This document shows, piece after piece, positions 1 through 64,000 of a stretch of DNA of 64,000 nucleotides. The translations under genes were made by a program, and so were the position numbers. The stretch covers positions 372,001-436,000 of the forward strand of contig NZ_CP007030.1 of the NCBI RefSeq assembly GCF_000227665.2, given 5' to 3'. Below the pieces are notes generated by a model. It was given only the letters and a program-made list of their open reading frames with translations. It did no database searches and was not told the origin of the DNA. Position 1 is the first letter of the stretch. The number at the start of each line of letters is the position of its first letter. The stretch is from Thiomicrospira aerophila AL3 (GTDB lineage Bacteria; Pseudomonadota; Gammaproteobacteria; Thiomicrospirales; Thiomicrospiraceae).

Positions 1-227
1 TCATCGAATATCCCATTGATGGTGCCAGATCTATCGTGTAGTTGATTTAGGGCCTGTTGTAGTAAGTTTTTATGTTGTTTAATCTCATCTTGACGGCTCA
101 TTGAGAAGTAGTCGGCACCCGTTGCCAAAACATCACGATCAGTAATTGGAGAGCGTGATGTGACGTGGAATTTCAGCGGCATATTTATCCGAAAGAATCG
201 ACGTACATTACGAGCGTTTCTTTTCAT
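1..227 (-). CDS. PilZ-like protein, N-terminal part, cut by the window edge
   Basis: An open frame of 75 codons runs off the left edge. Its ATG overlaps the metW stop as ATGA, so it is probably translated with metW. The start reads [20 protein letters not shown]; the RRFFRI...P pattern followed by alternating hydrophobic residues resembles the c-di-GMP-binding RxxxR entry of PilZ domains. This is a motif-level guess, since only about 75 residues are visible and the second PilZ motif (D/NxSxxG) is not reached. The region after residue 40 is polar and looks helical. Position at the 3' end of a methionine operon does not itself suggest a function. The open frame is well supported; the family is not certain. 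Confidence 0.5.
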   Translation of the reverse strand, partial: MKRNARNVRRFFRINMPLKFHVTSRSPITDRDVLATGADYFSMSRQDEIKQHKNLLQQALNQLHDRSGTINGIFD

Positions 228-859
228 GGCACTTTATGTTTAGTTTGTATTTTATAAAGCGCAATCTCGCCCAGCAAGTTGGGCATTAATCGGGTGCCAA
301 GGTTGCTTTTGTGTTGATTGTTGACTACGGCTTTTTCAACAATAGCGATATTATTGGCCTCGCAAAGCGCTTCGAAGTCCTTAAATGTGCATAGGTGAAT
401 ATTCGGCGTGTCGTACCAGTGATAGGGTAGCGTATCTGTTTCAGGCATTCTTCCTTTAAATAACAACTGGGCGCGCATCCGCCAATGACCAAAGTTTGGA
501 AAAGTCACAATACATTCACGCCCGATTTTTAGCATTCTTTTCAGCAAAATGTCAGGGCGACTCACCACTTGTAACGCTTGAGTCATAATCACATAGTCAA
601 ATGAATTAGGGTCAAAATAGTCAGTGAGGTCAGCGCTGTTAAGATTGCTTTGAATAACATTCAGGCCGTTGTTCATGGCTTGCACGGTTTTAAGCGGATC
701 TATCTCCATGCCATAGCCGCGTACCTGACGATCTTTAATTAGGTGTTGTAGAAGCTGGCCATCGCCGCAACCTAAATCCAACACATGGGTATTGGGTTCA
801 ATCCAATTAGCGATGAGTTGAAACTCTGGGCTAAGGGGCGTGCTGTTCTTCAGAGTCAT
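224..859 (-). CDS. metW: Methionine biosynthesis protein MetW
   Basis: A class I SAM-methyltransferase-fold protein of 211 residues. MetW is found with MetX and supports methionine synthesis; its exact reaction is not established. The SAM motif I appears as [12 protein letters not shown] near residues 25-37, and the length is usual for the family. I take the ATG at 859: it overlaps the metX stop as ATGA and has AGGAG eight bases upstream, whereas the in-frame GTG nine bases earlier lies too close to that site. It is translationally coupled to metX upstream and to the PilZ-like gene downstream, which suggests one transcript running from proC through metX-metW. Confidence 0.9.
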
Positions 860-1989
860 GCGTGCCACTCCTGCTTGATGCGGTTCATATAGGCGCGAAA
901 TATCCCTTCATAATGGGCATTCGGGAGTAAAAAGGCATCGTGGCCATGTTCGGACTCAATTTCGGCATAGCTGACTGAATGATCGTTATCTAATAACGCG
1001 CGCACAATTTCGCGCGAGCGAGCCGGCGAGAAGCGCCAATCTGAGGTAAAAGACACCACCAAAAAAGACGCTTGCGTTTGAGCAAAAGCGGCACTTAAGT
1101 CATTGTTAAACTCAGCCGCAGGGTCAAAATAATCTAAGGCTTTGGTCATCAGTAAATAGGTATTGGCGTCAAAGTTTTGCTTAGTGGCAAATTTTTCACC
1201 CTGATAGCGTAAATAACTTTCTACTTGAAACTCGACATCAAAACTATATTTGAGGCTTTCACTACGCAGTTCGCGACCGAATTTTGCGCCCATCATATCA
1301 TCTGACAAGTAGGTGAGATGCCCCAGCATTCTCGCGAGAGCCAAGCCACCTTTAGGCGTGGTGCCCGCTTCAATAAAACGTCCACCATGAAACTCAGGAT
1401 CGGTCATGATCGCGCGGCGTGCCACTTCGTTAAAGGCAATATTTTGAGCGCTTAACTTGGGTGCGGCGGCAATCACTAAGGCGTGGCGAAGCTTATCTGG
1501 ATAATCAATCGCCCATTGCATCACTTGCATGCCGCCCATTGAGCCGCCTACAACGGCTGCCCACTGATTAATTCCTAAATGTTGGCGCAGGCTGTTTTGA
1601 CTATTTACCCAATCACGGCAGGTTACAATCGGAAAGTCAGGTCCATAGATCTTACCGGTGTTTGGGTTAATCGTGGCCGGCCCACTGGAACCTCGACAGC
1701 TGCCTAGGTTGTTTGAACAGACTACAAAAAACTCATTGGTATCAACTGGCTTGCCTGGACCAATGTAGTCATGCCACCAGCCAGGCTTATTATCGCCTTC
1801 ATGAAAGCCCGTGACATGGTGGTCACCACTGAGTGCATGGCATATAAGCACAGCATTAGAGCCGTCGACGTTGAGTTCGCCATAGGTTTCATAGACCAAG
1901 TCATAGCTGGGTAGTTCGGCCCCACTGACCAGTTGCAGTGGGGTAGTAACATGCAGGATTTGTGGCCTTACGTAGTGAATCTCGGTCAT
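856..1989 (-). CDS. metX: Homoserine O-acyltransferase MetX
   Basis: An alpha/beta-hydrolase-fold acyltransferase of 377 residues that activates L-homoserine for methionine synthesis. The nucleophile elbow GGSMGG is at about 148-153 (Ser150), the catalytic Asp lies in [10 protein letters not shown] near 317, and the His in SEHGHDAF near 350. The family signature GSCRGSSGP is present. Many gammaproteobacterial MetX enzymes use succinyl-CoA rather than acetyl-CoA; I cannot decide the acyl donor from sequence alone. The gene overlaps metW by four bases and sits 18 bases after the YggT-type gene, in the same operon direction. Confidence 0.92.
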
Positions 1990-2007
1990 GGTTGTTTGCT
2001 CAAAAAT

Positions 2008-2577
2008 TTATACCAGTGTATTAGCGAATTGCGCAATTGTACCGACAATTAAAATTTGACTCAATTTAATCACGGCAATCGCAACGATAGGTGACAAATC
2101 AAAACCACCCAGATCCGGCATAAAACGGCGAATCGGTGCCAGCATCGGTTCGGTCATTTGGCGAAAGATATCGAGGTTTGGGTTACTGTTGCTGCGCGCT
2201 AACCAACTCAGGATAACTTGAATAATAATAAGCCAAAATGCCAGATCAAATAAAAAATTAAGCACTTCACTGATCGCAAACAAGCTAATAAAACCGGCAC
2301 TAAAGCTGCGGCCGGTCATCCAGCCAATCATGACCGCGAGGGCGGCTTGTAAAATGACCGCCACAATCAGCGCGGCTAAATCCCACCGTGGCCCTAGCTT
2401 GTTCGTCCAGTTAAAGGGCGCGCAAATAGGGGTGGTGACCTTGCCAATAAATTGTACGATCGGATTCCGCCAATCGGTATAGGTCGCGCGCATTAAGAAT
2501 CGCAACATTAATGCAAAAACAATAATGCCGACACTGAACTGTAAAAGAAACAGGCCTGCTTGGGTAGTGGGACTCAT
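2008..2577 (-). CDS. YggT-family membrane protein
   Basis: A 189-residue integral inner-membrane protein with two YGGT-type halves, each a hydrophobic hairpin followed by a P-hinge motif; the second half carries RSNSNPNLDIFRQMTEPML. The family is widespread and often sits beside proC/yggS; proposed roles include cell division and osmotic tolerance, none settled. Here it overlaps proC by four bases (ATGA), so the two are coupled. A CAGGCCTG palindrome at 2551 lies in codons 6-9 (Ala-Gly-Leu). No yggS gene is present between proC and the divergent yidD, unlike the usual yggS-proC-yggT order. Confidence 0.88.
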   Translation of the reverse strand: MSPTTQAGLFLLQFSVGIIVFALMLRFLMRATYTDWRNPIVQFIGKVTTPICAPFNWTNKLGPRWDLAALIVAVILQAALAVMIGWMTGRSFSAGFISLFAISEVLNFLFDLAFWLIIIQVILSWLARSNSNPNLDIFRQMTEPMLAPIRRFMPDLGGFDLSPIVAIAVIKLSQILIVGTIAQFANTLV

Positions 2578-3404
2578 GCTTGTTCTCCTAATTCATTTGC
2601 GAGCTCTTGAGCGCGGCGATGGGCGGCTTGCATAGCTTGCGCAACCGTTTGGTCAAGTTGTGCTTGTTGGAACGATTTAATCGCTTGTTCAGTGGTGCCA
2701 TTCGGTGAGGTGACGCGAGCGCGCAGTTCGGTTAGGCCAACATCACTTTCAAGGGCCATTTTAGCGGCCCCTAAAGCGGTTTGCAGTGTCAATAATTGTG
2801 CCGTTTCAGCGGGCAAGCCTAGATTTTTGCCGGCCGATACCATGGCCTCCATAAACAGGAAAAAATAGGCCGGACCACTGCCCGATAGAGCCGTAACTGC
2901 ATCTAGCATGGATTCATCCTCAACCCATAGCGTAATGCCTGCTGTACGCAATACTTGTTCGGCTTGTTCATGCTGAGTAGGCGTAACCTGTGCATTGGCA
3001 AACAAGCCCGTGGCACCTGTTTGAATCAGGGCAGGGGTGTTGGGCATGGTGCGTACAATCGCACAGTCTAAACCTAACCAGCGCGATAGTGTATCGGTGG
3101 TAATGCCCGCTGCAATCGAAATGAATAGCGGTAAGCGGTTGCGCTGGATTAATAAAGGTGCCAATTCAGTGCAGACCGCTTTGAGTTGTTGTGGTTTAAC
3201 AGCCAAGACGACGAGGTCATGGTCTAAGAGCTCGGCGTTATTGTCGCTAATTGCAATGCCATAATGTTGTTGTAGGTTTGCAAGCTGTTCTGCTTGTCTG
3301 TCACTTGCGACTATCGCCTTGGCAGGGTGGCCGCTGGCAATAAGACCACCGATCAGGCTTTTGGCCATATTGCCGGCACCTAAAAATGCAATTCGAGTTG
3401 TCAT
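2574..3404 (-). CDS. proC: Pyrroline-5-carboxylate reductase
   Basis: Last step of proline synthesis: NAD(P)H reduction of pyrroline-5-carboxylate in the cytoplasm. It has the N-terminal Rossmann motif IAFLGAGNMAKSLIGGL, the SGPAYFF helix near 175, and the C-terminal substrate loop TSPNGTTEQAI near 240, with a family-typical length of 276 residues. First gene of the proC-yggT-metX-metW run, divergent from yidD across an 81-base gap that must hold both promoters. No unusual residues were seen. Confidence 0.95.
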   Translation of the reverse strand: MTTRIAFLGAGNMAKSLIGGLIASGHPAKAIVASDRQAEQLANLQQHYGIAISDNNAELLDHDLVVLAVKPQQLKAVCTELAPLLIQRNRLPLFISIAAGITTDTLSRWLGLDCAIVRTMPNTPALIQTGATGLFANAQVTPTQHEQAEQVLRTAGITLWVEDESMLDAVTALSGSGPAYFFLFMEAMVSAGKNLGLPAETAQLLTLQTALGAAKMALESDVGLTELRARVTSPNGTTEQAIKSFQQAQLDQTVAQAMQAAHRRAQELANELGEQA

Positions 3405-3485
3405 GTTGGCAGGGTCTCCAAAATATTTGCGTGATCAAAAAATTAGTGTCATTATGCCAAAAATTCACTCTAAAAGGGCGTAGCC

Positions 3486-3815
3486 TTGCGTAATGATCTG
3501 TTAAAGAAAGTTTGGTCTGGGGTCAAAAAATATAACCCACTGTTATGGTTAGCCGTGGGCTTGGTTAAGTTTTATCAACTTTTTATTAGTCCGCTGCTCG
3601 GGCCGCGTTGTCGTTTTTACCCCACCTGCTCGCATTACACTCTTGATGCATTAAAGACGCACGGTATGATTTATGGCAGTTGGTTAGCGATTCGGCGCAT
3701 TAGTCGGTGTCATCCTGCTAATCCGGGTGGCGTGGATCCTGTGCCAGAGTGTGGGTGCCAGCTTGGGCCTTTGCATTTGGGTAAGAAATGTTTAGAAAGC
3801 GAAACTAAAAAATGA
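3486..3815 (+). CDS. yidD: Membrane protein insertion efficiency factor YidD
   Basis: A small membrane-associated protein that aids Sec/YidC-dependent insertion. The diagnostic stretch [20 protein letters not shown], the paired Cys near 48 and 53, and RCHPANPGG are present. At 109 residues it is longer than the usual 70-90 because of an N-terminal extension. The start is a TTG with AAAGGG about eight bases upstream; no ATG occurs before the core domain. In most bacteria yidD lies in the rpmH-rnpA-yidD-yidC cluster; here it stands alone between proC and an SCO-like gene. That displacement is unusual but the identity is clear. Confidence 0.92.
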
Positions 3816-3899
3816 ACTAAAATTGACAAAAAAATTTTAACATCCAGGTTGTGCAAATTAGTTCATAATGGCAAAGATTCTTATTGGTAAGGCTTTACG

Positions 3900-4532
3900 G
3901 TGACAAAAAAACAGTGGTGGCTAAGTGGTCTGTTTATAACTTTGACCTTATTACTTTGGGGGGTAATGTTGATTCTGCCTGGAACTCTTGCAAAGTGGTC
4001 TGATCATCAGGCCTATGGTCTGGTTGTAGACCGCCCCGCCCCAAGTTGGTCACTGATTGATACGACTGGTCAACCGCTGTCACTTGACCGTTTTGCAGGA
4101 AAATATGTTTATTTTTACATAGGTTATCTCAACTGTAACGGTGTCTGTCAGACGCATCTCTCCACACTGTTTCAGTTAGATCGCAATGCAAGTCCTGATT
4201 TGCCTTTTGATATTATCTTTATGACGATGGATCCAGAACGGGACACGCCAGCTGTGTTAGAAAGTCGTATCAATAGCCTGGGTGCACGTTTTAACGGCGC
4301 ACTCCCTCACGATTTTGCGGCGGGTCAGGTCATAGCGCGTCAGTTTAATGTGCCATTTGCCAAACAGCCCAGCAGGATACAGCCTTATGAAATAGAACAT
4401 GCAGCATTTATGTTTTTGATTGATCCTAACGGTCAGTGGGTTAGAACCTATACCGGTAGATTTTTAAATGCGGAACGGATGCTAGACGAATTAACCCAAC
4501 TTTTGCAAGGACATTATCATGCCACCTCTTAG
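3900..4532 (+). CDS. SCO1/SenC-family thioredoxin-fold protein
   Basis: A 210-residue membrane-anchored periplasmic protein. One N-terminal transmembrane segment (about 8-28) is followed by a thioredoxin fold with the SCO-type CxxxC motif (Cys79, Cys83 in LNCNGVC) and the matching His at about 167 (IEHAAFMFLID). In the SCO family these three residues bind copper for the CuA site of cytochrome c oxidase or act in thiol redox sensing. The start is GTG with GGTAAGG upstream. The 3' end overlaps the start of the chemoreceptor by 14 bases, and no oxidase gene is nearby, so a sensing role is possible; that is inference. Confidence 0.85.
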   Translation: MTKKQWWLSGLFITLTLLLWGVMLILPGTLAKWSDHQAYGLVVDRPAPSWSLIDTTGQPLSLDRFAGKYVYFYIGYLNCNGVCQTHLSTLFQLDRNASPDLPFDIIFMTMDPERDTPAVLESRINSLGARFNGALPHDFAAGQVIARQFNVPFAKQPSRIQPYEIEHAAFMFLIDPNGQWVRTYTGRFLNAERMLDELTQLLQGHYHATS

Positions 4533-6561
4533 TAATGCTTTAAATCAAATTGTCGGTGCAGCCGATAAACAGGACCGTTTAAAAACAGATAAACTGATGC
4601 TGGTTATTTTACTTGCGCACTTTCCAGTAACTGCGTTTTTAGCGCCAATAGGCTATGACACGCAAAGTTTTGCGTTAATTGCATCGGGTTTATTAGCAGG
4701 CCTGGTAGTGGCTGCTTACATTACCCTAAAAGGCACGCGCGGTTTTTCGTTGTTTGTTGGTGCCGCTTTAATGCTCAATTCGGCGATTTTGATTCAAGCC
4801 CAAATGGGTCGAATTGAAATGCACTTTCATATTTTCGCATCCCTCGCCTTTTTGTTGGCCTATCGAGACTATTTGCCGGTTATTGTTGCCGCGGTGGTGG
4901 GCGCGATTCATCATATTACCTTGACCTACTTACAGCTAGAGTCGGTCGCGTTAATGGGTATGCCGGTGATGATCTTTAATTACGGCTGTAGTTGGGATAT
5001 TACCGCATTACATATTGCCTTTGTGTTGGTTGAAGCGGGTGTGCTGATATATCTCGGTCACCTAATGCGAGCTGATTTTGTATCGAATGCTTTGGTATCA
5101 GGATCACTCAATCAGATAGCTAGGACACAGCAATTTAGCGCCCCCCTAGCCAGTGTGACTCAGCGTACTACTACTATTGATGCGTTAGATAAAACCATGT
5201 CACAAACTTCTGAAGCCTTGGGTGAGATTAGCCAGGTTATGGAAGCATTATCAAAGGGTGATTTATCGGTTAGAGTGAAGGGTGAATATCACGGCGATCT
5301 CGCCAAGATTAAGCAAGCAGTTAACCAATCCGCTGATAATTTAGCGGTCACCTTTAAAGATTTGAATGCGGCCTTTAGTAATTTGGCAGCGGGTGAGTTT
5401 AAATTAGATGCGCAAGTAGCCTTGCAAGAGGGCGAGTTTGGTCGATTGATGAGTAATACCCAGCATACCGTAGCACAGTTGCAGCAAACCTTTAGTCAAA
5501 TGAATGGTGTTATGCAAGCTATGGCGGGTGGAGATTTTTCGTCACGTTTAGTGATGGATGCCCAAGGCGAGTTTGCCGCACTACAGACGCTGATAAACCA
5601 GTCACTTGAAAACGTGGCCAATTCAATCGAAATGATCAGTGAGGTTATTGCTGCCCAAGCGACTGGTGACTTGGTAAGAGATCTGCCGGCGGGCGTGTTT
5701 ATGGGACAACTCCATGATCTTAAAAATTCAATTAATTATTCAAGAAATCAATTACGAGATGTCGTCGATGTGTCCTTAGAAAATGCCAATTATGTCAGTG
5801 TTATTGCGCACTCGGTTCGTGAAGGCGCGTATGAATTGAGGGGGCAAATTAGCGAACAGGTTGCAACTATCAAGCACAATAATAGTTTAATGTCACAAAT
5901 GAAGCAGACCTTGATTGCGAATACCGAGGCGACCACCGAAACCGATAAAATTGCTCGTCAGGTGCGTGCTAAAGTTGAGCAGGGTCAAGAAGTTATGAAT
6001 CAAACGATTGAGGAGATTCAAGCGATTCAACAGTCGAGCCATAAGATTGCGGATATTGTGAGCCTCATTGACAGTATTGCGTTCCAAACGAATCTGTTGG
6101 CACTCAATGCGGCGGTGGAGGCGGCGCGTGCGGGTGAGCATGGTCGTGGTTTTGCGGTAGTGGCCTCAGAAGTGCGTGCCTTGGCTCAGAAATCCGCTGA
6201 CGCGGCTAAGGATATAGGCCAGTTAATTGGACAGAGTGTGTCGCAAATTGAGCAGGGTACGAAGTTGGTTGCTCAGTCAGGCGCTACCTTTGGTGAAATT
6301 AGCCAAGCCATTGAAGAGGTCACGCTGCGGATCGGCTCGGTTGCAGATGTGTCACAAAGTCAGCGTAACGATGTTGAACAGGTGAGTGAGTTGCTAATGA
6401 AGTTACAGCATATGTTGGAGGCAAGTGTTGAGAAGGTGCAACAAACTGATCGCAATGCCTCAGACTTAAACGATAAAGCTAAAGGACTGCAAGTAGAAGT
6501 AGGTTTCTTTAGAACGCCTAAGAACCCGACTGAAGAAACAAAACAAATTGCGAACCTCTAG
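4519..6561 (+). CDS. Methyl-accepting chemotaxis protein with multi-pass membrane sensor
   Basis: A 680-residue chemoreceptor. The N-terminal 30-185 region is not a periplasmic sensor loop but about five or six membrane segments with a His-rich signature: MHFHIF near 102 and, about 28 residues later, a His pair in AIHHI, spaced like ligands for a metal or haem. HAMP-type segments follow (about 225-400, with repeated GEF/GDF turns, so several tandem HAMPs). The signalling hairpin tip, with IAFQTNLLALNAAVEAARAG, lies at about 514-533. The start overlaps the SCO gene by 14 bases, implying coupled translation. Ligand unknown; oxygen, redox or copper are plausible given the partner. Confidence 0.9.
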   Translation: MPPLSNALNQIVGAADKQDRLKTDKLMLVILLAHFPVTAFLAPIGYDTQSFALIASGLLAGLVVAAYITLKGTRGFSLFVGAALMLNSAILIQAQMGRIEMHFHIFASLAFLLAYRDYLPVIVAAVVGAIHHITLTYLQLESVALMGMPVMIFNYGCSWDITALHIAFVLVEAGVLIYLGHLMRADFVSNALVSGSLNQIARTQQFSAPLASVTQRTTTIDALDKTMSQTSEALGEISQVMEALSKGDLSVRVKGEYHGDLAKIKQAVNQSADNLAVTFKDLNAAFSNLAAGEFKLDAQVALQEGEFGRLMSNTQHTVAQLQQTFSQMNGVMQAMAGGDFSSRLVMDAQGEFAALQTLINQSLENVANSIEMISEVIAAQATGDLVRDLPAGVFMGQLHDLKNSINYSRNQLRDVVDVSLENANYVSVIAHSVREGAYELRGQISEQVATIKHNNSLMSQMKQTLIANTEATTETDKIARQVRAKVEQGQEVMNQTIEEIQAIQQSSHKIADIVSLIDSIAFQTNLLALNAAVEAARAGEHGRGFAVVASEVRALAQKSADAAKDIGQLIGQSVSQIEQGTKLVAQSGATFGEISQAIEEVTLRIGSVADVSQSQRNDVEQVSELLMKLQHMLEASVEKVQQTDRNASDLNDKAKGLQVEVGFFRTPKNPTEETKQIANL

Positions 6562-6585
6562 TGCGGGGATATAGCGGGTTATGAC

Positions 6586-6611
6586 AGTAATAGGGCTAGT
6601 ACCCTATTACT
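6586..6611. terminator. Bidirectional terminator hairpin between the chemoreceptor and folE2
   Basis: Perfect 10-base stem AGTAATAGGG / CCCTATTACT with a six-base loop, lying in the 59-base gap between two convergent genes. It is followed on + by TTATAGTTTTT. The symmetrical position suits termination from both sides, though the U-run is only on the + side. Confidence 0.7.
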
Positions 6612-6620
6612 TTATAGTTT

Positions 6621-7571
6621 TTAACGGTGAAACAAGCCCATCAAGTTGGGCTCAGCAATATAGCCCTTATCAATACCTTTAGTCACAATGGCCACGGCAT
6701 CATGTGGATGCAAGCTTTCCAGGTGATTTACTCTTACCCAAAAATCTGTTAAATGAGGCTCAGCATTAAGCGTGGTTTGTAAACGACGCGCGGCATCTTC
6801 ACAGAACATCAAATTGCTCGCGTTTAGGCGAGCAAATTCTTGCTCATCTTCACGTTTAACTGCCGCTTGAACGGGAGTTTGCAGACTATTTTCAATCAAG
6901 CTAATCCAGCGCGAAAAATCTAAATCATCATGATCAGTAATAGCCAATTTCACCTGCGCATAAGAACGCTGACTGTGCGGGGTAGCACAAATGCCTTCCG
7001 GCGTGCCTAACCAATTGAATACCTGTTCGTAGTCAAGTGATGCTTGCGCTTTAAACTGCGTTTCAAAGGCTTGTTGGATCAATTGGCGCGACAGCGCAGC
7101 TGAACACGGACAGGTTGATGAGTAGGGTACCTCTAAACTAATTTCGCAGTGAAATTGACCTTGATTTAGCTCGCCGCGTAAGGTAGCGGGATAGTGTTTC
7201 CAGCCGGCATTACTACTTAATAAGGATGAACGGCGCTCATAATAATCAAAACGGAATTCAACAAAGGCTTGATCACTTAACAATTCGTGGGAAGATACGA
7301 ACTTTTCCAAAATGGTTTTTACGCGAGCAGGCGTTAAGGTTTGCTCGGTCGCCATTTGGTCGAGAAGCAGATACAAGCGCGACATATGAATGCCTTTGCT
7401 TGTAGGGTCTACCAAGTTGACATAGGCTTGAGTGGTGGAGGAGAGGCGAATTGGTGAATGCGCGCTGTTAATCAGTATAGGCAGTTCAATACCACTCATA
7501 CCAACCCAGTTAAGTTTGGGCTGCGGGATAGAGTGAGGTTGGCATGCGATATCGGGCATGTGCTTAGTCAT
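6621..7571 (-). CDS. folE2: GTP cyclohydrolase FolE2 (type IB)
   Basis: Converts GTP to dihydroneopterin triphosphate, the first step of folate (and queuosine) precursor synthesis, using FolE2 rather than zinc-dependent FolE1. The 316-residue protein has the family signature CPCSAALSRQ with the active-site Cys near 155 and the NHLESLHPHDAVA C-terminal motif with Glu and His ligands. The ATG has AAGGA seven bases upstream. It lies 85 bases downstream of a COG0523 GTPase gene; in other bacteria FolE2 and COG0523 proteins are both part of the zinc-starvation (Zur) response. I see no convincing Zur box in the gap. Confidence 0.93.
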   Translation of the reverse strand: MTKHMPDIACQPHSIPQPKLNWVGMSGIELPILINSAHSPIRLSSTTQAYVNLVDPTSKGIHMSRLYLLLDQMATEQTLTPARVKTILEKFVSSHELLSDQAFVEFRFDYYERRSSLLSSNAGWKHYPATLRGELNQGQFHCEISLEVPYSSTCPCSAALSRQLIQQAFETQFKAQASLDYEQVFNWLGTPEGICATPHSQRSYAQVKLAITDHDDLDFSRWISLIENSLQTPVQAAVKREDEQEFARLNASNLMFCEDAARRLQTTLNAEPHLTDFWVRVNHLESLHPHDAVAIVTKGIDKGYIAEPNLMGLFHR

Positions 7572-7591
7572 GCAATTTCCTTCTGTTGCCA

Positions 7592-7622
7592 GCGTTATGA
7601 CGTTTTAGACTATTCGTAACGC
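7592..7622 (-). promoter_or_regulatory. Inverted repeat between the COG0523 gene and folE2
   Basis: GCGTTA (7592-7597) and TAACGC (7617-7622) form an inverted repeat that extends to eight of ten matched bases, with about an 11-base centre. It lies just upstream of the folE2 ribosome site on the transcribed strand. It could be an operator or an attenuator-like hairpin; it lacks a U-run, so it is a poor terminator. It does not match the published Zur consensus that I know. Weak evidence. Confidence 0.25.
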
Positions 7623-7656
7623 AAAAGTTAAAAGACTCATCATAGTAGCAAGCTTT

Positions 7657-8721
7657 CTAGACAAGGTCACGTACTTGCACGCACTTACTTAGTTTTTCTT
7701 CAAAATCAGCTCGTGCCTGTTCAAAGACTTCATAGGGCCAATCGACAAGGATTTCAAGCCGGTTATCTAAATACCAGGCCTGGTCAGCAAAATCGAGACC
7801 GGACGGGCTCCATTGGACGGCTTGCCAGTCTTTACCGGTGCGCAATATCCCTTTAAGACGTAGCAGGCCTGCGGGCGGGGCAGCCATCAGCTGCTTTAGC
7901 AGGGTTCGTGACCACAGCTGTTCTGCCTCACCTTGCCAACTTAATAGGCTAATGTCACCTTGTTTCACTTGAGCGTTCACAAGGCTCGGTAATGAGGACT
8001 TAACCCTTTGGCTGGTTTGGCCAAGTTGTGGTGTGTTGGTGTCATTAAGTAAATGAAAGCTCAGGCTCTGGCGGGGCGCTTGCCAACAACCGGCTCGTTG
8101 TTCGCTCGTTAAGTTTAAATGAATTGGTTTTGAGGGTCGAAGCGTTTGATTTAACCAGGCCTGCTGGGTTGCGGCCTGTTGAGCTGAAACTAAATCAGAC
8201 TTGCTAATAATGATTTGGTCAGCCAGATTGAGCATATCGCGCAATAAACCAGAACGTTGGTAATAAGACTCGGAAAACTGGGTGGCATCCACGAGGGTAA
8301 TCACCTGGATAATTTTAAAAAAAGTATCAGATTGTTGCTGATTAAAGCGACGGATAGCGCGAATAATCGCTGCTGGGTTAGCCAAGCCGCTCGGCTCAAT
8401 AATGAGCCGGTCTGGATGCTGTTGGGTAGTGAGTTGTTGCAGTTGTCGAGTAAATAAATGCTCGGCTGTACAACAAATACAGCCACCGGCAAGCGGCGAG
8501 ATGATGATGCCATCCGTGGCTAATCGAGATGCGTCAAGATTTAGTTCGCCAAAGTCATTGAGCAAAATCTGCCAGGTTTCAGCAGGTGCTTGTTGCTGTT
8601 TTGATTGAATAAGTTGGCGAAGCAAAGTGGTTTTACCACTGCCAAGTAATCCCGATAGGATTAACACTGGCAGGGTATGGGGAGCGGAGGGTGGTACCGG
8701 CTTAGTCGCTGAAAAGATCAT
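7657..8721 (-). CDS. COG0523 (CobW/ZNG1-type) metal-handling GTPase
   Basis: A 354-residue P-loop GTPase that transfers or inserts metal ions; members include CobW, YjiA, YeiR and zinc metallochaperones. Walker A GLLGSGKTT is at 24-32, the family-defining metal site CICC at 81-84, the guanine-specificity motif KSDL near 176, and a CobW C-terminal domain follows. The gene overlaps the end of mqo by 20 bases and precedes folE2, so the set is likely co-transcribed. The folE2 neighbour favours a zinc-limitation role over cobalamin synthesis; no cob genes are near. It contains three CAGGCCTG copies (7775, 7864, 8156). Confidence 0.9.
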   Translation of the reverse strand: MIFSATKPVPPSAPHTLPVLILSGLLGSGKTTLLRQLIQSKQQQAPAETWQILLNDFGELNLDASRLATDGIIISPLAGGCICCTAEHLFTRQLQQLTTQQHPDRLIIEPSGLANPAAIIRAIRRFNQQQSDTFFKIIQVITLVDATQFSESYYQRSGLLRDMLNLADQIIISKSDLVSAQQAATQQAWLNQTLRPSKPIHLNLTSEQRAGCWQAPRQSLSFHLLNDTNTPQLGQTSQRVKSSLPSLVNAQVKQGDISLLSWQGEAEQLWSRTLLKQLMAAPPAGLLRLKGILRTGKDWQAVQWSPSGLDFADQAWYLDNRLEILVDWPYEVFEQARADFEEKLSKCVQVRDLV

Positions 8722-10051
8722 GGCCTTCTAGCAGCTCATTAACGAGTTGCTCACGCTTAAGCTCTAGACCTAGGCCTTGACATATCCGGCGCGTATCACG
8801 ATACGCGTTGTATAAACAGGTGGTGGCACCAGGAGAGGGCGTCATATTAAAAATCAGATTCTCGCCTTGTGGGGTAATGCTGGCTTCACCGAGTTTTAAT
8901 TGCATACTGGTTTTGTCAATCACTTGTGGGCGCAGGCCACCAACGCCCTCTGCAAATTGGAGATCGTCTAATTGCAAGCCAGGTAAAATTTTGCGTGCAT
9001 CTTTCAAAAATAACCGTTTACGAATGCCTGGAATCTCAAAGGCAAAATTGCGGAAAATATAATTACGGATGTCACTGTCTTTCATTAAGTCCCAAAATAC
9101 TTTAGTGACTTTGAAGTCCAATTTTAAGCTTTTCCAAAATTCCCAATAGGTGCCACCGGTGTAGCGTTCCAGTTTTGGCAACATCAGCGCAGTAGGCCCA
9201 AAACGGGTTTTATTGGGTTCAATGAGGTCCGGATCACCATGCAATGCGGCAAAGGGAAGTTTGTCGTTTTGAATGGTATAAACCTTGCCATTGAGTAGCT
9301 TGGGCGTGTAATAAAAACTTCCGGCCATCGGTAGGATCGATAGATCAAGGCCATGGCCTAGTTGGTTAGCGAGCAATAGACTATGCGCACCGGCTGATAC
9401 CACTACATAGCGCGACATGAAGGTGCCTTGTGGCGTGGTAATTTCATAGTGGTCATCAAATTTTTGAATTTTTTGGGCTTGGGTGCTTAGGTGAATAGCA
9501 ATATCTGATGAATGTTTGCGTGCGCTGGCAATAAAAGATTTGGCAATCAGGCCATAGTTAACGGCACTATATTCATCAGTACAGCCCGATGCCAAAATTT
9601 TTTCTGGACGAGGTTGGCCATTCACGAGTGCAACATTTGGCTCCACTTCGGCGATTTTTGCGGCATCCCATAATTCCATGTAGGGAAAGGTTTCAGCAAA
9701 CTCTTCATGACGCTTGGCGAGTTTTTCGCACTCTTCATCGCCTACTGCCAAAATCATTTTTGGAAACTTGAACAAGAAGTCATTTTTTTCAACTTGTTTG
9801 GCATAGTGCACCAGCATGTTGGCTTGGCGTTTAACCTGCCCAGCTTTCGCTAAACTATAGTTGGTTTCAATGTCACCACAATGCAAGGTTTGGCTATTGC
9901 TTCGCGCATTCGAGTTGACTGCGGCTAAATTGCCATACTTTTCTAAGAGCGCAATCGATTTTATATTAGTGTAGCGCGCAAGCGTATAGGTGAGTGCGCA
10001 ACCCGAAATGCCACCGCCAACGATGACCACGTCAAAAACACGTTTTTTCAT
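8702..10051 (-). CDS. mqo: Malate:quinone oxidoreductase, epsilonproteobacterial type
   Basis: Membrane-associated FAD enzyme that oxidises malate to oxaloacetate and reduces quinone, replacing NAD malate dehydrogenase in the TCA pathway. The 449-residue sequence starts with the dinucleotide fold VVIVGGGISGCAL (8-20) and carries NSQTLHCGDIETNY, AGSFYY, FAALHGDPD and FNMTPSPGATTCL. From memory these blocks match Helicobacter/Campylobacter Mqo better than the longer E. coli-type enzyme. The gene heads a likely operon with the COG0523 gene and folE2. Other FAD oxidoreductases share the fold, but the conserved blocks make this assignment fairly firm. Confidence 0.8.
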   Translation of the reverse strand: MKKRVFDVVIVGGGISGCALTYTLARYTNIKSIALLEKYGNLAAVNSNARSNSQTLHCGDIETNYSLAKAGQVKRQANMLVHYAKQVEKNDFLFKFPKMILAVGDEECEKLAKRHEEFAETFPYMELWDAAKIAEVEPNVALVNGQPRPEKILASGCTDEYSAVNYGLIAKSFIASARKHSSDIAIHLSTQAQKIQKFDDHYEITTPQGTFMSRYVVVSAGAHSLLLANQLGHGLDLSILPMAGSFYYTPKLLNGKVYTIQNDKLPFAALHGDPDLIEPNKTRFGPTALMLPKLERYTGGTYWEFWKSLKLDFKVTKVFWDLMKDSDIRNYIFRNFAFEIPGIRKRLFLKDARKILPGLQLDDLQFAEGVGGLRPQVIDKTSMQLKLGEASITPQGENLIFNMTPSPGATTCLYNAYRDTRRICQGLGLELKREQLVNELLEGHDLFSD

Positions 10052-10105
10052 TGATCTTCACAAAGTAAATTAATAATGGTTAATTATAGATTATTTTAAG
10101 ACGGG

Positions 10106-10492
10106 TTACTTAAGTTTAAAGGCATCTATCACTGAGATAACGGCGCGTTGTTGATCGATGGAGAGGCTTGGCCAAACTTGCTCAATACGGCTAAAAAGCT
10201 CTCGAGAGGCAAAGGATTGGTACTGATTGTTGTTTTCGGCAATCAGGCTGAAGGGTTTGTCTGGTGGGATGTCCAAAGAAAACCAGCCAATAGGCGTATC
10301 TGTTGCATGAGCAATATTAATTAATTGACTGGCTGTTAATTTACTATTGCCACGTTCATAGCGCGAAAATTGTTGTTGAGATACTCCAATTGATTCGGAT
10401 AGTTTTTCAGCGCTGCAACCCAGTTCTTTTCGACGGAGTTGAATGCGTTTACCGAGCGCTTGATCAATTTTACAAATAGGCGGTTTAGCCAT
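10106..10492 (-). CDS. XRE-family helix-turn-helix regulator
   Basis: A 128-residue DNA-binding protein. The Cro/C1-type helix-turn-helix spans about residues 12-66, with LGKRIQLRRKELG followed by SQQQFSRYERGNSKLTASQL, the usual recognition-helix pattern. The C-terminal 60 residues are a short regulatory or dimerisation tail ending in QQRAVISVIDAF, similar to small chromosomal SinR-like regulators. It stands alone between mqo and tas. An inverted GCATACC/GGTATGC pair lies directly upstream and overlaps the region of the ribosome site, suggesting autoregulation. Target genes are unknown. Confidence 0.85.
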   Translation of the reverse strand: MAKPPICKIDQALGKRIQLRRKELGCSAEKLSESIGVSQQQFSRYERGNSKLTASQLINIAHATDTPIGWFSLDIPPDKPFSLIAENNNQYQSFASRELFSRIEQVWPSLSIDQQRAVISVIDAFKLK

Positions 10493-10498
10493 CTTGGT

Positions 10499-10533
10499 GC
10501 ATACCTTAGAGAAGTAAGTAAATGGTGGTATGC
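10499..10533 (-). promoter_or_regulatory. Candidate operator of the XRE gene
   Basis: GCATACC at 10499-10505 and its reverse complement GGTATGC at 10527-10533 lie head to head, centres 28 bases apart, starting seven bases before the start codon of the regulator. The arms would bracket the ribosome site and probable promoter. Symmetry and location fit an XRE dimer site; no experiment or known consensus backs it. Confidence 0.3.
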
Positions 10534-10576
10534 TTTAACAGGTGTGTGAAGATTGTTAGGTGAGTAAAATCGATAA

Positions 10577-10606
10577 AGTGCGCCCTTATATGAGTTATGG
10601 CGCACT
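10577..10606 (-). terminator. Terminator hairpin downstream of tas
   Basis: Perfect 8-base stem AGTGCGCC / GGCGCACT with a 14-base loop. On the - strand it is followed by TTTATCGATTTTAC. It lies 34 bases after the tas stop and before the XRE regulator on the same strand. The U-tract is interrupted, so efficiency is uncertain. Confidence 0.5.
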
Positions 10607-10639
10607 ATTTTCTATCATTAAGTGAGTGTTTCGGTGGTT

Positions 10640-11686
10640 TTACGGACCGGGGTTGGGGTAGCGCTGATGAATCGCTTCGATCTGTTTAAGCGCATCATCG
10701 GACAGGCTTACTTGGTGGCTGGCAATATTTTCAGCTAACTGTTCCAGATTGGTGGCACCAATAATATTACTGGTCACAAATGGCCGGCTATTAACATAAG
10801 CGAGCGCCAACTGAGTCGGAGTAAGATCGAGTTCGGCTGCCAACGAAACATAGGCTTCAGTAGCCGCATCGGCTTGAGGGTTAAAGTAGCGATCGAAACG
10901 GGGGAATAGGGTAATACGAGCATGTTCAGGGCGTTGTCCTTGGCGGTATTTACCGGTCAAGACGCCAAACGCCAGTGGGGAATAAGCTAGGCAGCCCACA
11001 TTTTCTCGATAAGCCACTTCCGCTAAACCCACTTCATAACTGCGATTTAATAGGTTGTATGGGTTTTGTACCGAAACAGGTTTGGGCAGGCCGAGTTGAT
11101 CACAGAGGCCGATCACCTTCATAGTGCCCCAAGCCGTTTCATTCGACAAGCCGTAACTGCGAATCTTACCAGCTTTGATTAAATCAGCTAGCGTGCGCAG
11201 GGTTTCAACCAAGGGAGTCAGGTTTTGCTCCGTTTCAGTCGGTGGGGTAAAGCCGAGTTGGCCAAAGTAATTAGTGTGTCTTTCTGGCCAGTGCAATTGA
11301 TAGAGGTCTAGGTAATCGGTATTGAGACGGGTGAGCGAGGCCTCAAGGGCTTCGGTGAGGGTTTCACGGGTGAAGCGGGTTTGGCCGTTACGAATATGCT
11401 GAACAAATTCCCCCGGCCCGGCGATTTTACTGGCTAAAACAACTTGGTCACGGCGCCCGTGCTGTTTAAAGTAATGACCAATAATCCGTTCGGTAGCACC
11501 GTAGGTATCGGGTTTGGGGGGCACGGCATAAAGCTCAGCGGTATCCCAAAAAGTCACGCCTTGTTCCAGCGCAAAGTCCATTTGAGCAAAGGCTTCGGAC
11601 TCTGTATTTTGTTCGCCCCAGGTCATGGTGCCTAAACAAATTTCGCTGACATTGATATCACTGTCGCCAAGCGGACGATATTTCAT
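10640..11686 (-). CDS. tas: NADP(H)-dependent aldo-keto reductase, Tas type
   Basis: A 348-residue aldo-keto reductase with the (beta/alpha)8 barrel. The family blocks resemble E. coli Tas: LGTMTWGEQN near 19, the catalytic Asp in FWDTAELY (about 48) with Tyr in ELYAVPP, Lys in LASKIAGP, His in LHWPERHTNYFG, and the NADP-binding end GATNLEQLAENI. Tas reduces carbonyl compounds and was found by complementation of a prephenate dehydrogenase mutant; its real substrate is not known. It sits apart from a clear pathway and has its own terminator. Confidence 0.85.
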   Translation of the reverse strand: MKYRPLGDSDINVSEICLGTMTWGEQNTESEAFAQMDFALEQGVTFWDTAELYAVPPKPDTYGATERIIGHYFKQHGRRDQVVLASKIAGPGEFVQHIRNGQTRFTRETLTEALEASLTRLNTDYLDLYQLHWPERHTNYFGQLGFTPPTETEQNLTPLVETLRTLADLIKAGKIRSYGLSNETAWGTMKVIGLCDQLGLPKPVSVQNPYNLLNRSYEVGLAEVAYRENVGCLAYSPLAFGVLTGKYRQGQRPEHARITLFPRFDRYFNPQADAATEAYVSLAAELDLTPTQLALAYVNSRPFVTSNIIGATNLEQLAENIASHQVSLSDDALKQIEAIHQRYPNPGP

Positions 11687-11711
11687 GTTACGTTCCTTTT
11701 GTTAATGTTCG

Positions 11712-12074
11712 CTAGTTAATATCCAGTGCATAAGGGCGCAGGCTGGCCATATCGATATACTGTAGCAGGGCTTGATCGGTCGCCGCAAAGCGGATTTTGG
11801 GTGCCAGACCTGCTTGATAGGCTTCGACCCAACGTAATGCACACAAGCACCAGAACTCTCCGGGCTTGACACCCGGAAAATGCGGGTGAATCGGAGTGGA
11901 AAGGTCGTTGCCTTGTTGTTTGGAAAAACGCAGAAATTCGTCGGTCATTTGAGCGCATACGACATGACGGCCTCGGTCAAGATCATCGGTTCGGCACAAA
12001 CCATCGCGATAAAATCCAGTAAGCGGCATGTGTGAGCAGGGTTCTAGTGGTTCGCCGAGTAGATTACGTTTCAT
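11712..12074 (-). CDS. DUF2237-family protein
   Basis: A 120-residue cytoplasmic protein of unknown function. The DUF2237 pattern is clear: N-terminal NLLGEPLEPCSHMPLTGFYR, then HVVCAQMTDEFL, GNDLSTP, FPGVKPGEFWCLCALRW and a final helix with YALD. The Cys residues of the CLC motif and the first CS are conserved in the family. I chose the ATG at 12074 because AGGA lies nine bases upstream, while the in-frame GTG two codons earlier touches that site. It is 25 bases upstream of tas on the same strand and likely co-transcribed with it. Confidence 0.85.
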   Translation of the reverse strand: MKRNLLGEPLEPCSHMPLTGFYRDGLCRTDDLDRGRHVVCAQMTDEFLRFSKQQGNDLSTPIHPHFPGVKPGEFWCLCALRWVEAYQAGLAPKIRFAATDQALLQYIDMASLRPYALDIN

Positions 12075-12100
12075 GTGCACTGTCCTATGTTTTAAATTGT

Positions 12101-13450
12101 TTATTCTTTAAGCAAGCGTTTGACTGCGGCAACCGGCTCAGGTTCATCCCATTCGATGCCACCAATCAGGGCATAACGCAATTGCCCTTGGCGATCAATT
12201 AAATAGGTCGTCGGATAAGCCAAAATGCGCCAGGTTTGAATCGCACTGCCAGCGGGGTCAAGCAAGATGGGAAAATTGACCGGGTTGTCGGCTAAAAATT
12301 GCGCAAAGTCCTCAGATCGTTCGGCCAAGTTGACGGCTAGAATTTCAAAATCTGCATCGCTAAATTGATTTTTGAGTCGGGCCATCGAGGGCATTTCATA
12401 TAAGCAGGGCGGACACCAGCTCGCCCAAAAGTTCAGCAATACCACTTGGCCTTTGTAATCACTGAGTTGATGCGTTTGGCCATTCAAGTCTATTAAATTA
12501 AAGTCGCGTCCTTGTTCACCACGGTATAGCTGCAGTCGAGCAGGGGTGGCTTCAGCGGTCGCTGTTGCCGTGCTAACTGTAAGCTTCTGCTCTGATGTGG
12601 CGGCCAGTGGCGCGCTTTGCCGCGCGGTTTGCATGAGCGGCAAGAGCAACTGGCTGGCGCGAAGAATCTGCTGACTGAGATGTTGGGTGGCGTGTTGTTC
12701 GAATGCGGTAGCATCGGGGCGAAAATAAAAACGATCTCGCAGGCCTGCTAATAGATGAATATAGCTTTCACTACCGCTTTGTTCCAGTTTTTGGACGAGT
12801 TCTATTAACTGCCAGCGCCAGGGTGAGAGTTCGGCTTGCAAAATATAAATCGGGAGATGGGTGGCACTGACTGCGGGAAGATACTCAGCAACTTGTCCTG
12901 GTTCAGGCGTGGTGATGAATAAATCAGGGTTAATTAAAATCAGCCCCAGCTGGGATTGCGCGGTTTGTTGATAGTGAGCGAGGGCTTCAAGTGCGGCAGC
13001 CGCAGCGCGATTGGGCGCGATAATCCAGGTAGCTAGTCCCTCTGGCGCAACTTGATGGCTGGTTTGGATCAAGCTTAGCCAGCGTTCAGGCGCGATCAGG
13101 TTAAAGTTATCACGACTGGCGACTTGCATGAGGCTATTGAAAAAATCAGGCATAATACTGTCAAACCCCTGTTCAGCGAGGGTTTGTGCGAGTTCGAGCT
13201 CACTATCCAGGCGACCATATTCGGAGGGCAGCCAAAGTAGCTGGCCTTGGCGCGGTGCGCGGGCAGCCACATAGTGAATGTCAATTTGCTGATTTGTTGA
13301 CCAGTCCGCTAAAGGCGCTGGCATGGCTTGGGCGGGTTTATTAAGGCCGACCAGACTGACAAAACTTAGCCATACGCATAGAAAGAGCGTGGCTTTAGTG
13401 ACGGGCTTGTATAGCAGGCCTGCTAATGAATGGAGTAAGTTCAATCTCAT
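12101..13450 (-). CDS. Exported fusion: degenerate alpha/beta-hydrolase domain plus TlpA-type thioredoxin
   Basis: 449 residues. A signal-type N-terminus ends near Ala-Gln-Ala 41-43. Residues about 55-275 have the strand/helix order and spacing of a small alpha/beta hydrolase (GQLLWLPSEYG, then a cap-like helix region), but the expected GxSxG elbow is replaced by APNRAAAAALEAL, so no Ser nucleophile is visible. After a Ser/Ala/Thr-rich linker, residues about 310-449 form a TlpA/ResA thioredoxin with the redox motif WCPPC at 345-349 and the cis-Pro in AYPTTYLID. The thioredoxin half is certain; the hydrolase reading of the first half is by pattern only. Possible role: periplasmic thiol reduction in cytochrome c maturation or sulfur chemistry. 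Confidence 0.75.
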   Translation of the reverse strand: MRLNLLHSLAGLLYKPVTKATLFLCVWLSFVSLVGLNKPAQAMPAPLADWSTNQQIDIHYVAARAPRQGQLLWLPSEYGRLDSELELAQTLAEQGFDSIMPDFFNSLMQVASRDNFNLIAPERWLSLIQTSHQVAPEGLATWIIAPNRAAAAALEALAHYQQTAQSQLGLILINPDLFITTPEPGQVAEYLPAVSATHLPIYILQAELSPWRWQLIELVQKLEQSGSESYIHLLAGLRDRFYFRPDATAFEQHATQHLSQQILRASQLLLPLMQTARQSAPLAATSEQKLTVSTATATAEATPARLQLYRGEQGRDFNLIDLNGQTHQLSDYKGQVVLLNFWASWCPPCLYEMPSMARLKNQFSDADFEILAVNLAERSEDFAQFLADNPVNFPILLDPAGSAIQTWRILAYPTTYLIDRQGQLRYALIGGIEWDEPEPVAAVKRLLKE

Positions 13451-13469
13451 GAGCGTTGTGGTTTATTAA

Positions 13470-14210
13470 TCATTCGTTAATACTATCACAGGGTACAAAA
13501 ATCCAACCTTCCGACCAGGGCGTGTCTTTCGGTGGTTGGGCTAATTGGTCGGGTTGGCTTGCTAAACAAGCGGCGACCAGGGCGCAATAGGCTGCATCAT
13601 ACACATCTCCTGGTTCGGGGCAGGCCTGCTGCCAACTAATTTGGCCAAAAGCCCGTTGTAAACTTGGCGATTTTTTGGCGAGGCTTGGGTACACCTCAAA
13701 CGCACTCAGCGTTCCAGTCGCATCTTGCCAAATCCCGCAACTGGCTTGATAGGAGGCAATCTTAGCTAACAAATGCCGCCCCTTGGTAGCTTGACTACCA
13801 ATCATATCTTTAATAGCAGAAAGTGGCGTATGGCCTCGGGCTAATAACCAGCGTTCAGTATAACGATATAAATAGGGATTGCTGGCCGAGTCTTCAATCT
13901 GTGCAACGGGTTTAAATTGAATAATCAGCTCTTGCCAGGCTACGGACACCCCCAGCGGGGTATCAATGCCCAAATAAACAGGATGGGGATGTTGCTCAAA
14001 AAAATCAGCCGGCAGTGCCAGTAACGATGCGGCTTGGCTTAACCAGGCCTGGTGATTGGGTGAAGCATTAATATGTTCACGCAAATTGCCACGCCAGCTC
14101 TGACCAACTTGTTGATGTTGCGAGTCTAGCAATACTAACGCATCGCGACTGCTTGGATTTTTATCGCAATTCCAACCGCCTACATCCCAGCCGAGTGCAA
14201 AATAATTCAT
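13470..14210 (-). CDS. DUF429-family protein (predicted RNase H-like fold)
   Basis: About 246 residues. The pattern GWDVGGW at the N-terminus, YLGIDTPLG near 95, FEVYPSLA near 185 and DVYDAAYCALVAA near 210 are the acidic strand ends and C-terminal helix of DUF429 proteins, predicted nucleases of unknown target. I chose the ATG at 14210: the domain begins five residues after it and AAGGTGGG lies just upstream, while the frame extends 15 codons further with no conserved content. Two CAGGCCTG copies (13621, 14044) lie inside. It is 19 bases upstream of the TlpA fusion gene. Confidence 0.75.
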   Translation of the reverse strand: MNYFALGWDVGGWNCDKNPSSRDALVLLDSQHQQVGQSWRGNLREHINASPNHQAWLSQAASLLALPADFFEQHPHPVYLGIDTPLGVSVAWQELIIQFKPVAQIEDSASNPYLYRYTERWLLARGHTPLSAIKDMIGSQATKGRHLLAKIASYQASCGIWQDATGTLSAFEVYPSLAKKSPSLQRAFGQISWQQACPEPGDVYDAAYCALVAACLASQPDQLAQPPKDTPWSEGWIFVPCDSINE

Positions 14211-14282
14211 ACCCACCTTCAAAATTTTATCTGGATCATAGCTTAATCCTAGCATTTAAAGGTGCAAAGAGCGCGCATAAAA

Positions 14283-14311
14283 AACCCTGTACCCAATATG
14301 GGTACAGGGTT
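14283..14311 (-). terminator. Intrinsic terminator of katG
   Basis: Perfect 12-base stem AACCCTGTACCC / GGGTACAGGGTT around a five-base loop, with a run of six T on the - strand directly after it. It lies 29 bases past the katG stop. This is the strongest terminator in the window by eye. Confidence 0.9.
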
Positions 14312-14339
14312 CGGCTAAGATAACTAAAAAACGCTAATC

Positions 14340-16595
<2,256 letters not shown>

Positions 16596-16740
16596 TTATA
16601 ATTGTTTTTATATTATTGATAGGTTTTGTTTATTGATTGTCTGGGTGGAATGAGGGGTCTAACATATTGCTAATAGGTTGAATTATCTTAATCTCTCGTT
16701 TGTGGTTAAATAATGACATGTTTATTAAAGGACGATTATT

Positions 16741-19467
16741 GTGACAATTCAAGCTGAAACGAAGTGGTTAAAAGATTATCAAGCCCCGGTGTTTGAGGTG
16801 ATCAATTTAGATCTAACATTTGAGTTATCACCAACACAAACCCAGGTCACCAATCGTATGGTCTGCCAGCTGGCACCTGGACAGCCGCTGGCGGATATGC
16901 TGCTTGATGGCGAAAGTCTGCGTCTTATCTCGATTAAGCTCAATGACCAGCTTCTTAATGAGGTGGAATACCAGCTTACTGACACCCAACTTCGTTTGCC
17001 CAAAGTCTTGTTTGCCAATAGTTCCTCCCCTTATCAGCTTGAAATAGTGACTGAAATTAACCCGCAGGCGAACACCGCGCTAGAAGGTTTATATCTGTCA
17101 TCGGGTCGATTTTGCACGCAATGTGAAGCCGAGGGCTTTCGCAAAATCACCTATTTCTTTGATCGCCCCGATGTGTTGACGACTTATCAAACTACGGTGA
17201 TTGCTGATAAAGCAGAGTATCCGACCCTGTTAGCCAATGGGAATTTAGTCTCGCAAACTGACTTGTCTGATGGCCGTCATCAAGCAGTTTGGCAGGACCC
17301 GCATAAAAAACCCTGTTATTTGTTTGCGCTGGTGGCCGGGTCTTTTGGCTGCTTAACGGATCATTACACCACAGCAGAAGGGCGGGAGGTGTTGTTAGAA
17401 ATTTATACCGAGCCACGGCATTTAGCCAAATGTCGTCATGCCATGGATTCGCTGATTGCTTCGATGCGCTGGGATGAGCAGCGTTTTGGGCTAAGTTACG
17501 ATTTAGATCGCTACATGATTGTCGCGGTAGATGACTTTAATATGGGCGCGATGGAAAACAAAGGCTTAAATGTTTTTAACTCGAAGTTTGTCCTAGCCGA
17601 TGCCGATTCAGCGACAGATGTCGATTTTGAAGGGGTTGAGGCAGTAATTGCGCATGAGTATTTTCATAACTGGACCGGGAATCGTGTCACCTGCCGTGAT
17701 TGGTTTCAGCTCACGCTAAAAGAAGGTCTAACGGTTTTTCGTGATCAAGAATTTACCGCGGATATGTTATCGGCACCGGTCAAGCGTATCGAGGATGTGC
17801 GTCGGTTACGTAGTCACCAATTTGCTGAGGATGCCGGCCCGATGGCCCATCCGATTCAGCCACAGTCTTATATCGAAATGAATAACTTTTATACCTTAAC
17901 CGTGTATGAAAAGGGTGCAGAAGTGGTGCGCTTGTATCAAACGCTGTTGGGTCGCGATGGTTTTCGGAAAGGCATGGATTTGTATTTTGCGCGCCATGAT
18001 GGTCAAGCGGTGACCGTCGATGATTTTAGGTTGGCGATGGCGGATGCGAATCAGCAAGATTTAACGCCAATGCAGGCCTGGTATCAGCAAGCCGGTACGC
18101 CACATGTGAAGGTAGTGGCCGACTATGATGCGAGTCAGCAGGCCTGGTTGCTGCAGTTTAGTCAGCAAAATTCGTTAGCACAAGCAAAGTCAGAAGTCGA
18201 TAAAACACCTTTACTTATCCCGATTAAACTCGCGGCATTTGATGCCACGGGCCAGGCCTGGTCATCTTCCTTTTTGGCGTCAGCGGCACAGGATGCTATC
18301 GCGGCTGGCCAATTGCGTTTAATAGAGGGCGAGTGGGTATATTTATTAACCGCGTTTAATCAAACACTAAACGTTAAGGATGCGCCGGCGGATTTAGTTT
18401 GGTCGTTGCTGCGTGATTTTAGTGCGCCGGTGATTTTAGATTATGCCATGCCAGCGGCGGCACGATTGCATTTGGCTAAGTTTGATACTGACCCGTTTAA
18501 TCGTTGGGAAATGGTTCAGCAATTAGTCTTGGCGGACTTAATTGCGCAGGTTAATCAGGCGGCGGCAACGCCGACGGCTGACCTAGTGGTCAAACCGAGT
18601 AATGAGGTTGTAACGCTATTTACTAGCTTATTAACGGAAGCCTTGGCTAAGACCGCGCAGGCGGATGTGGATTGGGCTTGGTATGGTTATGCGTTGAATT
18701 TACCGGACATGAGCTATTTGATTGAACAGTTTAATCCGGTACCGATTGCCGCGGTGTTGCAAGTCTATCCAGCCTATCAGCGTGCTATTGGCCTAGCATT
18801 AGTGGACTTGTGGCAACAAACTTATCAGGCTCAGGCTGCACAGTTATCGAGTGATTATGCTTATAACGCCCAGGCAATTGGGCGTCGTTTGCTTAAAAAT
18901 CGGGCATTGCAGGCCTGGTTGGCCAGTGGTAATCAACAGGCGTTAAGTGCAGCAAAGGCACAATATCAAACTCAAGCCCACATGACAGATGTTGCTGCCA
19001 GCTTACAAGGCGTGATGCAGTGGCATGAAGTCGCGGCAGCTCCCTTGATGGATGATTTCTATCAGCGCTGGCAGGATCAACCCTTGGTTCTAGACAAGTG
19101 GTTTGCTTGGCAAGCCGGTTTTGGTCAAGCGGCGGGCATAGCCGGTGTGGATGCCTTGTTAGCCCATGCTAAATTTGCTTGGACGACGCCCAATCGTGTG
19201 CGCAGTGTCTTGGGTAGTTTTGCGCGTATCAATCTGGCACTGTTCCATCAAGCGGATGGAGCGGGCTACCGTTGGTTGGCTAAACAGGTGTTACATCTTG
19301 ATGCGATTAATCCACAAGTGGCGGCACGGATGGTGGTGCCATTAATTCAATGGCGTCGTTATCAGCCCAAACAGCAAAGGCTGATGAAGCAAGTACTCGA
19401 AGAACTGAAAGGTGCAATTCAGTCAAAAGACGTGTTTGAAATTGTTAGTAAGGCCTTGGTGGATTAG
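16741..19467 (+). CDS. pepN: Aminopeptidase N (M1 metallopeptidase)
   Basis: A 908-residue cytoplasmic aminopeptidase. It has the substrate-anchoring GAMEN at about 270-274, the zinc motif HEYFH at 305-309 with the third ligand Glu in LKEGLTVFRDQEF, and the catalytic Tyr in TVYEKG. Length and the DUF3458-type C-terminal domains match E. coli PepN. The start is GTG with AAAGGA eight bases before it. Four CAGGCCTG copies (18073, 18139, 18253, 18910) lie in the less conserved C-terminal half, each coding Gln-Ala-Trp. The gap to katG (16509-16740) holds both divergent promoters and nothing else I can identify. Confidence 0.96.
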   Translation: MTIQAETKWLKDYQAPVFEVINLDLTFELSPTQTQVTNRMVCQLAPGQPLADMLLDGESLRLISIKLNDQLLNEVEYQLTDTQLRLPKVLFANSSSPYQLEIVTEINPQANTALEGLYLSSGRFCTQCEAEGFRKITYFFDRPDVLTTYQTTVIADKAEYPTLLANGNLVSQTDLSDGRHQAVWQDPHKKPCYLFALVAGSFGCLTDHYTTAEGREVLLEIYTEPRHLAKCRHAMDSLIASMRWDEQRFGLSYDLDRYMIVAVDDFNMGAMENKGLNVFNSKFVLADADSATDVDFEGVEAVIAHEYFHNWTGNRVTCRDWFQLTLKEGLTVFRDQEFTADMLSAPVKRIEDVRRLRSHQFAEDAGPMAHPIQPQSYIEMNNFYTLTVYEKGAEVVRLYQTLLGRDGFRKGMDLYFARHDGQAVTVDDFRLAMADANQQDLTPMQAWYQQAGTPHVKVVADYDASQQAWLLQFSQQNSLAQAKSEVDKTPLLIPIKLAAFDATGQAWSSSFLASAAQDAIAAGQLRLIEGEWVYLLTAFNQTLNVKDAPADLVWSLLRDFSAPVILDYAMPAAARLHLAKFDTDPFNRWEMVQQLVLADLIAQVNQAAATPTADLVVKPSNEVVTLFTSLLTEALAKTAQADVDWAWYGYALNLPDMSYLIEQFNPVPIAAVLQVYPAYQRAIGLALVDLWQQTYQAQAAQLSSDYAYNAQAIGRRLLKNRALQAWLASGNQQALSAAKAQYQTQAHMTDVAASLQGVMQWHEVAAAPLMDDFYQRWQDQPLVLDKWFAWQAGFGQAAGIAGVDALLAHAKFAWTTPNRVRSVLGSFARINLALFHQADGAGYRWLAKQVLHLDAINPQVAARMVVPLIQWRRYQPKQQRLMKQVLEELKGAIQSKDVFEIVSKALVD

Positions 19468-19471
19468 TAAA

Positions 19472-20878
19472 ATGTGGGCTAGCTGGCGGAGTGGAAGGGT
19501 TATAACAGGCGTCGGGCTAGCCTTGTGGGGATTAGCGTTGTTTGGGTTAGCTTGGTCAGCGGTGATGGCACAGCCGCCCACATCTCATCAATCTTCGCAA
19601 GCTACCAGGCCTGCTGAAGTGGTGGATGTGTCGCGATTGCAGATGTTGGATTATGAAATTGCGCTGCTGCGTGCAGAAATTGCGCTGCGCCAAGGCGATC
19701 GAAATGCGTTTTTACCAGCCTATGAGCAGTTGCGTCGTTTACCTTCAATCAGTGAATTTGAACTGCGTTGGCAATGGGTGAGCGAGCAAGCTCAGCGCTT
19801 GAATTGGTTGGCCGTTGAACCTCAAACATCATCACCCAATGCCACCGTTCCGCGCCGTACTTCAGGTTTTGTGAAAGCGGCAATGGCTGATCGCATGACG
19901 CTGGTGGCACCCTTAAGTGGCGAACTTTCTCCAGCAGGCCTGGCGCTCCAGCAGGTGTTGTTAAACCATTATCCGCATAAGGTGTTATCATTTGTTGACA
20001 CGACGGGTCAGCGTGCATCGGCTCTTATTCCAGCGATTGAGGCCACGAAAGCGGATTTGTTAATTATCCTAGAGCGACGCGAACTGACTGCACAGTTAGC
20101 TCAACACTTTCATGATCAACCGGCTATTCTTTTTCATCCAGGCCGTCTATTAGATCCTAGCTTTCAGCGAGTGTTAAATCCCACTTATGAACAGCAAGCT
20201 ATGGCTGTTAAAACATGGCTTGAGGATCAACATTACAGACAGATTACCTGGTTACAATGGCGGGGTGCGTCGATACAGGTGCTTAATCGCGTAAATCTAG
20301 AGTTGGGGAAAAACCTCCAGCCTTTAGAGGTGGAGTCTAACGCGCAACTTAATGATTTAGTCGCACAGCGTTTTGGTCATCAAGAAAGTCAGGCGCGTCA
20401 AAACTGGTTGGCAAGGGTTATTGATCGCCCGCTGACGGGGATGGGGCGCAGTCGCCAAGATCAAACTAGGGTGGTTTTTTATGGTCCAATGGAGCAAGCC
20501 ATGTTGTTGCGGCCATTGTTGGAGTATCACCAGCAAGATTTGCCGATTTTTTGGATTCCATCTGAGTTACCGGATGTGGCGTTTTTTAATCTAAGTTTAG
20601 CGCGTTGGCAAACGACCAATGCCTTATTACCTAGTCACTTTTTGGCTAATTTATCTCAAGAATCCACGCTTAGTTCAGAAGATGGCTTGTTTTTTGCTCT
20701 AGGTGAAGTCATGGTGGAATTGATTAGACGTTCGGCTCAACCTTTGCCTGATCAGTTCGACACAGAGTTTGGTCGCGTATGGGTAAGCGAGCGGGGTGAG
20801 TTTAGTTTGGGGCAACAATGGTATCGTTTAAATCGTGGTTTGGAGCCACTTGATAGTTTAAACAGCCAGACTCGTTAA
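19472..20878 (+). CDS. LppC/LpoA-like periplasmic-binding-fold protein
   Basis: About 468 residues. The ATG at 19472, four bases after the pepN stop, starts a hydrophobic export segment (about residues 10-32). A helical, TPR-like N-terminal part (about 50-110) is followed by a domain starting LVAPLSGELSPAGLALQQVLL, which resembles the opening of the LpoA/YraM family of penicillin-binding-protein activators; later FYGPMEQAMLLRPLLEY and LPIFWIPSELP match the second half of that fold. No lipobox Cys is seen, unlike classical LpoA, so it may be periplasmic or membrane anchored. The homology is distant and the role in peptidoglycan synthesis is inferred. It is tightly linked to pepN. Confidence 0.5.
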   Translation: MWASWRSGRVITGVGLALWGLALFGLAWSAVMAQPPTSHQSSQATRPAEVVDVSRLQMLDYEIALLRAEIALRQGDRNAFLPAYEQLRRLPSISEFELRWQWVSEQAQRLNWLAVEPQTSSPNATVPRRTSGFVKAAMADRMTLVAPLSGELSPAGLALQQVLLNHYPHKVLSFVDTTGQRASALIPAIEATKADLLIILERRELTAQLAQHFHDQPAILFHPGRLLDPSFQRVLNPTYEQQAMAVKTWLEDQHYRQITWLQWRGASIQVLNRVNLELGKNLQPLEVESNAQLNDLVAQRFGHQESQARQNWLARVIDRPLTGMGRSRQDQTRVVFYGPMEQAMLLRPLLEYHQQDLPIFWIPSELPDVAFFNLSLARWQTTNALLPSHFLANLSQESTLSSEDGLFFALGEVMVELIRRSAQPLPDQFDTEFGRVWVSERGEFSLGQQWYRLNRGLEPLDSLNSQTR

Positions 20879-20909
20879 CTAATAAATTAAAGCTTTGGCA
20901 TTTTGAGCC

Positions 20910-20956
20910 GTAGCCTAAACTATATAAGTATGAAATCTATCAGTAGCTTAGGCTAC
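20910..20956 (+). promoter_or_regulatory. Long inverted repeat upstream of the acidic membrane protein gene
   Basis: GTAGCCTAA (20910-20918) pairs with TTAGGCTAC (20948-20956), and the arms extend to 11 of 12 matched bases. The 29 bases between hold TATATAAG, a possible -10 box. It lies 24 bases before the ATG at 20981, so it could be an operator pair or a 5' leader hairpin. It lacks a T-run suited to terminating the upstream gene. Confidence 0.4.
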
Positions 20957-20980
20957 TCGACTTAAAAATTGGATGTACCT

Positions 20981-22069
20981 ATGGCTGAAAATAATAGTAA
21001 CAATCCGGATGACATTGATGATATTGATGCATTGCTGGATGAGTTATCAAATGAAAAACTAGATCCTGATATGGCGGCATTTGATGATTCAACAGATTTA
21101 GTTGATAAGGATGTTACTTTTTCTGATCAAGCGCCAGAGTCAAGTCAGCCTGCAGAAATCTCTTCAACTGCTGAACAGCCAGCTTTTGACAAAGACCCGA
21201 TTTCATCAAGTGATGATTCGTTTTTAAATGACGCTGCTATGATGGCAGCCACTACGGCTGTGGCTTCTGCCGCTGCAATCAATTCAAACAATGCAGCTAA
21301 ACCATCGCAGCAAAATATCCAAGAAACTCAATCAACAAACCAATCACAATTCGATGAATTCGATGAACTTACAGGTATAGATGAAATGGACCCTAATGCA
21401 AATAAGCCAGTCACTGTGATGCTTACAGATGAACAGGCCGCACAGTTACAAAAAACTAAATCTTTAAGTTTGTTATCTGCTGGATTAATGATTACCTTTT
21501 CCTTGGGCGCATTCATTATGGCCTCTTTGGCTTGGCTCAATAGCGGCTCAGGTCATTTGACCGGGGCGATTCAAGTTCAGCATGAGAACAGTGAGCAACA
21601 AAGGTTACTGTTACAGAGTATTAATCAACAGCTAAGCACTTTAGAACAAAAAGTCGACGTGAGTCGTTTGTTAATCGATGATTTGTTGGCGCAAGCACAG
21701 AGTGAGTCCAATCAAACTTTTCCTGCTGCGGTTGCAGAGGTTGCCCCTCCTGCACCTGTAGCACCTACGCCAGTCGCTGCACCTAGTGTTCAAGTTAATA
21801 CTGACGCGTTACAGCGTCGTATCGAGCAAGTGCAGCGTACTGCTAATACTATCCAGAGTCGGGTAACTGAAATTAATAAACAGTTTGAGCAGTTGAGTGT
21901 GCAGCAGCAAAACACCACCAAGGCCGTCAGAGAGCTTGAGAAGGCCTGGTTAGAGCAGCTATTGGCGCAAAAAGAACAACAGCTAGAGCAGCAAGCTGAA
22001 GAGTCGGCAACAGTTGCCCCTGATGCGTATCGTTATGTTGCGCCTAATAGCCATTTTAGTTTTCCATAA
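20981..22069 (+). CDS. Unknown acidic membrane protein with a coiled-coil
   Basis: 362 residues, family not recognised. Residues 1-145 are strongly acidic and low in complexity (many Asp, Glu, Ser, Asn; the segment DDIDDIDALLDELSNEKLDP is typical). One transmembrane helix lies at about 158-182. Beyond it is a Gln-rich coiled-coil (about 190-225), a Pro/Ala spacer (VAPPAPVAPTPVAAPS), a second coiled-coil (about 260-340), and a short tail. Topology would put the acidic part in the cytoplasm and the coils in the periplasm. I chose the ATG at 20981 (GGAT upstream) over the TTG four codons earlier. The next gene encodes an LPP20 lipoprotein, so a shared envelope or motility role is possible. Confidence 0.75.
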   Translation: MAENNSNNPDDIDDIDALLDELSNEKLDPDMAAFDDSTDLVDKDVTFSDQAPESSQPAEISSTAEQPAFDKDPISSSDDSFLNDAAMMAATTAVASAAAINSNNAAKPSQQNIQETQSTNQSQFDEFDELTGIDEMDPNANKPVTVMLTDEQAAQLQKTKSLSLLSAGLMITFSLGAFIMASLAWLNSGSGHLTGAIQVQHENSEQQRLLLQSINQQLSTLEQKVDVSRLLIDDLLAQAQSESNQTFPAAVAEVAPPAPVAPTPVAAPSVQVNTDALQRRIEQVQRTANTIQSRVTEINKQFEQLSVQQQNTTKAVRELEKAWLEQLLAQKEQQLEQQAEESATVAPDAYRYVAPNSHFSFP

Positions 22070-22110
22070 ATATTAACATCGTCCTTATTGAGTAATAAAA
22101 GGAATTAGTA

Positions 22111-22722
22111 ATGAAAAAATTATCTGCCATCACATTAGGGGTAGCCAGTGTTATGTTAATGTCGGGTTGTCATACAACGCCCCATTCTCAACCGGTTAAC
22201 TATTCAAATGTAGCTATGACAAAGGATACGGTTTCCCCAGAGGCGCGCAGAGGCATGGCCCCGCCTAGCACATCACAGCCAGCACCTACTCAAGCCGCTT
22301 TACCACCCACAGCCCCCGTAGCTGCACCAGCTCCAGCAAGAGCATCCTCTGAGCTCATTCGCATTACGGCGGTAGGTTATGGTGCTGAAATTCCATTCGA
22401 AGGCATGACGCCAGGGCAGCGTCGTTTAATGGCTATTCGTGCCTCTAAACTCGATGCGTATCGTTCATTAGCAGAGCAGTTGTATGGTATTAGTATTGAC
22501 AGTAATACATCGGTGGCCAGTTTAGCAGCACAAAACGATAGTTTTCGCGCAAGAGTGAATTCGACGGTCAGAGGCGCGAGGGTTATTAGTATTACACCTA
22601 TGGCGGATAATAATTATGAGACAGTGATGGAAGTATTTGTTGATCGTCAATTTTTTGATCAGGTGTTTGTTAAGCAGCAGGACGAATCGCCTGCTGTGAT
22701 AACACCTAATCAAGTTAGATAA
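22111..22722 (+). CDS. LPP20/FlgP-type lipoprotein
   Basis: 203 residues with a lipobox LMSGC (lipidated Cys20), so exported and lipid-anchored. A Pro/Ala spacer (about 50-78) precedes the LPP20-type domain: RITAVGYG, RLMAIRASKLDAYRSLAEQL, GISIDSNTSVASLA, VRGARVISITPM and the final strand ETVMEVFVD. This domain occurs in FlgP and other lipoproteins associated with flagella in Vibrio and Campylobacter. No flagellar gene is in the window, so the flagellar link is a family-level hint only. AAAAGGA lies eight bases before the ATG. It follows the acidic coiled-coil gene by 41 bases and meets pfk tail to tail. Confidence 0.75.
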   Translation: MKKLSAITLGVASVMLMSGCHTTPHSQPVNYSNVAMTKDTVSPEARRGMAPPSTSQPAPTQAALPPTAPVAAPAPARASSELIRITAVGYGAEIPFEGMTPGQRRLMAIRASKLDAYRSLAEQLYGISIDSNTSVASLAAQNDSFRARVNSTVRGARVISITPMADNNYETVMEVFVDRQFFDQVFVKQQDESPAVITPNQVR

Positions 22723-22723
22723 G

Positions 22724-23980
22724 TTATTTTTTAAAATCCGGTAGTTTTTTCTCAACTTGTGTCCAAGTAATTGGGCGCAAGTCTGGTAGGCCATCATGCC
22801 ATTTCATATCTCTTTCGCCCTTAACCAACGGCCGTAAATACTCAAGTGCTTGTTCGGTTATATCCATACCATCAGCCGTTAAGAAGTGATCAGGCACCCT
22901 GGCTTCTAATTCAGCCACATCCGCCAAAGCAAAGTTTTCAAAGTGCCATCGGAAAGGGGTGTCTTGTGTTTTTTGAACGAGTGGCAGTATGCCGTGTTCG
23001 CCCTTATGCGCGGCATGGACGGCTGCTGCACCGGCCTCGTAAGCCATTTGCCAATCGGTTGCTGATACACATAATGCCGATGAGCGTTGTAAGTAGTCTG
23101 GATTGGCACTATGGGTTTTAATATTTAGAGCATGTTCAACCTGTTGCGCAAGTTTTTGTGCCACACCGCCATATTGTGTATAGACTTTGCCATTGGCATG
23201 TTCTTCACGCGCCACAGCTAAAGACTTGCCGTTAGCATCACGCAAGCCTTCTGATGCCATACACACACAGTAGCCGTGGCTGTTAATTAGATCTGTAACT
23301 CTGGCTAAAAAAGCGGATTCGTCAAAAGCGCGCTCAGCGGGTAGGATAATTAATGGCAAGTCTGCTATCACGTCTTTAACCAGGCCTGCTGAAAGTGCTA
23401 ACCAACCGACGTTACGTCCCATGGCCTCCATGACAAAGAACTTTGTTGAGCTGGCTGACATGGATTGTACATCCAGCGTTGCTTGTAAAAAGTGACTGGC
23501 TAGAAACTTGGCCGCACTGCCAAAGCCAGGACTGCAGTGGCTCAGCGCAAGGTCATTATCAATGGTTTTAGCGACACCGATACAGCGTAGCGGATAGCCT
23601 TTTGATTGACAGTAGTCGGCGACTTTTTGAGCGGTTAACATCGAACCGTTACCGCCATTGTAGAAAAAAGTACCAATGTCGTAGTGACTAAAAATTTGTA
23701 ATAAGCGTTCGTATTGGTCAGGTCGATTTTCAATGGTATCAAGATCAAAGCGACAAGCTTGAAACGCACCGCCTGGTAAGCGTTTTAGACGCTCGAGCGT
23801 TGTTTCACTTATGTTTGTTAAATCAACCAGTTTTTCATCAAGCAAACCTTCGATGCCATTAATAGCCGCATAAATGCGTGGGGTTTGGCCATAGCTTCTG
23901 AGTGTTTCAATTACACCAGCGGCACTTGCGTTAATCACTGAGGTAATGCCTCCCGCTTGGGCATAGAGCGCGTTATGCAT
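22724..23980 (-). CDS. 6-phosphofructokinase, diphosphate-dependent subfamily by similarity
   Basis: A 418-residue phosphofructokinase. The active-site loops are GGNGS at 109-113, KTIDNDL at 138-144 and MGRNVGWL near 186-193. In the superfamily, Asp at the position equal to E. coli residue 104 with Lys at 124 indicates diphosphate use, and Gly at both indicates ATP. Here the first is Gly and the second is Lys, so the donor cannot be read directly. Overall length and the NGG..S..TA layout fit the bacterial PPi-type group seen in methylotrophs and sulfur oxidisers. It follows rnd by 14 bases and is likely co-transcribed with it. Confidence 0.85.
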   Translation of the reverse strand: MHNALYAQAGGITSVINASAAGVIETLRSYGQTPRIYAAINGIEGLLDEKLVDLTNISETTLERLKRLPGGAFQACRFDLDTIENRPDQYERLLQIFSHYDIGTFFYNGGNGSMLTAQKVADYCQSKGYPLRCIGVAKTIDNDLALSHCSPGFGSAAKFLASHFLQATLDVQSMSASSTKFFVMEAMGRNVGWLALSAGLVKDVIADLPLIILPAERAFDESAFLARVTDLINSHGYCVCMASEGLRDANGKSLAVAREEHANGKVYTQYGGVAQKLAQQVEHALNIKTHSANPDYLQRSSALCVSATDWQMAYEAGAAAVHAAHKGEHGILPLVQKTQDTPFRWHFENFALADVAELEARVPDHFLTADGMDITEQALEYLRPLVKGERDMKWHDGLPDLRPITWTQVEKKLPDFKK

Positions 23981-23994
23981 AGGGTGAGTCCTTT

Positions 23995-25167
23995 TTAAAT
24001 ATCTACAGCTGAGGTTGAGAGTGAAAGTTTCGGTTGCTCATGTTTATTTTTATGGACAAGGCGTAAATGGGATTGTCCATTAATAAATTGTTTGAGTAGC
24101 TTGCCAAGTAATAATTCGCGCCAGCCATGGTTGAGTTGAGAGGGCTGCTGAAGCAATAGTGCCGTAAGTTCATGTTTATTAGTTAAATTGGGTAGGTGAA
24201 TACCTTGTTCATGAGCCACTTGTTGACTAATTGCGTGCAAGACTTGAAGCACTATCTGTTGTTCATGACTTAATGTGATGGGTTTCTGTGCGACAGGCCA
24301 GTTTTCAGCGTCTTGCATGGCTTTATCAAGCACTCGAATAAGACTTTCTCCGTGTTGACGAATTGTCTCACCATCAAATTGATTGAGTTTATGGAGGTCT
24401 TGTACTTCTCGAACAGGGCGCTTAGCTAATTGAATTAATGCTTCGTCATTGACAATCCATTTACGCGGTTGATTAAGTGTGACAGCCTGTTCTTCTCGCC
24501 AAGCGGCTAAGTGCTTGAGTAGACCAAGTTGTTTGTTACTCAGGCTAGATGAGGGCTTCATTCTTAGCCAAGCCTGAGCCGGCTCAGTTCGATACAGCGA
24601 CGGGTCGGTCAAGTTATTAAAATCAGCTTGAATGGCTTGACGTTGTGTAGGGGTGAGTGACTTTAGCAAAATCGGATAGGCTTGTGCTAAATGCCAAACG
24701 TCTGCTGCTGCATATTCAAGCTGTTCATCAAGTAGTGGACGATCCAGCCACTGTGTGCGAGCTTGATCTTTGTTAATATTTTCTCCACATAGCTTTTCAA
24801 TTAAGCGCGCGTAACTCGCTTGGTCTCCTAAGCCTAAAAAAACACTGGCAATCTGGGTGTCGAAAATAGGCAATGGCATGCACTCTGCCTGTTGATAAAG
24901 AATTTCTAAGTCTTGCCGGGCGGCATGAAATACTTTTGTAATGTTAGTGTTGCTGAATAATTGCCATAAGGGAATTAAATTCTTTATGGATAAAGGATCA
25001 ATTATGTAAACGGCAAGGGTCGGAGTAGCAATTTGGATCAGTGCGAGTTGCGCAAAAAAAGTATCTTGGCGCATAAATTCAGTATCCACAGCAAGCCATT
25101 TATGTTGTTTTAGCTCGATACATAGGGTGTTAAGTGCAGTGTCATCTGTAATAAGTTGGAAGTTCAT
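23995..25167 (-). CDS. rnd: Ribonuclease D
   Basis: A 390-residue 3'-to-5' exoribonuclease for tRNA and small RNA maturation. The DEDD motifs are visible: exo I VDTEFMRQDTFFAQLAL near 28, exo II HAARQDLEIL near 88, and exo III YAAADVWHLAQAY near 152. A HRDC domain follows with LAAWREEQAVTLNQPRKWIV near 216, and a C-terminal helical region ends in a Lys-rich tail. Length and layout are usual. It is the first gene of the rnd-pfk pair and diverges from the DUF2189 gene across a 212-base AT-rich gap. Confidence 0.94.
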   Translation of the reverse strand: MNFQLITDDTALNTLCIELKQHKWLAVDTEFMRQDTFFAQLALIQIATPTLAVYIIDPLSIKNLIPLWQLFSNTNITKVFHAARQDLEILYQQAECMPLPIFDTQIASVFLGLGDQASYARLIEKLCGENINKDQARTQWLDRPLLDEQLEYAAADVWHLAQAYPILLKSLTPTQRQAIQADFNNLTDPSLYRTEPAQAWLRMKPSSSLSNKQLGLLKHLAAWREEQAVTLNQPRKWIVNDEALIQLAKRPVREVQDLHKLNQFDGETIRQHGESLIRVLDKAMQDAENWPVAQKPITLSHEQQIVLQVLHAISQQVAHEQGIHLPNLTNKHELTALLLQQPSQLNHGWRELLLGKLLKQFINGQSHLRLVHKNKHEQPKLSLSTSAVDI

Positions 25168-25244
25168 AACTCGTTTTCATTAAATATTATGAAATGATTT
25201 TATCAAGTTTAATTATATAAACCTAAGAATTATCTATTATAAAT

Positions 25245-25272
25245 TTTGCATAATTTTTTGCTATTGTATAAC
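25245..25272 (+). promoter_or_regulatory. Candidate promoter of the DUF2189 gene
   Basis: TTTGCA (25245-25250) and TATAAC (25267-25272) with a 16-base spacer, about 108 bases before the ATG. The whole 25168-25379 gap is AT-rich and contains other partial boxes, so the choice is weak. Confidence 0.35.
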
Positions 25273-25379
25273 TGTGGTAACGCTTTATAGCCCTCAATTT
25301 ACATCGCTTAGAAGCTTGTTGTATAGGGTTTTTTCAGAGGGTTGTATCTGTGATTTTATAATCGTTATAGGAGGCAATC

Positions 25380-26222
25380 ATGTCTGGTAATACACAAACT
25401 TATGGGCACATTCCATCGAATGAACATGTCCACGATCATGTCACCGAACAAGGTGAGCATATCATTTCTACAGACGCCAAAATAGCCGATATTGGTAGCT
25501 GGTTAAAACGCGGCTGGCAAGATATGGCAGAGTCACCCGGTATTTCATTTTTCTACGGTGCTATCATGGCCTTATCGGTCGTACTAGTTTATTTTTCATT
25601 TAGAAGCAATCCGATTCACATGTTTACGATAGCAACGGTATTTGTCATGTTGTCACCTTTTTTGGCAACAGGCTTATATTATGCCGCTAAACAGTTGGAA
25701 GAAGGAAAAAAACCGAAATTGATTGATTCTATGGTGTCTTGGAAAGCTAATGCCGGCGACATCGGCTTCTATGCAGCGGTGTTAGGTGTCATAACTGCGG
25801 CTTGGGCTATTTTTACCCCGCTATTAGCTGCTATTGTTGCCCAATCACATGGTTTACTTATTGTCGATCCGAGTTTGGGATTGATGGGCTTTGTACTGTC
25901 TGAAGCGGGTTTAAAGTTCATGGCTTACTTTGTAGTGCTTGCTGTTGCGTTGACAGCATTTGTATTCACTATTAGCGTGGTCACTATCCCGTTGTTAATG
26001 AAAGATAAAAATATTGGTGCGGTCCAAGCGATGATTATCAGTTTCCAAATTTCTATGGAAAATAAATTGGTCATGGCTGTATGGGCATCGGTGATTGCCG
26101 TGTTGTTGGCCATTGCAATTTTCTCACTAGGATTGGGTATGCTGATTGTGATGCCATTACTGGGTTATGCGAGCTGGCATGCGTTCAATGATTTGGTGAA
26201 AATTGTGCCAGCTAACAAATAA
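25380..26222 (+). CDS. DUF2189-family integral membrane protein
   Basis: 280 residues, function unknown. A His-rich N-terminal tail (EHVHDHVTEQGEH, about 17-30) is followed by IADIGSWLKRGWQDMAESPG, the entry motif of DUF2189, and six hydrophobic segments up to the C-terminus (LGYASWHAFNDLVK). The His cluster could bind metal but lies outside the conserved domain. AGGAGG lies six bases upstream of the ATG, an exceptionally good ribosome site. It is a single-gene unit with its own terminator; no partner suggests a role. Confidence 0.85.
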   Translation: MSGNTQTYGHIPSNEHVHDHVTEQGEHIISTDAKIADIGSWLKRGWQDMAESPGISFFYGAIMALSVVLVYFSFRSNPIHMFTIATVFVMLSPFLATGLYYAAKQLEEGKKPKLIDSMVSWKANAGDIGFYAAVLGVITAAWAIFTPLLAAIVAQSHGLLIVDPSLGLMGFVLSEAGLKFMAYFVVLAVALTAFVFTISVVTIPLLMKDKNIGAVQAMIISFQISMENKLVMAVWASVIAVLLAIAIFSLGLGMLIVMPLLGYASWHAFNDLVKIVPANK

Positions 26223-26244
26223 TAAGCAAACACTCTCCATCATT

Positions 26245-26271
26245 AACTCAGCCACGCGCTGAGTTTTTTTT
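26245..26271 (+). terminator. Intrinsic terminator after the DUF2189 gene
   Basis: Eight-base stem AACTCAGC / GCTGAGTT with a five-base loop and a run of eight or more T. It lies 22 bases after the stop codon. Confidence 0.9.
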
Positions 26272-26321
26272 ATTTAAGCTAGCCTCAAACGCTATAATAT
26301 TCATATCTATCAGGAGTAGCT

Positions 26322-27725
26322 ATGCGCATACATATTTTGGGTATTGCGGGAACCTTTATGGGCGGTGTGGCGCAATTAGCGCAGGCGTTGGGGCATCAAG
26401 TCAGTGGTTCGGATAAAGCCGTTTATCCACCGATGAGTGATCAGTTAGCTGACGCTGGCATTCCGATTACCGACTTAGACGATTTAAGTTTTTTGGATGA
26501 AGATGTGGATTTGGTAGTGATTGGGAATGCCATGACGCGCGGGATGTTAGCCGTTGAAGCCACGTTGAATCGTCATCAAGCTTATTGCTCCGGCCCCGAG
26601 TGGTTAGCGCGTTATTTACTTAAAGACCGCTGGGTGTTGGGTGTAGCCGGTACGCATGGTAAAACCACGACGTCTGCCATGTTAGCCTGGATTTTAGAGT
26701 CAGCAGGCCTGGCACCAGGGTTTTTAATTGGTGGGGTACCAGAAAATTTTGGTCAATCGGCCCGTTTGGGGTCGGCGCCTTTTTTTGTTGTAGAGGCTGA
26801 TGAATACGATACAGCGTTTTTTGATAAACGGTCTAAATTTGTCCATTACCATCCAAGAACACTCGTTTTAAATAATCTCGAGTTTGATCATGCTGATATT
26901 TTTAGCGACCTGTCAGCAATCCAAACGCAATTCCATCATCTCATTCGAACCGTGCCCAGTAATGGATTGGTGGTGATGCCGGCCAACGAGCCAGCGCTTG
27001 ATGTGGTACTGGATAAAGGCTGTTGGACGCCAGTATGCCGTCATAATGCTGGGCAAGCCGCTGCTCATTCGCATTGGCATTCGGTACTTATTAAGGCTGA
27101 TGCCAGTGAGTTTGAGGTGTGGTATAGAGGGCATTTGGAGGGCGTAGTGCGTTGGTCTTTAACCGGTGAGCATAATGTTCGCAACGGAATGAGTGCGATT
27201 ATTGCCGCCCAACACGCCGGTGTGCCCGTTGCGCAGGCAATTGATGCTATGGCTTATTTTAAGGGGGTAAAACGTCGCATGACCCACCTAGCAAGCCTGG
27301 CGGATATTAATCTTTATGACGATTTTGCCCACCATCCTACTGCAATTGCCACGACCTTAGCGGGTCAAAAAGCTAAAATAACCCTATCTGCGAAGCCACG
27401 ACGTTTAGTCGCGGTGTGTGAGCCCCGTTCCAATACGATGCGAATGGGCGTGTTTAGTGAGCAGCTGGTGGCCGCTTTTGATCCTGCTGATAAGGTGATG
27501 TTATATATTGATCCCAAATGGGGTTGGCAATTACCTGACTCTGCGCGATTTAAGCGTCACATTGAAATCTTTTCGAGTTATGAAGCGCTATATGAAGGAT
27601 TGATGGCGCAGATCAAACAGGGCGATGATGTAGTCTTTATGAGTAATGGCAGTTTCGCGAGCTTACCAGCCAAAGTCACCCAAGGTTTACAGAAAACCTT
27701 GAAAGAATTTGGGCTGGTTCACTAA
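26322..27725 (+). CDS. mpl: UDP-N-acetylmuramate:tripeptide ligase (peptidoglycan recycling)
   Basis: A 467-residue Mur-ligase family enzyme that joins recovered L-Ala-gamma-D-Glu-meso-DAP to UDP-MurNAc. It starts MRIHILGIAGTFMGGVAQLA, the Mpl form of the Rossmann motif that differs from MurC. The ATP loop GTHGKTTTSAML is at about 109-120, with the later VVEADEYDTAFFDKRSKF and NNLEFDHADIF blocks also Mpl-like. TCAGGAG lies upstream of the ATG. It is followed closely by a DUF1840 gene and the receptor gene, an arrangement with no obvious functional link. Confidence 0.94.
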   Translation: MRIHILGIAGTFMGGVAQLAQALGHQVSGSDKAVYPPMSDQLADAGIPITDLDDLSFLDEDVDLVVIGNAMTRGMLAVEATLNRHQAYCSGPEWLARYLLKDRWVLGVAGTHGKTTTSAMLAWILESAGLAPGFLIGGVPENFGQSARLGSAPFFVVEADEYDTAFFDKRSKFVHYHPRTLVLNNLEFDHADIFSDLSAIQTQFHHLIRTVPSNGLVVMPANEPALDVVLDKGCWTPVCRHNAGQAAAHSHWHSVLIKADASEFEVWYRGHLEGVVRWSLTGEHNVRNGMSAIIAAQHAGVPVAQAIDAMAYFKGVKRRMTHLASLADINLYDDFAHHPTAIATTLAGQKAKITLSAKPRRLVAVCEPRSNTMRMGVFSEQLVAAFDPADKVMLYIDPKWGWQLPDSARFKRHIEIFSSYEALYEGLMAQIKQGDDVVFMSNGSFASLPAKVTQGLQKTLKEFGLVH

Positions 27726-27743
27726 TCTTAATGGAAGAACGAC

Positions 27744-28037
27744 ATGATTGTATTTAGTACACCCCACCATGCTGAAGTCAAAATGTTTGATGACTTGGCC
27801 AAATTTGCGATTAGTAAAATGGGTGCCAGCGATGCCTTGCCCAGTGCGTTATCTGGCGAACTCTTGGCAGAGAGTGTAGCCAAATTGTCGCAAGCACGTG
27901 AACAGGCGCAAAAAACAGCCGCCAGTTGGGGTGAAGACGGTGTCGCGCTTGCGGTTAGATTAGCACCACTTGAAGCGTTACTTGATTACGCTGTCGTAAA
28001 TAATCAAACGGTGATGTGGGAGCGCTCGGCTTGGTAA
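27744..28037 (+). CDS. DUF1840-family protein
   Basis: A 97-residue small cytoplasmic protein. It begins MIVFSTPHHAEVKMFDDLAK, the DUF1840 pattern (strand, then a Met-Phe-acidic helix), with ISKMGASDALPSAL and a helical C-terminal half ending in RLAPLEALLDYAV. Function unknown for the whole family. It lies 18 bases after mpl and its end overlaps the start region of the TonB-dependent receptor, so the three genes are probably co-transcribed. Confidence 0.8.
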   Translation: MIVFSTPHHAEVKMFDDLAKFAISKMGASDALPSALSGELLAESVAKLSQAREQAQKTAASWGEDGVALAVRLAPLEALLDYAVVNNQTVMWERSAW

Positions 28038-30328
28038 CAAAGCACAGGTTAAAAAAGTGGTTGTTCGGCCTAGGTTTAACCGGCTCTTTAGCGGGCACGG
28101 CGAGCAGCAGTTGGGCATTAGATGAAGCGGCGGCATTAGCAGAATGGCAGGCGTTTTTAAATCAGCAAACAGAGCTGGTGACGCGAACAAAACTGAATGC
28201 TGACTTTGTTCCGGGTTCTATTACCGTGTTACATGGCGAAACTCTGGTTAGGTATGGCGCAAAAACGCTGGCAGATGCCTTAGCCTTGGCACCCAATATC
28301 GATATGCAAATTAACCTGTTAGGCCAACGGGTCATTGTTATGCGCGGTGTGGGTGCGGCCTTTTCTAATTCAAGTGTTAAGGTCATGCTTGATGGCGTCA
28401 ATACGGTGCATGCGAGTCAGGGGTTTGCACAAACTCTATTGCATATGCCTGTTGAGCAAATTGAGCGGATTGAGATTATCCGCGGTGCGGCAACCGTGGT
28501 GCATGGTGAAGATGCGATTGCCGGTGTGGTTAATATTATTACTCGTGATACGCCGCATGCCCATCTAGCCGTTGGTTCGAATGGTTATCGTGGCGCGTCG
28601 ATTTCCCAAGGCTCGGACCTAGGTTCAGGACGCGTGCGCATTAATTTGAGTGCCTGGGGTCATCAGGCTACTGGCGTGCGCGCTGAAAGTGACGCAGTGA
28701 CGGTGTTTTCGGATGCAGTGAATGAACGATTTGGTTCATCGTTTGGTTTTGAGCAGTATTCAGCCGCACCTGGCCGGGTCAATAATCAGCGCGCCTTTGA
28801 GCAGCTGCAGTTAGGTTGGCAAACCGACCAGACGCAGCTAAGTTTTGCATACAATCGCCTGCGAACGGGTGATTTTTATGGCGTGATTGAGTTTTTACCG
28901 CCCAGTGACGAGCGTTATGCGCAGACCTATGAAGATTATCTAATCAGTTTGAACCATGAGCAGGCGTTGACCAATAATCTGCGCAGTGTCACGCAGCTGT
29001 CGCTGAGTCAATTGAGTTATGAGCTAGATACACTATATGTACCAAATTTAATTCCAGGCTCAGTTGTGAACAACCTTCAACAAGGAGTTTTAAGTTTTTG
29101 TAGTTCGCAGCCAGAACCTATGAACTGTATAAATGAGGAAACCTCTAGACTCTCATTTTTGCCTGGTTTTTTGGAGCAACAAAGTTACATTAATCAAGTC
29201 CGCGAGCAGCAAGTCCAGCTTCAGCAACAGTTTATTTATGATTTAAACTCCGCACATCGTTTATTGTTTGGCGTGGATGTACGGTGGGTTGAGATTACTC
29301 ATGCAGCTGCAGAGGGTATTCAAAATTTACCGAGTAATGACCATGAGAATGTAAAAACTCGGTTTGGTTCAACTGGTGACAGCAGGCATACGCTTGCGTT
29401 GTTCTTGCAGGATGAATGGCGTATTAGTGAAGATTTTACATTAACGGCAGGGATTAGATGGCAGCAGCAATGGGTTAACTATACTGACCGTTCGAAAGAT
29501 AATCAAAAATTGGCTGATCCTTGGCAGGACTTAGAAGTTGCAAAAGTGACACCTAAATTAGCCGCGGTTTGGCAAGTTGCGCCAAAACATATTTTAAAAG
29601 CGCAGTTTAGTCAGAGTCATGTCACGCCGCCAATCAATCAAGTAACGGATGTAGGTAACTTAAAGCCAGGTGAAGTTCGTCCAGAGGCTGCTCAGTCCGA
29701 TCATTACGAGCTAGGGTATGTATATGCTGGTTATGTGCAAACCCATCGTATAACCTTCTATCATTCTGAATTTGCACAACTCGCTGCGGGTACCCATTAT
29801 TATCATTATTTTAGACCATTAAATGCAAGTGAGTTTGGACAAACTGACTATGCCGGTTTACGCCAAATCCGCGCTAAGGGTGTGGAGTGGGATGCTGATT
29901 TTAGACTCGGTTTTCGTTGGCGAGGGTTTACTAATTTAAGTATTAATCAAACGGATGACCTGTCTGGCAATGCTGTCGTCGGGTCGCGTCCCTATTTAGG
30001 GCGATTAGGCTTAGACTATAAATTTAATGATGCGCTGCATTTAGCCGGGAGTGTATCCTATGCCGCTCCCTTAGCGCTGGAGCCTTATGATGATCGTGAT
30101 GATTTACCTAGCTATTGGCTATGGAATGCGGCGGCAAACTATATGTTACCCGTCCGCGGTTGGCGGGCTAGGTTAACCGTCAATAATCTGACTAATGTGC
30201 AGGTCGCCAGTCCATCACCGATTAATGTTTCCTTGAGTCAGTTGGCTGGTAAACCCACAGCCCCTTATGCCAATGGCTATCTCCATGAGGGGCGGAGTAT
30301 TACTTTGAGTTTAGATTATCAGTTTTAA
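28031..30328 (+). CDS. TonB-dependent outer-membrane receptor
   Basis: About 765 residues. A signal peptide (basic KHRLKKW then GLGLTGSLAGTASSSWA) is followed by the plug domain: TLADALALAPNID, VIVMRGVG, VKVMLDGV, IERIEIIRGAATVVHGEDAIAGVVNIITR. The barrel ends with a C-terminal aromatic, LSLDYQF. I favour the TTG at 28031, which has GGGAG eight bases upstream and overlaps the DUF1840 stop; a GTG at 28016 is also in frame. Two Cys in one predicted loop (about 356 and 365) may form a disulfide. The substrate is not evident; siderophore, cobalamin or another metal complex are possible. The 3' end overlaps ubiB tail to tail by 29 bases. Confidence 0.88.
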   Translation: MVTKHRLKKWLFGLGLTGSLAGTASSSWALDEAAALAEWQAFLNQQTELVTRTKLNADFVPGSITVLHGETLVRYGAKTLADALALAPNIDMQINLLGQRVIVMRGVGAAFSNSSVKVMLDGVNTVHASQGFAQTLLHMPVEQIERIEIIRGAATVVHGEDAIAGVVNIITRDTPHAHLAVGSNGYRGASISQGSDLGSGRVRINLSAWGHQATGVRAESDAVTVFSDAVNERFGSSFGFEQYSAAPGRVNNQRAFEQLQLGWQTDQTQLSFAYNRLRTGDFYGVIEFLPPSDERYAQTYEDYLISLNHEQALTNNLRSVTQLSLSQLSYELDTLYVPNLIPGSVVNNLQQGVLSFCSSQPEPMNCINEETSRLSFLPGFLEQQSYINQVREQQVQLQQQFIYDLNSAHRLLFGVDVRWVEITHAAAEGIQNLPSNDHENVKTRFGSTGDSRHTLALFLQDEWRISEDFTLTAGIRWQQQWVNYTDRSKDNQKLADPWQDLEVAKVTPKLAAVWQVAPKHILKAQFSQSHVTPPINQVTDVGNLKPGEVRPEAAQSDHYELGYVYAGYVQTHRITFYHSEFAQLAAGTHYYHYFRPLNASEFGQTDYAGLRQIRAKGVEWDADFRLGFRWRGFTNLSINQTDDLSGNAVVGSRPYLGRLGLDYKFNDALHLAGSVSYAAPLALEPYDDRDDLPSYWLWNAAANYMLPVRGWRARLTVNNLTNVQVASPSPINVSLSQLAGKPTAPYANGYLHEGRSITLSLDYQF

Positions 30329-31943
30329 GCACTAACCATGCAGCGCTGATAAGCAGGCCTGCTTGTATCCAGCCGGCCATGTCTAAGCCTGGGTTTTGTA
30401 ATTCTAAGTAAATGGCTACGCCAACTAATGCAATAGCAATGGCACGGCGGCGTTGTTGTTTGGCTTGGTTTTCGAGCGCTTTTTCGAGTCGCGCGATTTG
30501 GCCAGAGTGCAATTCTAATTGACCATGCGCGGCTTTATTTAGCACCGAATGCACCAGGCCTGGTAGCTGCGGTGCGTTTTCAATCCAAAACGGCAGGTTG
30601 CGTTGGGTGTTTTTAATCAGGCTTTTTAGGCCAACTCGTTCTTGCATCCAGTCTTCTAAAAAGGGTTTAGCGGTATCCCATAAATCCAGTTCATCATCCA
30701 GCTGACGCCCTAAACCTTCAATGTTTAATAGGGTTTTTTGCAATAACACCAATTGCGGTTGCACCTCCATACCAAAGCGACGTGCGGTTTGGAACAAACG
30801 CATTAAAAACAAACCAAATGAAATCTCTTTTAACGGACGATCCCAGATCGGTTCACAGACCGCGCGAATGGCGGATTCAAGTTCATTGACACGGGTATTT
30901 TTTGGCACCCACTCAGATTCAATATGCAGCTCAGATACGCGCAGGTAATCGCGATTAAAAAATGCCAAAAAGTTCTCGGCTAGATAACGCTGATCTTCCG
31001 GTGTGAGCGTACCCATGATGCCAAAATCGATTGCCGCATAGCGACCATCCGGTAGGACAAAAATATTGCCCGGGTGCATATCAGCATGGAAGAAGTTATG
31101 CTTAAACACCTGGGTAAAGAAAATCGTCACCCCTTTGGCTGACAGGTCGGTGAGGTCGATGCCTTGTGCAATCAGTTTTTCGGTTTCAGAAATCCGCGTG
31201 CCATAAATACGCTCCATCGTCATCACATGCTCATTGGTATGTGACCAGTAGATTTCCGGTACATACAATAAATCTGAATCAGCAAAATTGCGTTTGAGTT
31301 GCGCCGCATTCGCTGCTTCACGCATCATGTCCATTTCATCGAGGATGGTTTTTTCAAATTCGCCCACCACTTCAGTGGGGTGTAAGCGGCGACTTTCCTT
31401 AACCGCGATTTCGACCAAGCGAGCGAGGGTGAACATAATGGACACATCTTGCTCAATAACCGGTTTGATGTCGGGGCGCACCACCTTAACGACCACTTCT
31501 TCACCGCTATGGAGTTTAGCGGCATGCACCTGCGCCATCGACGCCGATGCCATCGGGGTGGCTTCAAATTCGGCATAGGCCTCAGCAATTGAGCGCTTGA
31601 GTCCTTTTTCGATAATTTGACGTGAGCGGGTTTCATCAAAGGGTGGGCAATCGTCTTGTAATTTGGTCAGTTCAACCGAAATGTCTTCTGGGAGCAGGTC
31701 TTTGCGGGTGGAGAGGGCTTGGCCGAGCTTGATAAAAATCGGTCCAAGTTCTTCTAAGGCCAGACGCAGACGCAGACCCCGATCACCTTGATGGGTCGCG
31801 CGCCAGTTCCAAGGGAACAGTACACGATTAAGCCAAATGAACGCGCGATATTTGCTGTTGCCCAGCACCATTTCATCGAGTCGATAATGGGTAATGACTC
31901 GGTTAATTTTGATTAAACGAAATAACTGTTTGATGGGGTTCAT
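30300..31943 (-). CDS. ubiB: Ubiquinone biosynthesis kinase-like protein UbiB
   Basis: 547 residues, an ABC1/ADCK atypical kinase required for ubiquinone synthesis at the membrane. It has the invariant KxGQ motif (IKLGQALSTR, about 72-80), the Ala-rich nucleotide loop ASMAQVHAAK, and the catalytic HADMHPGNIF and DFGIMG motifs. The C-terminal tail has two membrane helices, as in E. coli UbiB. It is the last gene of the DUF971-ubiE-ubiJ-ubiB run; the small ubiJ-like gene lies ten bases upstream. Two CAGGCCTG copies (30354, 30555) lie in the less conserved C-terminal region. Confidence 0.94.
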   Translation of the reverse strand: MNPIKQLFRLIKINRVITHYRLDEMVLGNSKYRAFIWLNRVLFPWNWRATHQGDRGLRLRLALEELGPIFIKLGQALSTRKDLLPEDISVELTKLQDDCPPFDETRSRQIIEKGLKRSIAEAYAEFEATPMASASMAQVHAAKLHSGEEVVVKVVRPDIKPVIEQDVSIMFTLARLVEIAVKESRRLHPTEVVGEFEKTILDEMDMMREAANAAQLKRNFADSDLLYVPEIYWSHTNEHVMTMERIYGTRISETEKLIAQGIDLTDLSAKGVTIFFTQVFKHNFFHADMHPGNIFVLPDGRYAAIDFGIMGTLTPEDQRYLAENFLAFFNRDYLRVSELHIESEWVPKNTRVNELESAIRAVCEPIWDRPLKEISFGLFLMRLFQTARRFGMEVQPQLVLLQKTLLNIEGLGRQLDDELDLWDTAKPFLEDWMQERVGLKSLIKNTQRNLPFWIENAPQLPGLVHSVLNKAAHGQLELHSGQIARLEKALENQAKQQRRRAIAIALVGVAIYLELQNPGLDMAGWIQAGLLISAAWLVLKTDNLNSK

Positions 31944-31952
31944 AAGAGGTCT

Positions 31953-32240
31953 TTAAGGGTTAATGGCGTTTTTCATACGTTGAATTCGCGCATCCATTTC
32001 ATTAAGGCGGTTGTCAAGCTCTGCAACTTGCTGGGCAAAGGTTTCGAATTCAGTGCGTGTAGGTAACACATCCAGTTCATAACGCACATATTCTTTTAGC
32101 ATCTGCTCGCCGTCATTCTTAAACGCACGGGTTTGGTCTTTAAATTGGCGCACACGATAGCCTATTTGAAAGGCGAGTGGATCGCCGACTAGCTTCGCTA
32201 AATCATCTTCCCAATCACGTTTGGCACGTTCTGTGGTCAT
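31953..32240 (-). CDS. Short UbiJ-like protein lacking the SCP2 domain
   Basis: 95 residues in the exact place of ubiJ, between ubiE and ubiB. The sequence aligns by eye with the C-terminal part of UbiJ: VGDPLAFQIGYRVRQF, then MLKEYVRYELDVLPTRTEFE and a coiled-coil with QQVAELDNRLNEMDARIQRM. The first ~100 residues of UbiJ, the SCP2 lipid-binding domain, are absent; the start is close to the ubiE stop, so no room exists for it. A UbiK-like identity is also possible, since both proteins end in similar coils. The remaining part may still bind UbiK and the Ubi enzyme complex. No frameshift or SCP2 remnant was seen in the adjoining DNA. Confidence 0.7.
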   Translation of the reverse strand: MTTERAKRDWEDDLAKLVGDPLAFQIGYRVRQFKDQTRAFKNDGEQMLKEYVRYELDVLPTRTEFETFAQQVAELDNRLNEMDARIQRMKNAINP

Positions 32241-32996
32241 TTAGAACTTCCATCCTCTATGTAATGCAACAATTCCGCCGGTCATATTCATATAGGTGGC
32301 ACGATCAAAGCCGGCATCGAGCATCATCTGTTTTAAAGTGTCTTGATCAGGATGCATGCGGATGGATTCAGCAAGATATTGGTAACTTGCCTCATCTTTG
32401 GCGATTAACTTGCCCATTTTGGGCAGGATTTTAAAGGAGTAAACATCGTAAACTGGACTCAGCAGCGGGCTATGTACTTTAGAAAACTCTAAAATAAGTG
32501 CCTGCCCACCGGGTTTCAGTACGCGATAAATTTCAGCCAGTGCTTGGTCTTTGTGGGTGACATTGCGCAAACCAAATGCCATGGTCACGACATCAAAATG
32601 ATTGTCTGGAAAACTCAAGGCTTCGGCGTTAGCGACGTTAAATTTGACCTGGCTGCCAACGCCGGCATCAATTAAGCGATCGCGCCCAACACGCAGCATG
32701 GACTCGTTAATATCAGCAAGGACCACTGTACCGGTTTTACCAACTTTTTTTGCCATTGCCAGGCTTAAATCCCCCGTGCCGCCTGCTAAATCCAATACCG
32801 TCATGCCCGGGCGTACGCCACTGAGCGCGATGGTTTGCTGTTTCCACAGTCGGTGAATGCCCAGCGACATAACATCGTTCATCAGATCATAATTGTCAGC
32901 GACAGAGTCAAACACGCTTTTAACTTTTTTGACTTTTTCATTTAAGGGGACTTGGCTAAAACCAAAGTCGATGGTGTTGTTGTCTTGTTGGTTCAT
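32241..32996 (-). CDS. ubiE: Ubiquinone/menaquinone C-methyltransferase
   Basis: A 251-residue SAM-dependent C-methyltransferase of ubiquinone (and menaquinone) synthesis. It has the UbiE signature [19 protein letters not shown] near 28-46, SAM motif [14 protein letters not shown] near 68-80, FGLRNV and the [14 protein letters not shown] strand. It overlaps the DUF971 gene by four bases and abuts the ubiJ-like gene directly. The operon order ubiE-ubiJ-ubiB is the usual gammaproteobacterial one. Confidence 0.95.
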
Positions 32997-33376
32997 TTTC
33001 CCGCTTCCTTTTTAAGTCGCGTTAAGTCTGGGTGGCTGTGGCCGGCTCGCATGACGCGGCGTAAATAATCCACCCAGCAGGCCTGGTAGTTTTGGCCAAG
33101 CTCATACAAACGTTCCCAGGTGTAAAGGCCACTGTCGTGACCATCATCAAAATGGAGCCGAATCGCATAGTTGCCCACTGGGCTAATCGCTTCAATACCT
33201 ACATCCTGTTTATCAAGTTGTAGTTTTTCCTGCCCAGGCGCGTGGCCTGTTACTTCGGCAGATTGTGAATAGACCCGTAAAAACTCACAGCTGTAGTCAA
33301 ATGTCTGCCCATCATCAAAACTTATCAATAGCCGGCGAGAGGCTTTTTTGAGCGTAATATCTGTTGGGTAAGGCAT
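32993..33376 (-). CDS. DUF971-family protein (gamma-butyrobetaine hydroxylase N-terminal-like)
   Basis: A 127-residue protein of the DUF971 fold: [31 protein letters not shown] and the [20 protein letters not shown] core, ending in a basic tail. Its function is not established; the fold is found at the N-terminus of gamma-butyrobetaine hydroxylases and in proteins beside hslU/ubiE in many Proteobacteria, which matches this location. It overlaps ubiE by four bases. One CAGGCCTG (33078) encodes Gln-Ala-Cys near the C-terminal helix. Confidence 0.88.
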
Positions 33377-33378
33377 GA

Positions 33379-33651
33379 TTAGGCCGCCTCTGGGCTTGGT
33401 GCCTCTATGTGGCAGTTGTCATATAAATCAGCAATAGGGAAGCAGAGATCAAAATCTCCCCATTCTAAGTCCCCATCTGTAAGGCGATAGGCTTTAAATA
33501 AAGAGAGGTCTTGATATTTGCTAATCGCTGGATTGAGTGATGATTTTATAAAGTCCGCAAAATCTATCTTTTGAATTTTTCCGTCATTGAAAAATAGTTT
33601 AAGTTGATAGTCACCAAGATAATCAACCTTATCAATTTTGAGGGTTATCAT
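33379..33651 (-). CDS. DUF2442-family protein
   Basis: 90 residues, small and mostly beta: ITLKIDKVDYLGDYQLKLFF, DGKIQKIDF, FKAYRLTDGDLEWGDFDLCF. This matches DUF2442, usually encoded next to a DUF4160 gene as here, and the two overlap by four bases. The pair is often predicted as a toxin-antitoxin-like module, without firm biochemical proof. It lies only three bases upstream of DUF971, so it could read through into the ubi genes. Confidence 0.8.
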   Translation of the reverse strand: MITLKIDKVDYLGDYQLKLFFNDGKIQKIDFADFIKSSLNPAISKYQDLSLFKAYRLTDGDLEWGDFDLCFPIADLYDNCHIEAPSPEAA

Positions 33652-33956
33652 CGTTTTACTCTCCCTTCAATATGAATACAGGTGATTGATTTATGATAAA
33701 CAAAGTAATCAATCCAACGCTGGATAATTTGATCGCTAAACGCAGCAACAAATTCTTTAAAGTCTTTTTGTTTCGCAGGTTCTAGCGGTCTTTTGCCACG
33801 CACCTCTTTTATTAAAATATCGACCAGCTTGCCATCTATTATGATTAACTCTGCCTTGCTTTCCATACCTTGAAACTTACCATGAACATGAATTGGCTCG
33901 TGTTCATTTGAATAAAACATAATGATAATACCAAGGTATTCAAAAAGTTTTGGCAT
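33648..33956 (-). CDS. DUF4160-family protein
   Basis: 102 residues. The entry FEYLGIIIMFYSNEHEPIHV followed by HGKFQGMESKAELIIIDGKL is the clear DUF4160 signature, with the HEPIHVHG histidines that suggest a metal or catalytic site. The later EVRGKRPLEPAKQKDFKEFV and QIIQRWIDYFV helices match too. Its partner DUF2442 overlaps downstream. Together they sit between hslU and DUF971, where other gammaproteobacteria usually have nothing, so they look like an insertion. Function unproven. Confidence 0.8.
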   Translation of the reverse strand: MPKLFEYLGIIIMFYSNEHEPIHVHGKFQGMESKAELIIIDGKLVDILIKEVRGKRPLEPAKQKDFKEFVAAFSDQIIQRWIDYFVYHKSITCIHIEGRVKR

Positions 33957-33967
33957 TCAATCCGTCC

Positions 33968-35287
33968 TTAGAGAATATATTGTGATAAATCTTGGTCTTT
34001 TGCGAGGGCACCTAAGCGCTCATTCACAAAGGCCGCATCGACCACCAAAGCTTGACCTGACTGGTCAGGTGCGTCATAAGAGGCTTCTTCAAGTAAGCGT
34101 TCCATCACCGTATGTAAACGGCGAGCGCCAATATTCTCGGTGCTTTCATTTACTTGGTAAGCAATTTCAGCCAAGCGCTGAATGCCCTCTGGGGTAAAGC
34201 TGACATTGAAGCCCTCTGTGCCTAATAAAGCGGTTGCTTGGGTGGTCAGCGCCGCTTTCGGTTCGGTAAGAATGCGCACAAAATCTTCAACGCGCAAGGA
34301 TTTTAGCTCCACTCGAATCGGAAGGCGGCCTTGCAGCTCGGCGATTAAATCAGCAGGTTTGCTGATATGAAACGCCCCAGAGGCTATAAATAAGATATGG
34401 TCGGTTTTGATCATGCCGTATTTTGTTGAAATAGTGCTGCCTTCGATGAGCGGCAGTAGGTCGCGCTGCACGCCTTCGCGAGATACATCACCGCCACTGG
34501 CACCACTGCGTTTGGCCACCTTGTCAATTTCGTCGATAAATACAATGCCGTTTTGTTCAACGTTTTCAACGGCTTGCGTTTTAATGTCATCGTCGTTGAC
34601 TAAGCGTTGTGCTTCTTCATCTACCAATAGGCGCAAGGCTTTTTTGATGGGCAATTTCCGTTTTTGTTTTTTATTACTGCCTAAGGATTGAAACATATCT
34701 TGTAGTTGCGAGGTCATGTCCTCCATGCCAGGAGGGGCCATGATTTCAACATGCGCAGGGCTCATTTTTAGGTCGATTTCAATTTCTTTATCATCCAGCG
34801 CTCCTTCACGCAGTTTTTTGCGGAATTTTTGGCGGGTGTCGGCCATGGCTTCGTGGCTATCGTCTTCACGACCTCGTGCAGGCGGTAATAAAATATCTAA
34901 AATGCGTTCTTCAGCAGCATCCTCGGCACGGGTTTTAACTTTCTGTACTGCATGTTCGCGTTGCATTTTGACGGCATTATCGACCAGATCACGAATAATG
35001 GAATCGACATCGCGCCCCACATAGCCGACTTCGGTAAATTTAGTGGCCTCAACTTTAATAAAGGGAGCGTTGGCAAGCTTAGCTAGTCGGCGGGCGATTT
35101 CGGTTTTACCCACCCCGGTTGGGCCGATCATTAGAATATTCTTCGGCGTGACTTCAGTGCGCAAGTCTTTAGGGAGCTGCATCCGGCGCCAACGATTACG
35201 CAGCGCAATCGCGACCGCTTTTTTGGCGTCATCTTGCCCTATGATGTGTTTGTCGAGTTCGTGAACTATTTCTTTTGGCGTCATCAT
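33968..35287 (-). CDS. hslU: ATP-dependent protease ATPase subunit HslU
   Basis: About 439 residues, the AAA+ unfoldase of the HslVU protease. It starts [18 protein letters not shown]; Walker [13 protein letters not shown], Walker [12 protein letters not shown] and the GYVGRDV pore loop are present, as is the C-terminal tail ending DLSQYIL that docks into HslV. I use the ATG at 35287, with GAGG 11 bases upstream, since the frame extends eight non-conserved codons further. The partner hslV is not adjacent: it lies at 40215 on the other strand. Confidence 0.95.
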
Positions 35288-35325
35288 GCTGGTTGCGCAC
35301 CTCAATATCAAAATTTAAAGTGCTT

Positions 35326-35353
35326 ATTATAGTCCAAAAGGTCGCTGTTCGAA
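35326..35353 (-). promoter_or_regulatory. Candidate promoter of hslU
   Basis: On the - strand TTCGAA (35348-35353) and a perfect TATAAT (35326-35331) are separated by 16 bases, about 40 bases before the hslU ATG. CTTCGAA resembles the sigma-32 -35 box CTTGAAA, but the -10 is of sigma-70 type. Confidence 0.45.
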
Positions 35354-35450
35354 GCCTTATGATGTGCGGAATTGGGGTAAAAATGTCAACAATGAAGGGG
35401 TTGGATTGCATGGTTATCCGCTTAGTTTGCTGTCATAATAAAGCTTTTGG

Positions 35451-36503
35451 ATGAATTTCATGGATGTGCTATTAACGCAATATAGTCATGGTGCCGGCTG
35501 TGGTTGTAAGATTTCGCCAAGTCAGCTCAATATTATTTTGGCCGGTGCGCAATCCAGTGTTAACTTTCCAGGCCTGGTAGTCGGCCATGGCGCGAAGGAC
35601 GATGCGGCCGCGTTTGATCTTGGCGATGGCCGAGTGGTGTTATCGACCACCGATTTTTTTATGCCCATCGTGGATGATCCACATACGTTTGGGCGTATTG
35701 CTGCGACTAATGCGCTGTCAGATATTTATGCGATGGGTGGGCAGCCCCTAATGGCAATTGCGATTCTCGGTTGGCCAATGGATAAGCTCAGTCCAGAGAT
35801 TGCCGCCGAGGTGATTGCCGGTGGCCGCCAAGTGTGTGAGCAAGCCGGTATTCCGCTAGCGGGTGGGCATTCTATTGATGCGCCGGAGCCGATTTTTGGT
35901 TTAGCGGTGACTGGTATAGCCAACCAATCTAACTTAAAAACCAATCGCATGGCACAAGCGGGCTGTGATATTTTTCTGACTAAGCCGTTGGGTGTGGGTA
36001 TTTTAACTACTGCGCAAAAGCAACAAACAATCACCGCAGCTGACTTAACCCATGCCATCAGTAGTATGTGTCAGTTAAATGCTATCGGGGCGCGTTTAGC
36101 CGATTTTGATGGGGTGACCTGTATTACCGATGTGACCGGGTTTGGCTTGTTAGGACATTTGTTAGAGGTTTGCGAGGCAAGTGGTATTCGAGCGCGTTTA
36201 GATGTCAACGCAATTCCTCTATTACCAAATGTTATCGCCTATTTAGAGCAGGGTTGCGTACCGGGTGGCACGCTGCGTAATTGGCACAGTGTTCAAGACA
36301 AGGTTGTGCCCTTGGATGAGCAGACGCAGCGTTTATTGTGTGATCCGCAAACATCGGGTGGATTGCTAGTGATGGTCAAACAAAGCGCGCGAATTGCGTT
36401 TCAGGCCTTGTGCCAGCAACAGGGTGTGGATTTACAGCCGATTGGACAGACCTTCAAATCTGCGTTAAATCAGCCCAATGCGCCGATTATTGAGGTTGTG
36501 TAA
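35451..36503 (+). CDS. selD: Selenide, water dikinase
   Basis: A 350-residue enzyme that makes selenophosphate from selenide and ATP. The catalytic loop GAGCGCK with Cys (not selenocysteine) is near 16-22; the ATP-binding [23 protein letters not shown] and [11 protein letters not shown] motifs and the C-terminal DPQTSGGLL follow. Either ATG at 35451 or 35460 could start it; neither has a strong ribosome site. It overlaps selU by one base. No selA or selB is in the window, so the selenophosphate here may serve tRNA selenation. Confidence 0.95.
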
Positions 36504-37606
36504 TGAGTCGTGAATTACCGACAGTGGACAATTATGCCGCGATTGCCTTAGCGCAAACCCCGTTATTAGATGTGCGTGCGCCGGTTGAATTTGAACGTGG
36601 CGCAATTCCGCAGGCCACTAATTTACCACTGATGAATGACGATGAGCGTCATCAAGTTGGTCTCTGTTATAAACAACGCGGCCAGCAGCAGGCGATTGCC
36701 TTAGGGCATCAGTTGGTGCAGGGTGACTTGCGTGCAGAGCGTTTGGCGAGCTGGCAGGCCTTTTTTAGCCAGCATCCCAATGGCTTACTGTATTGTTTTC
36801 GGGGCGGTCTGCGCTCGCGTACGTCGCAACAGTGGCTCGCTGATGCCGGTGTGGAGGTGGCGCGTATTGCCGGTGGTTACAAAGCTTTTCGTCAGTATTT
36901 AATCGACACGCTTGATCAAACGGCAGCGGCACTAGAGCAGGGCGCATTGGCTTCTTGGATACTCGCTGGGCGCACAGGTTCGGGCAAAACGGCGTTATTG
37001 CAGCACCTGCCCGGCGCGGTGGATTTAGAAGGACTTGCCCAGCATCGAGGTTCGAGTTTTGGTGGTCGTGCTTGGTCGCAACCCTCGCAAATTGATTTTG
37101 AAAACCGTTTGGCCTACCGTTTGATTGAGTTGAATGCGCAGCCTATTCGACAAAGGGTTTTCGAGGATGAAGCCCGCAATATTGGTTCAGTGCATTTATC
37201 CCCGCCCCTGTTTAATGCGATTAAGGCCGGCAAGCGGATCGTGTTAGATGTGCCCTTTGACACGCGCTGTCAGCATATTTTGCAAGAATATGTCATTGAA
37301 GGGCAGTTGGAATTTGGTGGTTTAAATGCGTGGATGGCGCATATGCAAGCGCGGTTTGCGCGGATTGCCAAACGCCTTGGCGGTGTGGGTTATACAAAAT
37401 TAAGTCATGCTTTTGAGCAGGCCTGCATTGAGCAGCAAGCAACGGGTGATTTTGGCGCTCACATAAGCTGGATTGCACCTTTATTGCAAGACTATTATGA
37501 TCCTATGTACGATTATCAATTGAAGCGGCATAGTCAGCCAGTCATTATGCGTGGCGGTGCTCAGGATGTTTCAGCGTTTATGCAGCATATCAGTAGTGTC
37601 AACTAA
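36503..37606 (+). CDS. selU: tRNA 2-selenouridine synthase SelU (MnmH)
   Basis: 367 residues; replaces sulfur by selenium in 2-thiouridine of tRNA wobble positions. An N-terminal rhodanese domain (PLLDVRAPVEFERGAIPQA, catalytic Cys98 in YCFRGGLRS) is joined to a P-loop domain (GRTGSGKTALL, near 153-163) and the GSSFGGRAWSQPSQ motif. The start codon overlaps the selD stop by one base (TAATG), so the two are translated together, the common arrangement for the selenouridine trait. Confidence 0.94.
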   Translation: MSRELPTVDNYAAIALAQTPLLDVRAPVEFERGAIPQATNLPLMNDDERHQVGLCYKQRGQQQAIALGHQLVQGDLRAERLASWQAFFSQHPNGLLYCFRGGLRSRTSQQWLADAGVEVARIAGGYKAFRQYLIDTLDQTAAALEQGALASWILAGRTGSGKTALLQHLPGAVDLEGLAQHRGSSFGGRAWSQPSQIDFENRLAYRLIELNAQPIRQRVFEDEARNIGSVHLSPPLFNAIKAGKRIVLDVPFDTRCQHILQEYVIEGQLEFGGLNAWMAHMQARFARIAKRLGGVGYTKLSHAFEQACIEQQATGDFGAHISWIAPLLQDYYDPMYDYQLKRHSQPVIMRGGAQDVSAFMQHISSVN

Positions 37607-37641
37607 GCGCGGGTGATGAGAGCAGGTAATGAGGATAAGCA

Positions 37642-38502
37642 GTGAATATCAAATTTAGCAAAATGCATGGCTTGGGCAATGACTTTATGGTGGTCGATGC
37701 CATTAACCAGTCGATTGAATTTTCACCAGGCCTGGTGAAAGCGTTGGCCAATCGCCATTGGGGCGTGGGGTTTGATCAATTGCTAGTGGTCGAAAAACCA
37801 CAATCGACCCAGGCTGATTTTCGTTATCGAATTTTTAATGCCGACGGTTCGGAAGTCCAACAATGCGGCAATGGCGCCCGCTGTTTTGCGCGCTTTGTCT
37901 ATGATCAAGGGCTGACGCAAAAGCGTGAAATTCCGGTCGAAACCGCCTCGGGTTTGATTGTGTTGTATTTGGAAGCCGACGGCCAAGTGCGTGTCAATAT
38001 GGGCGTGCCGCGTTTTGAACCTAACGCCTTGCCATTTGAGGCCGAGCAGCAAGCCCCGACCTATCAAATTGATGTCGATCACCAGGCCTGGTTAATCGGT
38101 GCGGTGTCGATGGGCAATCCGCACGCGGTCTTGATGCCGTTTGAAAATGTGGCACAAGCACCGGTCGAAAGCTTGGGTGCGGCGTTAGAATCCCATCCGC
38201 GCTTTCCTGAACGCGTGAATGTCGGCTTTCCGCAACTGATCGATGCCGAGTATATTAAGTTGCGTGTGTTTGAACGCGGCGCAGGCGAAACCCAAGCCTG
38301 TGGCACCGGCGCGTGTGCCGCGATGGCGGTGTTGCGACTGTGGGGTAAAGTGAGCGAGCAGGTGACAGTGTCTTTGCCAGGGGGCGATTTGCAGATTCGT
38401 TGGTCGGGCAAGCTGGATGAACCTTTGTGGATGACCGGACCGGTGGCCACGGTTTTTTCGGCCGAGTTAGATGCTTCATTTTGGGACGAAGGAAATTTAT
38501 GA
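37642..38502 (+). CDS. dapF: Diaminopimelate epimerase
   Basis: 286 residues; interconverts LL- and meso-diaminopimelate for lysine and peptidoglycan. Both active-site Cys loops are intact: [14 protein letters not shown] near 72-85 and [13 protein letters not shown] near 217-229. It starts with GTG after GAGGATAAGCA. It overlaps the DUF484 gene by four bases; dapF-DUF484-xerC is a conserved gammaproteobacterial order. Two CAGGCCTG copies (37727, 38083). Confidence 0.96.
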
Positions 38503-39215
38503 CCACGGATAATAAAGGGCTAAGAGCCGATGAAGTAGCGGAATATCTCGCTAAAAACCAACAGTTTTTTCATATCTTTCCAGGCCTGCTAGATGAGCTC
38601 AGCATTCCCCACCCGGAGTCAGGTAAAGCGGTATCCTTGCTGGAACGTCAGGTGTGGCAGTTGCGTCAACAAAAGCAACTTTTGCAGGATCAGGTCGATT
38701 CGTTGGTCAGTATTGCCGGTGATAATGGGGTGATTCTGCAAAAATTGCATCACTTAGCCTTGCGTTTATTACAAGCGCCCACTCAGCAAGTGGCTTTGGA
38801 TGCACTATATCAGCAGTTGCAAGGTCCGTTTGCAGTGGAACAGGTAACGTTATTTAGTTGGGAATTGCCCAATACGAGTTTAGCAGGCCTGCAGCAATTG
38901 GGCGTGCGTCAAGATTGGGTGGCCAGCTTGAAGGCGAGTCTAGTGCCAGGGCAGCCGGTGTGTGGCTTTATTGAAGCGCAATGGAAGCAAGGCTTATTTA
39001 AAACCACCGAGCCGATTGAGTCGATGTGCTGTGTGCCCTTGGGTTGGCAATCGGTGTGGGGCGTGCTGGCGCTGGGTAGTCACAGTAATCGTTTTCAACC
39101 CGATTTAGGCACTTATTTTTTAAAGATTCTCGGTGAGCTGGTCAGTGCACAGTTTAATAATTTATTTAATGATGCGTTACCCGCCGAGCCTGAATTGACA
39201 TTGAGTCAGTCCTAG
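38499..39215 (+). CDS. DUF484-family GAF-like protein
   Basis: 238 residues. The start of the DUF484 family is clear: [20 protein letters not shown] and [17 protein letters not shown], a helical lead followed by a GAF-like domain ending [13 protein letters not shown]. Function unknown; it always sits between dapF and xerC. I use the ATG at 38499, which forms ATGA with the dapF stop and has GAAGGA upstream; the frame is open further into dapF. Two CAGGCCTG copies (38581, 38884). Confidence 0.9.
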
Positions 39216-39216
39216 T

Positions 39217-40200
39217 ATGAGCCGAGAAACCGCACCGATTGATGCCTGCTTGAGCGCGTTGGTGGCCGAGTTAAATGCGCAACACTATTCGCCTCATTCT
39301 ATCGCCAATTACCAGCGTGATATTTTGGCTTACCAGGCCTGGTGCCAAGCGGGTGCTGGCACTAAGTCCTTAAAAAGTCACCAGTTTTGGTCTGCGCAAA
39401 AGCTGCAAGATTTTGAGGCTTATGTGATGGCCATGAGCGAACAGGCGTTGCATCCACGTACCATTCGTCGCCACTTGTCAGCTTTGCGGCGTTTTTATCA
39501 GTTTATGCTTCGGCAAGGGTGGGTAGCGGACAATCCCGTGCAGTGGGTGCAAGCACCCAAAGCCGATAAGCCACTGCCAAAAAGTGTCTCAGTGGATAAG
39601 ATGCAACAATTATTAGACCAACCGGCTGACACTGCTTTGGCGAAGCGTGATCAGGCGATGTTTGAATTGCTTTATTCCTCTGGAATCCGGGTGGCTGAGT
39701 TGGTGAGTTTGCGTTATCCGGACAGCCTAACCCAATTAGATGAAGGCTATATTAGCGTGGTGGGCAAGGGCAATAAGCAACGCCTTGCGATGGTGGGGCG
39801 GACAGCGATCACCGCCTTGCAGGTCTGGTTGCAGATTCGTCCGCAATGGGCTAGCCATGATGATGCATTGTTTATTAGTCAACAAGGCAAGGGCCTGACT
39901 GTGCGCAGTGTGCAAAAGCGTTTAGCACAACGTGGTCAAACCGCCGGTTTAGATACTCGGATTAGCCCACATCGTTTGCGCCATGCCTGTGCGACCCATG
40001 TGTTAGAATCCAGCGGCGATTTACGGGCGGTGCAGGAATTATTGGGGCATGCGCAACTGAGTACGACTCAAATCTATACCAAATTAGATATGCAACATCT
40101 AGCGCAGGTGTACGATCAAGCCCATCCCCGCGCCCGCAAAAAAGATGTAGCAGGCCACGCGAAATCAGACATTTATTCAGACCAACAGAACGAACAGTAA
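39217..40200 (+). CDS. xerC: Tyrosine recombinase XerC
   Basis: 327 residues; resolves chromosome dimers at dif with XerD. The N-terminal SAM-like domain is followed by the catalytic domain with Arg in [12 protein letters not shown], Lys in VVGKGNKQR, HxxR in [10 protein letters not shown], His in [11 protein letters not shown] and the nucleophile Tyr in IYTKLD near 288. It is 15-20 residues longer than usual at the C-terminus, with a basic polar tail. It starts one base after DUF484 and precedes hslV by 14 bases. One CAGGCCTG (39334). Confidence 0.95.
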
Positions 40201-40214
40201 CAAAGGACAAAACT

Positions 40215-40769
40215 ATGCAACATGATCCGGCAACGATTTATGGCACCACTATTTTATGTGTTAAGCGCCATGGCCAAATGGTTATTGGCGGTGATGGCCA
40301 AGTTACCCTTGGCCATATTGTAATGAAGGGCAATGCGCGTAAAGTACGCCGTCTTTACAATGGTCAAGTCTTAGCGGGATTTGCCGGCGCCACGGCGGAT
40401 GCCTTTACCTTATTCGAGCGTTTTGAAAGTCGCTTACAAACCCATAATGGGCAATTGATGCGTGCAGCGGTTGAAATGGCCAAAGATTGGCGAACTGATC
40501 GTGCCTTACGCAAACTTGAAGCGATGATGATTGTCGCCGACGCCGACACTATGCTTTTGATTTCTGGCACCGGTGATGTTATTGAGCCACAAGATGACTT
40601 TATCGCGATTGGGTCGGGTGGTAGCTATGCGCACGCGGCAGCGCAAGCCTTAATGCGCCATAGCGAATTGGGCGCCGAAGACTTGACCCGCAATGCCTTA
40701 ACCATTGCGGCTGATTTATGTATTTACACCAATCACAATCTAACGATTGAGGTGCTGGAAAAGGCTTAA
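40215..40769 (+). CDS. hslV: ATP-dependent protease proteolytic subunit HslV
   Basis: A 184-residue peptidase of the HslVU complex. The mature N-terminal Thr nucleophile lies after a short propeptide ([10 protein letters not shown] then TTILCV), as in many HslV proteins. [49 protein letters not shown] and [11 protein letters not shown] match the family. It keeps its usual place after xerC, but hslU does not follow; it lies 5 kb to the left on the opposite strand. The 3' end overlaps the next gene tail to tail by four bases. Confidence 0.96.
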
Positions 40770-42304
40770 CCTATCCCAAGCGCCTTTAGCATGGGGTATT
40801 CGCGGTTAATAAAATTGCTGGCGCGTTGAGTCAGTTCAGCCAAGTTTTCTTCGGCTGATTCAAGCGTGCGACCATACTTCATCACCCCTTCTCCGAGGGG
40901 TTCTAAAATCGCCCAAACAAATTCAGCCAAGGCTTCAGGCGTTTGTTGACCTTGTTGATAGCCTTGCAAAAACAATTGACTGAAACGTGCCACTTCAATA
41001 CCACCGCCGGTGACCGGACAAGCTAAAAAATAAATACTGGCACTGCCATGGGCTTTGGCCATGAGCGCTTGGTTAAACTTATCACAGCGATTTTTCACTG
41101 CCGCGATGGCTTCGTCACTTTGTGCCGATTGAATTTCACCGCGATGGGTAAAAATAAACATCGCTTGCACAATTTCCTGCAAACCAATTTTGCCATGGAT
41201 GGCCAACGCCTGTTCGATTTCACCAAGAGTATGGACTTGGTAATCAGCCAAATAATCGAGAATCGGGTTGTAAATATCGGCCGCCAAATCGGCAATGCCG
41301 AGTGCGCCTTCTAAGACCAGCGAAATCGCACCACGTGGTTTGGTCATCACCACACGCTCGGCACGCAGCGCATTAATCACTTCAACGGGATTGAGGCTTT
41401 GTGCGCCTTTGGTCCAATAATCTTTGCGGAATTTTTTATCGACGCAAAAATCGCGCGTGTTTTCTCTTAGCGCGACATCATCAATTTGATTAAGCAATTG
41501 TTGTTGTTCAGCGGATAAGTTAATCGCTTCAATCAGATCAAGATAACTGGCCGAGCTCGCGTAATCTAATTTTGCCCCCGCCATAACCTCGGCCATATCG
41601 GCAAAATCCATCGGTTGCCAATCGCGATTGAAATATTCATGCGCTAGATAATGGGGATCTTGACTGAGCAATTCTTGCAGTTTAGGCGCAACCTGGCTAT
41701 TGGCCGTGGCGTGTAAAGGTTGGGTTTTTAAGACTTGATCAGCAAATTGCAAGGCTTGGCGAATCCGTTGCGCACTGCCTTCGCCCGGTGCACCCATGCG
41801 CTGGGTATGCTGTACCATTAAACGGCGTAAAGGCATAATCTGCGCCCAACCGACTTGGGTGTTATAGCTGACATAGACCACGCCGCCGACCTTTAGGTTT
41901 TTTTTGATAAAGGCCATGATCAGGTCACGGTTTTCATGGGATACCCAAGTCCACACGCCATGTAAGCAAATAAAGTCAAACTTGGGCAAATCATCACGCG
42001 CTAAAAATTCGGCAAAGGATTCATCAGTAAACTGGGCATTGGCACCGCTGGCATTGACCAGGTTTTGCGCGCATAAGGCTTGCGAGGGTAAAAAGTCGTT
42101 ACCCCACCATTGGGCTACTGCCGCACTGGCATGAATCGCTGCGCTTAACCCTTGCCCAAAACCGAGTTCGCATGCGGTGCTCACTTTGGGTGGTTCGATG
42201 CCGGCGTTCAATAAGGCCAAGCGCATCCGCAGTGGATTGAGTTCTTTGTAATAACCATAGGTATAGCCAATATCGGCTACATAACCTGATGTCCAATCAC
42301 TCAT
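40766..42304 (-). CDS. SAM-dependent methyltransferase with methyltransferase regulatory domain
   Basis: 512 residues. The first ~200 form a class I methyltransferase: motif I as [17 protein letters not shown] near 43-59, an acidic strand [14 protein letters not shown] near 108-121, and [12 protein letters not shown] near 138-149. The rest, from about 215, resembles the methyltransferase regulatory domain found in a class of bacterial methyltransferases next to glycan or surface genes. The substrate is unknown. It ends head-on with hslV and is followed upstream by the YdcF-like gene 50 bases away, same strand. Confidence 0.8.
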
Positions 42305-42354
42305 TTGTCCGTCCTTTTAGCTGTATTAAAGCGTTATGATTCAAAGTTTAGTCA

Positions 42355-43218
42355 TTATAACCCTTCAAATGGGTTAGGCCGAGGCGTTTGTGTTGATGCT
42401 GGATTTTGTTCCGTACTGGCGGGCTTTGGCAACCAGTGTTCGGTTTTACCGGTGAAAAAATAAACCGTTAAGCCTATCCATTCACGCCAGCCGGCTTCGA
42501 GTGCCTTTAAATGGTCATAAAAGTCGAAGTTAATCTGGCGTAGTTCACGACTATTGCTGCGGTAATCCACGGGATAGGGAATCACATTAATACCTTTTTG
42601 GCGTGCAATACCGACCGAGCGTGGCATATGGAAGGCCGAGGTTACTAGTAGATAAGTGCCGTCAGGTTTAAGCAGCGGTTGGGTATTACGAAAATTTTCA
42701 TAGGTATTGCGCGATGCCGATTCCAATATTAAACGTGATGGATACAGCCCAAGATCATTAAACACCTGTTGGGCAATGTGGCCTTCTGCACCGGTGTTTT
42801 GTAATTGAATTGAACCGCTGCCACCACTAAAAATCACTGGGGCAAAGGGATAGATGTCCGCCAGTTTTTTGGCGGCAATATAGCGGTCACCGCCTAAACC
42901 CAGTTCCGCTACATTCCAACTTAACGAGCGTTTTAAATCTTCGCCGCCGCCCAGAATAATGATGCCATCAATCTGGTCTGGAAGTTGAGCAGGTATGCTA
43001 AAACGTTGTTCCAGCGGTTTAATCACCCAGTCACCCACCGGATAGCTGAGTAACAGGCTTGCTAGTAAGGCATTGGGAATCAATAGCCACTTCGCCAGTT
43101 TTCTTAAGTTCATGAGCACTAATAGGCTACCTAAGATAAAGATAATAATTATCAGGTTACCGGGACTAAGTAGCGCCCAGGCGAGCTTTGAGAGATAAAA
43201 AAACAAGGTATCAGTCAT
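42355..43218 (-). CDS. YdcF/ElyC-type DUF218 membrane protein
   Basis: 287 residues with two N-terminal membrane helices (about 8-55) and a DUF218 domain outside: IDGIIILGGGEDLKRS near 83-98, APVIFSGGSG, GLYPSRLILESASRNTYENF and LVTSAFHMPRSVGIARQKG. The topology resembles E. coli ElyC, involved in envelope polyprenol or glycan metabolism; a SanA-like role is an alternative. It overlaps no neighbour and diverges from clpB. Confidence 0.85.
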   Translation of the reverse strand: MTDTLFFYLSKLAWALLSPGNLIIIIFILGSLLVLMNLRKLAKWLLIPNALLASLLLSYPVGDWVIKPLEQRFSIPAQLPDQIDGIIILGGGEDLKRSLSWNVAELGLGGDRYIAAKKLADIYPFAPVIFSGGSGSIQLQNTGAEGHIAQQVFNDLGLYPSRLILESASRNTYENFRNTQPLLKPDGTYLLVTSAFHMPRSVGIARQKGINVIPYPVDYRSNSRELRQINFDFYDHLKALEAGWREWIGLTVYFFTGKTEHWLPKPASTEQNPASTQTPRPNPFEGL

Positions 43219-43263
43219 GGTGGTGTCCTGTTATTAACCTGTGGATTAAATTTTTGACCTGCT

Positions 43264-43293
43264 CTTGAAAGCCTTGCGGCTAAATCCCATATA
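43264..43293 (+). promoter_or_regulatory. Sigma-32 (heat shock) promoter of clpB
   Basis: CTTGAAA (43264-43270) and CCCATATA (43286-43293) are separated by 15 bases, close to the sigma-32 consensus CTTGAAA-N(11-16)-CCCATNT. It lies about 30 bases before the clpB ATG, in the right orientation. This is the cleanest promoter in the window. Confidence 0.8.
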
Positions 43294-43321
43294 AAGGTTA
43301 ATGAAATTTGAGGATTCAGCC

Positions 43322-45892
43322 ATGATGGATAAATTTACTAGCCAGTTTCAAGCAGCCCTTGCGCAGTCGCAATCGCTAGCAAATAGTCAAGATAATCAAT
43401 TTATAGAACCTTTACACATTCTAGCGAGTTTAATGCCTGAGCAGGGGCATTTATTGCGCCTGGCCGGTGTGGACGTGAATGCACTCAATCAAACTGTGCA
43501 GGCGAAACTCAAAACCCTGCCGCAAGTCTCTGGCACAGGGGGCGAAGTGCAGCTATCGCGCCAATCAGGAGCGATTTTAAATTTAATGGAACGACAAGCG
43601 CAGAAAAACGGCGATGCCTATATTTCGAGCGAACTGTTTTTCCAAGCGGCCTTGGAGTCGAAAGATCAGGTCGCCGATATTCTGAAACAAGCCGGGGCGC
43701 AAGCAAACAAGCTCGCCGATGCGATTCAACAAGTACGTGGAGGGGAAAGCGTGCAAGATCAAAATGCAGAATCAACGCGCCAAGCGTTAGAAAAATACAC
43801 CATCGACTTAACCGCGCGTGCCGAATCCGGCAAGCTCGATCCGGTGATTGGTCGTGATGACGAAATCCGCCGCGCGATTCAAGTATTGCAGCGTCGTACC
43901 AAAAACAACCCGGTACTCATCGGTGAGCCTGGCGTGGGTAAAACCGCGATTGTCGAAGGCCTTGCGCAACGTATTATCAACGGCGAAGTGCCAGAAGGCT
44001 TGCGCCATAAACGTGTGTTGTCGTTAGATTTAGGCTCGTTATTGGCTGGCGCGAAATATCGCGGTGAGTTCGAAGAACGCCTAAAAGCGGTATTAAAAGA
44101 CTTGTCGAAAAACGAAGGTCAGGTGATTTTGTTTATCGACGAAATTCACACCATGGTCGGCGCAGGCAAAGCCGAAGGCGCAATGGATGCGGGCAATATG
44201 CTTAAACCGGCGTTAGCGCGTGGTGAGTTGCATTGTATCGGCGCGACTACGCTCAACGAATACCGCGACAATATCGAAAAAGACGCCGCGCTGGAGCGTC
44301 GTTTCCAAAAAGTGTTGGTAGATGAACCGACCGAAGAAGATACGATTGCGATTTTACGTGGCTTAAAGGAACGTTACGAAGTGCATCACGGCGTGGCGAT
44401 TACCGACCCGGCGATTGTGGCGGCGGCGCGGTTATCGCAACGTTATATTACCGACCGTCAATTGCCGGATAAAGCGATTGATTTGATTGACGAAGCCGCC
44501 TCGCGTATTCGGATGGAAATTGACTCCAAGCCGGAAGAAATGGACAAGTTGGATCGCCGCTTAATCCAGCTCAAAATGGAGCAGGTGGCGCTGAAAAAAG
44601 AAAAAGATGACGCGTCGAAAAAACGATTAGCTATCTTAAAAGACCAAATCAAAGACCTAGAAAAACAATATTCTGACTTTGAAGAGGTCTGGAAAAAAGA
44701 CAAGGCCGCGTTGCAGGGCGCGCAACAGTACAAAGAGGCGCTCGATAAAGCGCGTACCGAAATGGAAGCTGCGCGTCGCGAAGGCAACTTGGGGCGCATG
44801 TCTGAATTGCAATACGGTGTGATTCCCGATTTAGAAGCCAAAATCAAAGCGGCGGACGAGTTGGAGATCACCGACGAGAATAAAGGCGAAATGCACCTGT
44901 TGCGCAATAAAGTCTCCGAAGAAGAAATCGCCGAAGTCGTATCGCGTTGGACGGGCATTCCGGTATCACGCATGATGGAAGGCGAGCGTGACAAATTGTT
45001 ACGTATGGAAGATAGCCTAAGCGCCAAAGTGGTCGGTCAAGACGAAGCGGTCAAAGCCGTTTCGGATGCGATTCGTCGCTCACGCGCCGGTTTGTCTGAT
45101 CCAAACAAACCCAACGGTTCGTTCCTATTCCTTGGGCCAACGGGGGTGGGGAAAACCGAGCTAACCAAATCCTTGGCGGATTTCCTGTTCGACAGCCAAG
45201 ATGCGATTGTGCGTTTGGATATGTCTGAATTTATGGAAAAACACTCGGTGGCGCGTTTAATTGGTGCGCCGCCCGGCTATGTGGGTTACGAGCAGGGTGG
45301 TTATTTAACCGAAGCCGTGCGCCGCAAACCCTATTCGGTGATCTTGCTGGATGAGGTAGAAAAAGCGCACCCGGATGTGTTTAATATCCTGCTACAAGTG
45401 CTCGACGACGGGCGTTTAACCGACGGCCAAGGCCGTACAGTTGATTTTCGTAACACGGTGATTGTGATGACCTCGAACCTTGGTTCGCAGATTATCCAAG
45501 AGCTGGCAGGCGAGGGCAATTACGACGCAATGAAGTCGGCGGTAATGGAAGTGGTCGGTGGTCATTTCCGCCCCGAATTCGTTAACCGAATTGACGACAT
45601 TGTGGTATTTCACCCGCTTGGTAAAGGCCAGATTCGCGCGATTACCGATATTCAGCTTGAAAGCCTACGCAAACGTTTGGCCGACATCGACCTGAAAATC
45701 GACGTCTCGATTCCGGCATTGGATGTCATTGGCGAAGCCGGATTTGATCCGGTGTACGGTGCGCGTCCGCTAAAACGAGTGATTCAGCAACGTCTGGAAA
45801 ACCCATTAGCGCAACGCATCCTAAAAGGCGAGTTCCTTGCCGGTTCAACCATTCACGTTGAACTTGAAGACGGCGAACTCAATTTCCACTAA
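43322..45892 (+). CDS. clpB: Protein disaggregase ClpB
   Basis: About 856 residues, the AAA+ disaggregase that works with DnaK. An N-terminal Clp repeat ([17 protein letters not shown]...), NBD1 with [15 protein letters not shown], a coiled-coil middle domain (about 400-520), and NBD2 with [15 protein letters not shown], plus [20 protein letters not shown] start at the ATG at 43322, which has GAGGA seven bases upstream; the frame reaches seven codons further. A sigma-32 promoter precedes it. The gene contains no CAGGCCTG copy. Confidence 0.97.
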
Positions 45893-45923
45893 CGTGTTAC
45901 TAAGTTAATTCTGTCATGCTCCT

Positions 45924-45947
45924 AACCCCGCGCAAGCGGGGTTTTTT
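45924..45947 (+). terminator. Intrinsic terminator of clpB
   Basis: Eight-base GC-rich stem AACCCCGC / GCGGGGTT with a GCAA tetraloop and a run of six T, 32 bases after the clpB stop. Confidence 0.92.
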
Positions 45948-45953
45948 ACACCC

Positions 45954-45991
45954 AAAACCCAACCACCAGGCCTGGTGGTCGGGCGGGTTTT
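45954..45991 (-). terminator. Terminator of the diguanylate cyclase gene, built on a CAGGCCTG palindrome
   Basis: An 18-base perfect palindrome ACCACCAGGCCTGGTGGT (45962-45979) is flanked by AAAACCC (45954-45960) and GGGTTTT (45985-45991), giving a nested hairpin just past the cyclase stop. On the - strand the outer arm supplies the T-tract. It is the only intergenic copy of the CAGGCCTG element in the window. It could also act on the clpB transcript, but clpB has its own terminator just before it. Confidence 0.6.
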
Positions 45992-47027
45992 AGGCAGTCA
46001 CAACCCGGTTACGGCCTTGATGTTTTGCTTGGTAGAGGGCCTGGTCGGCACGGGCGATCAGGCGATCGAAATCATCACCGGCTTGGTATTGCGTCACGCC
46101 CATGCTGAGGGTTTGCTGGCCAATGGTGTCAAATTCGGTTTGGGCAATGGTTCGACCTATACGTTCGGCTAATTTAGTGGCTTCAAAAACTTCCACCTGC
46201 GGGCAAATAATCAAAAACTCTTCGCCGCCCCAGCGGCCAATGCTGTCGTCTTTTCGCAGTAGTGCTTGTAAACGCTGACTGAGACTAATAAGCAGTTTAT
46301 CACCGGCCAAGTGACCATATTGATCATTCACCTGCTTAAAGTGGTCGGCATCGATCAAGATAATCGAAAAGTGTTGCTGTAGCATTTGCGCTTGTTCAAT
46401 ACAGGATTGTAGCAGTTTGTCGGTGTTGTGGCGGTTATAGAGCCCGGTCAGTTTATCGGTTTCGGCGACTTGTTTAATTTCAACCAGCGCATCTTCTAAC
46501 GCATGGGTTTTTTCTTTAATGCGTTTTTCTAACCAGGAATTGCGTTCTTCGAGTTCTTTAATCGGGTAGGACTCATCTTCGCAGTGGGCATCCGTTGGAA
46601 AAGAGGCATGAAGATGCGTCACTCGCCATTGCGTCTGTTGCTGAACAGCAACCAGGGTGACGCGAAGCTTATTAAACACCAGCTGTTGTTGCAGGATTTC
46701 AGTTTCAAGCCGCAGGATAGCATTAAATTGATAGGCTTGGTCCGCCACCAAACATAGCAGGTGTTGTTGCTGAATTTGGTAGTGAATCGGATTGGGAGCG
46801 TTGGCAATATCTTGTTGATAGAGGGCAATGGATTGTTCACGGTTGACGCCGACTTCACCGGCACCTGTGCCAAAACCGGTCATCTGTTCATGCAGTATCT
46901 CTGCAATGCCTGCAAGATTGCGTTGCTCGAATAATAGATCAAGATAGTGATGAAAAAACGTCATAGCCTCAGAGTCCCTTTCGATACAAACCTTAGGGTC
47001 TAAGCTAGACTTTTTAAAATCGGTCAC
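45990..47027 (-). CDS. Diguanylate cyclase with an NTF2-like sensor domain
   Basis: 345 residues. The C-terminal GGDEF domain (about 185-345) has the active site RWGGEEFLI, the KLTGLYNRHN entry and LIDADHFKQVNDQYGH; an inhibitory I-site RKDD lies five residues before GGEEF. The N-terminal ~130 residues have the layout of a SnoaL/NTF2-like fold (FFHHYLDLLFEQRNLAGIAEI, HYQIQQQHLLCLV, WRVTHLHASFP), joined by a coiled-coil stutter (about 150-180). So it probably makes c-di-GMP in response to a small ligand. It overlaps the ComFB gene by one base, making a co-translated pair. Confidence 0.88.
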   Translation of the reverse strand: MTDFKKSSLDPKVCIERDSEAMTFFHHYLDLLFEQRNLAGIAEILHEQMTGFGTGAGEVGVNREQSIALYQQDIANAPNPIHYQIQQQHLLCLVADQAYQFNAILRLETEILQQQLVFNKLRVTLVAVQQQTQWRVTHLHASFPTDAHCEDESYPIKELEERNSWLEKRIKEKTHALEDALVEIKQVAETDKLTGLYNRHNTDKLLQSCIEQAQMLQQHFSIILIDADHFKQVNDQYGHLAGDKLLISLSQRLQALLRKDDSIGRWGGEEFLIICPQVEVFEATKLAERIGRTIAQTEFDTIGQQTLSMGVTQYQAGDDFDRLIARADQALYQAKHQGRNRVVTA

Positions 47028-47278
47028 TAGGAAAATACCTTTTTATATGCAAATGCAACGGCGATCTTTACTTCGTCAACCATTCTGTTGCGCTCTTCTT
47101 GGGACATAAAAAAGCACAGATCAACATGATGCCGAATATATCTAGGCGACATGGTGTTCAATGCAATGCAGGCTATGTCTTCTAATTCATCTTCGCTGAG
47201 TTCATGAGTCCAGTAGTGCTGGACTATTTCATCAAAAACTAGCTTTTCGTAATAGTTTTGGATTGCATCAAACGCCAT
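47027..47278 (-). CDS. ComFB-family (late competence) small protein
   Basis: 83 residues. NYYEKLVFDEIVQHY, EDELEDIACIALNTMSPRYI and a VDLCFFMSQEERNRMVDEV helix match the ComFB family. Recent work shows cyanobacterial ComFB proteins bind cyclic dinucleotides. Here it overlaps the diguanylate cyclase start by one base (stop/start), so it is a strong candidate receptor for that enzyme's product. It is the first gene of the pair; the upstream neighbour is asmA, 29 bases away. Confidence 0.85.
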   Translation of the reverse strand: MAFDAIQNYYEKLVFDEIVQHYWTHELSEDELEDIACIALNTMSPRYIRHHVDLCFFMSQEERNRMVDEVKIAVAFAYKKVFS

Positions 47279-47307
47279 ACTAATCCTCTAAAATCTTAGC
47301 AAGTTAT

Positions 47308-49878
47308 TTAAAAAGGCAAGCGACGGCGTAGGTTTTCTAGCATTTCACCGCCTCGTTCTTCGATCTGCTGCTGGATTTGTTCGCCAATTTTCTCTTTTTG
47401 CTCTTCAACCTGTTTTTCGATTTGACGCTGAATACGTTCTTGTTCTTGACGTAAGCGTTCTTCAACTTCTTGACGCGCACGACTTTCCAACAAGGAGGCT
47501 AAATCCAGTGACACTCTAGGACTCACCAACGAGCCGGTCAGTTTTACTGGGATGGTTAAGCCAACAAGATTATTTAAATCAGCACCATCTTGTCCTACCG
47601 CTGATGCAACAATACTGGTGCGTACCAGATAATCCAGTTCTTGTTTAGGTAAATTGACGGTGCCTTCACCCCGTATACGCATAAATGGCGCTTCGGCGGT
47701 TAGACGCTCTGTTGTCACCACACCTTGCTTGATAGTGGCGCGTAAATCTAAGGCGCTAAAGTCAGTTTGTAATGGACCCTCGTCGGCTTGCGCACGCTGT
47801 CCGCGGAATAAGGCCTGCGCATCACGTACTGATTTAGCGAGGTTAAATCCTTTAACCGCACCGTCACGTAGGTTTAGGGTGACGTGTCCGTTAAGACTCT
47901 CTTGCCATTGACTGATACGATCACCGGCCATAGTTAAGTCAGCTTGTACCAGGCCTGTTCCGGATAGCCGATCAAAGTCCACAAAACTGCTGATGACTTC
48001 ACCAATGGGAATATTGCGACTGTCCAATTTAACCGCCATTTTTGGTTGATCGTTGCGGACATCAAGTTGTGCACTCGCCACCGCTTGGGTGTTAAATAAG
48101 TCAGCACGTAACTGCGATAGATCAACCACCCCCTCTTTGGCTTTAATAACAACAAGAATATTGGCCATGTTTAATTGATCAAACGTCAGTTGACCCACGC
48201 GGATCTGACCATCTAAGTCTAAGCTGCGCAACAAATCATTGGGGAGTTCTAACACAAACTCAGGCTGGTCGTCAGGTTTTGGTTCAGGTTCAACCCCTTC
48301 TGATTTAGGTGGTAAATAATCATTTAGGTTGATTTGATTTAACGCTAAATTCCAGCGTGCCAATAGGCTGTCGCCTGGCTGCACTTGCGCTTGCCCGGTC
48401 AGCTGACTATTGTCTAGATCAAGTTTGAGGTTATTGATAGCAATATCAGGTGCAGCTTCACCTAGGGTGACGCGGCTATTAAAACTGAGTGCTAGCTTTT
48501 CAAGGGTGTTAGCCTTTGCCATTTCAGGCAGCTCAACTTGTAATTGGGTTAATAGCTTGCGCAGGTTAAACGTGTCAATAGCTAGCTCGCTAGTGATAGT
48601 GGGCGTGGTTTGGAGTTGCGTAATCGCAATCCTCGAAGTCAAGACTAAATCCAACAGTGCCAGTCGGAGGCTATCAACAGTCAAGGTTTGTTCACTGAGG
48701 TTGGCCTGCAACTGGGTGCGGAGGTCAAAATCGGTTTTTCCGACAGGCAGTAGTGGTGAGTCTATAGCACCGTTTAGCACTATACTCGGTAATGACAGAG
48801 TTTGGGTGTCAAGTTTTGCATTTAGGCCGGCAAAGTTAAGGTTTAGATCGAGGCTGTTTAGCAGTTTTTCATCACTAGATTGAGTCGGGCCTTTGGCATT
48901 CAGCGTTAAGGCAAACTCGGGTAGCGTCAGCTGCTGCTCGGTTAGATTCAATGTCACCGCTTGAATGTCACTTTGTCCGGTCACAGAGGCAATAGGCAAG
49001 CTATCGTTAAATTGTGCAGCTAGTTTTAAGCTTAGATCATTGAGATTGAACATCTGTTGTTCAAGATCGAGAACAATAGTGGGGAGTGCTAGATTCACTC
49101 TGCTTTGAGTGACGGGCAATTCACGACTATTCAAGTCCAATTGTGCCGTCAGATCTTTAAGGCTTAGGCTCAGCTGGTTATCGACTTTGACATCAATAGC
49201 CAATTGCCAATTTAAGTTAAGTTGCGGGTCTTGCACGGCTAGGTTGCCGGCAAGGCTAAGATTAAAAAATTGGTTCAACTTAATCGCAGTGGTGGAGATA
49301 TTCAGGTCGTCAAGTTCAATGCGTTGTTGACTTGCCTGGTCATCCCAAATAAAGGATGCGTTTTGAATGCCAATACCATCAATCGCAAGGTTTTGCAATT
49401 GCGCTATTAAAGCGTCAGTGTCAGTCGGTGCTGGCTCAGTGGCTGATTGAATTTGCTCGGCTGGCTGACTCGTCTCTGGTTCTGGGAGTAAGTCCTGCCA
49501 GTTGGTGGTGCCATCGGCGTTGCGGGCTAAATAAACAGCGAGTCCATTGAGTTCTAAGGTGTCAACGGCCAACTCTTGGCGTAACAGTGGCATGAGGGCG
49601 ACGCCGATTCGCATTTGCGCTATGTTGACCATCGTCGGCTCTTCAAAGCCGGCGGCATTGCTGAGCTGCGCGTTGGTAATGGCTAAGCCTATAGTTGGAT
49701 AAAGGGTTAGGCTGATGTCATCCAAACTGAGTTCACGGCCGGTTTGATCTTGCACTATTTGGCTGATTTGATCGCGGTATTTGTTGGCATCAAAGGTGAG
49801 TAATAGCACCGTGATCCCTATCACTAAAACCAGCGCTAAACCAAGGGTAATCTTAATTGTCCAGCCAAGCCATTTCAT
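47308..49878 (-). CDS. AsmA-family envelope protein
   Basis: 856 residues. One N-terminal membrane helix (about 7-28) then the AsmA entry DANKYRDQISQIVQDQTGRELSL. The long middle is beta-rich repeats with Asn/Leu/Gln-rich strands, and the C-terminal AsmA domain has GTGLVQADLTMAGDRISQW, GHVTLNLRDGAVKGFNLA and ALDLRATIKQGVVTTERL. It ends with a Glu/Arg/Gln-rich charged helix (about 800-845). AsmA-like proteins are predicted lipid-transfer bridges from inner to outer membrane. It lies 29 bases upstream of the ComFB gene. Confidence 0.85.
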   Translation of the reverse strand: MKWLGWTIKITLGLALVLVIGITVLLLTFDANKYRDQISQIVQDQTGRELSLDDISLTLYPTIGLAITNAQLSNAAGFEEPTMVNIAQMRIGVALMPLLRQELAVDTLELNGLAVYLARNADGTTNWQDLLPEPETSQPAEQIQSATEPAPTDTDALIAQLQNLAIDGIGIQNASFIWDDQASQQRIELDDLNISTTAIKLNQFFNLSLAGNLAVQDPQLNLNWQLAIDVKVDNQLSLSLKDLTAQLDLNSRELPVTQSRVNLALPTIVLDLEQQMFNLNDLSLKLAAQFNDSLPIASVTGQSDIQAVTLNLTEQQLTLPEFALTLNAKGPTQSSDEKLLNSLDLNLNFAGLNAKLDTQTLSLPSIVLNGAIDSPLLPVGKTDFDLRTQLQANLSEQTLTVDSLRLALLDLVLTSRIAITQLQTTPTITSELAIDTFNLRKLLTQLQVELPEMAKANTLEKLALSFNSRVTLGEAAPDIAINNLKLDLDNSQLTGQAQVQPGDSLLARWNLALNQINLNDYLPPKSEGVEPEPKPDDQPEFVLELPNDLLRSLDLDGQIRVGQLTFDQLNMANILVVIKAKEGVVDLSQLRADLFNTQAVASAQLDVRNDQPKMAVKLDSRNIPIGEVISSFVDFDRLSGTGLVQADLTMAGDRISQWQESLNGHVTLNLRDGAVKGFNLAKSVRDAQALFRGQRAQADEGPLQTDFSALDLRATIKQGVVTTERLTAEAPFMRIRGEGTVNLPKQELDYLVRTSIVASAVGQDGADLNNLVGLTIPVKLTGSLVSPRVSLDLASLLESRARQEVEERLRQEQERIQRQIEKQVEEQKEKIGEQIQQQIEERGGEMLENLRRRLPF

Positions 49879-49971
49879 CGGTATCTACTCCAAAAAAATA
49901 ATGGCTTTAATCTTAGCAGAATCGCTAATAAAAAAGGAATTTAGATTTTTTAAACCTCATAGATGTTTGCA

Positions 49972-50787
49972 CTAAGGCTGATTGTTACGGTATTGATCAA
50001 TCAGTTCTTGAATAGCTGTAGCTATTAGGTCAGGGCGCTGTCGTTGAATGGTGTGACCGGTTGGGACTTGGCGCCAGTCTGCCTGTGGGTAAAGGTTGGC
50101 TAAATCCTCTCGCTTGATAGTAACGTGATTTCTGGCAGCTTTATCTCGGCTGTAGTCTTGTCCTGCCACTAAAATAATTATTGGCATGTGTTCAGGATTC
50201 GGCATGTTAAGTACAGCGTCACCCGTGGTCATGAGGTTAAACAATTCTTTTTTTTCAGTTTTAGAGGTAAACAACTGAAATCCCATTCGGCTCCACCAGC
50301 GCCAATTCTCATAAGCCCCGCGGTTTTCCATTTGCGTGGGATGGACTGAGTCCACAAGCAGCAGGCCTGCTAAATCGTCTGGATAACTGCGAGCAAAATA
50401 TTGTGCGTATAGACCGCCTAATGAATGTCCTACTAGGATGTAGGGTGGTTCAATTTGTTGCTGCGCTAATAGCTCTCGAAGTTCAGCCACAATAAATTCG
50501 CCAGTTCGAGCCTGATTGCTAGGTTCGGAGCGGCCATAGTCAGCTCGATTGTAAATCAGGTAGTTTACGTCATCCGGTAACAGGGGTAATACACCCCGCC
50601 AAGTTGTTAGCTTGGATGTCAGACCATTTTCAAACACGATGGTTAAGTCTGCTTGTTGGTCTTGATAAATAAATTCAACCTGACGATCTGTAATCGTGAC
50701 TTGTTGAGTCGGTAATTTGGCGCAGCCAGATAAAAACATAGTGCCCATGATAAAACTGCCCAGCAGGGTAAGTCTAAGTCTATTCAT
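49972..50787 (-). CDS. Lipoprotein alpha/beta hydrolase
   Basis: 271 residues. Export signal with lipobox FLSGC (Cys22), so a lipid-anchored envelope protein. The hydrolase fold shows the oxyanion strand TIVFENGL, nucleophile elbow GHSLGG near 117-122, LLLVDSVHP, the acid in VAGQDYS and His in PTGHTIQRQRP. Substrate unknown; homologues are general esterases or lipases. One CAGGCCTG (50362). It is a single gene, divergent from the NlpE-like gene. Confidence 0.85.
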   Translation of the reverse strand: MNRLRLTLLGSFIMGTMFLSGCAKLPTQQVTITDRQVEFIYQDQQADLTIVFENGLTSKLTTWRGVLPLLPDDVNYLIYNRADYGRSEPSNQARTGEFIVAELRELLAQQQIEPPYILVGHSLGGLYAQYFARSYPDDLAGLLLVDSVHPTQMENRGAYENWRWWSRMGFQLFTSKTEKKELFNLMTTGDAVLNMPNPEHMPIIILVAGQDYSRDKAARNHVTIKREDLANLYPQADWRQVPTGHTIQRQRPDLIATAIQELIDQYRNNQP

Positions 50788-50875
50788 ATATTATTTAGTT
50801 ACTTTTTTCGGTTACTGCTTTTAATATTAATTTAACTATAATGAACTTATTAAGGTAGATTTTAAGACAAAAAAC

Positions 50876-51337
50876 ATGAATCTCATCAAAAAAGAATTTA
50901 GGGTGTTTGAAGCATTCCGCTTTATGATAATGCTGGGTACGTTGGTATGGGGTGTTATTTTGCTATCAGCCTGTGGCCACCAACCTAATCAGACGAATCC
51001 TGTGGACTATCATACTAGTCAAATTTCAGTGGATTGGGCCGGGACCTACACTGGGAGTCTACCATGTGCAGATTGTGAAGCTATTCATTGGCGTTTAACG
51101 CTGAATAATGACCGTTCGTTTATCTTACAGCGAAACTACTTGGGTAAGTTAGATGACGCAATAAGGGACGATGGACGTTTTAGTTGGGCAGATGATGGGC
51201 AACGCATTATTTTAATAACTAAGAGGGGCGAGAGCATCGGCTTTTTTGTTGGTGAAAATCGTATTTGGTTACTTGATCAAGAAAATAGGCGCATCACCGG
51301 TGGACTTGCAGACTTATATACACTTATAAAAGAATAG
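50876..51337 (+). CDS. NlpE-type copper/redox-sensing lipoprotein
   Basis: 153 residues. Signal with lipobox LLSAC (Cys33), then GTYTGSLPCADCEAIHWRLTLN, the NlpE N-terminal domain with its CxxC motif (Cys63 and Cys66). NlpE signals surface contact, copper and misfolded lipoproteins to the Cpx system in E. coli. This protein has only the N-terminal barrel, with no second CxxC domain, like the short NlpE forms common outside enterics. A TATAAT box (50837-50842) lies before the gene with only a weak -35. Regulatory partner not visible here. Confidence 0.8.
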   Translation: MNLIKKEFRVFEAFRFMIMLGTLVWGVILLSACGHQPNQTNPVDYHTSQISVDWAGTYTGSLPCADCEAIHWRLTLNNDRSFILQRNYLGKLDDAIRDDGRFSWADDGQRIILITKRGESIGFFVGENRIWLLDQENRRITGGLADLYTLIKE

Positions 51338-51441
51338 GCATTGATAGCGATAGTTTAACTTCTACTAACTTGTTATGATTAATAAATTGTATATTAAATT
51401 GGCAAAATGTCCTTTCTAAAAACGTACGAAATGGGAGCAGT

Positions 51442-52656
51442 GTGATTAGGGTTTTAATCGGGCTTGTAGTGTTTTTTTTCGTTGCTTTTGCCGCCTTGCA
51501 GATGTGGGTTATTGATAGGCCTCAACCAACAATTAAGGTCGGGGTTTTGCATGCCTTAACCGGTACCATGGCAACTAGTGAGCAGCCTTTGGTGCAGATG
51601 GTAGAGTTGGCGGTTGAGCAAATCAATCAGCAGGGTGGATTGTTAGGTCGTCAACTTGAGTTAGTGATTGCTGATACCGAATCCGATGCCGATATTGCCG
51701 CCTACCAAGCGCAAAAACTTATTGTTGATGATCAAGTTAGTGTTGTATTTGGATGTTGGACATCTGCCTGTCGAAAGATGGTCAAACCCGTGTTTGAGGA
51801 GCATCATCATTTATTATTTTATCCAGTCCAGTACGAGGGACTAGAGGCCTCCAATCATATCTTTTACACAGGTTCTTCCCCTAATCAACAAATTGTGCCG
51901 GGTGCACGTTGGGCGATGCAGCAGTTTGGTCCACGAGTATTGTTGTTGGGTTCAGATTATGTGTTTCCACGCATCGCAAATATGATTTTGGCTGATATGA
52001 TCAGTGCAAATCAAGGTGAGATACTTGCTGAACTCTACAAACCGCTAGGCGATCTAGATTTTGACGCGGTCATAAAGCAGATTGAACAGCTTAAACCGGA
52101 TGTGATTCTGAATACCTTAAATGGTGATAGTAATCTTGCATTCTTTAATAGTCTAGTAACATCAGGCTTGCAGGATATTCCGACCATGTCTTTTAGCGTA
52201 GCTGAGCCAGAACTACAGGCTTGGGGAGGGGAGCGGTTAACACAGCATTATGGTGTATGGGGTTTTTTCCAATCACTAACTGACCCACTGACTCGTGAGC
52301 TTGTTAGTGCCTATCAACAGCGATTTGGCGCGAACCTGCCAGTTTCAGACCCGATGATAGCAAGTTATCTCGGTGTACAGCTTTGGGCAAGTGCGGTGGT
52401 TTACGAGCAGTCAGCCAATCCGCGCCAGGTTAATAATGTGTATCTGCAAAGCTTGTCGATGCCTGCACCAGGTTCGATGGTGGTGTTTGAGCGCACCAAT
52501 CGGCACCTTTGGCGCCCAATGCGGATTGGTCATGTTCAGCCAGACGGTCAATACCAACAAGTTTATGTGACCGAACGTTTAATCCACCCAACGCCTTGGC
52601 CAACCTATCGAACCCGCCATGATTGGGAGCAGGCGCGCGCGAGGTTAGGGCTGTGA
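51442..52656 (+). CDS. Urea/amide-type periplasmic binding protein, membrane-anchored
   Basis: 404 residues. One N-terminal membrane helix (about 2-22) and no lipobox. The binding domain reads [20 protein letters not shown], then [58 protein letters not shown] and [13 protein letters not shown], blocks shared with urea-type UrtA/FmdD binding proteins. It has no ABC permease or ATPase next to it; instead its stop overlaps the start of a hybrid histidine kinase. It probably senses a urea- or amide-like ligand for that kinase rather than importing it. The ligand is inferred from family only. Start GTG with GGGAG upstream. Confidence 0.85.
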
Positions 52657-55451
52657 GTTTCTTTTCTAAAATATTACCGCGTTTAATGCTAGGTTTTACT
52701 CTGTTGGCCGTAGTGCCGATGGTCGGAGTCTTTAGCATTAATAGTATGTATGTTGAGCGAGGATTACAGCAAACTGCGTTGAATCATTTGTCGGCGATAG
52801 CTGATCGCAAGATGGTTGAGGTTAATCAGTTTATTGCTGAACGAATTGTGAGTGCCAGACATATCTCCCATGTGCGCTGTACCCATAATGCAATGGAAAG
52901 TTTTGCTAAGTATCCGATGTATTCAGAGGACTGGGAGTATTACGCCGAGCTTTATCTAAGAGATGTCAGTGTGCTCTATGAAGATGGTGGTTATTACGAT
53001 TTGTTGCTGATTGATGCGAAAGGCGATGTGGTCTACTCCGCATTACGAGAAAGCGATTTAGGCACCAATTTATTAACGGGTGTTTACAAGAAAACGGCTT
53101 TGGCGCAGGCGTTTCGCGATGTGTCATCGCTGCTACAAACTCAAATCACCCGTGCCGAACCTTATCAACCCTCTAGAGAACAGGTAGCGATATTTGTGGT
53201 CAGCCCGATTGTTAGGGAGGGTGAGTTTATTGGAGCGGTGGCTTTGCAAATTGATGTCAAAAAACTAATGGATATTTCACTTGATCGTGCCGGCTTGGGA
53301 GAGACGGCGGAAATCGTGATCGCGCAGCGTCAGCCAGCATCTGACCAAGTATTGTATTTATCAGAATTACGTCATATCCCTGATGCGGCTTTTCAGCGCT
53401 TGGTGCAATTTGATAAGGTGCCGCCGCCGATGATTGCAGCTTTGAGTGGCAGGCGAACTGAATCTTTGACTTATGACTATGCTGGTGTGAGCGTGTTGTC
53501 GGCCTCACGTTTTTTGCCGGCAACTCACTGGGGCATGGTCATTAAGGTGGATGCTGATGAAGCCTTTGCTCCAATCTATCAACAACGTAATTTGGCGTTT
53601 ATCTTAATGGCGCTGTTTATGTTGATATTTGGCGTCGCGGCTTATTTATTTGGCAATCGTTTAGTCAGACCGATTCGTCAACTGCAGCAAGTTGCAAAAG
53701 CAATGGAGTCGGGTGACCTGACCCAGCGAGCGCCAGAGTCAGGTTCACAAGAAATCAAACAATTGGCCCGTGATTTTAACCGTATGGCGGCACATATTCA
53801 GCATGACCGAGAGCGCTTGGAGTGTCGAGTGCAAGAGCGTACTGAACAGTTAGAGCGTGCGCGCCAAGAAGCGGAGTTAGCCAATAGCGCGAAATCGGAA
53901 TTTTTGGCCAATATGAGTCATGAAATTCGTACACCAATGAATGGGATTATCGGTTTAAGCGAGTTAGGAATGAGTGAAACCAACCCAGGCAAAATGCGCG
54001 ACAAATTGGAGAAGGTTAATCGCTCCGGGCGTTTGTTGCTTGGTATTATTAACGATATTTTAGATTTTTCAAAAATTGAAGCCGGCAAAATGTCGTTAGA
54101 CCCCCAGCCGTTTTTGCTTTCAACTTTATTAGATCATTTACACAGCTTGTTTGCCCATACCGCTGAACAAAAGGGGTTACAACTGGTATTTGATGTCGAG
54201 GGCAATGATGGACTGTGTATAGTCGCGGATCAGTTACGCTTGCATCAAGTGTTATCTAATTTAATCAATAATGCGATCAAGTTCACTTCGCAAGGTTCAG
54301 TGGTGTTGCGTATAAGTCGTGCGTCTAAGGGAACTGATAACCAGGCCTGGTTGCGGTTTGAAATTGCAGATAGTGGAATCGGCATGACTGAAGAGCAGGC
54401 AAGCAAGTTATTTAAAGCGTTTAGTCAGGCCGATACCAGTACCACGCGAAAGTATGGTGGGACAGGGTTGGGCTTGGTGATTAGTCAGCGTTTAGCAAAA
54501 TTAATGGGTGCGAATAAGATTGAAGTCAAAACGCAATTTAATCAGGGATCTTGTTTCTGGTTTGATTTACCTGTGGAATTATGTGAACCGGCCGCTGCGG
54601 TTAAGCCGACAAGTTTGATGCAAACAAATGCTTCAACCGAGGATATGCGTTTTAAAGGTATTGTGTTGTTGGTCGAGGATAATGAAATCAATCAAATCGT
54701 GGCAGCGGAACAATTAAAGAAGGCAGGCCTGGTTGTCGATCTGGCTGAAAACGGTCAGATTGCAGTAGAGAAAGCCCAAAACCAAGCGTTTGATTTGATT
54801 TTGATGGATATTCAAATGCCGGTAATGGGCGGTTATGAAGCAACACGAAAAATCCGTGCCTTCAATGCGAAAGTGCCAATTATTGCCTTGACGGCGGCAG
54901 CGATGATTGAAGACCGTGAAAAAGCACTGGCTGTTGGCATGCAGGATCATTTGAGTAAACCCTTGAATACGGCTGAGCTCATAAGTGTACTCAATCATTA
55001 TCTTAAGGCATCTTTTTCTTCATCAGATGAAATGCATCAGCCAGAGCCAGCTTCTATCCAGCAAGGGGCTATTAAGGTTACTGGAGAGGTTTTAAATGTT
55101 GCGGCTGGTATAAAGCAATTAGTGGGTAACCAAGCGTTATTTTGTCGTTTACTGAATAAGTTTTGTCAGCAAATTGAACAGGACTTTATGCAGATAGTCC
55201 CTAAACTTCATCAACTGAGTTTGACGGACTCCCTAGACGCCATTGATCATGTGCAAAAACTTAATCATGGATTAAAAGGGGTAGCGGGAAATCTGGGTAC
55301 CGAAAGGTTGTTTAGTGTTTCGCAACAGCTAGATTTAATGCTTAAGCAAGGGCAGCGCCCCCCTGAGGAATTGATTGGTTTATTTAATGATGTGTTAAAC
55401 CAAACTCGTGAAGAGATTGAAGAGTATATAGCAATGGCATGTCAGCAATAG
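52653..55451 (+). CDS. Hybrid sensor histidine kinase with receiver and Hpt domains
   Basis: About 932 residues. Membrane helix (about 8-28), a double-Cache-like periplasmic domain (about 35-300), a second helix near 305-330, HAMP ([19 protein letters not shown]), HisKA with His423 in [12 protein letters not shown], HATPase with [14 protein letters not shown], a receiver domain with phospho-acceptor Asp719 in [11 protein letters not shown], and a C-terminal Hpt domain with His872 in [12 protein letters not shown]. The GTG start overlaps the binding-protein stop (GTGA). No partner response regulator is adjacent, so the phosphate must leave to an unlinked one. The upstream binding protein is probably its input. 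Two CAGGCCTG copies (54342, 54724). Confidence 0.93.
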
Positions 55452-55496
55452 GTTGATTTTAATGTTGAGCCTATTTATTGTTGAATATAAATGGGA

Positions 55497-55688
55497 TTAA
55501 TAATCTTCATCTTCACTGCGCGCGGTGACGCTGATATCGCCCTCGTAATCCACCTGTACATGCAAATGAATGGGGCGACAACAGACAAAGCAATCTTCAA
55601 CATAGTGTTGTTCTGATTCGGACGGGTCCACGACAATTTCAATTTCTTCCCAACAATAGGGGCATTGAATAAATTGGGTATCGAGCAT
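55497..55688 (-). CDS. CPXCG-motif small cysteine-rich protein
   Basis: 63 residues. QFIQCPYCWEEIEIVVDPSE has the CPxC pair, and a second DCFVCCRPIHLHV forms a four-Cys zinc-ribbon set, matching the small CPXCG Cys-rich family of unknown function. It lies three bases upstream of the FAD/Fe-S oxidoreductase stop region on the same strand, in a short gap after the hybrid kinase. A longer frame over the same bases (55475-55810) is a shadow. Confidence 0.75.
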   Translation of the reverse strand: MLDTQFIQCPYCWEEIEIVVDPSESEQHYVEDCFVCCRPIHLHVQVDYEGDISVTARSEDEDY

Positions 55689-55691
55689 AGC

Positions 55692-58529
55692 TTAAGCTCC
55701 GGTTGCATTTTGGGGCTGACAAGCCAGCGCAAATACTTGCGCACTGTGCCAGGCCTGCTTATTGGCAAAATCGGCCATTTGATGGCGACAACTGGTGCCG
55801 GTGGCAACAATTAAGTCGTCAGCCTGCGCGCCAGCCAGAGTGGGCAACAAGGTTTGTTCGGCAATTTTGAGTGACACGGCGCGATTCTTATAACCAAATT
55901 CTCCCGACATACCACAGCAGCCCGATGGAATCAGCTGAACATTTAGCTGTGGAATGAGGCTCAGTGCGGCTTTGGCATCTAAGGCTTTGGCTAAGGATTT
56001 CTGATGACAATGCACGTGCAACCACAGGGTTTTATTGATCGGTTGCAGCGGCAGTGGCGCTTCTTTGGCGAGCGCTAGGAACAGTTCTTCAAATAGGCGT
56101 ACATCTTGATAATGCCATACCGGTTCAACCTGTGCAGGCAATAATGCGCTGGCTTCATCGCGCCATACCAGTGTATCGGACGGCTCAAGACCGACAATCC
56201 AGTCGCCATGACTAACCTGGCTTAATTGTGCCTGAATCGCTTTTAAACTCTGTTTGGCTTCATCAAGCAAGCCTTGGCTTAAGAGTGCGCGGGGTGAGTG
56301 GTCTAAAAATACCGGTATTACCTCAAGGTTTAGCGCGCATAAGCTAGTAATTGCCGCTTGGCCAATTTCCGGTTCTTGATAATTAGTGTATAGATCAATC
56401 AGTAACCAGACGCGACCCCGTGTCGGGCTGGATGGCTCAGGTAGCAGGCCTGCTGATTGTAGCCACCAGTCGGCTAAGGTTTGCTCAGCGAGCGTGGGTA
56501 ACGGCCGCGCCGCATCAACCCCCATGAGTTTTTTACTCAGCCAGAGGTTTTGGACGCGGTTAAAAAGCTTGGGCATTCTGCTACCGAGTTTGAGTAGCGG
56601 CGCATAGTGTTTAATTGACCAACGACTAAACGAGAAGGGCTGGGTTTGATAGAGCACTTCAGATTTTAACCGTGCCATATCGACACTGGCCGGACATTCG
56701 GTTTTACAGGCCTTACAGCCTAAGCACAAGGCTAAGGCATCTTGTAGTTCAGCATTATTAAGTGCCGCACGTGGGTCGGGTTCGGTTAAGGCGCGACGTA
56801 ATAAATTACTGCGTCCTCGTGTGGAATAATTTTCTTCACGGGTGGCCTGATAAGACGGACACATGGTGCCTTGTCCGGCTGATTTGCGACAGGCGCCAGC
56901 GCCATTACATTTTTCGACCGCGTCGAGCAGGGATAGGTCTTTGCGCCAGTTATAGCCGGTGCTAAAAATTTGTTGTGCGCGGCGTTGCGCACGCAGGTTT
57001 TCTGTAATCGGCGTATCGCTCAAAATGACGCCGGGATTAAAGAGATTGTGCGGATCAAACAGTTGTTTAAGTTGCACTAAGCATTGATAAACCGCGTCTC
57101 CGAGCTGACTTTTTAAATAGGGCGCGCGGATCCGCCCATCGCCATGCTCACCGGACAGGGCGCCCCGGTATTTTTTCACCAACGCAGCACTGCGCTCGGC
57201 AACTTGCGCAAACAGGTCAGGACCTGTTGGGCTGGCTAAATCTATTTCTGGGCGCACATGAATCAGCCCAACCGACGCATGGCCATAATAGACGCAGCCG
57301 AGTTGCAGTTCAGCCATCAGCGCTTGGGTGTCGCGATAAAAATCAGGTAAGGCCGCTACCGGCACACAGGCATCTTCAATTACGGCGACGGCTTTGTTGC
57401 GGGTTGGTTTGCCCATTAGCAGACCCAGTCCGGCTTTGCGCAAATTCCAGACTTTTACACTATCGATCGGGTCGATAACCGGGCAGGCGTAGGCACCCTG
57501 TTGTTGCATCCAGGCCTGGTCATGAGCAAGGCGTTGCGCGAGCTGGTCAGCGCAATCATCAAAGAGTTCAACAACTAAAACCGCCGCCGGGTCGCCTTCT
57601 ACCCAAAAGCGATTGGCCATTTGTTCACGATTATTCAGCGTGCCATCGAGGGTCGCTTTGTCAATCAGTTCTATGGCCGCAGGCTGCTGGGGCAAATAGG
57701 CTGGGACGACCTGCATCGCGGTAAAGATGGAATCAAAATGGGCACAAAATAGCTGACGATGTTTAGGCAGCGGTACCAAATTAAGCGTGGCTTGAGTAAT
57801 GACCCCGAGCGTGCCCTCACTGCCACAAATTAAAGGCACCAGGCTAAAGGGCTTGCCTTGTGGATTAAAGGGTTGGTGTTGGGTGTAGAGCACATCCAGC
57901 GCATAGCCGGTATTGCGGCGGATAATGCTTGGGTCGGGGTAGGCTGCTACTATCGCCTCGCCATGTTGTTGTAATAGTTCTAATACGCCACGATAAATTT
58001 GACCTTCTAAATCAGTTTGTTGGCATTTTTGCGCTAATTCGGCTGCGCTGAGTGGACCAAAACTAACCTCTTTACCATCAGCTAGAATCATTTTTAGCGC
58101 TTTAACATGCTCACGGGTGGTGCCATAGTAAACTGAATAAGCGCCACAGGAATTGTTACCGATCATACCTGCAATCATGGCGCGATTAGACGTGGAGGTG
58201 TCTGGCGCAAAGCGCAGCCCATCTTGGCGAACCAGCGCGTTTAAATCATCCTGAATCACTCCAGGTTCTACATCGACTTCGCGTTGCGCAGGTCGATAAT
58301 CCAACACGCGGGTAAAGTGTTTTGATAGGTCGAGTAGCAGGCCTGGTCCAATCGCTTGACCGCCTAGAGAAGTCCCACCAGCGCGCGGTGTAATAGGTAA
58401 CCTTGCCGCCAGTGCCTGGCGCACCTGTGCCAGCAAATCAGCCTGATCGGTTGGGTAGGCAAAGCGTTGCGGGATAATTTCAAATACGGAGGCATCGGTG
58501 GTTATGCGAGTCATAATTTGATCGGTCAC
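55692..58529 (-). CDS. FAD- and Fe-S-containing D-2-hydroxyacid dehydrogenase (YdiJ/D-2-hydroxyglutarate type)
   Basis: 945 residues. FAD-binding PCMH domain (about 20-200) with ITPRAGGTSLGGQAIGPG, then a C-terminal FAD oxidase half with YYGHASVGLIHVRPE and GEHGDGRI, then ferredoxin-type Cys clusters CRKSAGQGTMCPS and CLGCKACKTECPAS, and a CCG domain with HVHCHQKSLAK and PSGCCGMSGEFG. This is the one-polypeptide type that oxidises D-lactate or D-2-hydroxyglutarate with a quinone or ferredoxin-like acceptor. It starts right after serA; a GTG at 58529 or ATG at 58514 are both possible. SerA makes D-2-hydroxyglutarate as a side product, which this enzyme could recycle. Four CAGGCCTG copies. Confidence 0.85.
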   Translation of the reverse strand: MTDQIMTRITTDASVFEIIPQRFAYPTDQADLLAQVRQALAARLPITPRAGGTSLGGQAIGPGLLLDLSKHFTRVLDYRPAQREVDVEPGVIQDDLNALVRQDGLRFAPDTSTSNRAMIAGMIGNNSCGAYSVYYGTTREHVKALKMILADGKEVSFGPLSAAELAQKCQQTDLEGQIYRGVLELLQQHGEAIVAAYPDPSIIRRNTGYALDVLYTQHQPFNPQGKPFSLVPLICGSEGTLGVITQATLNLVPLPKHRQLFCAHFDSIFTAMQVVPAYLPQQPAAIELIDKATLDGTLNNREQMANRFWVEGDPAAVLVVELFDDCADQLAQRLAHDQAWMQQQGAYACPVIDPIDSVKVWNLRKAGLGLLMGKPTRNKAVAVIEDACVPVAALPDFYRDTQALMAELQLGCVYYGHASVGLIHVRPEIDLASPTGPDLFAQVAERSAALVKKYRGALSGEHGDGRIRAPYLKSQLGDAVYQCLVQLKQLFDPHNLFNPGVILSDTPITENLRAQRRAQQIFSTGYNWRKDLSLLDAVEKCNGAGACRKSAGQGTMCPSYQATREENYSTRGRSNLLRRALTEPDPRAALNNAELQDALALCLGCKACKTECPASVDMARLKSEVLYQTQPFSFSRWSIKHYAPLLKLGSRMPKLFNRVQNLWLSKKLMGVDAARPLPTLAEQTLADWWLQSAGLLPEPSSPTRGRVWLLIDLYTNYQEPEIGQAAITSLCALNLEVIPVFLDHSPRALLSQGLLDEAKQSLKAIQAQLSQVSHGDWIVGLEPSDTLVWRDEASALLPAQVEPVWHYQDVRLFEELFLALAKEAPLPLQPINKTLWLHVHCHQKSLAKALDAKAALSLIPQLNVQLIPSGCCGMSGEFGYKNRAVSLKIAEQTLLPTLAGAQADDLIVATGTSCRHQMADFANKQAWHSAQVFALACQPQNATGA

Positions 58530-59765
58530 TCAGTGTAATAGTCGGGTGCGTAGCGTACCCGGAATTTGTTTTAATTGTGCCAGAGCCGCATCACGGTCTT
58601 TAGCATCGAGGTCAATGACCACATAACCAATTTCGTTGTTGGTTTGCAGATATTGTGCCGCAATATTAATGTTTTGTGCAGCAAAGGCTTGGTTAATTTG
58701 TGTCAAAACCCCGGGTTGGTTGTGGTGGATGTGTAGCAGGCGACTACGTCCAGTATGTTCGGGGAGCGCCACTTCAGGAAAATTGACGGCCGATAAACTG
58801 GTGCCAATATCGGAATAAACGACTAATTTAGCGGCGACTTCTTGACCAATACTGGCTTGAGCTTCTTCAGTGCTACCGCCAATATGCGGGGTGAGCAGTA
58901 CATTATCCAGGCCACGTAGTGGTGATTCAAACGGCTGCTTATTGGTTTCCGGTTCAGTTGGGAAGACATCAATTGCGGCACCGGCCAGTTGACCTGATTT
59001 AAGCGCATCGGCCAAGGCGTGAATGTCAACGACGCGGCCACGGGCGGCATTAATTAGCAGGCTACCGGCTTTCATTTTAGCCAGTTGGTCTTGGCCCATC
59101 ATCCATTCGGTGTCAGGCGTTTCAGGCACATGTAAACTCACTATATCAGCGGCGGCCAGCAAGGCATCAAGACTGGCGACTTGCTGGGCATTATTAAGCG
59201 GAAGTTGCTTGACGATGTCATAAAAGATCACGCGCATACCCAGGTTTTCAGCCAAGATACTCAATTGCGAGCCGATTCGTCCATAACCAATAATGCCAAG
59301 GGTTTTGCCGCGTGCTTCAAAAGCGCCTTGGGCGGTTTTTTGCCAAATGCCGCGATGGGCGAGGGCATTCTTTTCGGGAATGCGGCGCAATAATAATAGG
59401 ATTTCGCCTAGCACTAATTCAGCCACTGAACGGGTGTTAGAGAAAGGCGCATTAAAAACGGGGATACCCAAGCGCATGGCGGCGGTTAAATCTACTTGAT
59501 TGGTACCAATGCAAAAACACCCAATGGCGTTAAGTTTTGGCGCTTGGGCAAGCAGTTCGGCGTTTAGCTGGGTACGTGAGCGAATGCCAATAAAATGACA
59601 ATCGGCCAAGGCGTCTTTTAGTGCACTAGGGCTGAGTGCTCCGGTATGGCTAGTAATGTTGTTATAACCTTGCGCCCGAAAATAAGCCTCTGCACTCGGG
59701 TGGATGCCCTCAAGCAGTAAAATATTAATTTTATCTTTAGCTAAGGATAGCTGAGTGTCGTGCAT
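58530..59765 (-). CDS. serA: D-3-phosphoglycerate dehydrogenase
   Basis: A 411-residue enzyme for the first step of serine synthesis. Catalytic Arg, Glu and His are in NAARGRVVDIHAL, FPTEPETN and LLTPHIGGSTEEAQ; the Rossmann motif is LGIIGYGRIGSQLS near 156-169, and an ACT domain at the C-terminus (LLHIHHNQPGVLTQINQAF) gives serine feedback, as in E. coli SerA. It directly abuts the FAD/Fe-S dehydrogenase gene. A promoter with TTGGTA-17-TATACT lies just upstream. Confidence 0.96.
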   Translation of the reverse strand: MHDTQLSLAKDKINILLLEGIHPSAEAYFRAQGYNNITSHTGALSPSALKDALADCHFIGIRSRTQLNAELLAQAPKLNAIGCFCIGTNQVDLTAAMRLGIPVFNAPFSNTRSVAELVLGEILLLLRRIPEKNALAHRGIWQKTAQGAFEARGKTLGIIGYGRIGSQLSILAENLGMRVIFYDIVKQLPLNNAQQVASLDALLAAADIVSLHVPETPDTEWMMGQDQLAKMKAGSLLINAARGRVVDIHALADALKSGQLAGAAIDVFPTEPETNKQPFESPLRGLDNVLLTPHIGGSTEEAQASIGQEVAAKLVVYSDIGTSLSAVNFPEVALPEHTGRSRLLHIHHNQPGVLTQINQAFAAQNINIAAQYLQTNNEIGYVVIDLDAKDRDAALAQLKQIPGTLRTRLLH

Positions 59766-59795
59766 GATAATAACCTAGTAAATTAGTGGGTTATT

Positions 59796-59824
59796 AGTAT
59801 AGAGCAAATTTATCGGCTTACCAA
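59796..59824 (-). promoter_or_regulatory. Promoter of serA
   Basis: On the - strand TTGGTA (59819-59824) and TATACT (59796-59801) with an exact 17-base spacer, about 30 bases before the serA ATG. It overlaps a small GGCTT/AAGCC hairpin just after the thiD stop. Confidence 0.55.
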
Positions 59825-59830
59825 GCCTAA

Positions 59831-60673
59831 TCATTGGATTGACCACCAAGCATGAAAATGATGAGTCGGTCCATGCCCTGACCCGACTGTCAACTGATCT
59901 GCGTGCGCAATGGCGGCATTGATATAGTCTTTGGCCTGTTGAATGGCTTGGGCTAAATCGCCTGTTTGCGCCCAAAAACTGGCAATCGCTGACGACAGGG
60001 TACAGCCGGTGCCATGGGTGTTGTGGGTGGCAAGTCGAGGATGGCTAAACCAAAGCGCTTGTTCAGTGGAGAGCAGCAGATCTTGACAGTGATCACCCGG
60101 CAAGTGGCCGCCCTTCGCCAATACCGCTTGCGCGCCAAGGTCTAGTAGTTGTTGCGCCTGTGAAAGCATCTGTTCTGGCGTCGTGGCTTCATCTTGCGCC
60201 ACTAGTGTGGCGAGTTCTGGCAGATTGGGCGTCACTAGGCCTGCTAGTGGTAATAAGCGATCGCGCAGTGCAAGTTGGGTGGGCGAATCAATTAATGCCG
60301 CACCCCCTTTGGCAATCATCACCGGATCGAGCACAATCGGGCCGTTAAAGTCAGCCAGTCGGTCGGCGATGACATCGATAATCCGCACATCGCTGAGCAT
60401 CCCAATTTTAATGGCATCAATGCGAATATCCGCTAGTAAGCTATCGAATTGTTGCGCGACAAAATCGGCGGGTAAAGGGTGAATGGCTTGCACACCCTGG
60501 GTATTTTGTGCGGTGAGGCCGGTAATCACTGACATGCCATAGCAACCACAAGCCGAAAAAGCCTTCAGATCCGCTTGAATGCCCGCGCCGCCTGACGGAT
60601 CGGAGCCTGCAATGGTTAAAAGATTACAAATCGGTTGCTTCATCTTCGCTTTTGTCATCTTCGCTGTCCTCAT
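59831..60673 (-). CDS. thiD: Hydroxymethylpyrimidine/phosphomethylpyrimidine kinase
   Basis: 280 residues; two-step kinase of thiamine pyrimidine synthesis. LTIAGSDPSGGAGIQADLKAF (about 19-39) is the substrate loop; GTGCTLSSAIASF near 218-230 is the anion hole. The ATG at 60673 follows thiE by one base; an ATG at 60658 has AGGA eight bases upstream and is also likely, since both precede the core. It forms a pair with thiE; no thiC is nearby. Confidence 0.92.
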   Translation of the reverse strand: MRTAKMTKAKMKQPICNLLTIAGSDPSGGAGIQADLKAFSACGCYGMSVITGLTAQNTQGVQAIHPLPADFVAQQFDSLLADIRIDAIKIGMLSDVRIIDVIADRLADFNGPIVLDPVMIAKGGAALIDSPTQLALRDRLLPLAGLVTPNLPELATLVAQDEATTPEQMLSQAQQLLDLGAQAVLAKGGHLPGDHCQDLLLSTEQALWFSHPRLATHNTHGTGCTLSSAIASFWAQTGDLAQAIQQAKDYINAAIAHADQLTVGSGHGPTHHFHAWWSIQ

Positions 60674-60674
60674 G

Positions 60675-61328
60675 TTAGGCTGACCTAGGTGCTGACTGCA
60701 TGGCCGCTAACCAGGCCTGGTGAAATTGACTCGTGACCGCAGCGGGATCGTTTGCGCTGCAAATGGCCGAGGCAACCGCCATGCCTTGTGCACCGGTACG
60801 ATAGACGTGGTTGACATCGGCCAAGCCCAGCCCACCAATTAATACCACCGGTTTATGGCTTAAGGCCACGCCCGCTGTGGCACCAGCCCAGCCGATGGGC
60901 GGTAGATGATTTTGTTTAGTGGCGGTGGCATAAACCGGGCCATGACCCACATAATCGGCGTATAAGAGTTCATCCGCTTGCAGCGCGGCCGCATTCGGCG
61001 CAGTTCGCCCAATAATGGCATGCGGGCCAAGGGTGGCGCGAGCGTGCGCTAGATCGCCATCACCTTGACCCAAATGCACGCCGGCCGCCTTGGCTGCTTG
61101 GGCAATCGCCACGGAGTCATTAATAATTAATGGCAGGTTAAAATCATCTAGGCGTTGTTTGAGGGCTTGGGCCAGAGCAAAGCAGGCCTGCTCATCGCCG
61201 CGTTTATCGCGCAATTGAATCAAGCTAATTCCCCCGCGTGCCGCCGCAGTAGCGACCTCCAGCGGCGGATGCAAACACCGTGAGGGGTCTAAAATTAAAT
61301 AGAGGCTTAAATCCACGTTACTTTCCAA
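60675..61328 (-). CDS. thiE: Thiamine-phosphate synthase
   Basis: 217 residues; joins the pyrimidine and thiazole parts of thiamine. TIM-barrel motifs are ISLIQLRDKRGDE near 33-45, LIINDSVAIAQAAKAAGVHLGQGD, ADYVGHGPVYATATK and VVLIGGLGLADV. It lies seven bases downstream of the small unknown gene and one base before thiD. Two CAGGCCTG copies (60712, 61183). Confidence 0.92.
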   Translation of the reverse strand: MESNVDLSLYLILDPSRCLHPPLEVATAAARGGISLIQLRDKRGDEQACFALAQALKQRLDDFNLPLIINDSVAIAQAAKAAGVHLGQGDGDLAHARATLGPHAIIGRTAPNAAALQADELLYADYVGHGPVYATATKQNHLPPIGWAGATAGVALSHKPVVLIGGLGLADVNHVYRTGAQGMAVASAICSANDPAAVTSQFHQAWLAAMQSAPRSA

Positions 61329-61335
61329 TGCTCAC

Positions 61336-61755
61336 CTACCAAGATTCGCTGACTTGCGTTTCGACCCAGGCCATAAAACCCTCATGCCAGGCCATGTGTT
61401 GTTTAGCGGCCAGATCAAAATCAAACGGATTACTAGCTTTGGCCAGTTCGTGGGGTGCTTTAAGCAGTTTGTAAGGGTTTTCAGCTTGCGCGGCTTGGTT
61501 ACCTTGTTGATAGGCATCGGCAAGTTGTTGTTGCTGATGGGCATCCTGTGCTTGTTGCTGCAACCAGGTATCTTGCGCCCCATGCTGATGCACATAACGC
61601 AGAATCTCTAGCGCTTGTTCCAATTCATTACGGCTTAATTGCGCCAAAAAATCGGCTAAATTAAAATCCGAGGTTTGTTGACCTAGGTGCGCCAACAGTG
61701 GCCAGTGTTTTTGGGTAAAGTTGGGTGGCGAAGCTGTCTTTAATGGTGTCATCAA
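61336..61755 (-). CDS. Small unknown protein with an RMF-like C-terminal motif
   Basis: 139 residues, family not recognised. Gln-rich helical middle (about 45-95, AQDAHQQQQLADAYQQGNQ) and a C-terminal segment NPFDFDLAAKQHMAWHEGFM. The NP(F/Y)-x-x-...-W-x-x-G(F/W) spacing resembles ribosome modulation factor and related short proteins, but the rest does not match. It begins 58 bases from the ABC1 kinase and precedes thiE by seven bases, so it may be a leader gene of the thi pair. The open frame has the base use of its neighbours. Confidence 0.6.
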   Translation of the reverse strand: MMTPLKTASPPNFTQKHWPLLAHLGQQTSDFNLADFLAQLSRNELEQALEILRYVHQHGAQDTWLQQQAQDAHQQQQLADAYQQGNQAAQAENPYKLLKAPHELAKASNPFDFDLAAKQHMAWHEGFMAWVETQVSESW

Positions 61756-61813
61756 TCATCCTGTTTAAGCTAAGGTGGCTAATCTAGTTGAGGCATTCTA
61801 ATCGGTTTTGCAA

Positions 61814-63163
61814 TTAGGGTGTAGGGGCTTCATTGATGCGATAGGGCGCAAAGACCTGATGCATATCCACTCTTGCGCGAAGTTTGGCGGCCAATAAATA
61901 CAGGCCGCCCAGTTTACGATGAAAAAACAGCGCATCCGCAGGGGGGCTGTGCCAATAGTTTTGTTCAAAACTCAGCGCCATGCCTTGATCCTTAATCCGC
62001 GCCAACATATCGGATTGCGCAAAATCAAAGGCGCCATGATAACAAAAGGGTTCGCAGGCCTGCTTAAATAGCTCAATCACTGTGTCTTGTTGTGCCGGCA
62101 AAATGTTTTGCTGGAAAAACCCAATTTGGCGGGCCGCATTCGCCATTTTGTCAGCACGGTTATCTTGAGCAGCGCTAATTAATTGGCGGTAACCTAACGC
62201 TGTATCAGCACTAAATGAGCGGGTGGCGCCAAAATCGAGCAGTACAATTCGTTGGGTGTCGGCTTGGTATAAAAAGTTGGCAAAGTTCGGGTCAGTTTGC
62301 ATCCGTTGCCAGTCAAACAGCTCGGTCAAAAGTAATCTAAACAGCGCGGTAACCAATTTATCCCGCGTGGCTTGGGGTGCGTTAGCCAGGGTTTCGATGG
62401 GTTCGCCGGCCATAAAACTCATCGCCAAAATCGCTTGGTTAGACAAGGTTTGATCCACTTTTGGCAACACAAAATAGTCGTTCAGATCGTTTGCCTTAAG
62501 AGCGGTCGCCATCGTATTTAAAGCTTCGGCTTCGTGCTGATAATTCGTTTCTAAAAGCAGTTGTTGTTTGGCTTCGGCAAGAATCGGTGCTAAATCGACG
62601 TCTTTGGGTATTAATCGGGACCAGCGTAATAAACTGGCTAAATTATCAACATCACTGTCAATGCTATTTGCCACACCCGGGTATTGAATTTTGATGGCTA
62701 AATCTTCACCGGCTAGGCTATGGGCGCGATGCACCTGACCAATGGATGCGGCGGCAATCGGGTAAAAACTAAATTGACTAAAGGCCTGCATCCAATTATT
62801 ACCCCAATGCTGGTTGAGTTGGGCTTGCAGTTGCGAAATGGGCATAGAGGGCGCTTGATTGCGCAATTGCGCGAGGATGGTGGCGAGTTCATCGGGAATC
62901 AGTTCACCGGCATCAAGGGATAAGAGTTGGCCCACTTTCATCGCGGCACCGCGCATTTTGGCCAGTTCATCGGTCAAGCGTTGAATGTTTTGGCTGCTCA
63001 ATACCAGTGATTGCTTGGTTGATTTTTCGCCTTGTAACCATTGTTTGGTACCTTGGTAAAGAATAGATCCGGCCATGCCCCCGGCCACCTTGCCTAAGCG
63101 TGCTAGGCGGTTAAGGCGGTGGCTAGGTAGTGGATAGCTGTTTGGCGGCGCGGATTTAGTCAT
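61814..63163 (-). CDS. ABC1/AarF-type atypical kinase
   Basis: About 449 residues. It starts MTKSAPPNSYPLPSHRLNRL with the LGKVAGGMAG motif, then KVGQLLSLDAGELIPDELA (the KxGQ region), AAASIGQVHRAHS, DPNFANFLYQ and LLDFGATRSF. It belongs to the soluble COQ8/AarF branch rather than UbiB, since it lacks the C-terminal membrane pair; a second such kinase besides ubiB is in this window. The ATG at 63163 has AAGG eight bases upstream; an upstream frame of 39 codons is non-conserved. Function of these extra kinases is unknown. Confidence 0.85.
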   Translation of the reverse strand: MTKSAPPNSYPLPSHRLNRLARLGKVAGGMAGSILYQGTKQWLQGEKSTKQSLVLSSQNIQRLTDELAKMRGAAMKVGQLLSLDAGELIPDELATILAQLRNQAPSMPISQLQAQLNQHWGNNWMQAFSQFSFYPIAAASIGQVHRAHSLAGEDLAIKIQYPGVANSIDSDVDNLASLLRWSRLIPKDVDLAPILAEAKQQLLLETNYQHEAEALNTMATALKANDLNDYFVLPKVDQTLSNQAILAMSFMAGEPIETLANAPQATRDKLVTALFRLLLTELFDWQRMQTDPNFANFLYQADTQRIVLLDFGATRSFSADTALGYRQLISAAQDNRADKMANAARQIGFFQQNILPAQQDTVIELFKQACEPFCYHGAFDFAQSDMLARIKDQGMALSFEQNYWHSPPADALFFHRKLGGLYLLAAKLRARVDMHQVFAPYRINEAPTP

Positions 63164-63307
63164 GAGGCAACCTTGGTCAAAAATGAAATTAACACGGCTA
63201 TTGATGCAGTGTATTGCATAACTTTTGTACAACTTTATACTGTAAAACGAAGTAAATGCAAGACGAAACTTGGATAACAATTCGCAATAAGCACAGGACT
63301 AAGTAGC

Positions 63308-63577
63308 GTGACAGATTTAGTAGAGGGTGATTTGGATCGTATTATTGAAATGGCTTGGGAGGATCGTACTCCTTTTGAAGCCATTGAGTTGCAGTTTGGT
63401 TTAACAGAGCCGCAGGTGATTAAGCTGATGCGCAATAACCTAAAGCCGGGCTCTTTTAAGCGTTGGCGTGAGCGGGTCACCGGGCGTGCCACGAAACATT
63501 TGCAGTTGCGCGAGTTTACGGTGGGACGGGGCTATTGCGCGACGCAATACAAAGCGCCGCAGTATCGTCAACGTTAA
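63308..63577 (+). CDS. DUF2805 (TIGR03643-type) small protein
   Basis: 89 residues. DRIIEMAWEDRTPFEAIELQ, FGLTEPQVIKLMRNNLKPGS and FKRWRERVTGRATKH are the signature blocks of this family, common in marine bacteria and of unknown function; a helix-turn-helix-like first half suggests nucleic-acid binding. The GTG start has no strong ribosome site. It lies 17 bases before a short-chain dehydrogenase gene and diverges from the ABC1 kinase. Confidence 0.85.
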   Translation: MTDLVEGDLDRIIEMAWEDRTPFEAIELQFGLTEPQVIKLMRNNLKPGSFKRWRERVTGRATKHLQLREFTVGRGYCATQYKAPQYRQR

Positions 63578-63593
63578 TGATCGTGAGGATACG

Positions 63594-64000
63594 ATGAATC
63601 AAGACATACTCGTGGTGGGGGCCAGTGGCTCGATTGGTCATGCGTTAGTTAACCAGGCTTTGTTGCACTTACCGGCTCAGGCACGTTTAGTACGAATGGC
63701 ACGTCAACCGCAGCGTTTACCGTCATTGAATACGCCACATCAAGTCATTGATTTAGCGATGGATTTCAGTGATCCAGCGCACATTCCAGAGCTATTTGAG
63801 CAGGCTTACCAGGCCTGGTCGCAAGCAGCAGGGTTAGCGCAGCCTGCTGAACACCTAGCGCAAGTGTGGCTCGCCACAGGTTTGTTGCATGATGCGACGA
63901 TGCAACCGGAAAAGCGCTATCAATCACTTAATGCGACGGCAATGCAGCGCGCCTTTGCGGTTAATAGCATTGGACCAAGTTTGTTACTATCACAACTTAT
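63594..64000 (+). CDS. Short-chain dehydrogenase, N-terminal part, cut by the window edge
   Basis: The first 135 codons are in the window. NQDILVVGASGSIGHALVNQ is the Rossmann entry of the SDR family, and WLATGLLHDATMQPEKRYQS with FAVNSIGPSLLLSQL matches the CsgA/C-factor-like group (NSIGP near 121). Substrate unknown. GAGGAT lies just upstream of the ATG. One CAGGCCTG (63810) encodes Gln-Ala-Trp. Likely in an operon with the DUF2805 gene. Confidence 0.8.
   Translation, partial: MNQDILVVGASGSIGHALVNQALLHLPAQARLVRMARQPQRLPSLNTPHQVIDLAMDFSDPAHIPELFEQAYQAWSQAAGLAQPAEHLAQVWLATGLLHDATMQPEKRYQSLNATAMQRAFAVNSIGPSLLLSQL

Follow-up and report, generated by a model that had tools for sequence, protein, structure and literature searches.

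The window, a 64,000-nucleotide stretch of the Thiomicrospira aerophila AL3 genome (contig NZ_CP007030.1, positions 372,001 to 436,000), holds a short open reading frame at the place of ubiJ, between ubiE and ubiB (Table 1). The products of the two flanking genes both exceed the curated equivalog cut-offs of their NCBIfam profiles. At the TAAATG junction the ubiE stop codon lies immediately 5' of the ATG of the short gene and in the same frame, so that upstream extension of the reading frame is impossible. Its best NCBIfam match is UbiJ (NF047938), confined to positions 116-199 of 201, with a score of 22.5 bits (E 7e-5) that lies far under the 275-bit cut-off set for whole UbiJ; three Thiomicrospira relatives match positions 114-199 of the same profile with up to 31.6 bits and with E values down to 1.2e-7. 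The SCP2 profile PF02036 has no match in the 95-residue product.

The original prediction, made from the DNA alone, of a gene that retains only the C-terminal half of UbiJ, with the SCP2 domain missing and ubiE directly abutting, is thus borne out, and the profile searches, which could have pointed to an unrelated family, leave UbiJ as the best match. The description of the product as the coiled-coil part of UbiJ is too narrow: the C-terminal coiled coil is retained, but so are the DWEE...GD..AF segment and a hinge helix (E. coli residues ~116-170). An AlphaFold2 model of the single chain places helices at residues 3-18, 21-58 and 62-93 with a mean pLDDT of 83.4 (pTM 0.38, from an alignment of four sequences); a fold search with this model returned nothing useful, as is expected for a helical coil.

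Table 1. Genes of the ubiE-ubiJ-ubiB segment of T. aerophila AL3 (window positions)
Feature	Position	Strand	Basis
ubiE, methyltransferase	32241..32996	-	NF001240, 407 bits (cut-off 378)
ubiJ remnant, 95-aa SCP2-less UbiJ, ATG start	31953..32240	-	NF047938 positions 116-199, alignment with full-length relatives, AlphaFold2
ubiB, downstream of short ubiJ	30300..31943	-	NF003404, 735 bits (cut-off 667)

Elsewhere on the minus strand of the window, at 33379-33956, two small overlapping genes lie between hslU and a GBBH-like_N gene; judged by eye, the pair has a DUF2442/DUF4160-type likeness.

Distribution, origin and selection of short ubiJ

In a survey of 63 genomes of the order, a UbiJ of 88-99 residues is found in all nine Thiomicrospira genomes, among them Thiomicrospira sp. 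ALE5, T. microaerophila ASL8-2 and one Thiomicrospira MAG. All nine short forms begin M-x(2-9)-DWEE, with the same domain boundary at the SCP2 end; the start codon touches or overlaps the ubiE stop, and frame and start are kept throughout despite changes of length. The comparison of ubiE-ubiB gaps in relatives, proposed with the original prediction, yielded full-length UbiJ wherever a further genus matched the coil, the frames there spanning 203-258 residues with the exception of one contig-end case (a 106-residue frame in genome G045, rejected as a short UbiJ because the contig end cuts it). Of 304 matches in 370 gammaproteobacteria, the stronger half was listed, and in that half every frame outside Thiomicrospira is at least 166 residues long; a few more short forms may lie in the weaker half. 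The 166-residue frame, in genome G329, was likewise rejected as a short UbiJ, being a frameshifted full-length gene. At that locus (L098, G329:C7:1000-3600) the frameshift splits ubiJ, placing the SCP2 part and the coil part in different frames; in this MAG it may be a sequencing error.

In a tree of joined UbiE and UbiB (735 columns, with E. coli as outgroup), the nine short-form genomes form one clade (UFBoot 100) that lies inside full-length genera (clade support 98), although support for its exact placement among them is poor (23-60). A single clade nested in this manner makes one deletion of the SCP2 domain the simplest history. The dN/dS ratios of short ubiJ in three close species pairs, each with few substitutions, are 0.15, 0.25 and 0.10; by this measure, the range of 0.10-0.25 shows the product to be under selection as a protein. 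Chance or decay is ruled out by the recurrence of the short gene in nine genomes, genus-wide, together with these ratios. Nine residues are invariant from Thiomicrospira to E. coli (alignment A2): D9, G19, D20, A23, R31, E50, E55, P60 and R85.

SCP2 proteins, UbiK and a mirror-image genus

The AL3 genome is a single contig of 2,158,359 bases, rated 100% complete. Neither a full-length ubiJ, which would have refuted the original prediction, nor any other SCP2 protein was found in it, PF02036 giving nothing at E<=10. Across the genus the same profile produces weak matches only (E 0.04-0.5, in frames of 273-1251 residues). A profile (A1) built from 18 UbiJ SCP2 domains, of family members plus E. 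coli, finds nothing at E<=1 in any of the nine Thiomicrospira genomes; it detects the SCP2 domain of UbiJ in 52 of the 54 remaining genomes of the family at E values of 1e-14 to 1e-43, the exceptions being G045, in which a contig-end fragment matches, and a fragmented MAG (G038) in which ubiE was also not found. UbiT is the SCP2 protein of the O2-independent pathway and the first place to look for a substitute SCP2 domain, but its model (NF047962) has no match in Thiomicrospira at E<=10. UbiU of the same pathway was rejected as a candidate in Thiomicrospira: the E. coli protein gives only partial U32 matches there, at ~33-34% identity and in frames of 480-570 residues, which are read, from these alignments, as a different U32 protein.

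UbiK was sought and found in AL3 (87 bits). It is present in eight of the nine Thiomicrospira genomes, the single miss being an 83%-complete MAG. An adjacent pair of O2-dependent hydroxylases of UbiI/H type is present in all eight Thiomicrospira genomes tested, and likewise in full-length relatives and in the genus discussed below; the literature searched on Thiomicrospira held no statement of its major quinone. In E. coli, UbiJ residues L191, R194 and L195 are predicted to be coupled with R72, I73 and E77 of UbiK (PMC9499169). The Thiomicrospira counterparts are M82, R85 (invariant) and I86 in UbiJ, and K72, L73 and E77 in UbiK. E. coli E199 is replaced by K90, so that its pairing with UbiK is not kept; on the whole, the UbiJ residues for which co-evolution with UbiK has been reported are still compatible in the short form. 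Among the 370 gammaproteobacteria, the UbiJ coil and UbiK tend to occur together: 288 have both, 16 the coil only, 34 UbiK only and 32 neither, for an odds ratio of 17, a statistic that ignores phylogeny and includes lineages without ubiquinone. The 16 coil-only genomes run counter to the association. Further UbiJ variants may hide among the 34 UbiK-only and 16 coil-only genomes.

The reverse arrangement is found in a genus of the same family, g2, represented by four MAGs (loci L050-L053 of G001-G004, labeled Thiotrichales bacterium 2016_B01_C_3, 35-46-9, Gammaproteobacteria JN10.006 and T. cyclica SulCav). Here the UbiJ between ubiE and ubiB is 170-177 residues long, matches NF047938 at positions 3-157, and by alignment is without the last ~40 residues, which are the coil. 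It matches the A1 profile at E values of 1e-29 to 1e-33, the g2 sequences themselves being among the A1 rows, and an independent profile matches it to the crystal structures of E. coli UbiJ SCP2 (6H6N/O/P) at E 2e-6. Since an AlphaFold2 model of g2 UbiJ reached a pLDDT of 42, the assignment of its SCP2 domain rests on these sequence profiles. UbiK (PF04380) was undetected in all four g2 MAGs (completeness 97, 100, 81 and 99%). The loss of coil and UbiK together, with SCP2 kept, favors the reading of coil plus UbiK as a scaffold, one of two options that the original prediction had left side by side. The MAG labeled Thiomicrospira cyclica (SulCav_PC08; L089, DYST01000009.1) groups with g2 in the UbiE+UbiB tree, outside Thiomicrospira, and its label looks wrong.

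A proposed scaffold without an SCP2 pocket

Short UbiJ resembles E. coli UbiJ (YigP) in its ubiE-ubiB position, in the homology of residues ~116-199, in the presence of a UbiK partner, and in that the predicted UbiK-contact residues are mostly conserved or compatible; it is unlike it in being a protein of 95 residues without SCP2 rather than one of 201 residues with SCP2 (residues 1-~115; PDB 6H6N/O/P). We propose that the ancestor of Thiomicrospira lost the SCP2 domain through an in-frame deletion of about 110 codons, which left an all-helical UbiJ of 88-99 residues. This product would still make a heterotrimeric coiled coil with UbiK, and through the coil the Ubi enzymes would be organized on the membrane, a role that is also thought to fall to the C-terminus of E. 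coli UbiJ. Ubiquinone intermediates would be passed on without an SCP2 pocket, and the shielding might be provided by the Ubi enzymes themselves, by the membrane surface or by amphipathic helices of UbiJ and UbiK. In E. coli, the C-terminus of UbiJ mediates UbiK binding and the C-termini of the two proteins form a 1:2 coiled coil (PMC9499169). The Q8 levels of the E. coli ubiJ truncations described below (PMC5581919) also speak for the proposal, although the activity of the 3' region has been credited to an sRNA. Counting against a dispensable SCP2 domain are its binding of ubiquinone intermediates in E. coli (PMC6747719) and the treatment of SCP2 lipid binding as central in the E. coli literature (PMC10863985). 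On balance it is probable, if by no means assured, that in the oxygen-dependent Ubi pathway the UbiJ coil and UbiK serve as the scaffold module, and that Thiomicrospira can dispense with SCP2 lipid shielding.

The wider proposition, that UbiJ is made of two modules, each lost independently, to give an SCP2-free metabolon (coil plus UbiK) in Thiomicrospira and an SCP2 protein without coil or UbiK in g2, has in our judgment an even chance of being right. Current models cast the SCP2 domain of UbiJ as the carrier of hydrophobic ubiquinone precursors in a soluble enzyme complex; were the two-module reading true, the SCP2 pocket would not be obligate in the aerobic ubiquinone metabolon. Thiomicrospira, with no detectable SCP2, and g2, with neither coil nor UbiK, form a natural deletion pair that separates scaffold from carrier. 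Score cut-offs set on whole UbiJ will report ubiJ as absent from Thiomicrospira genomes; no earlier mention of UbiJ with Thiomicrospira was found in the literature covered, which leaves out most subscription papers.

Almost all other genomes of the family retain SCP2, which suggests that its function matters, and lipid shielding may still be needed in Thiomicrospira, having moved to a carrier of another kind (START/RatA-type, for example) with short UbiJ as an adaptor only. The searches of AL3 and the genus uncovered no SCP2 protein of any kind, and the ubiE-ubiJ-ubiB locus is without an added gene; such a transfer of function is unlikely, though it deserves to be kept in mind. A different account would have the 3' half of ubiJ kept for an EsrE-like sRNA and not for a protein. 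In E. coli the activity of this half is said to have been attributed by Aussel et al. in 2014 to the C-terminal ~50 residues. It has also been attributed to the sRNA EsrE, whose gene sits in the 3' part of ubiJ and which is reported to support Q8 synthesis (PMC5581919). The laboratory truncations of that study (Xia 2017, PMC5581919) resemble the Thiomicrospira gene in their architecture, and in them Q8 synthesis is sustained by the 3'/C-terminal part without the rest of the gene: ubiJ minus 283 bp at its 5' end allows wild-type growth with 50% Q8, and a 3'-deletion brings Q8 down to tiny amounts. They are constructs, disputed as protein or sRNA, whereas the short form of Thiomicrospira is natural and fixed in the genus, and it is on this dispute about the 3' half of E. 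coli ubiJ that the short gene bears. The low dN/dS ratios of the three species pairs and the preservation of frame and start in all nine genomes speak against an sRNA, and an Rfam search gave no related match, making this account very improbable. Protein-level selection on the retained half therefore favors protein function in Thiomicrospira; the E. coli case is not settled by it.

The loss of a whole domain and the small genomes of Thiomicrospira would suit a decaying relic of a ubiJ that is no longer needed, yet purifying selection, retention in nine of nine genomes, an intact start beside the ubiE stop and invariant residues common to E. coli UbiJ make this scarcely credible. Least credible of all is that the short gene encodes a second UbiK-like (BMFP) protein and is not a descendant of ubiJ. 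UbiK/BMFP proteins (PF04380) are like short UbiJ in size, in being all-helical with a C-terminal coiled coil, and in a weak profile similarity: PF04380 matches the 95-residue product at E 0.04, and a comparison of the UbiJ and UbiK profiles gives a probability of 28.5%. However, the 95-residue product scores 13-15 bits against a PF04380 gathering cut-off of 37.2 bits, the UbiJ model outscores the UbiK model on the short ORF, and a bona fide UbiK is encoded separately in AL3; synteny and the DWEE..GD..AF motif in common with full-length UbiJ point the same way. The C-terminal coil of UbiJ in another genus, g5, itself matches PF04380 (G020:C133:4952-5152, 2e-6; G021:C161:1187-1384, 5e-5), and these similarities hint that the UbiJ coil and UbiK may be of common ancestry.
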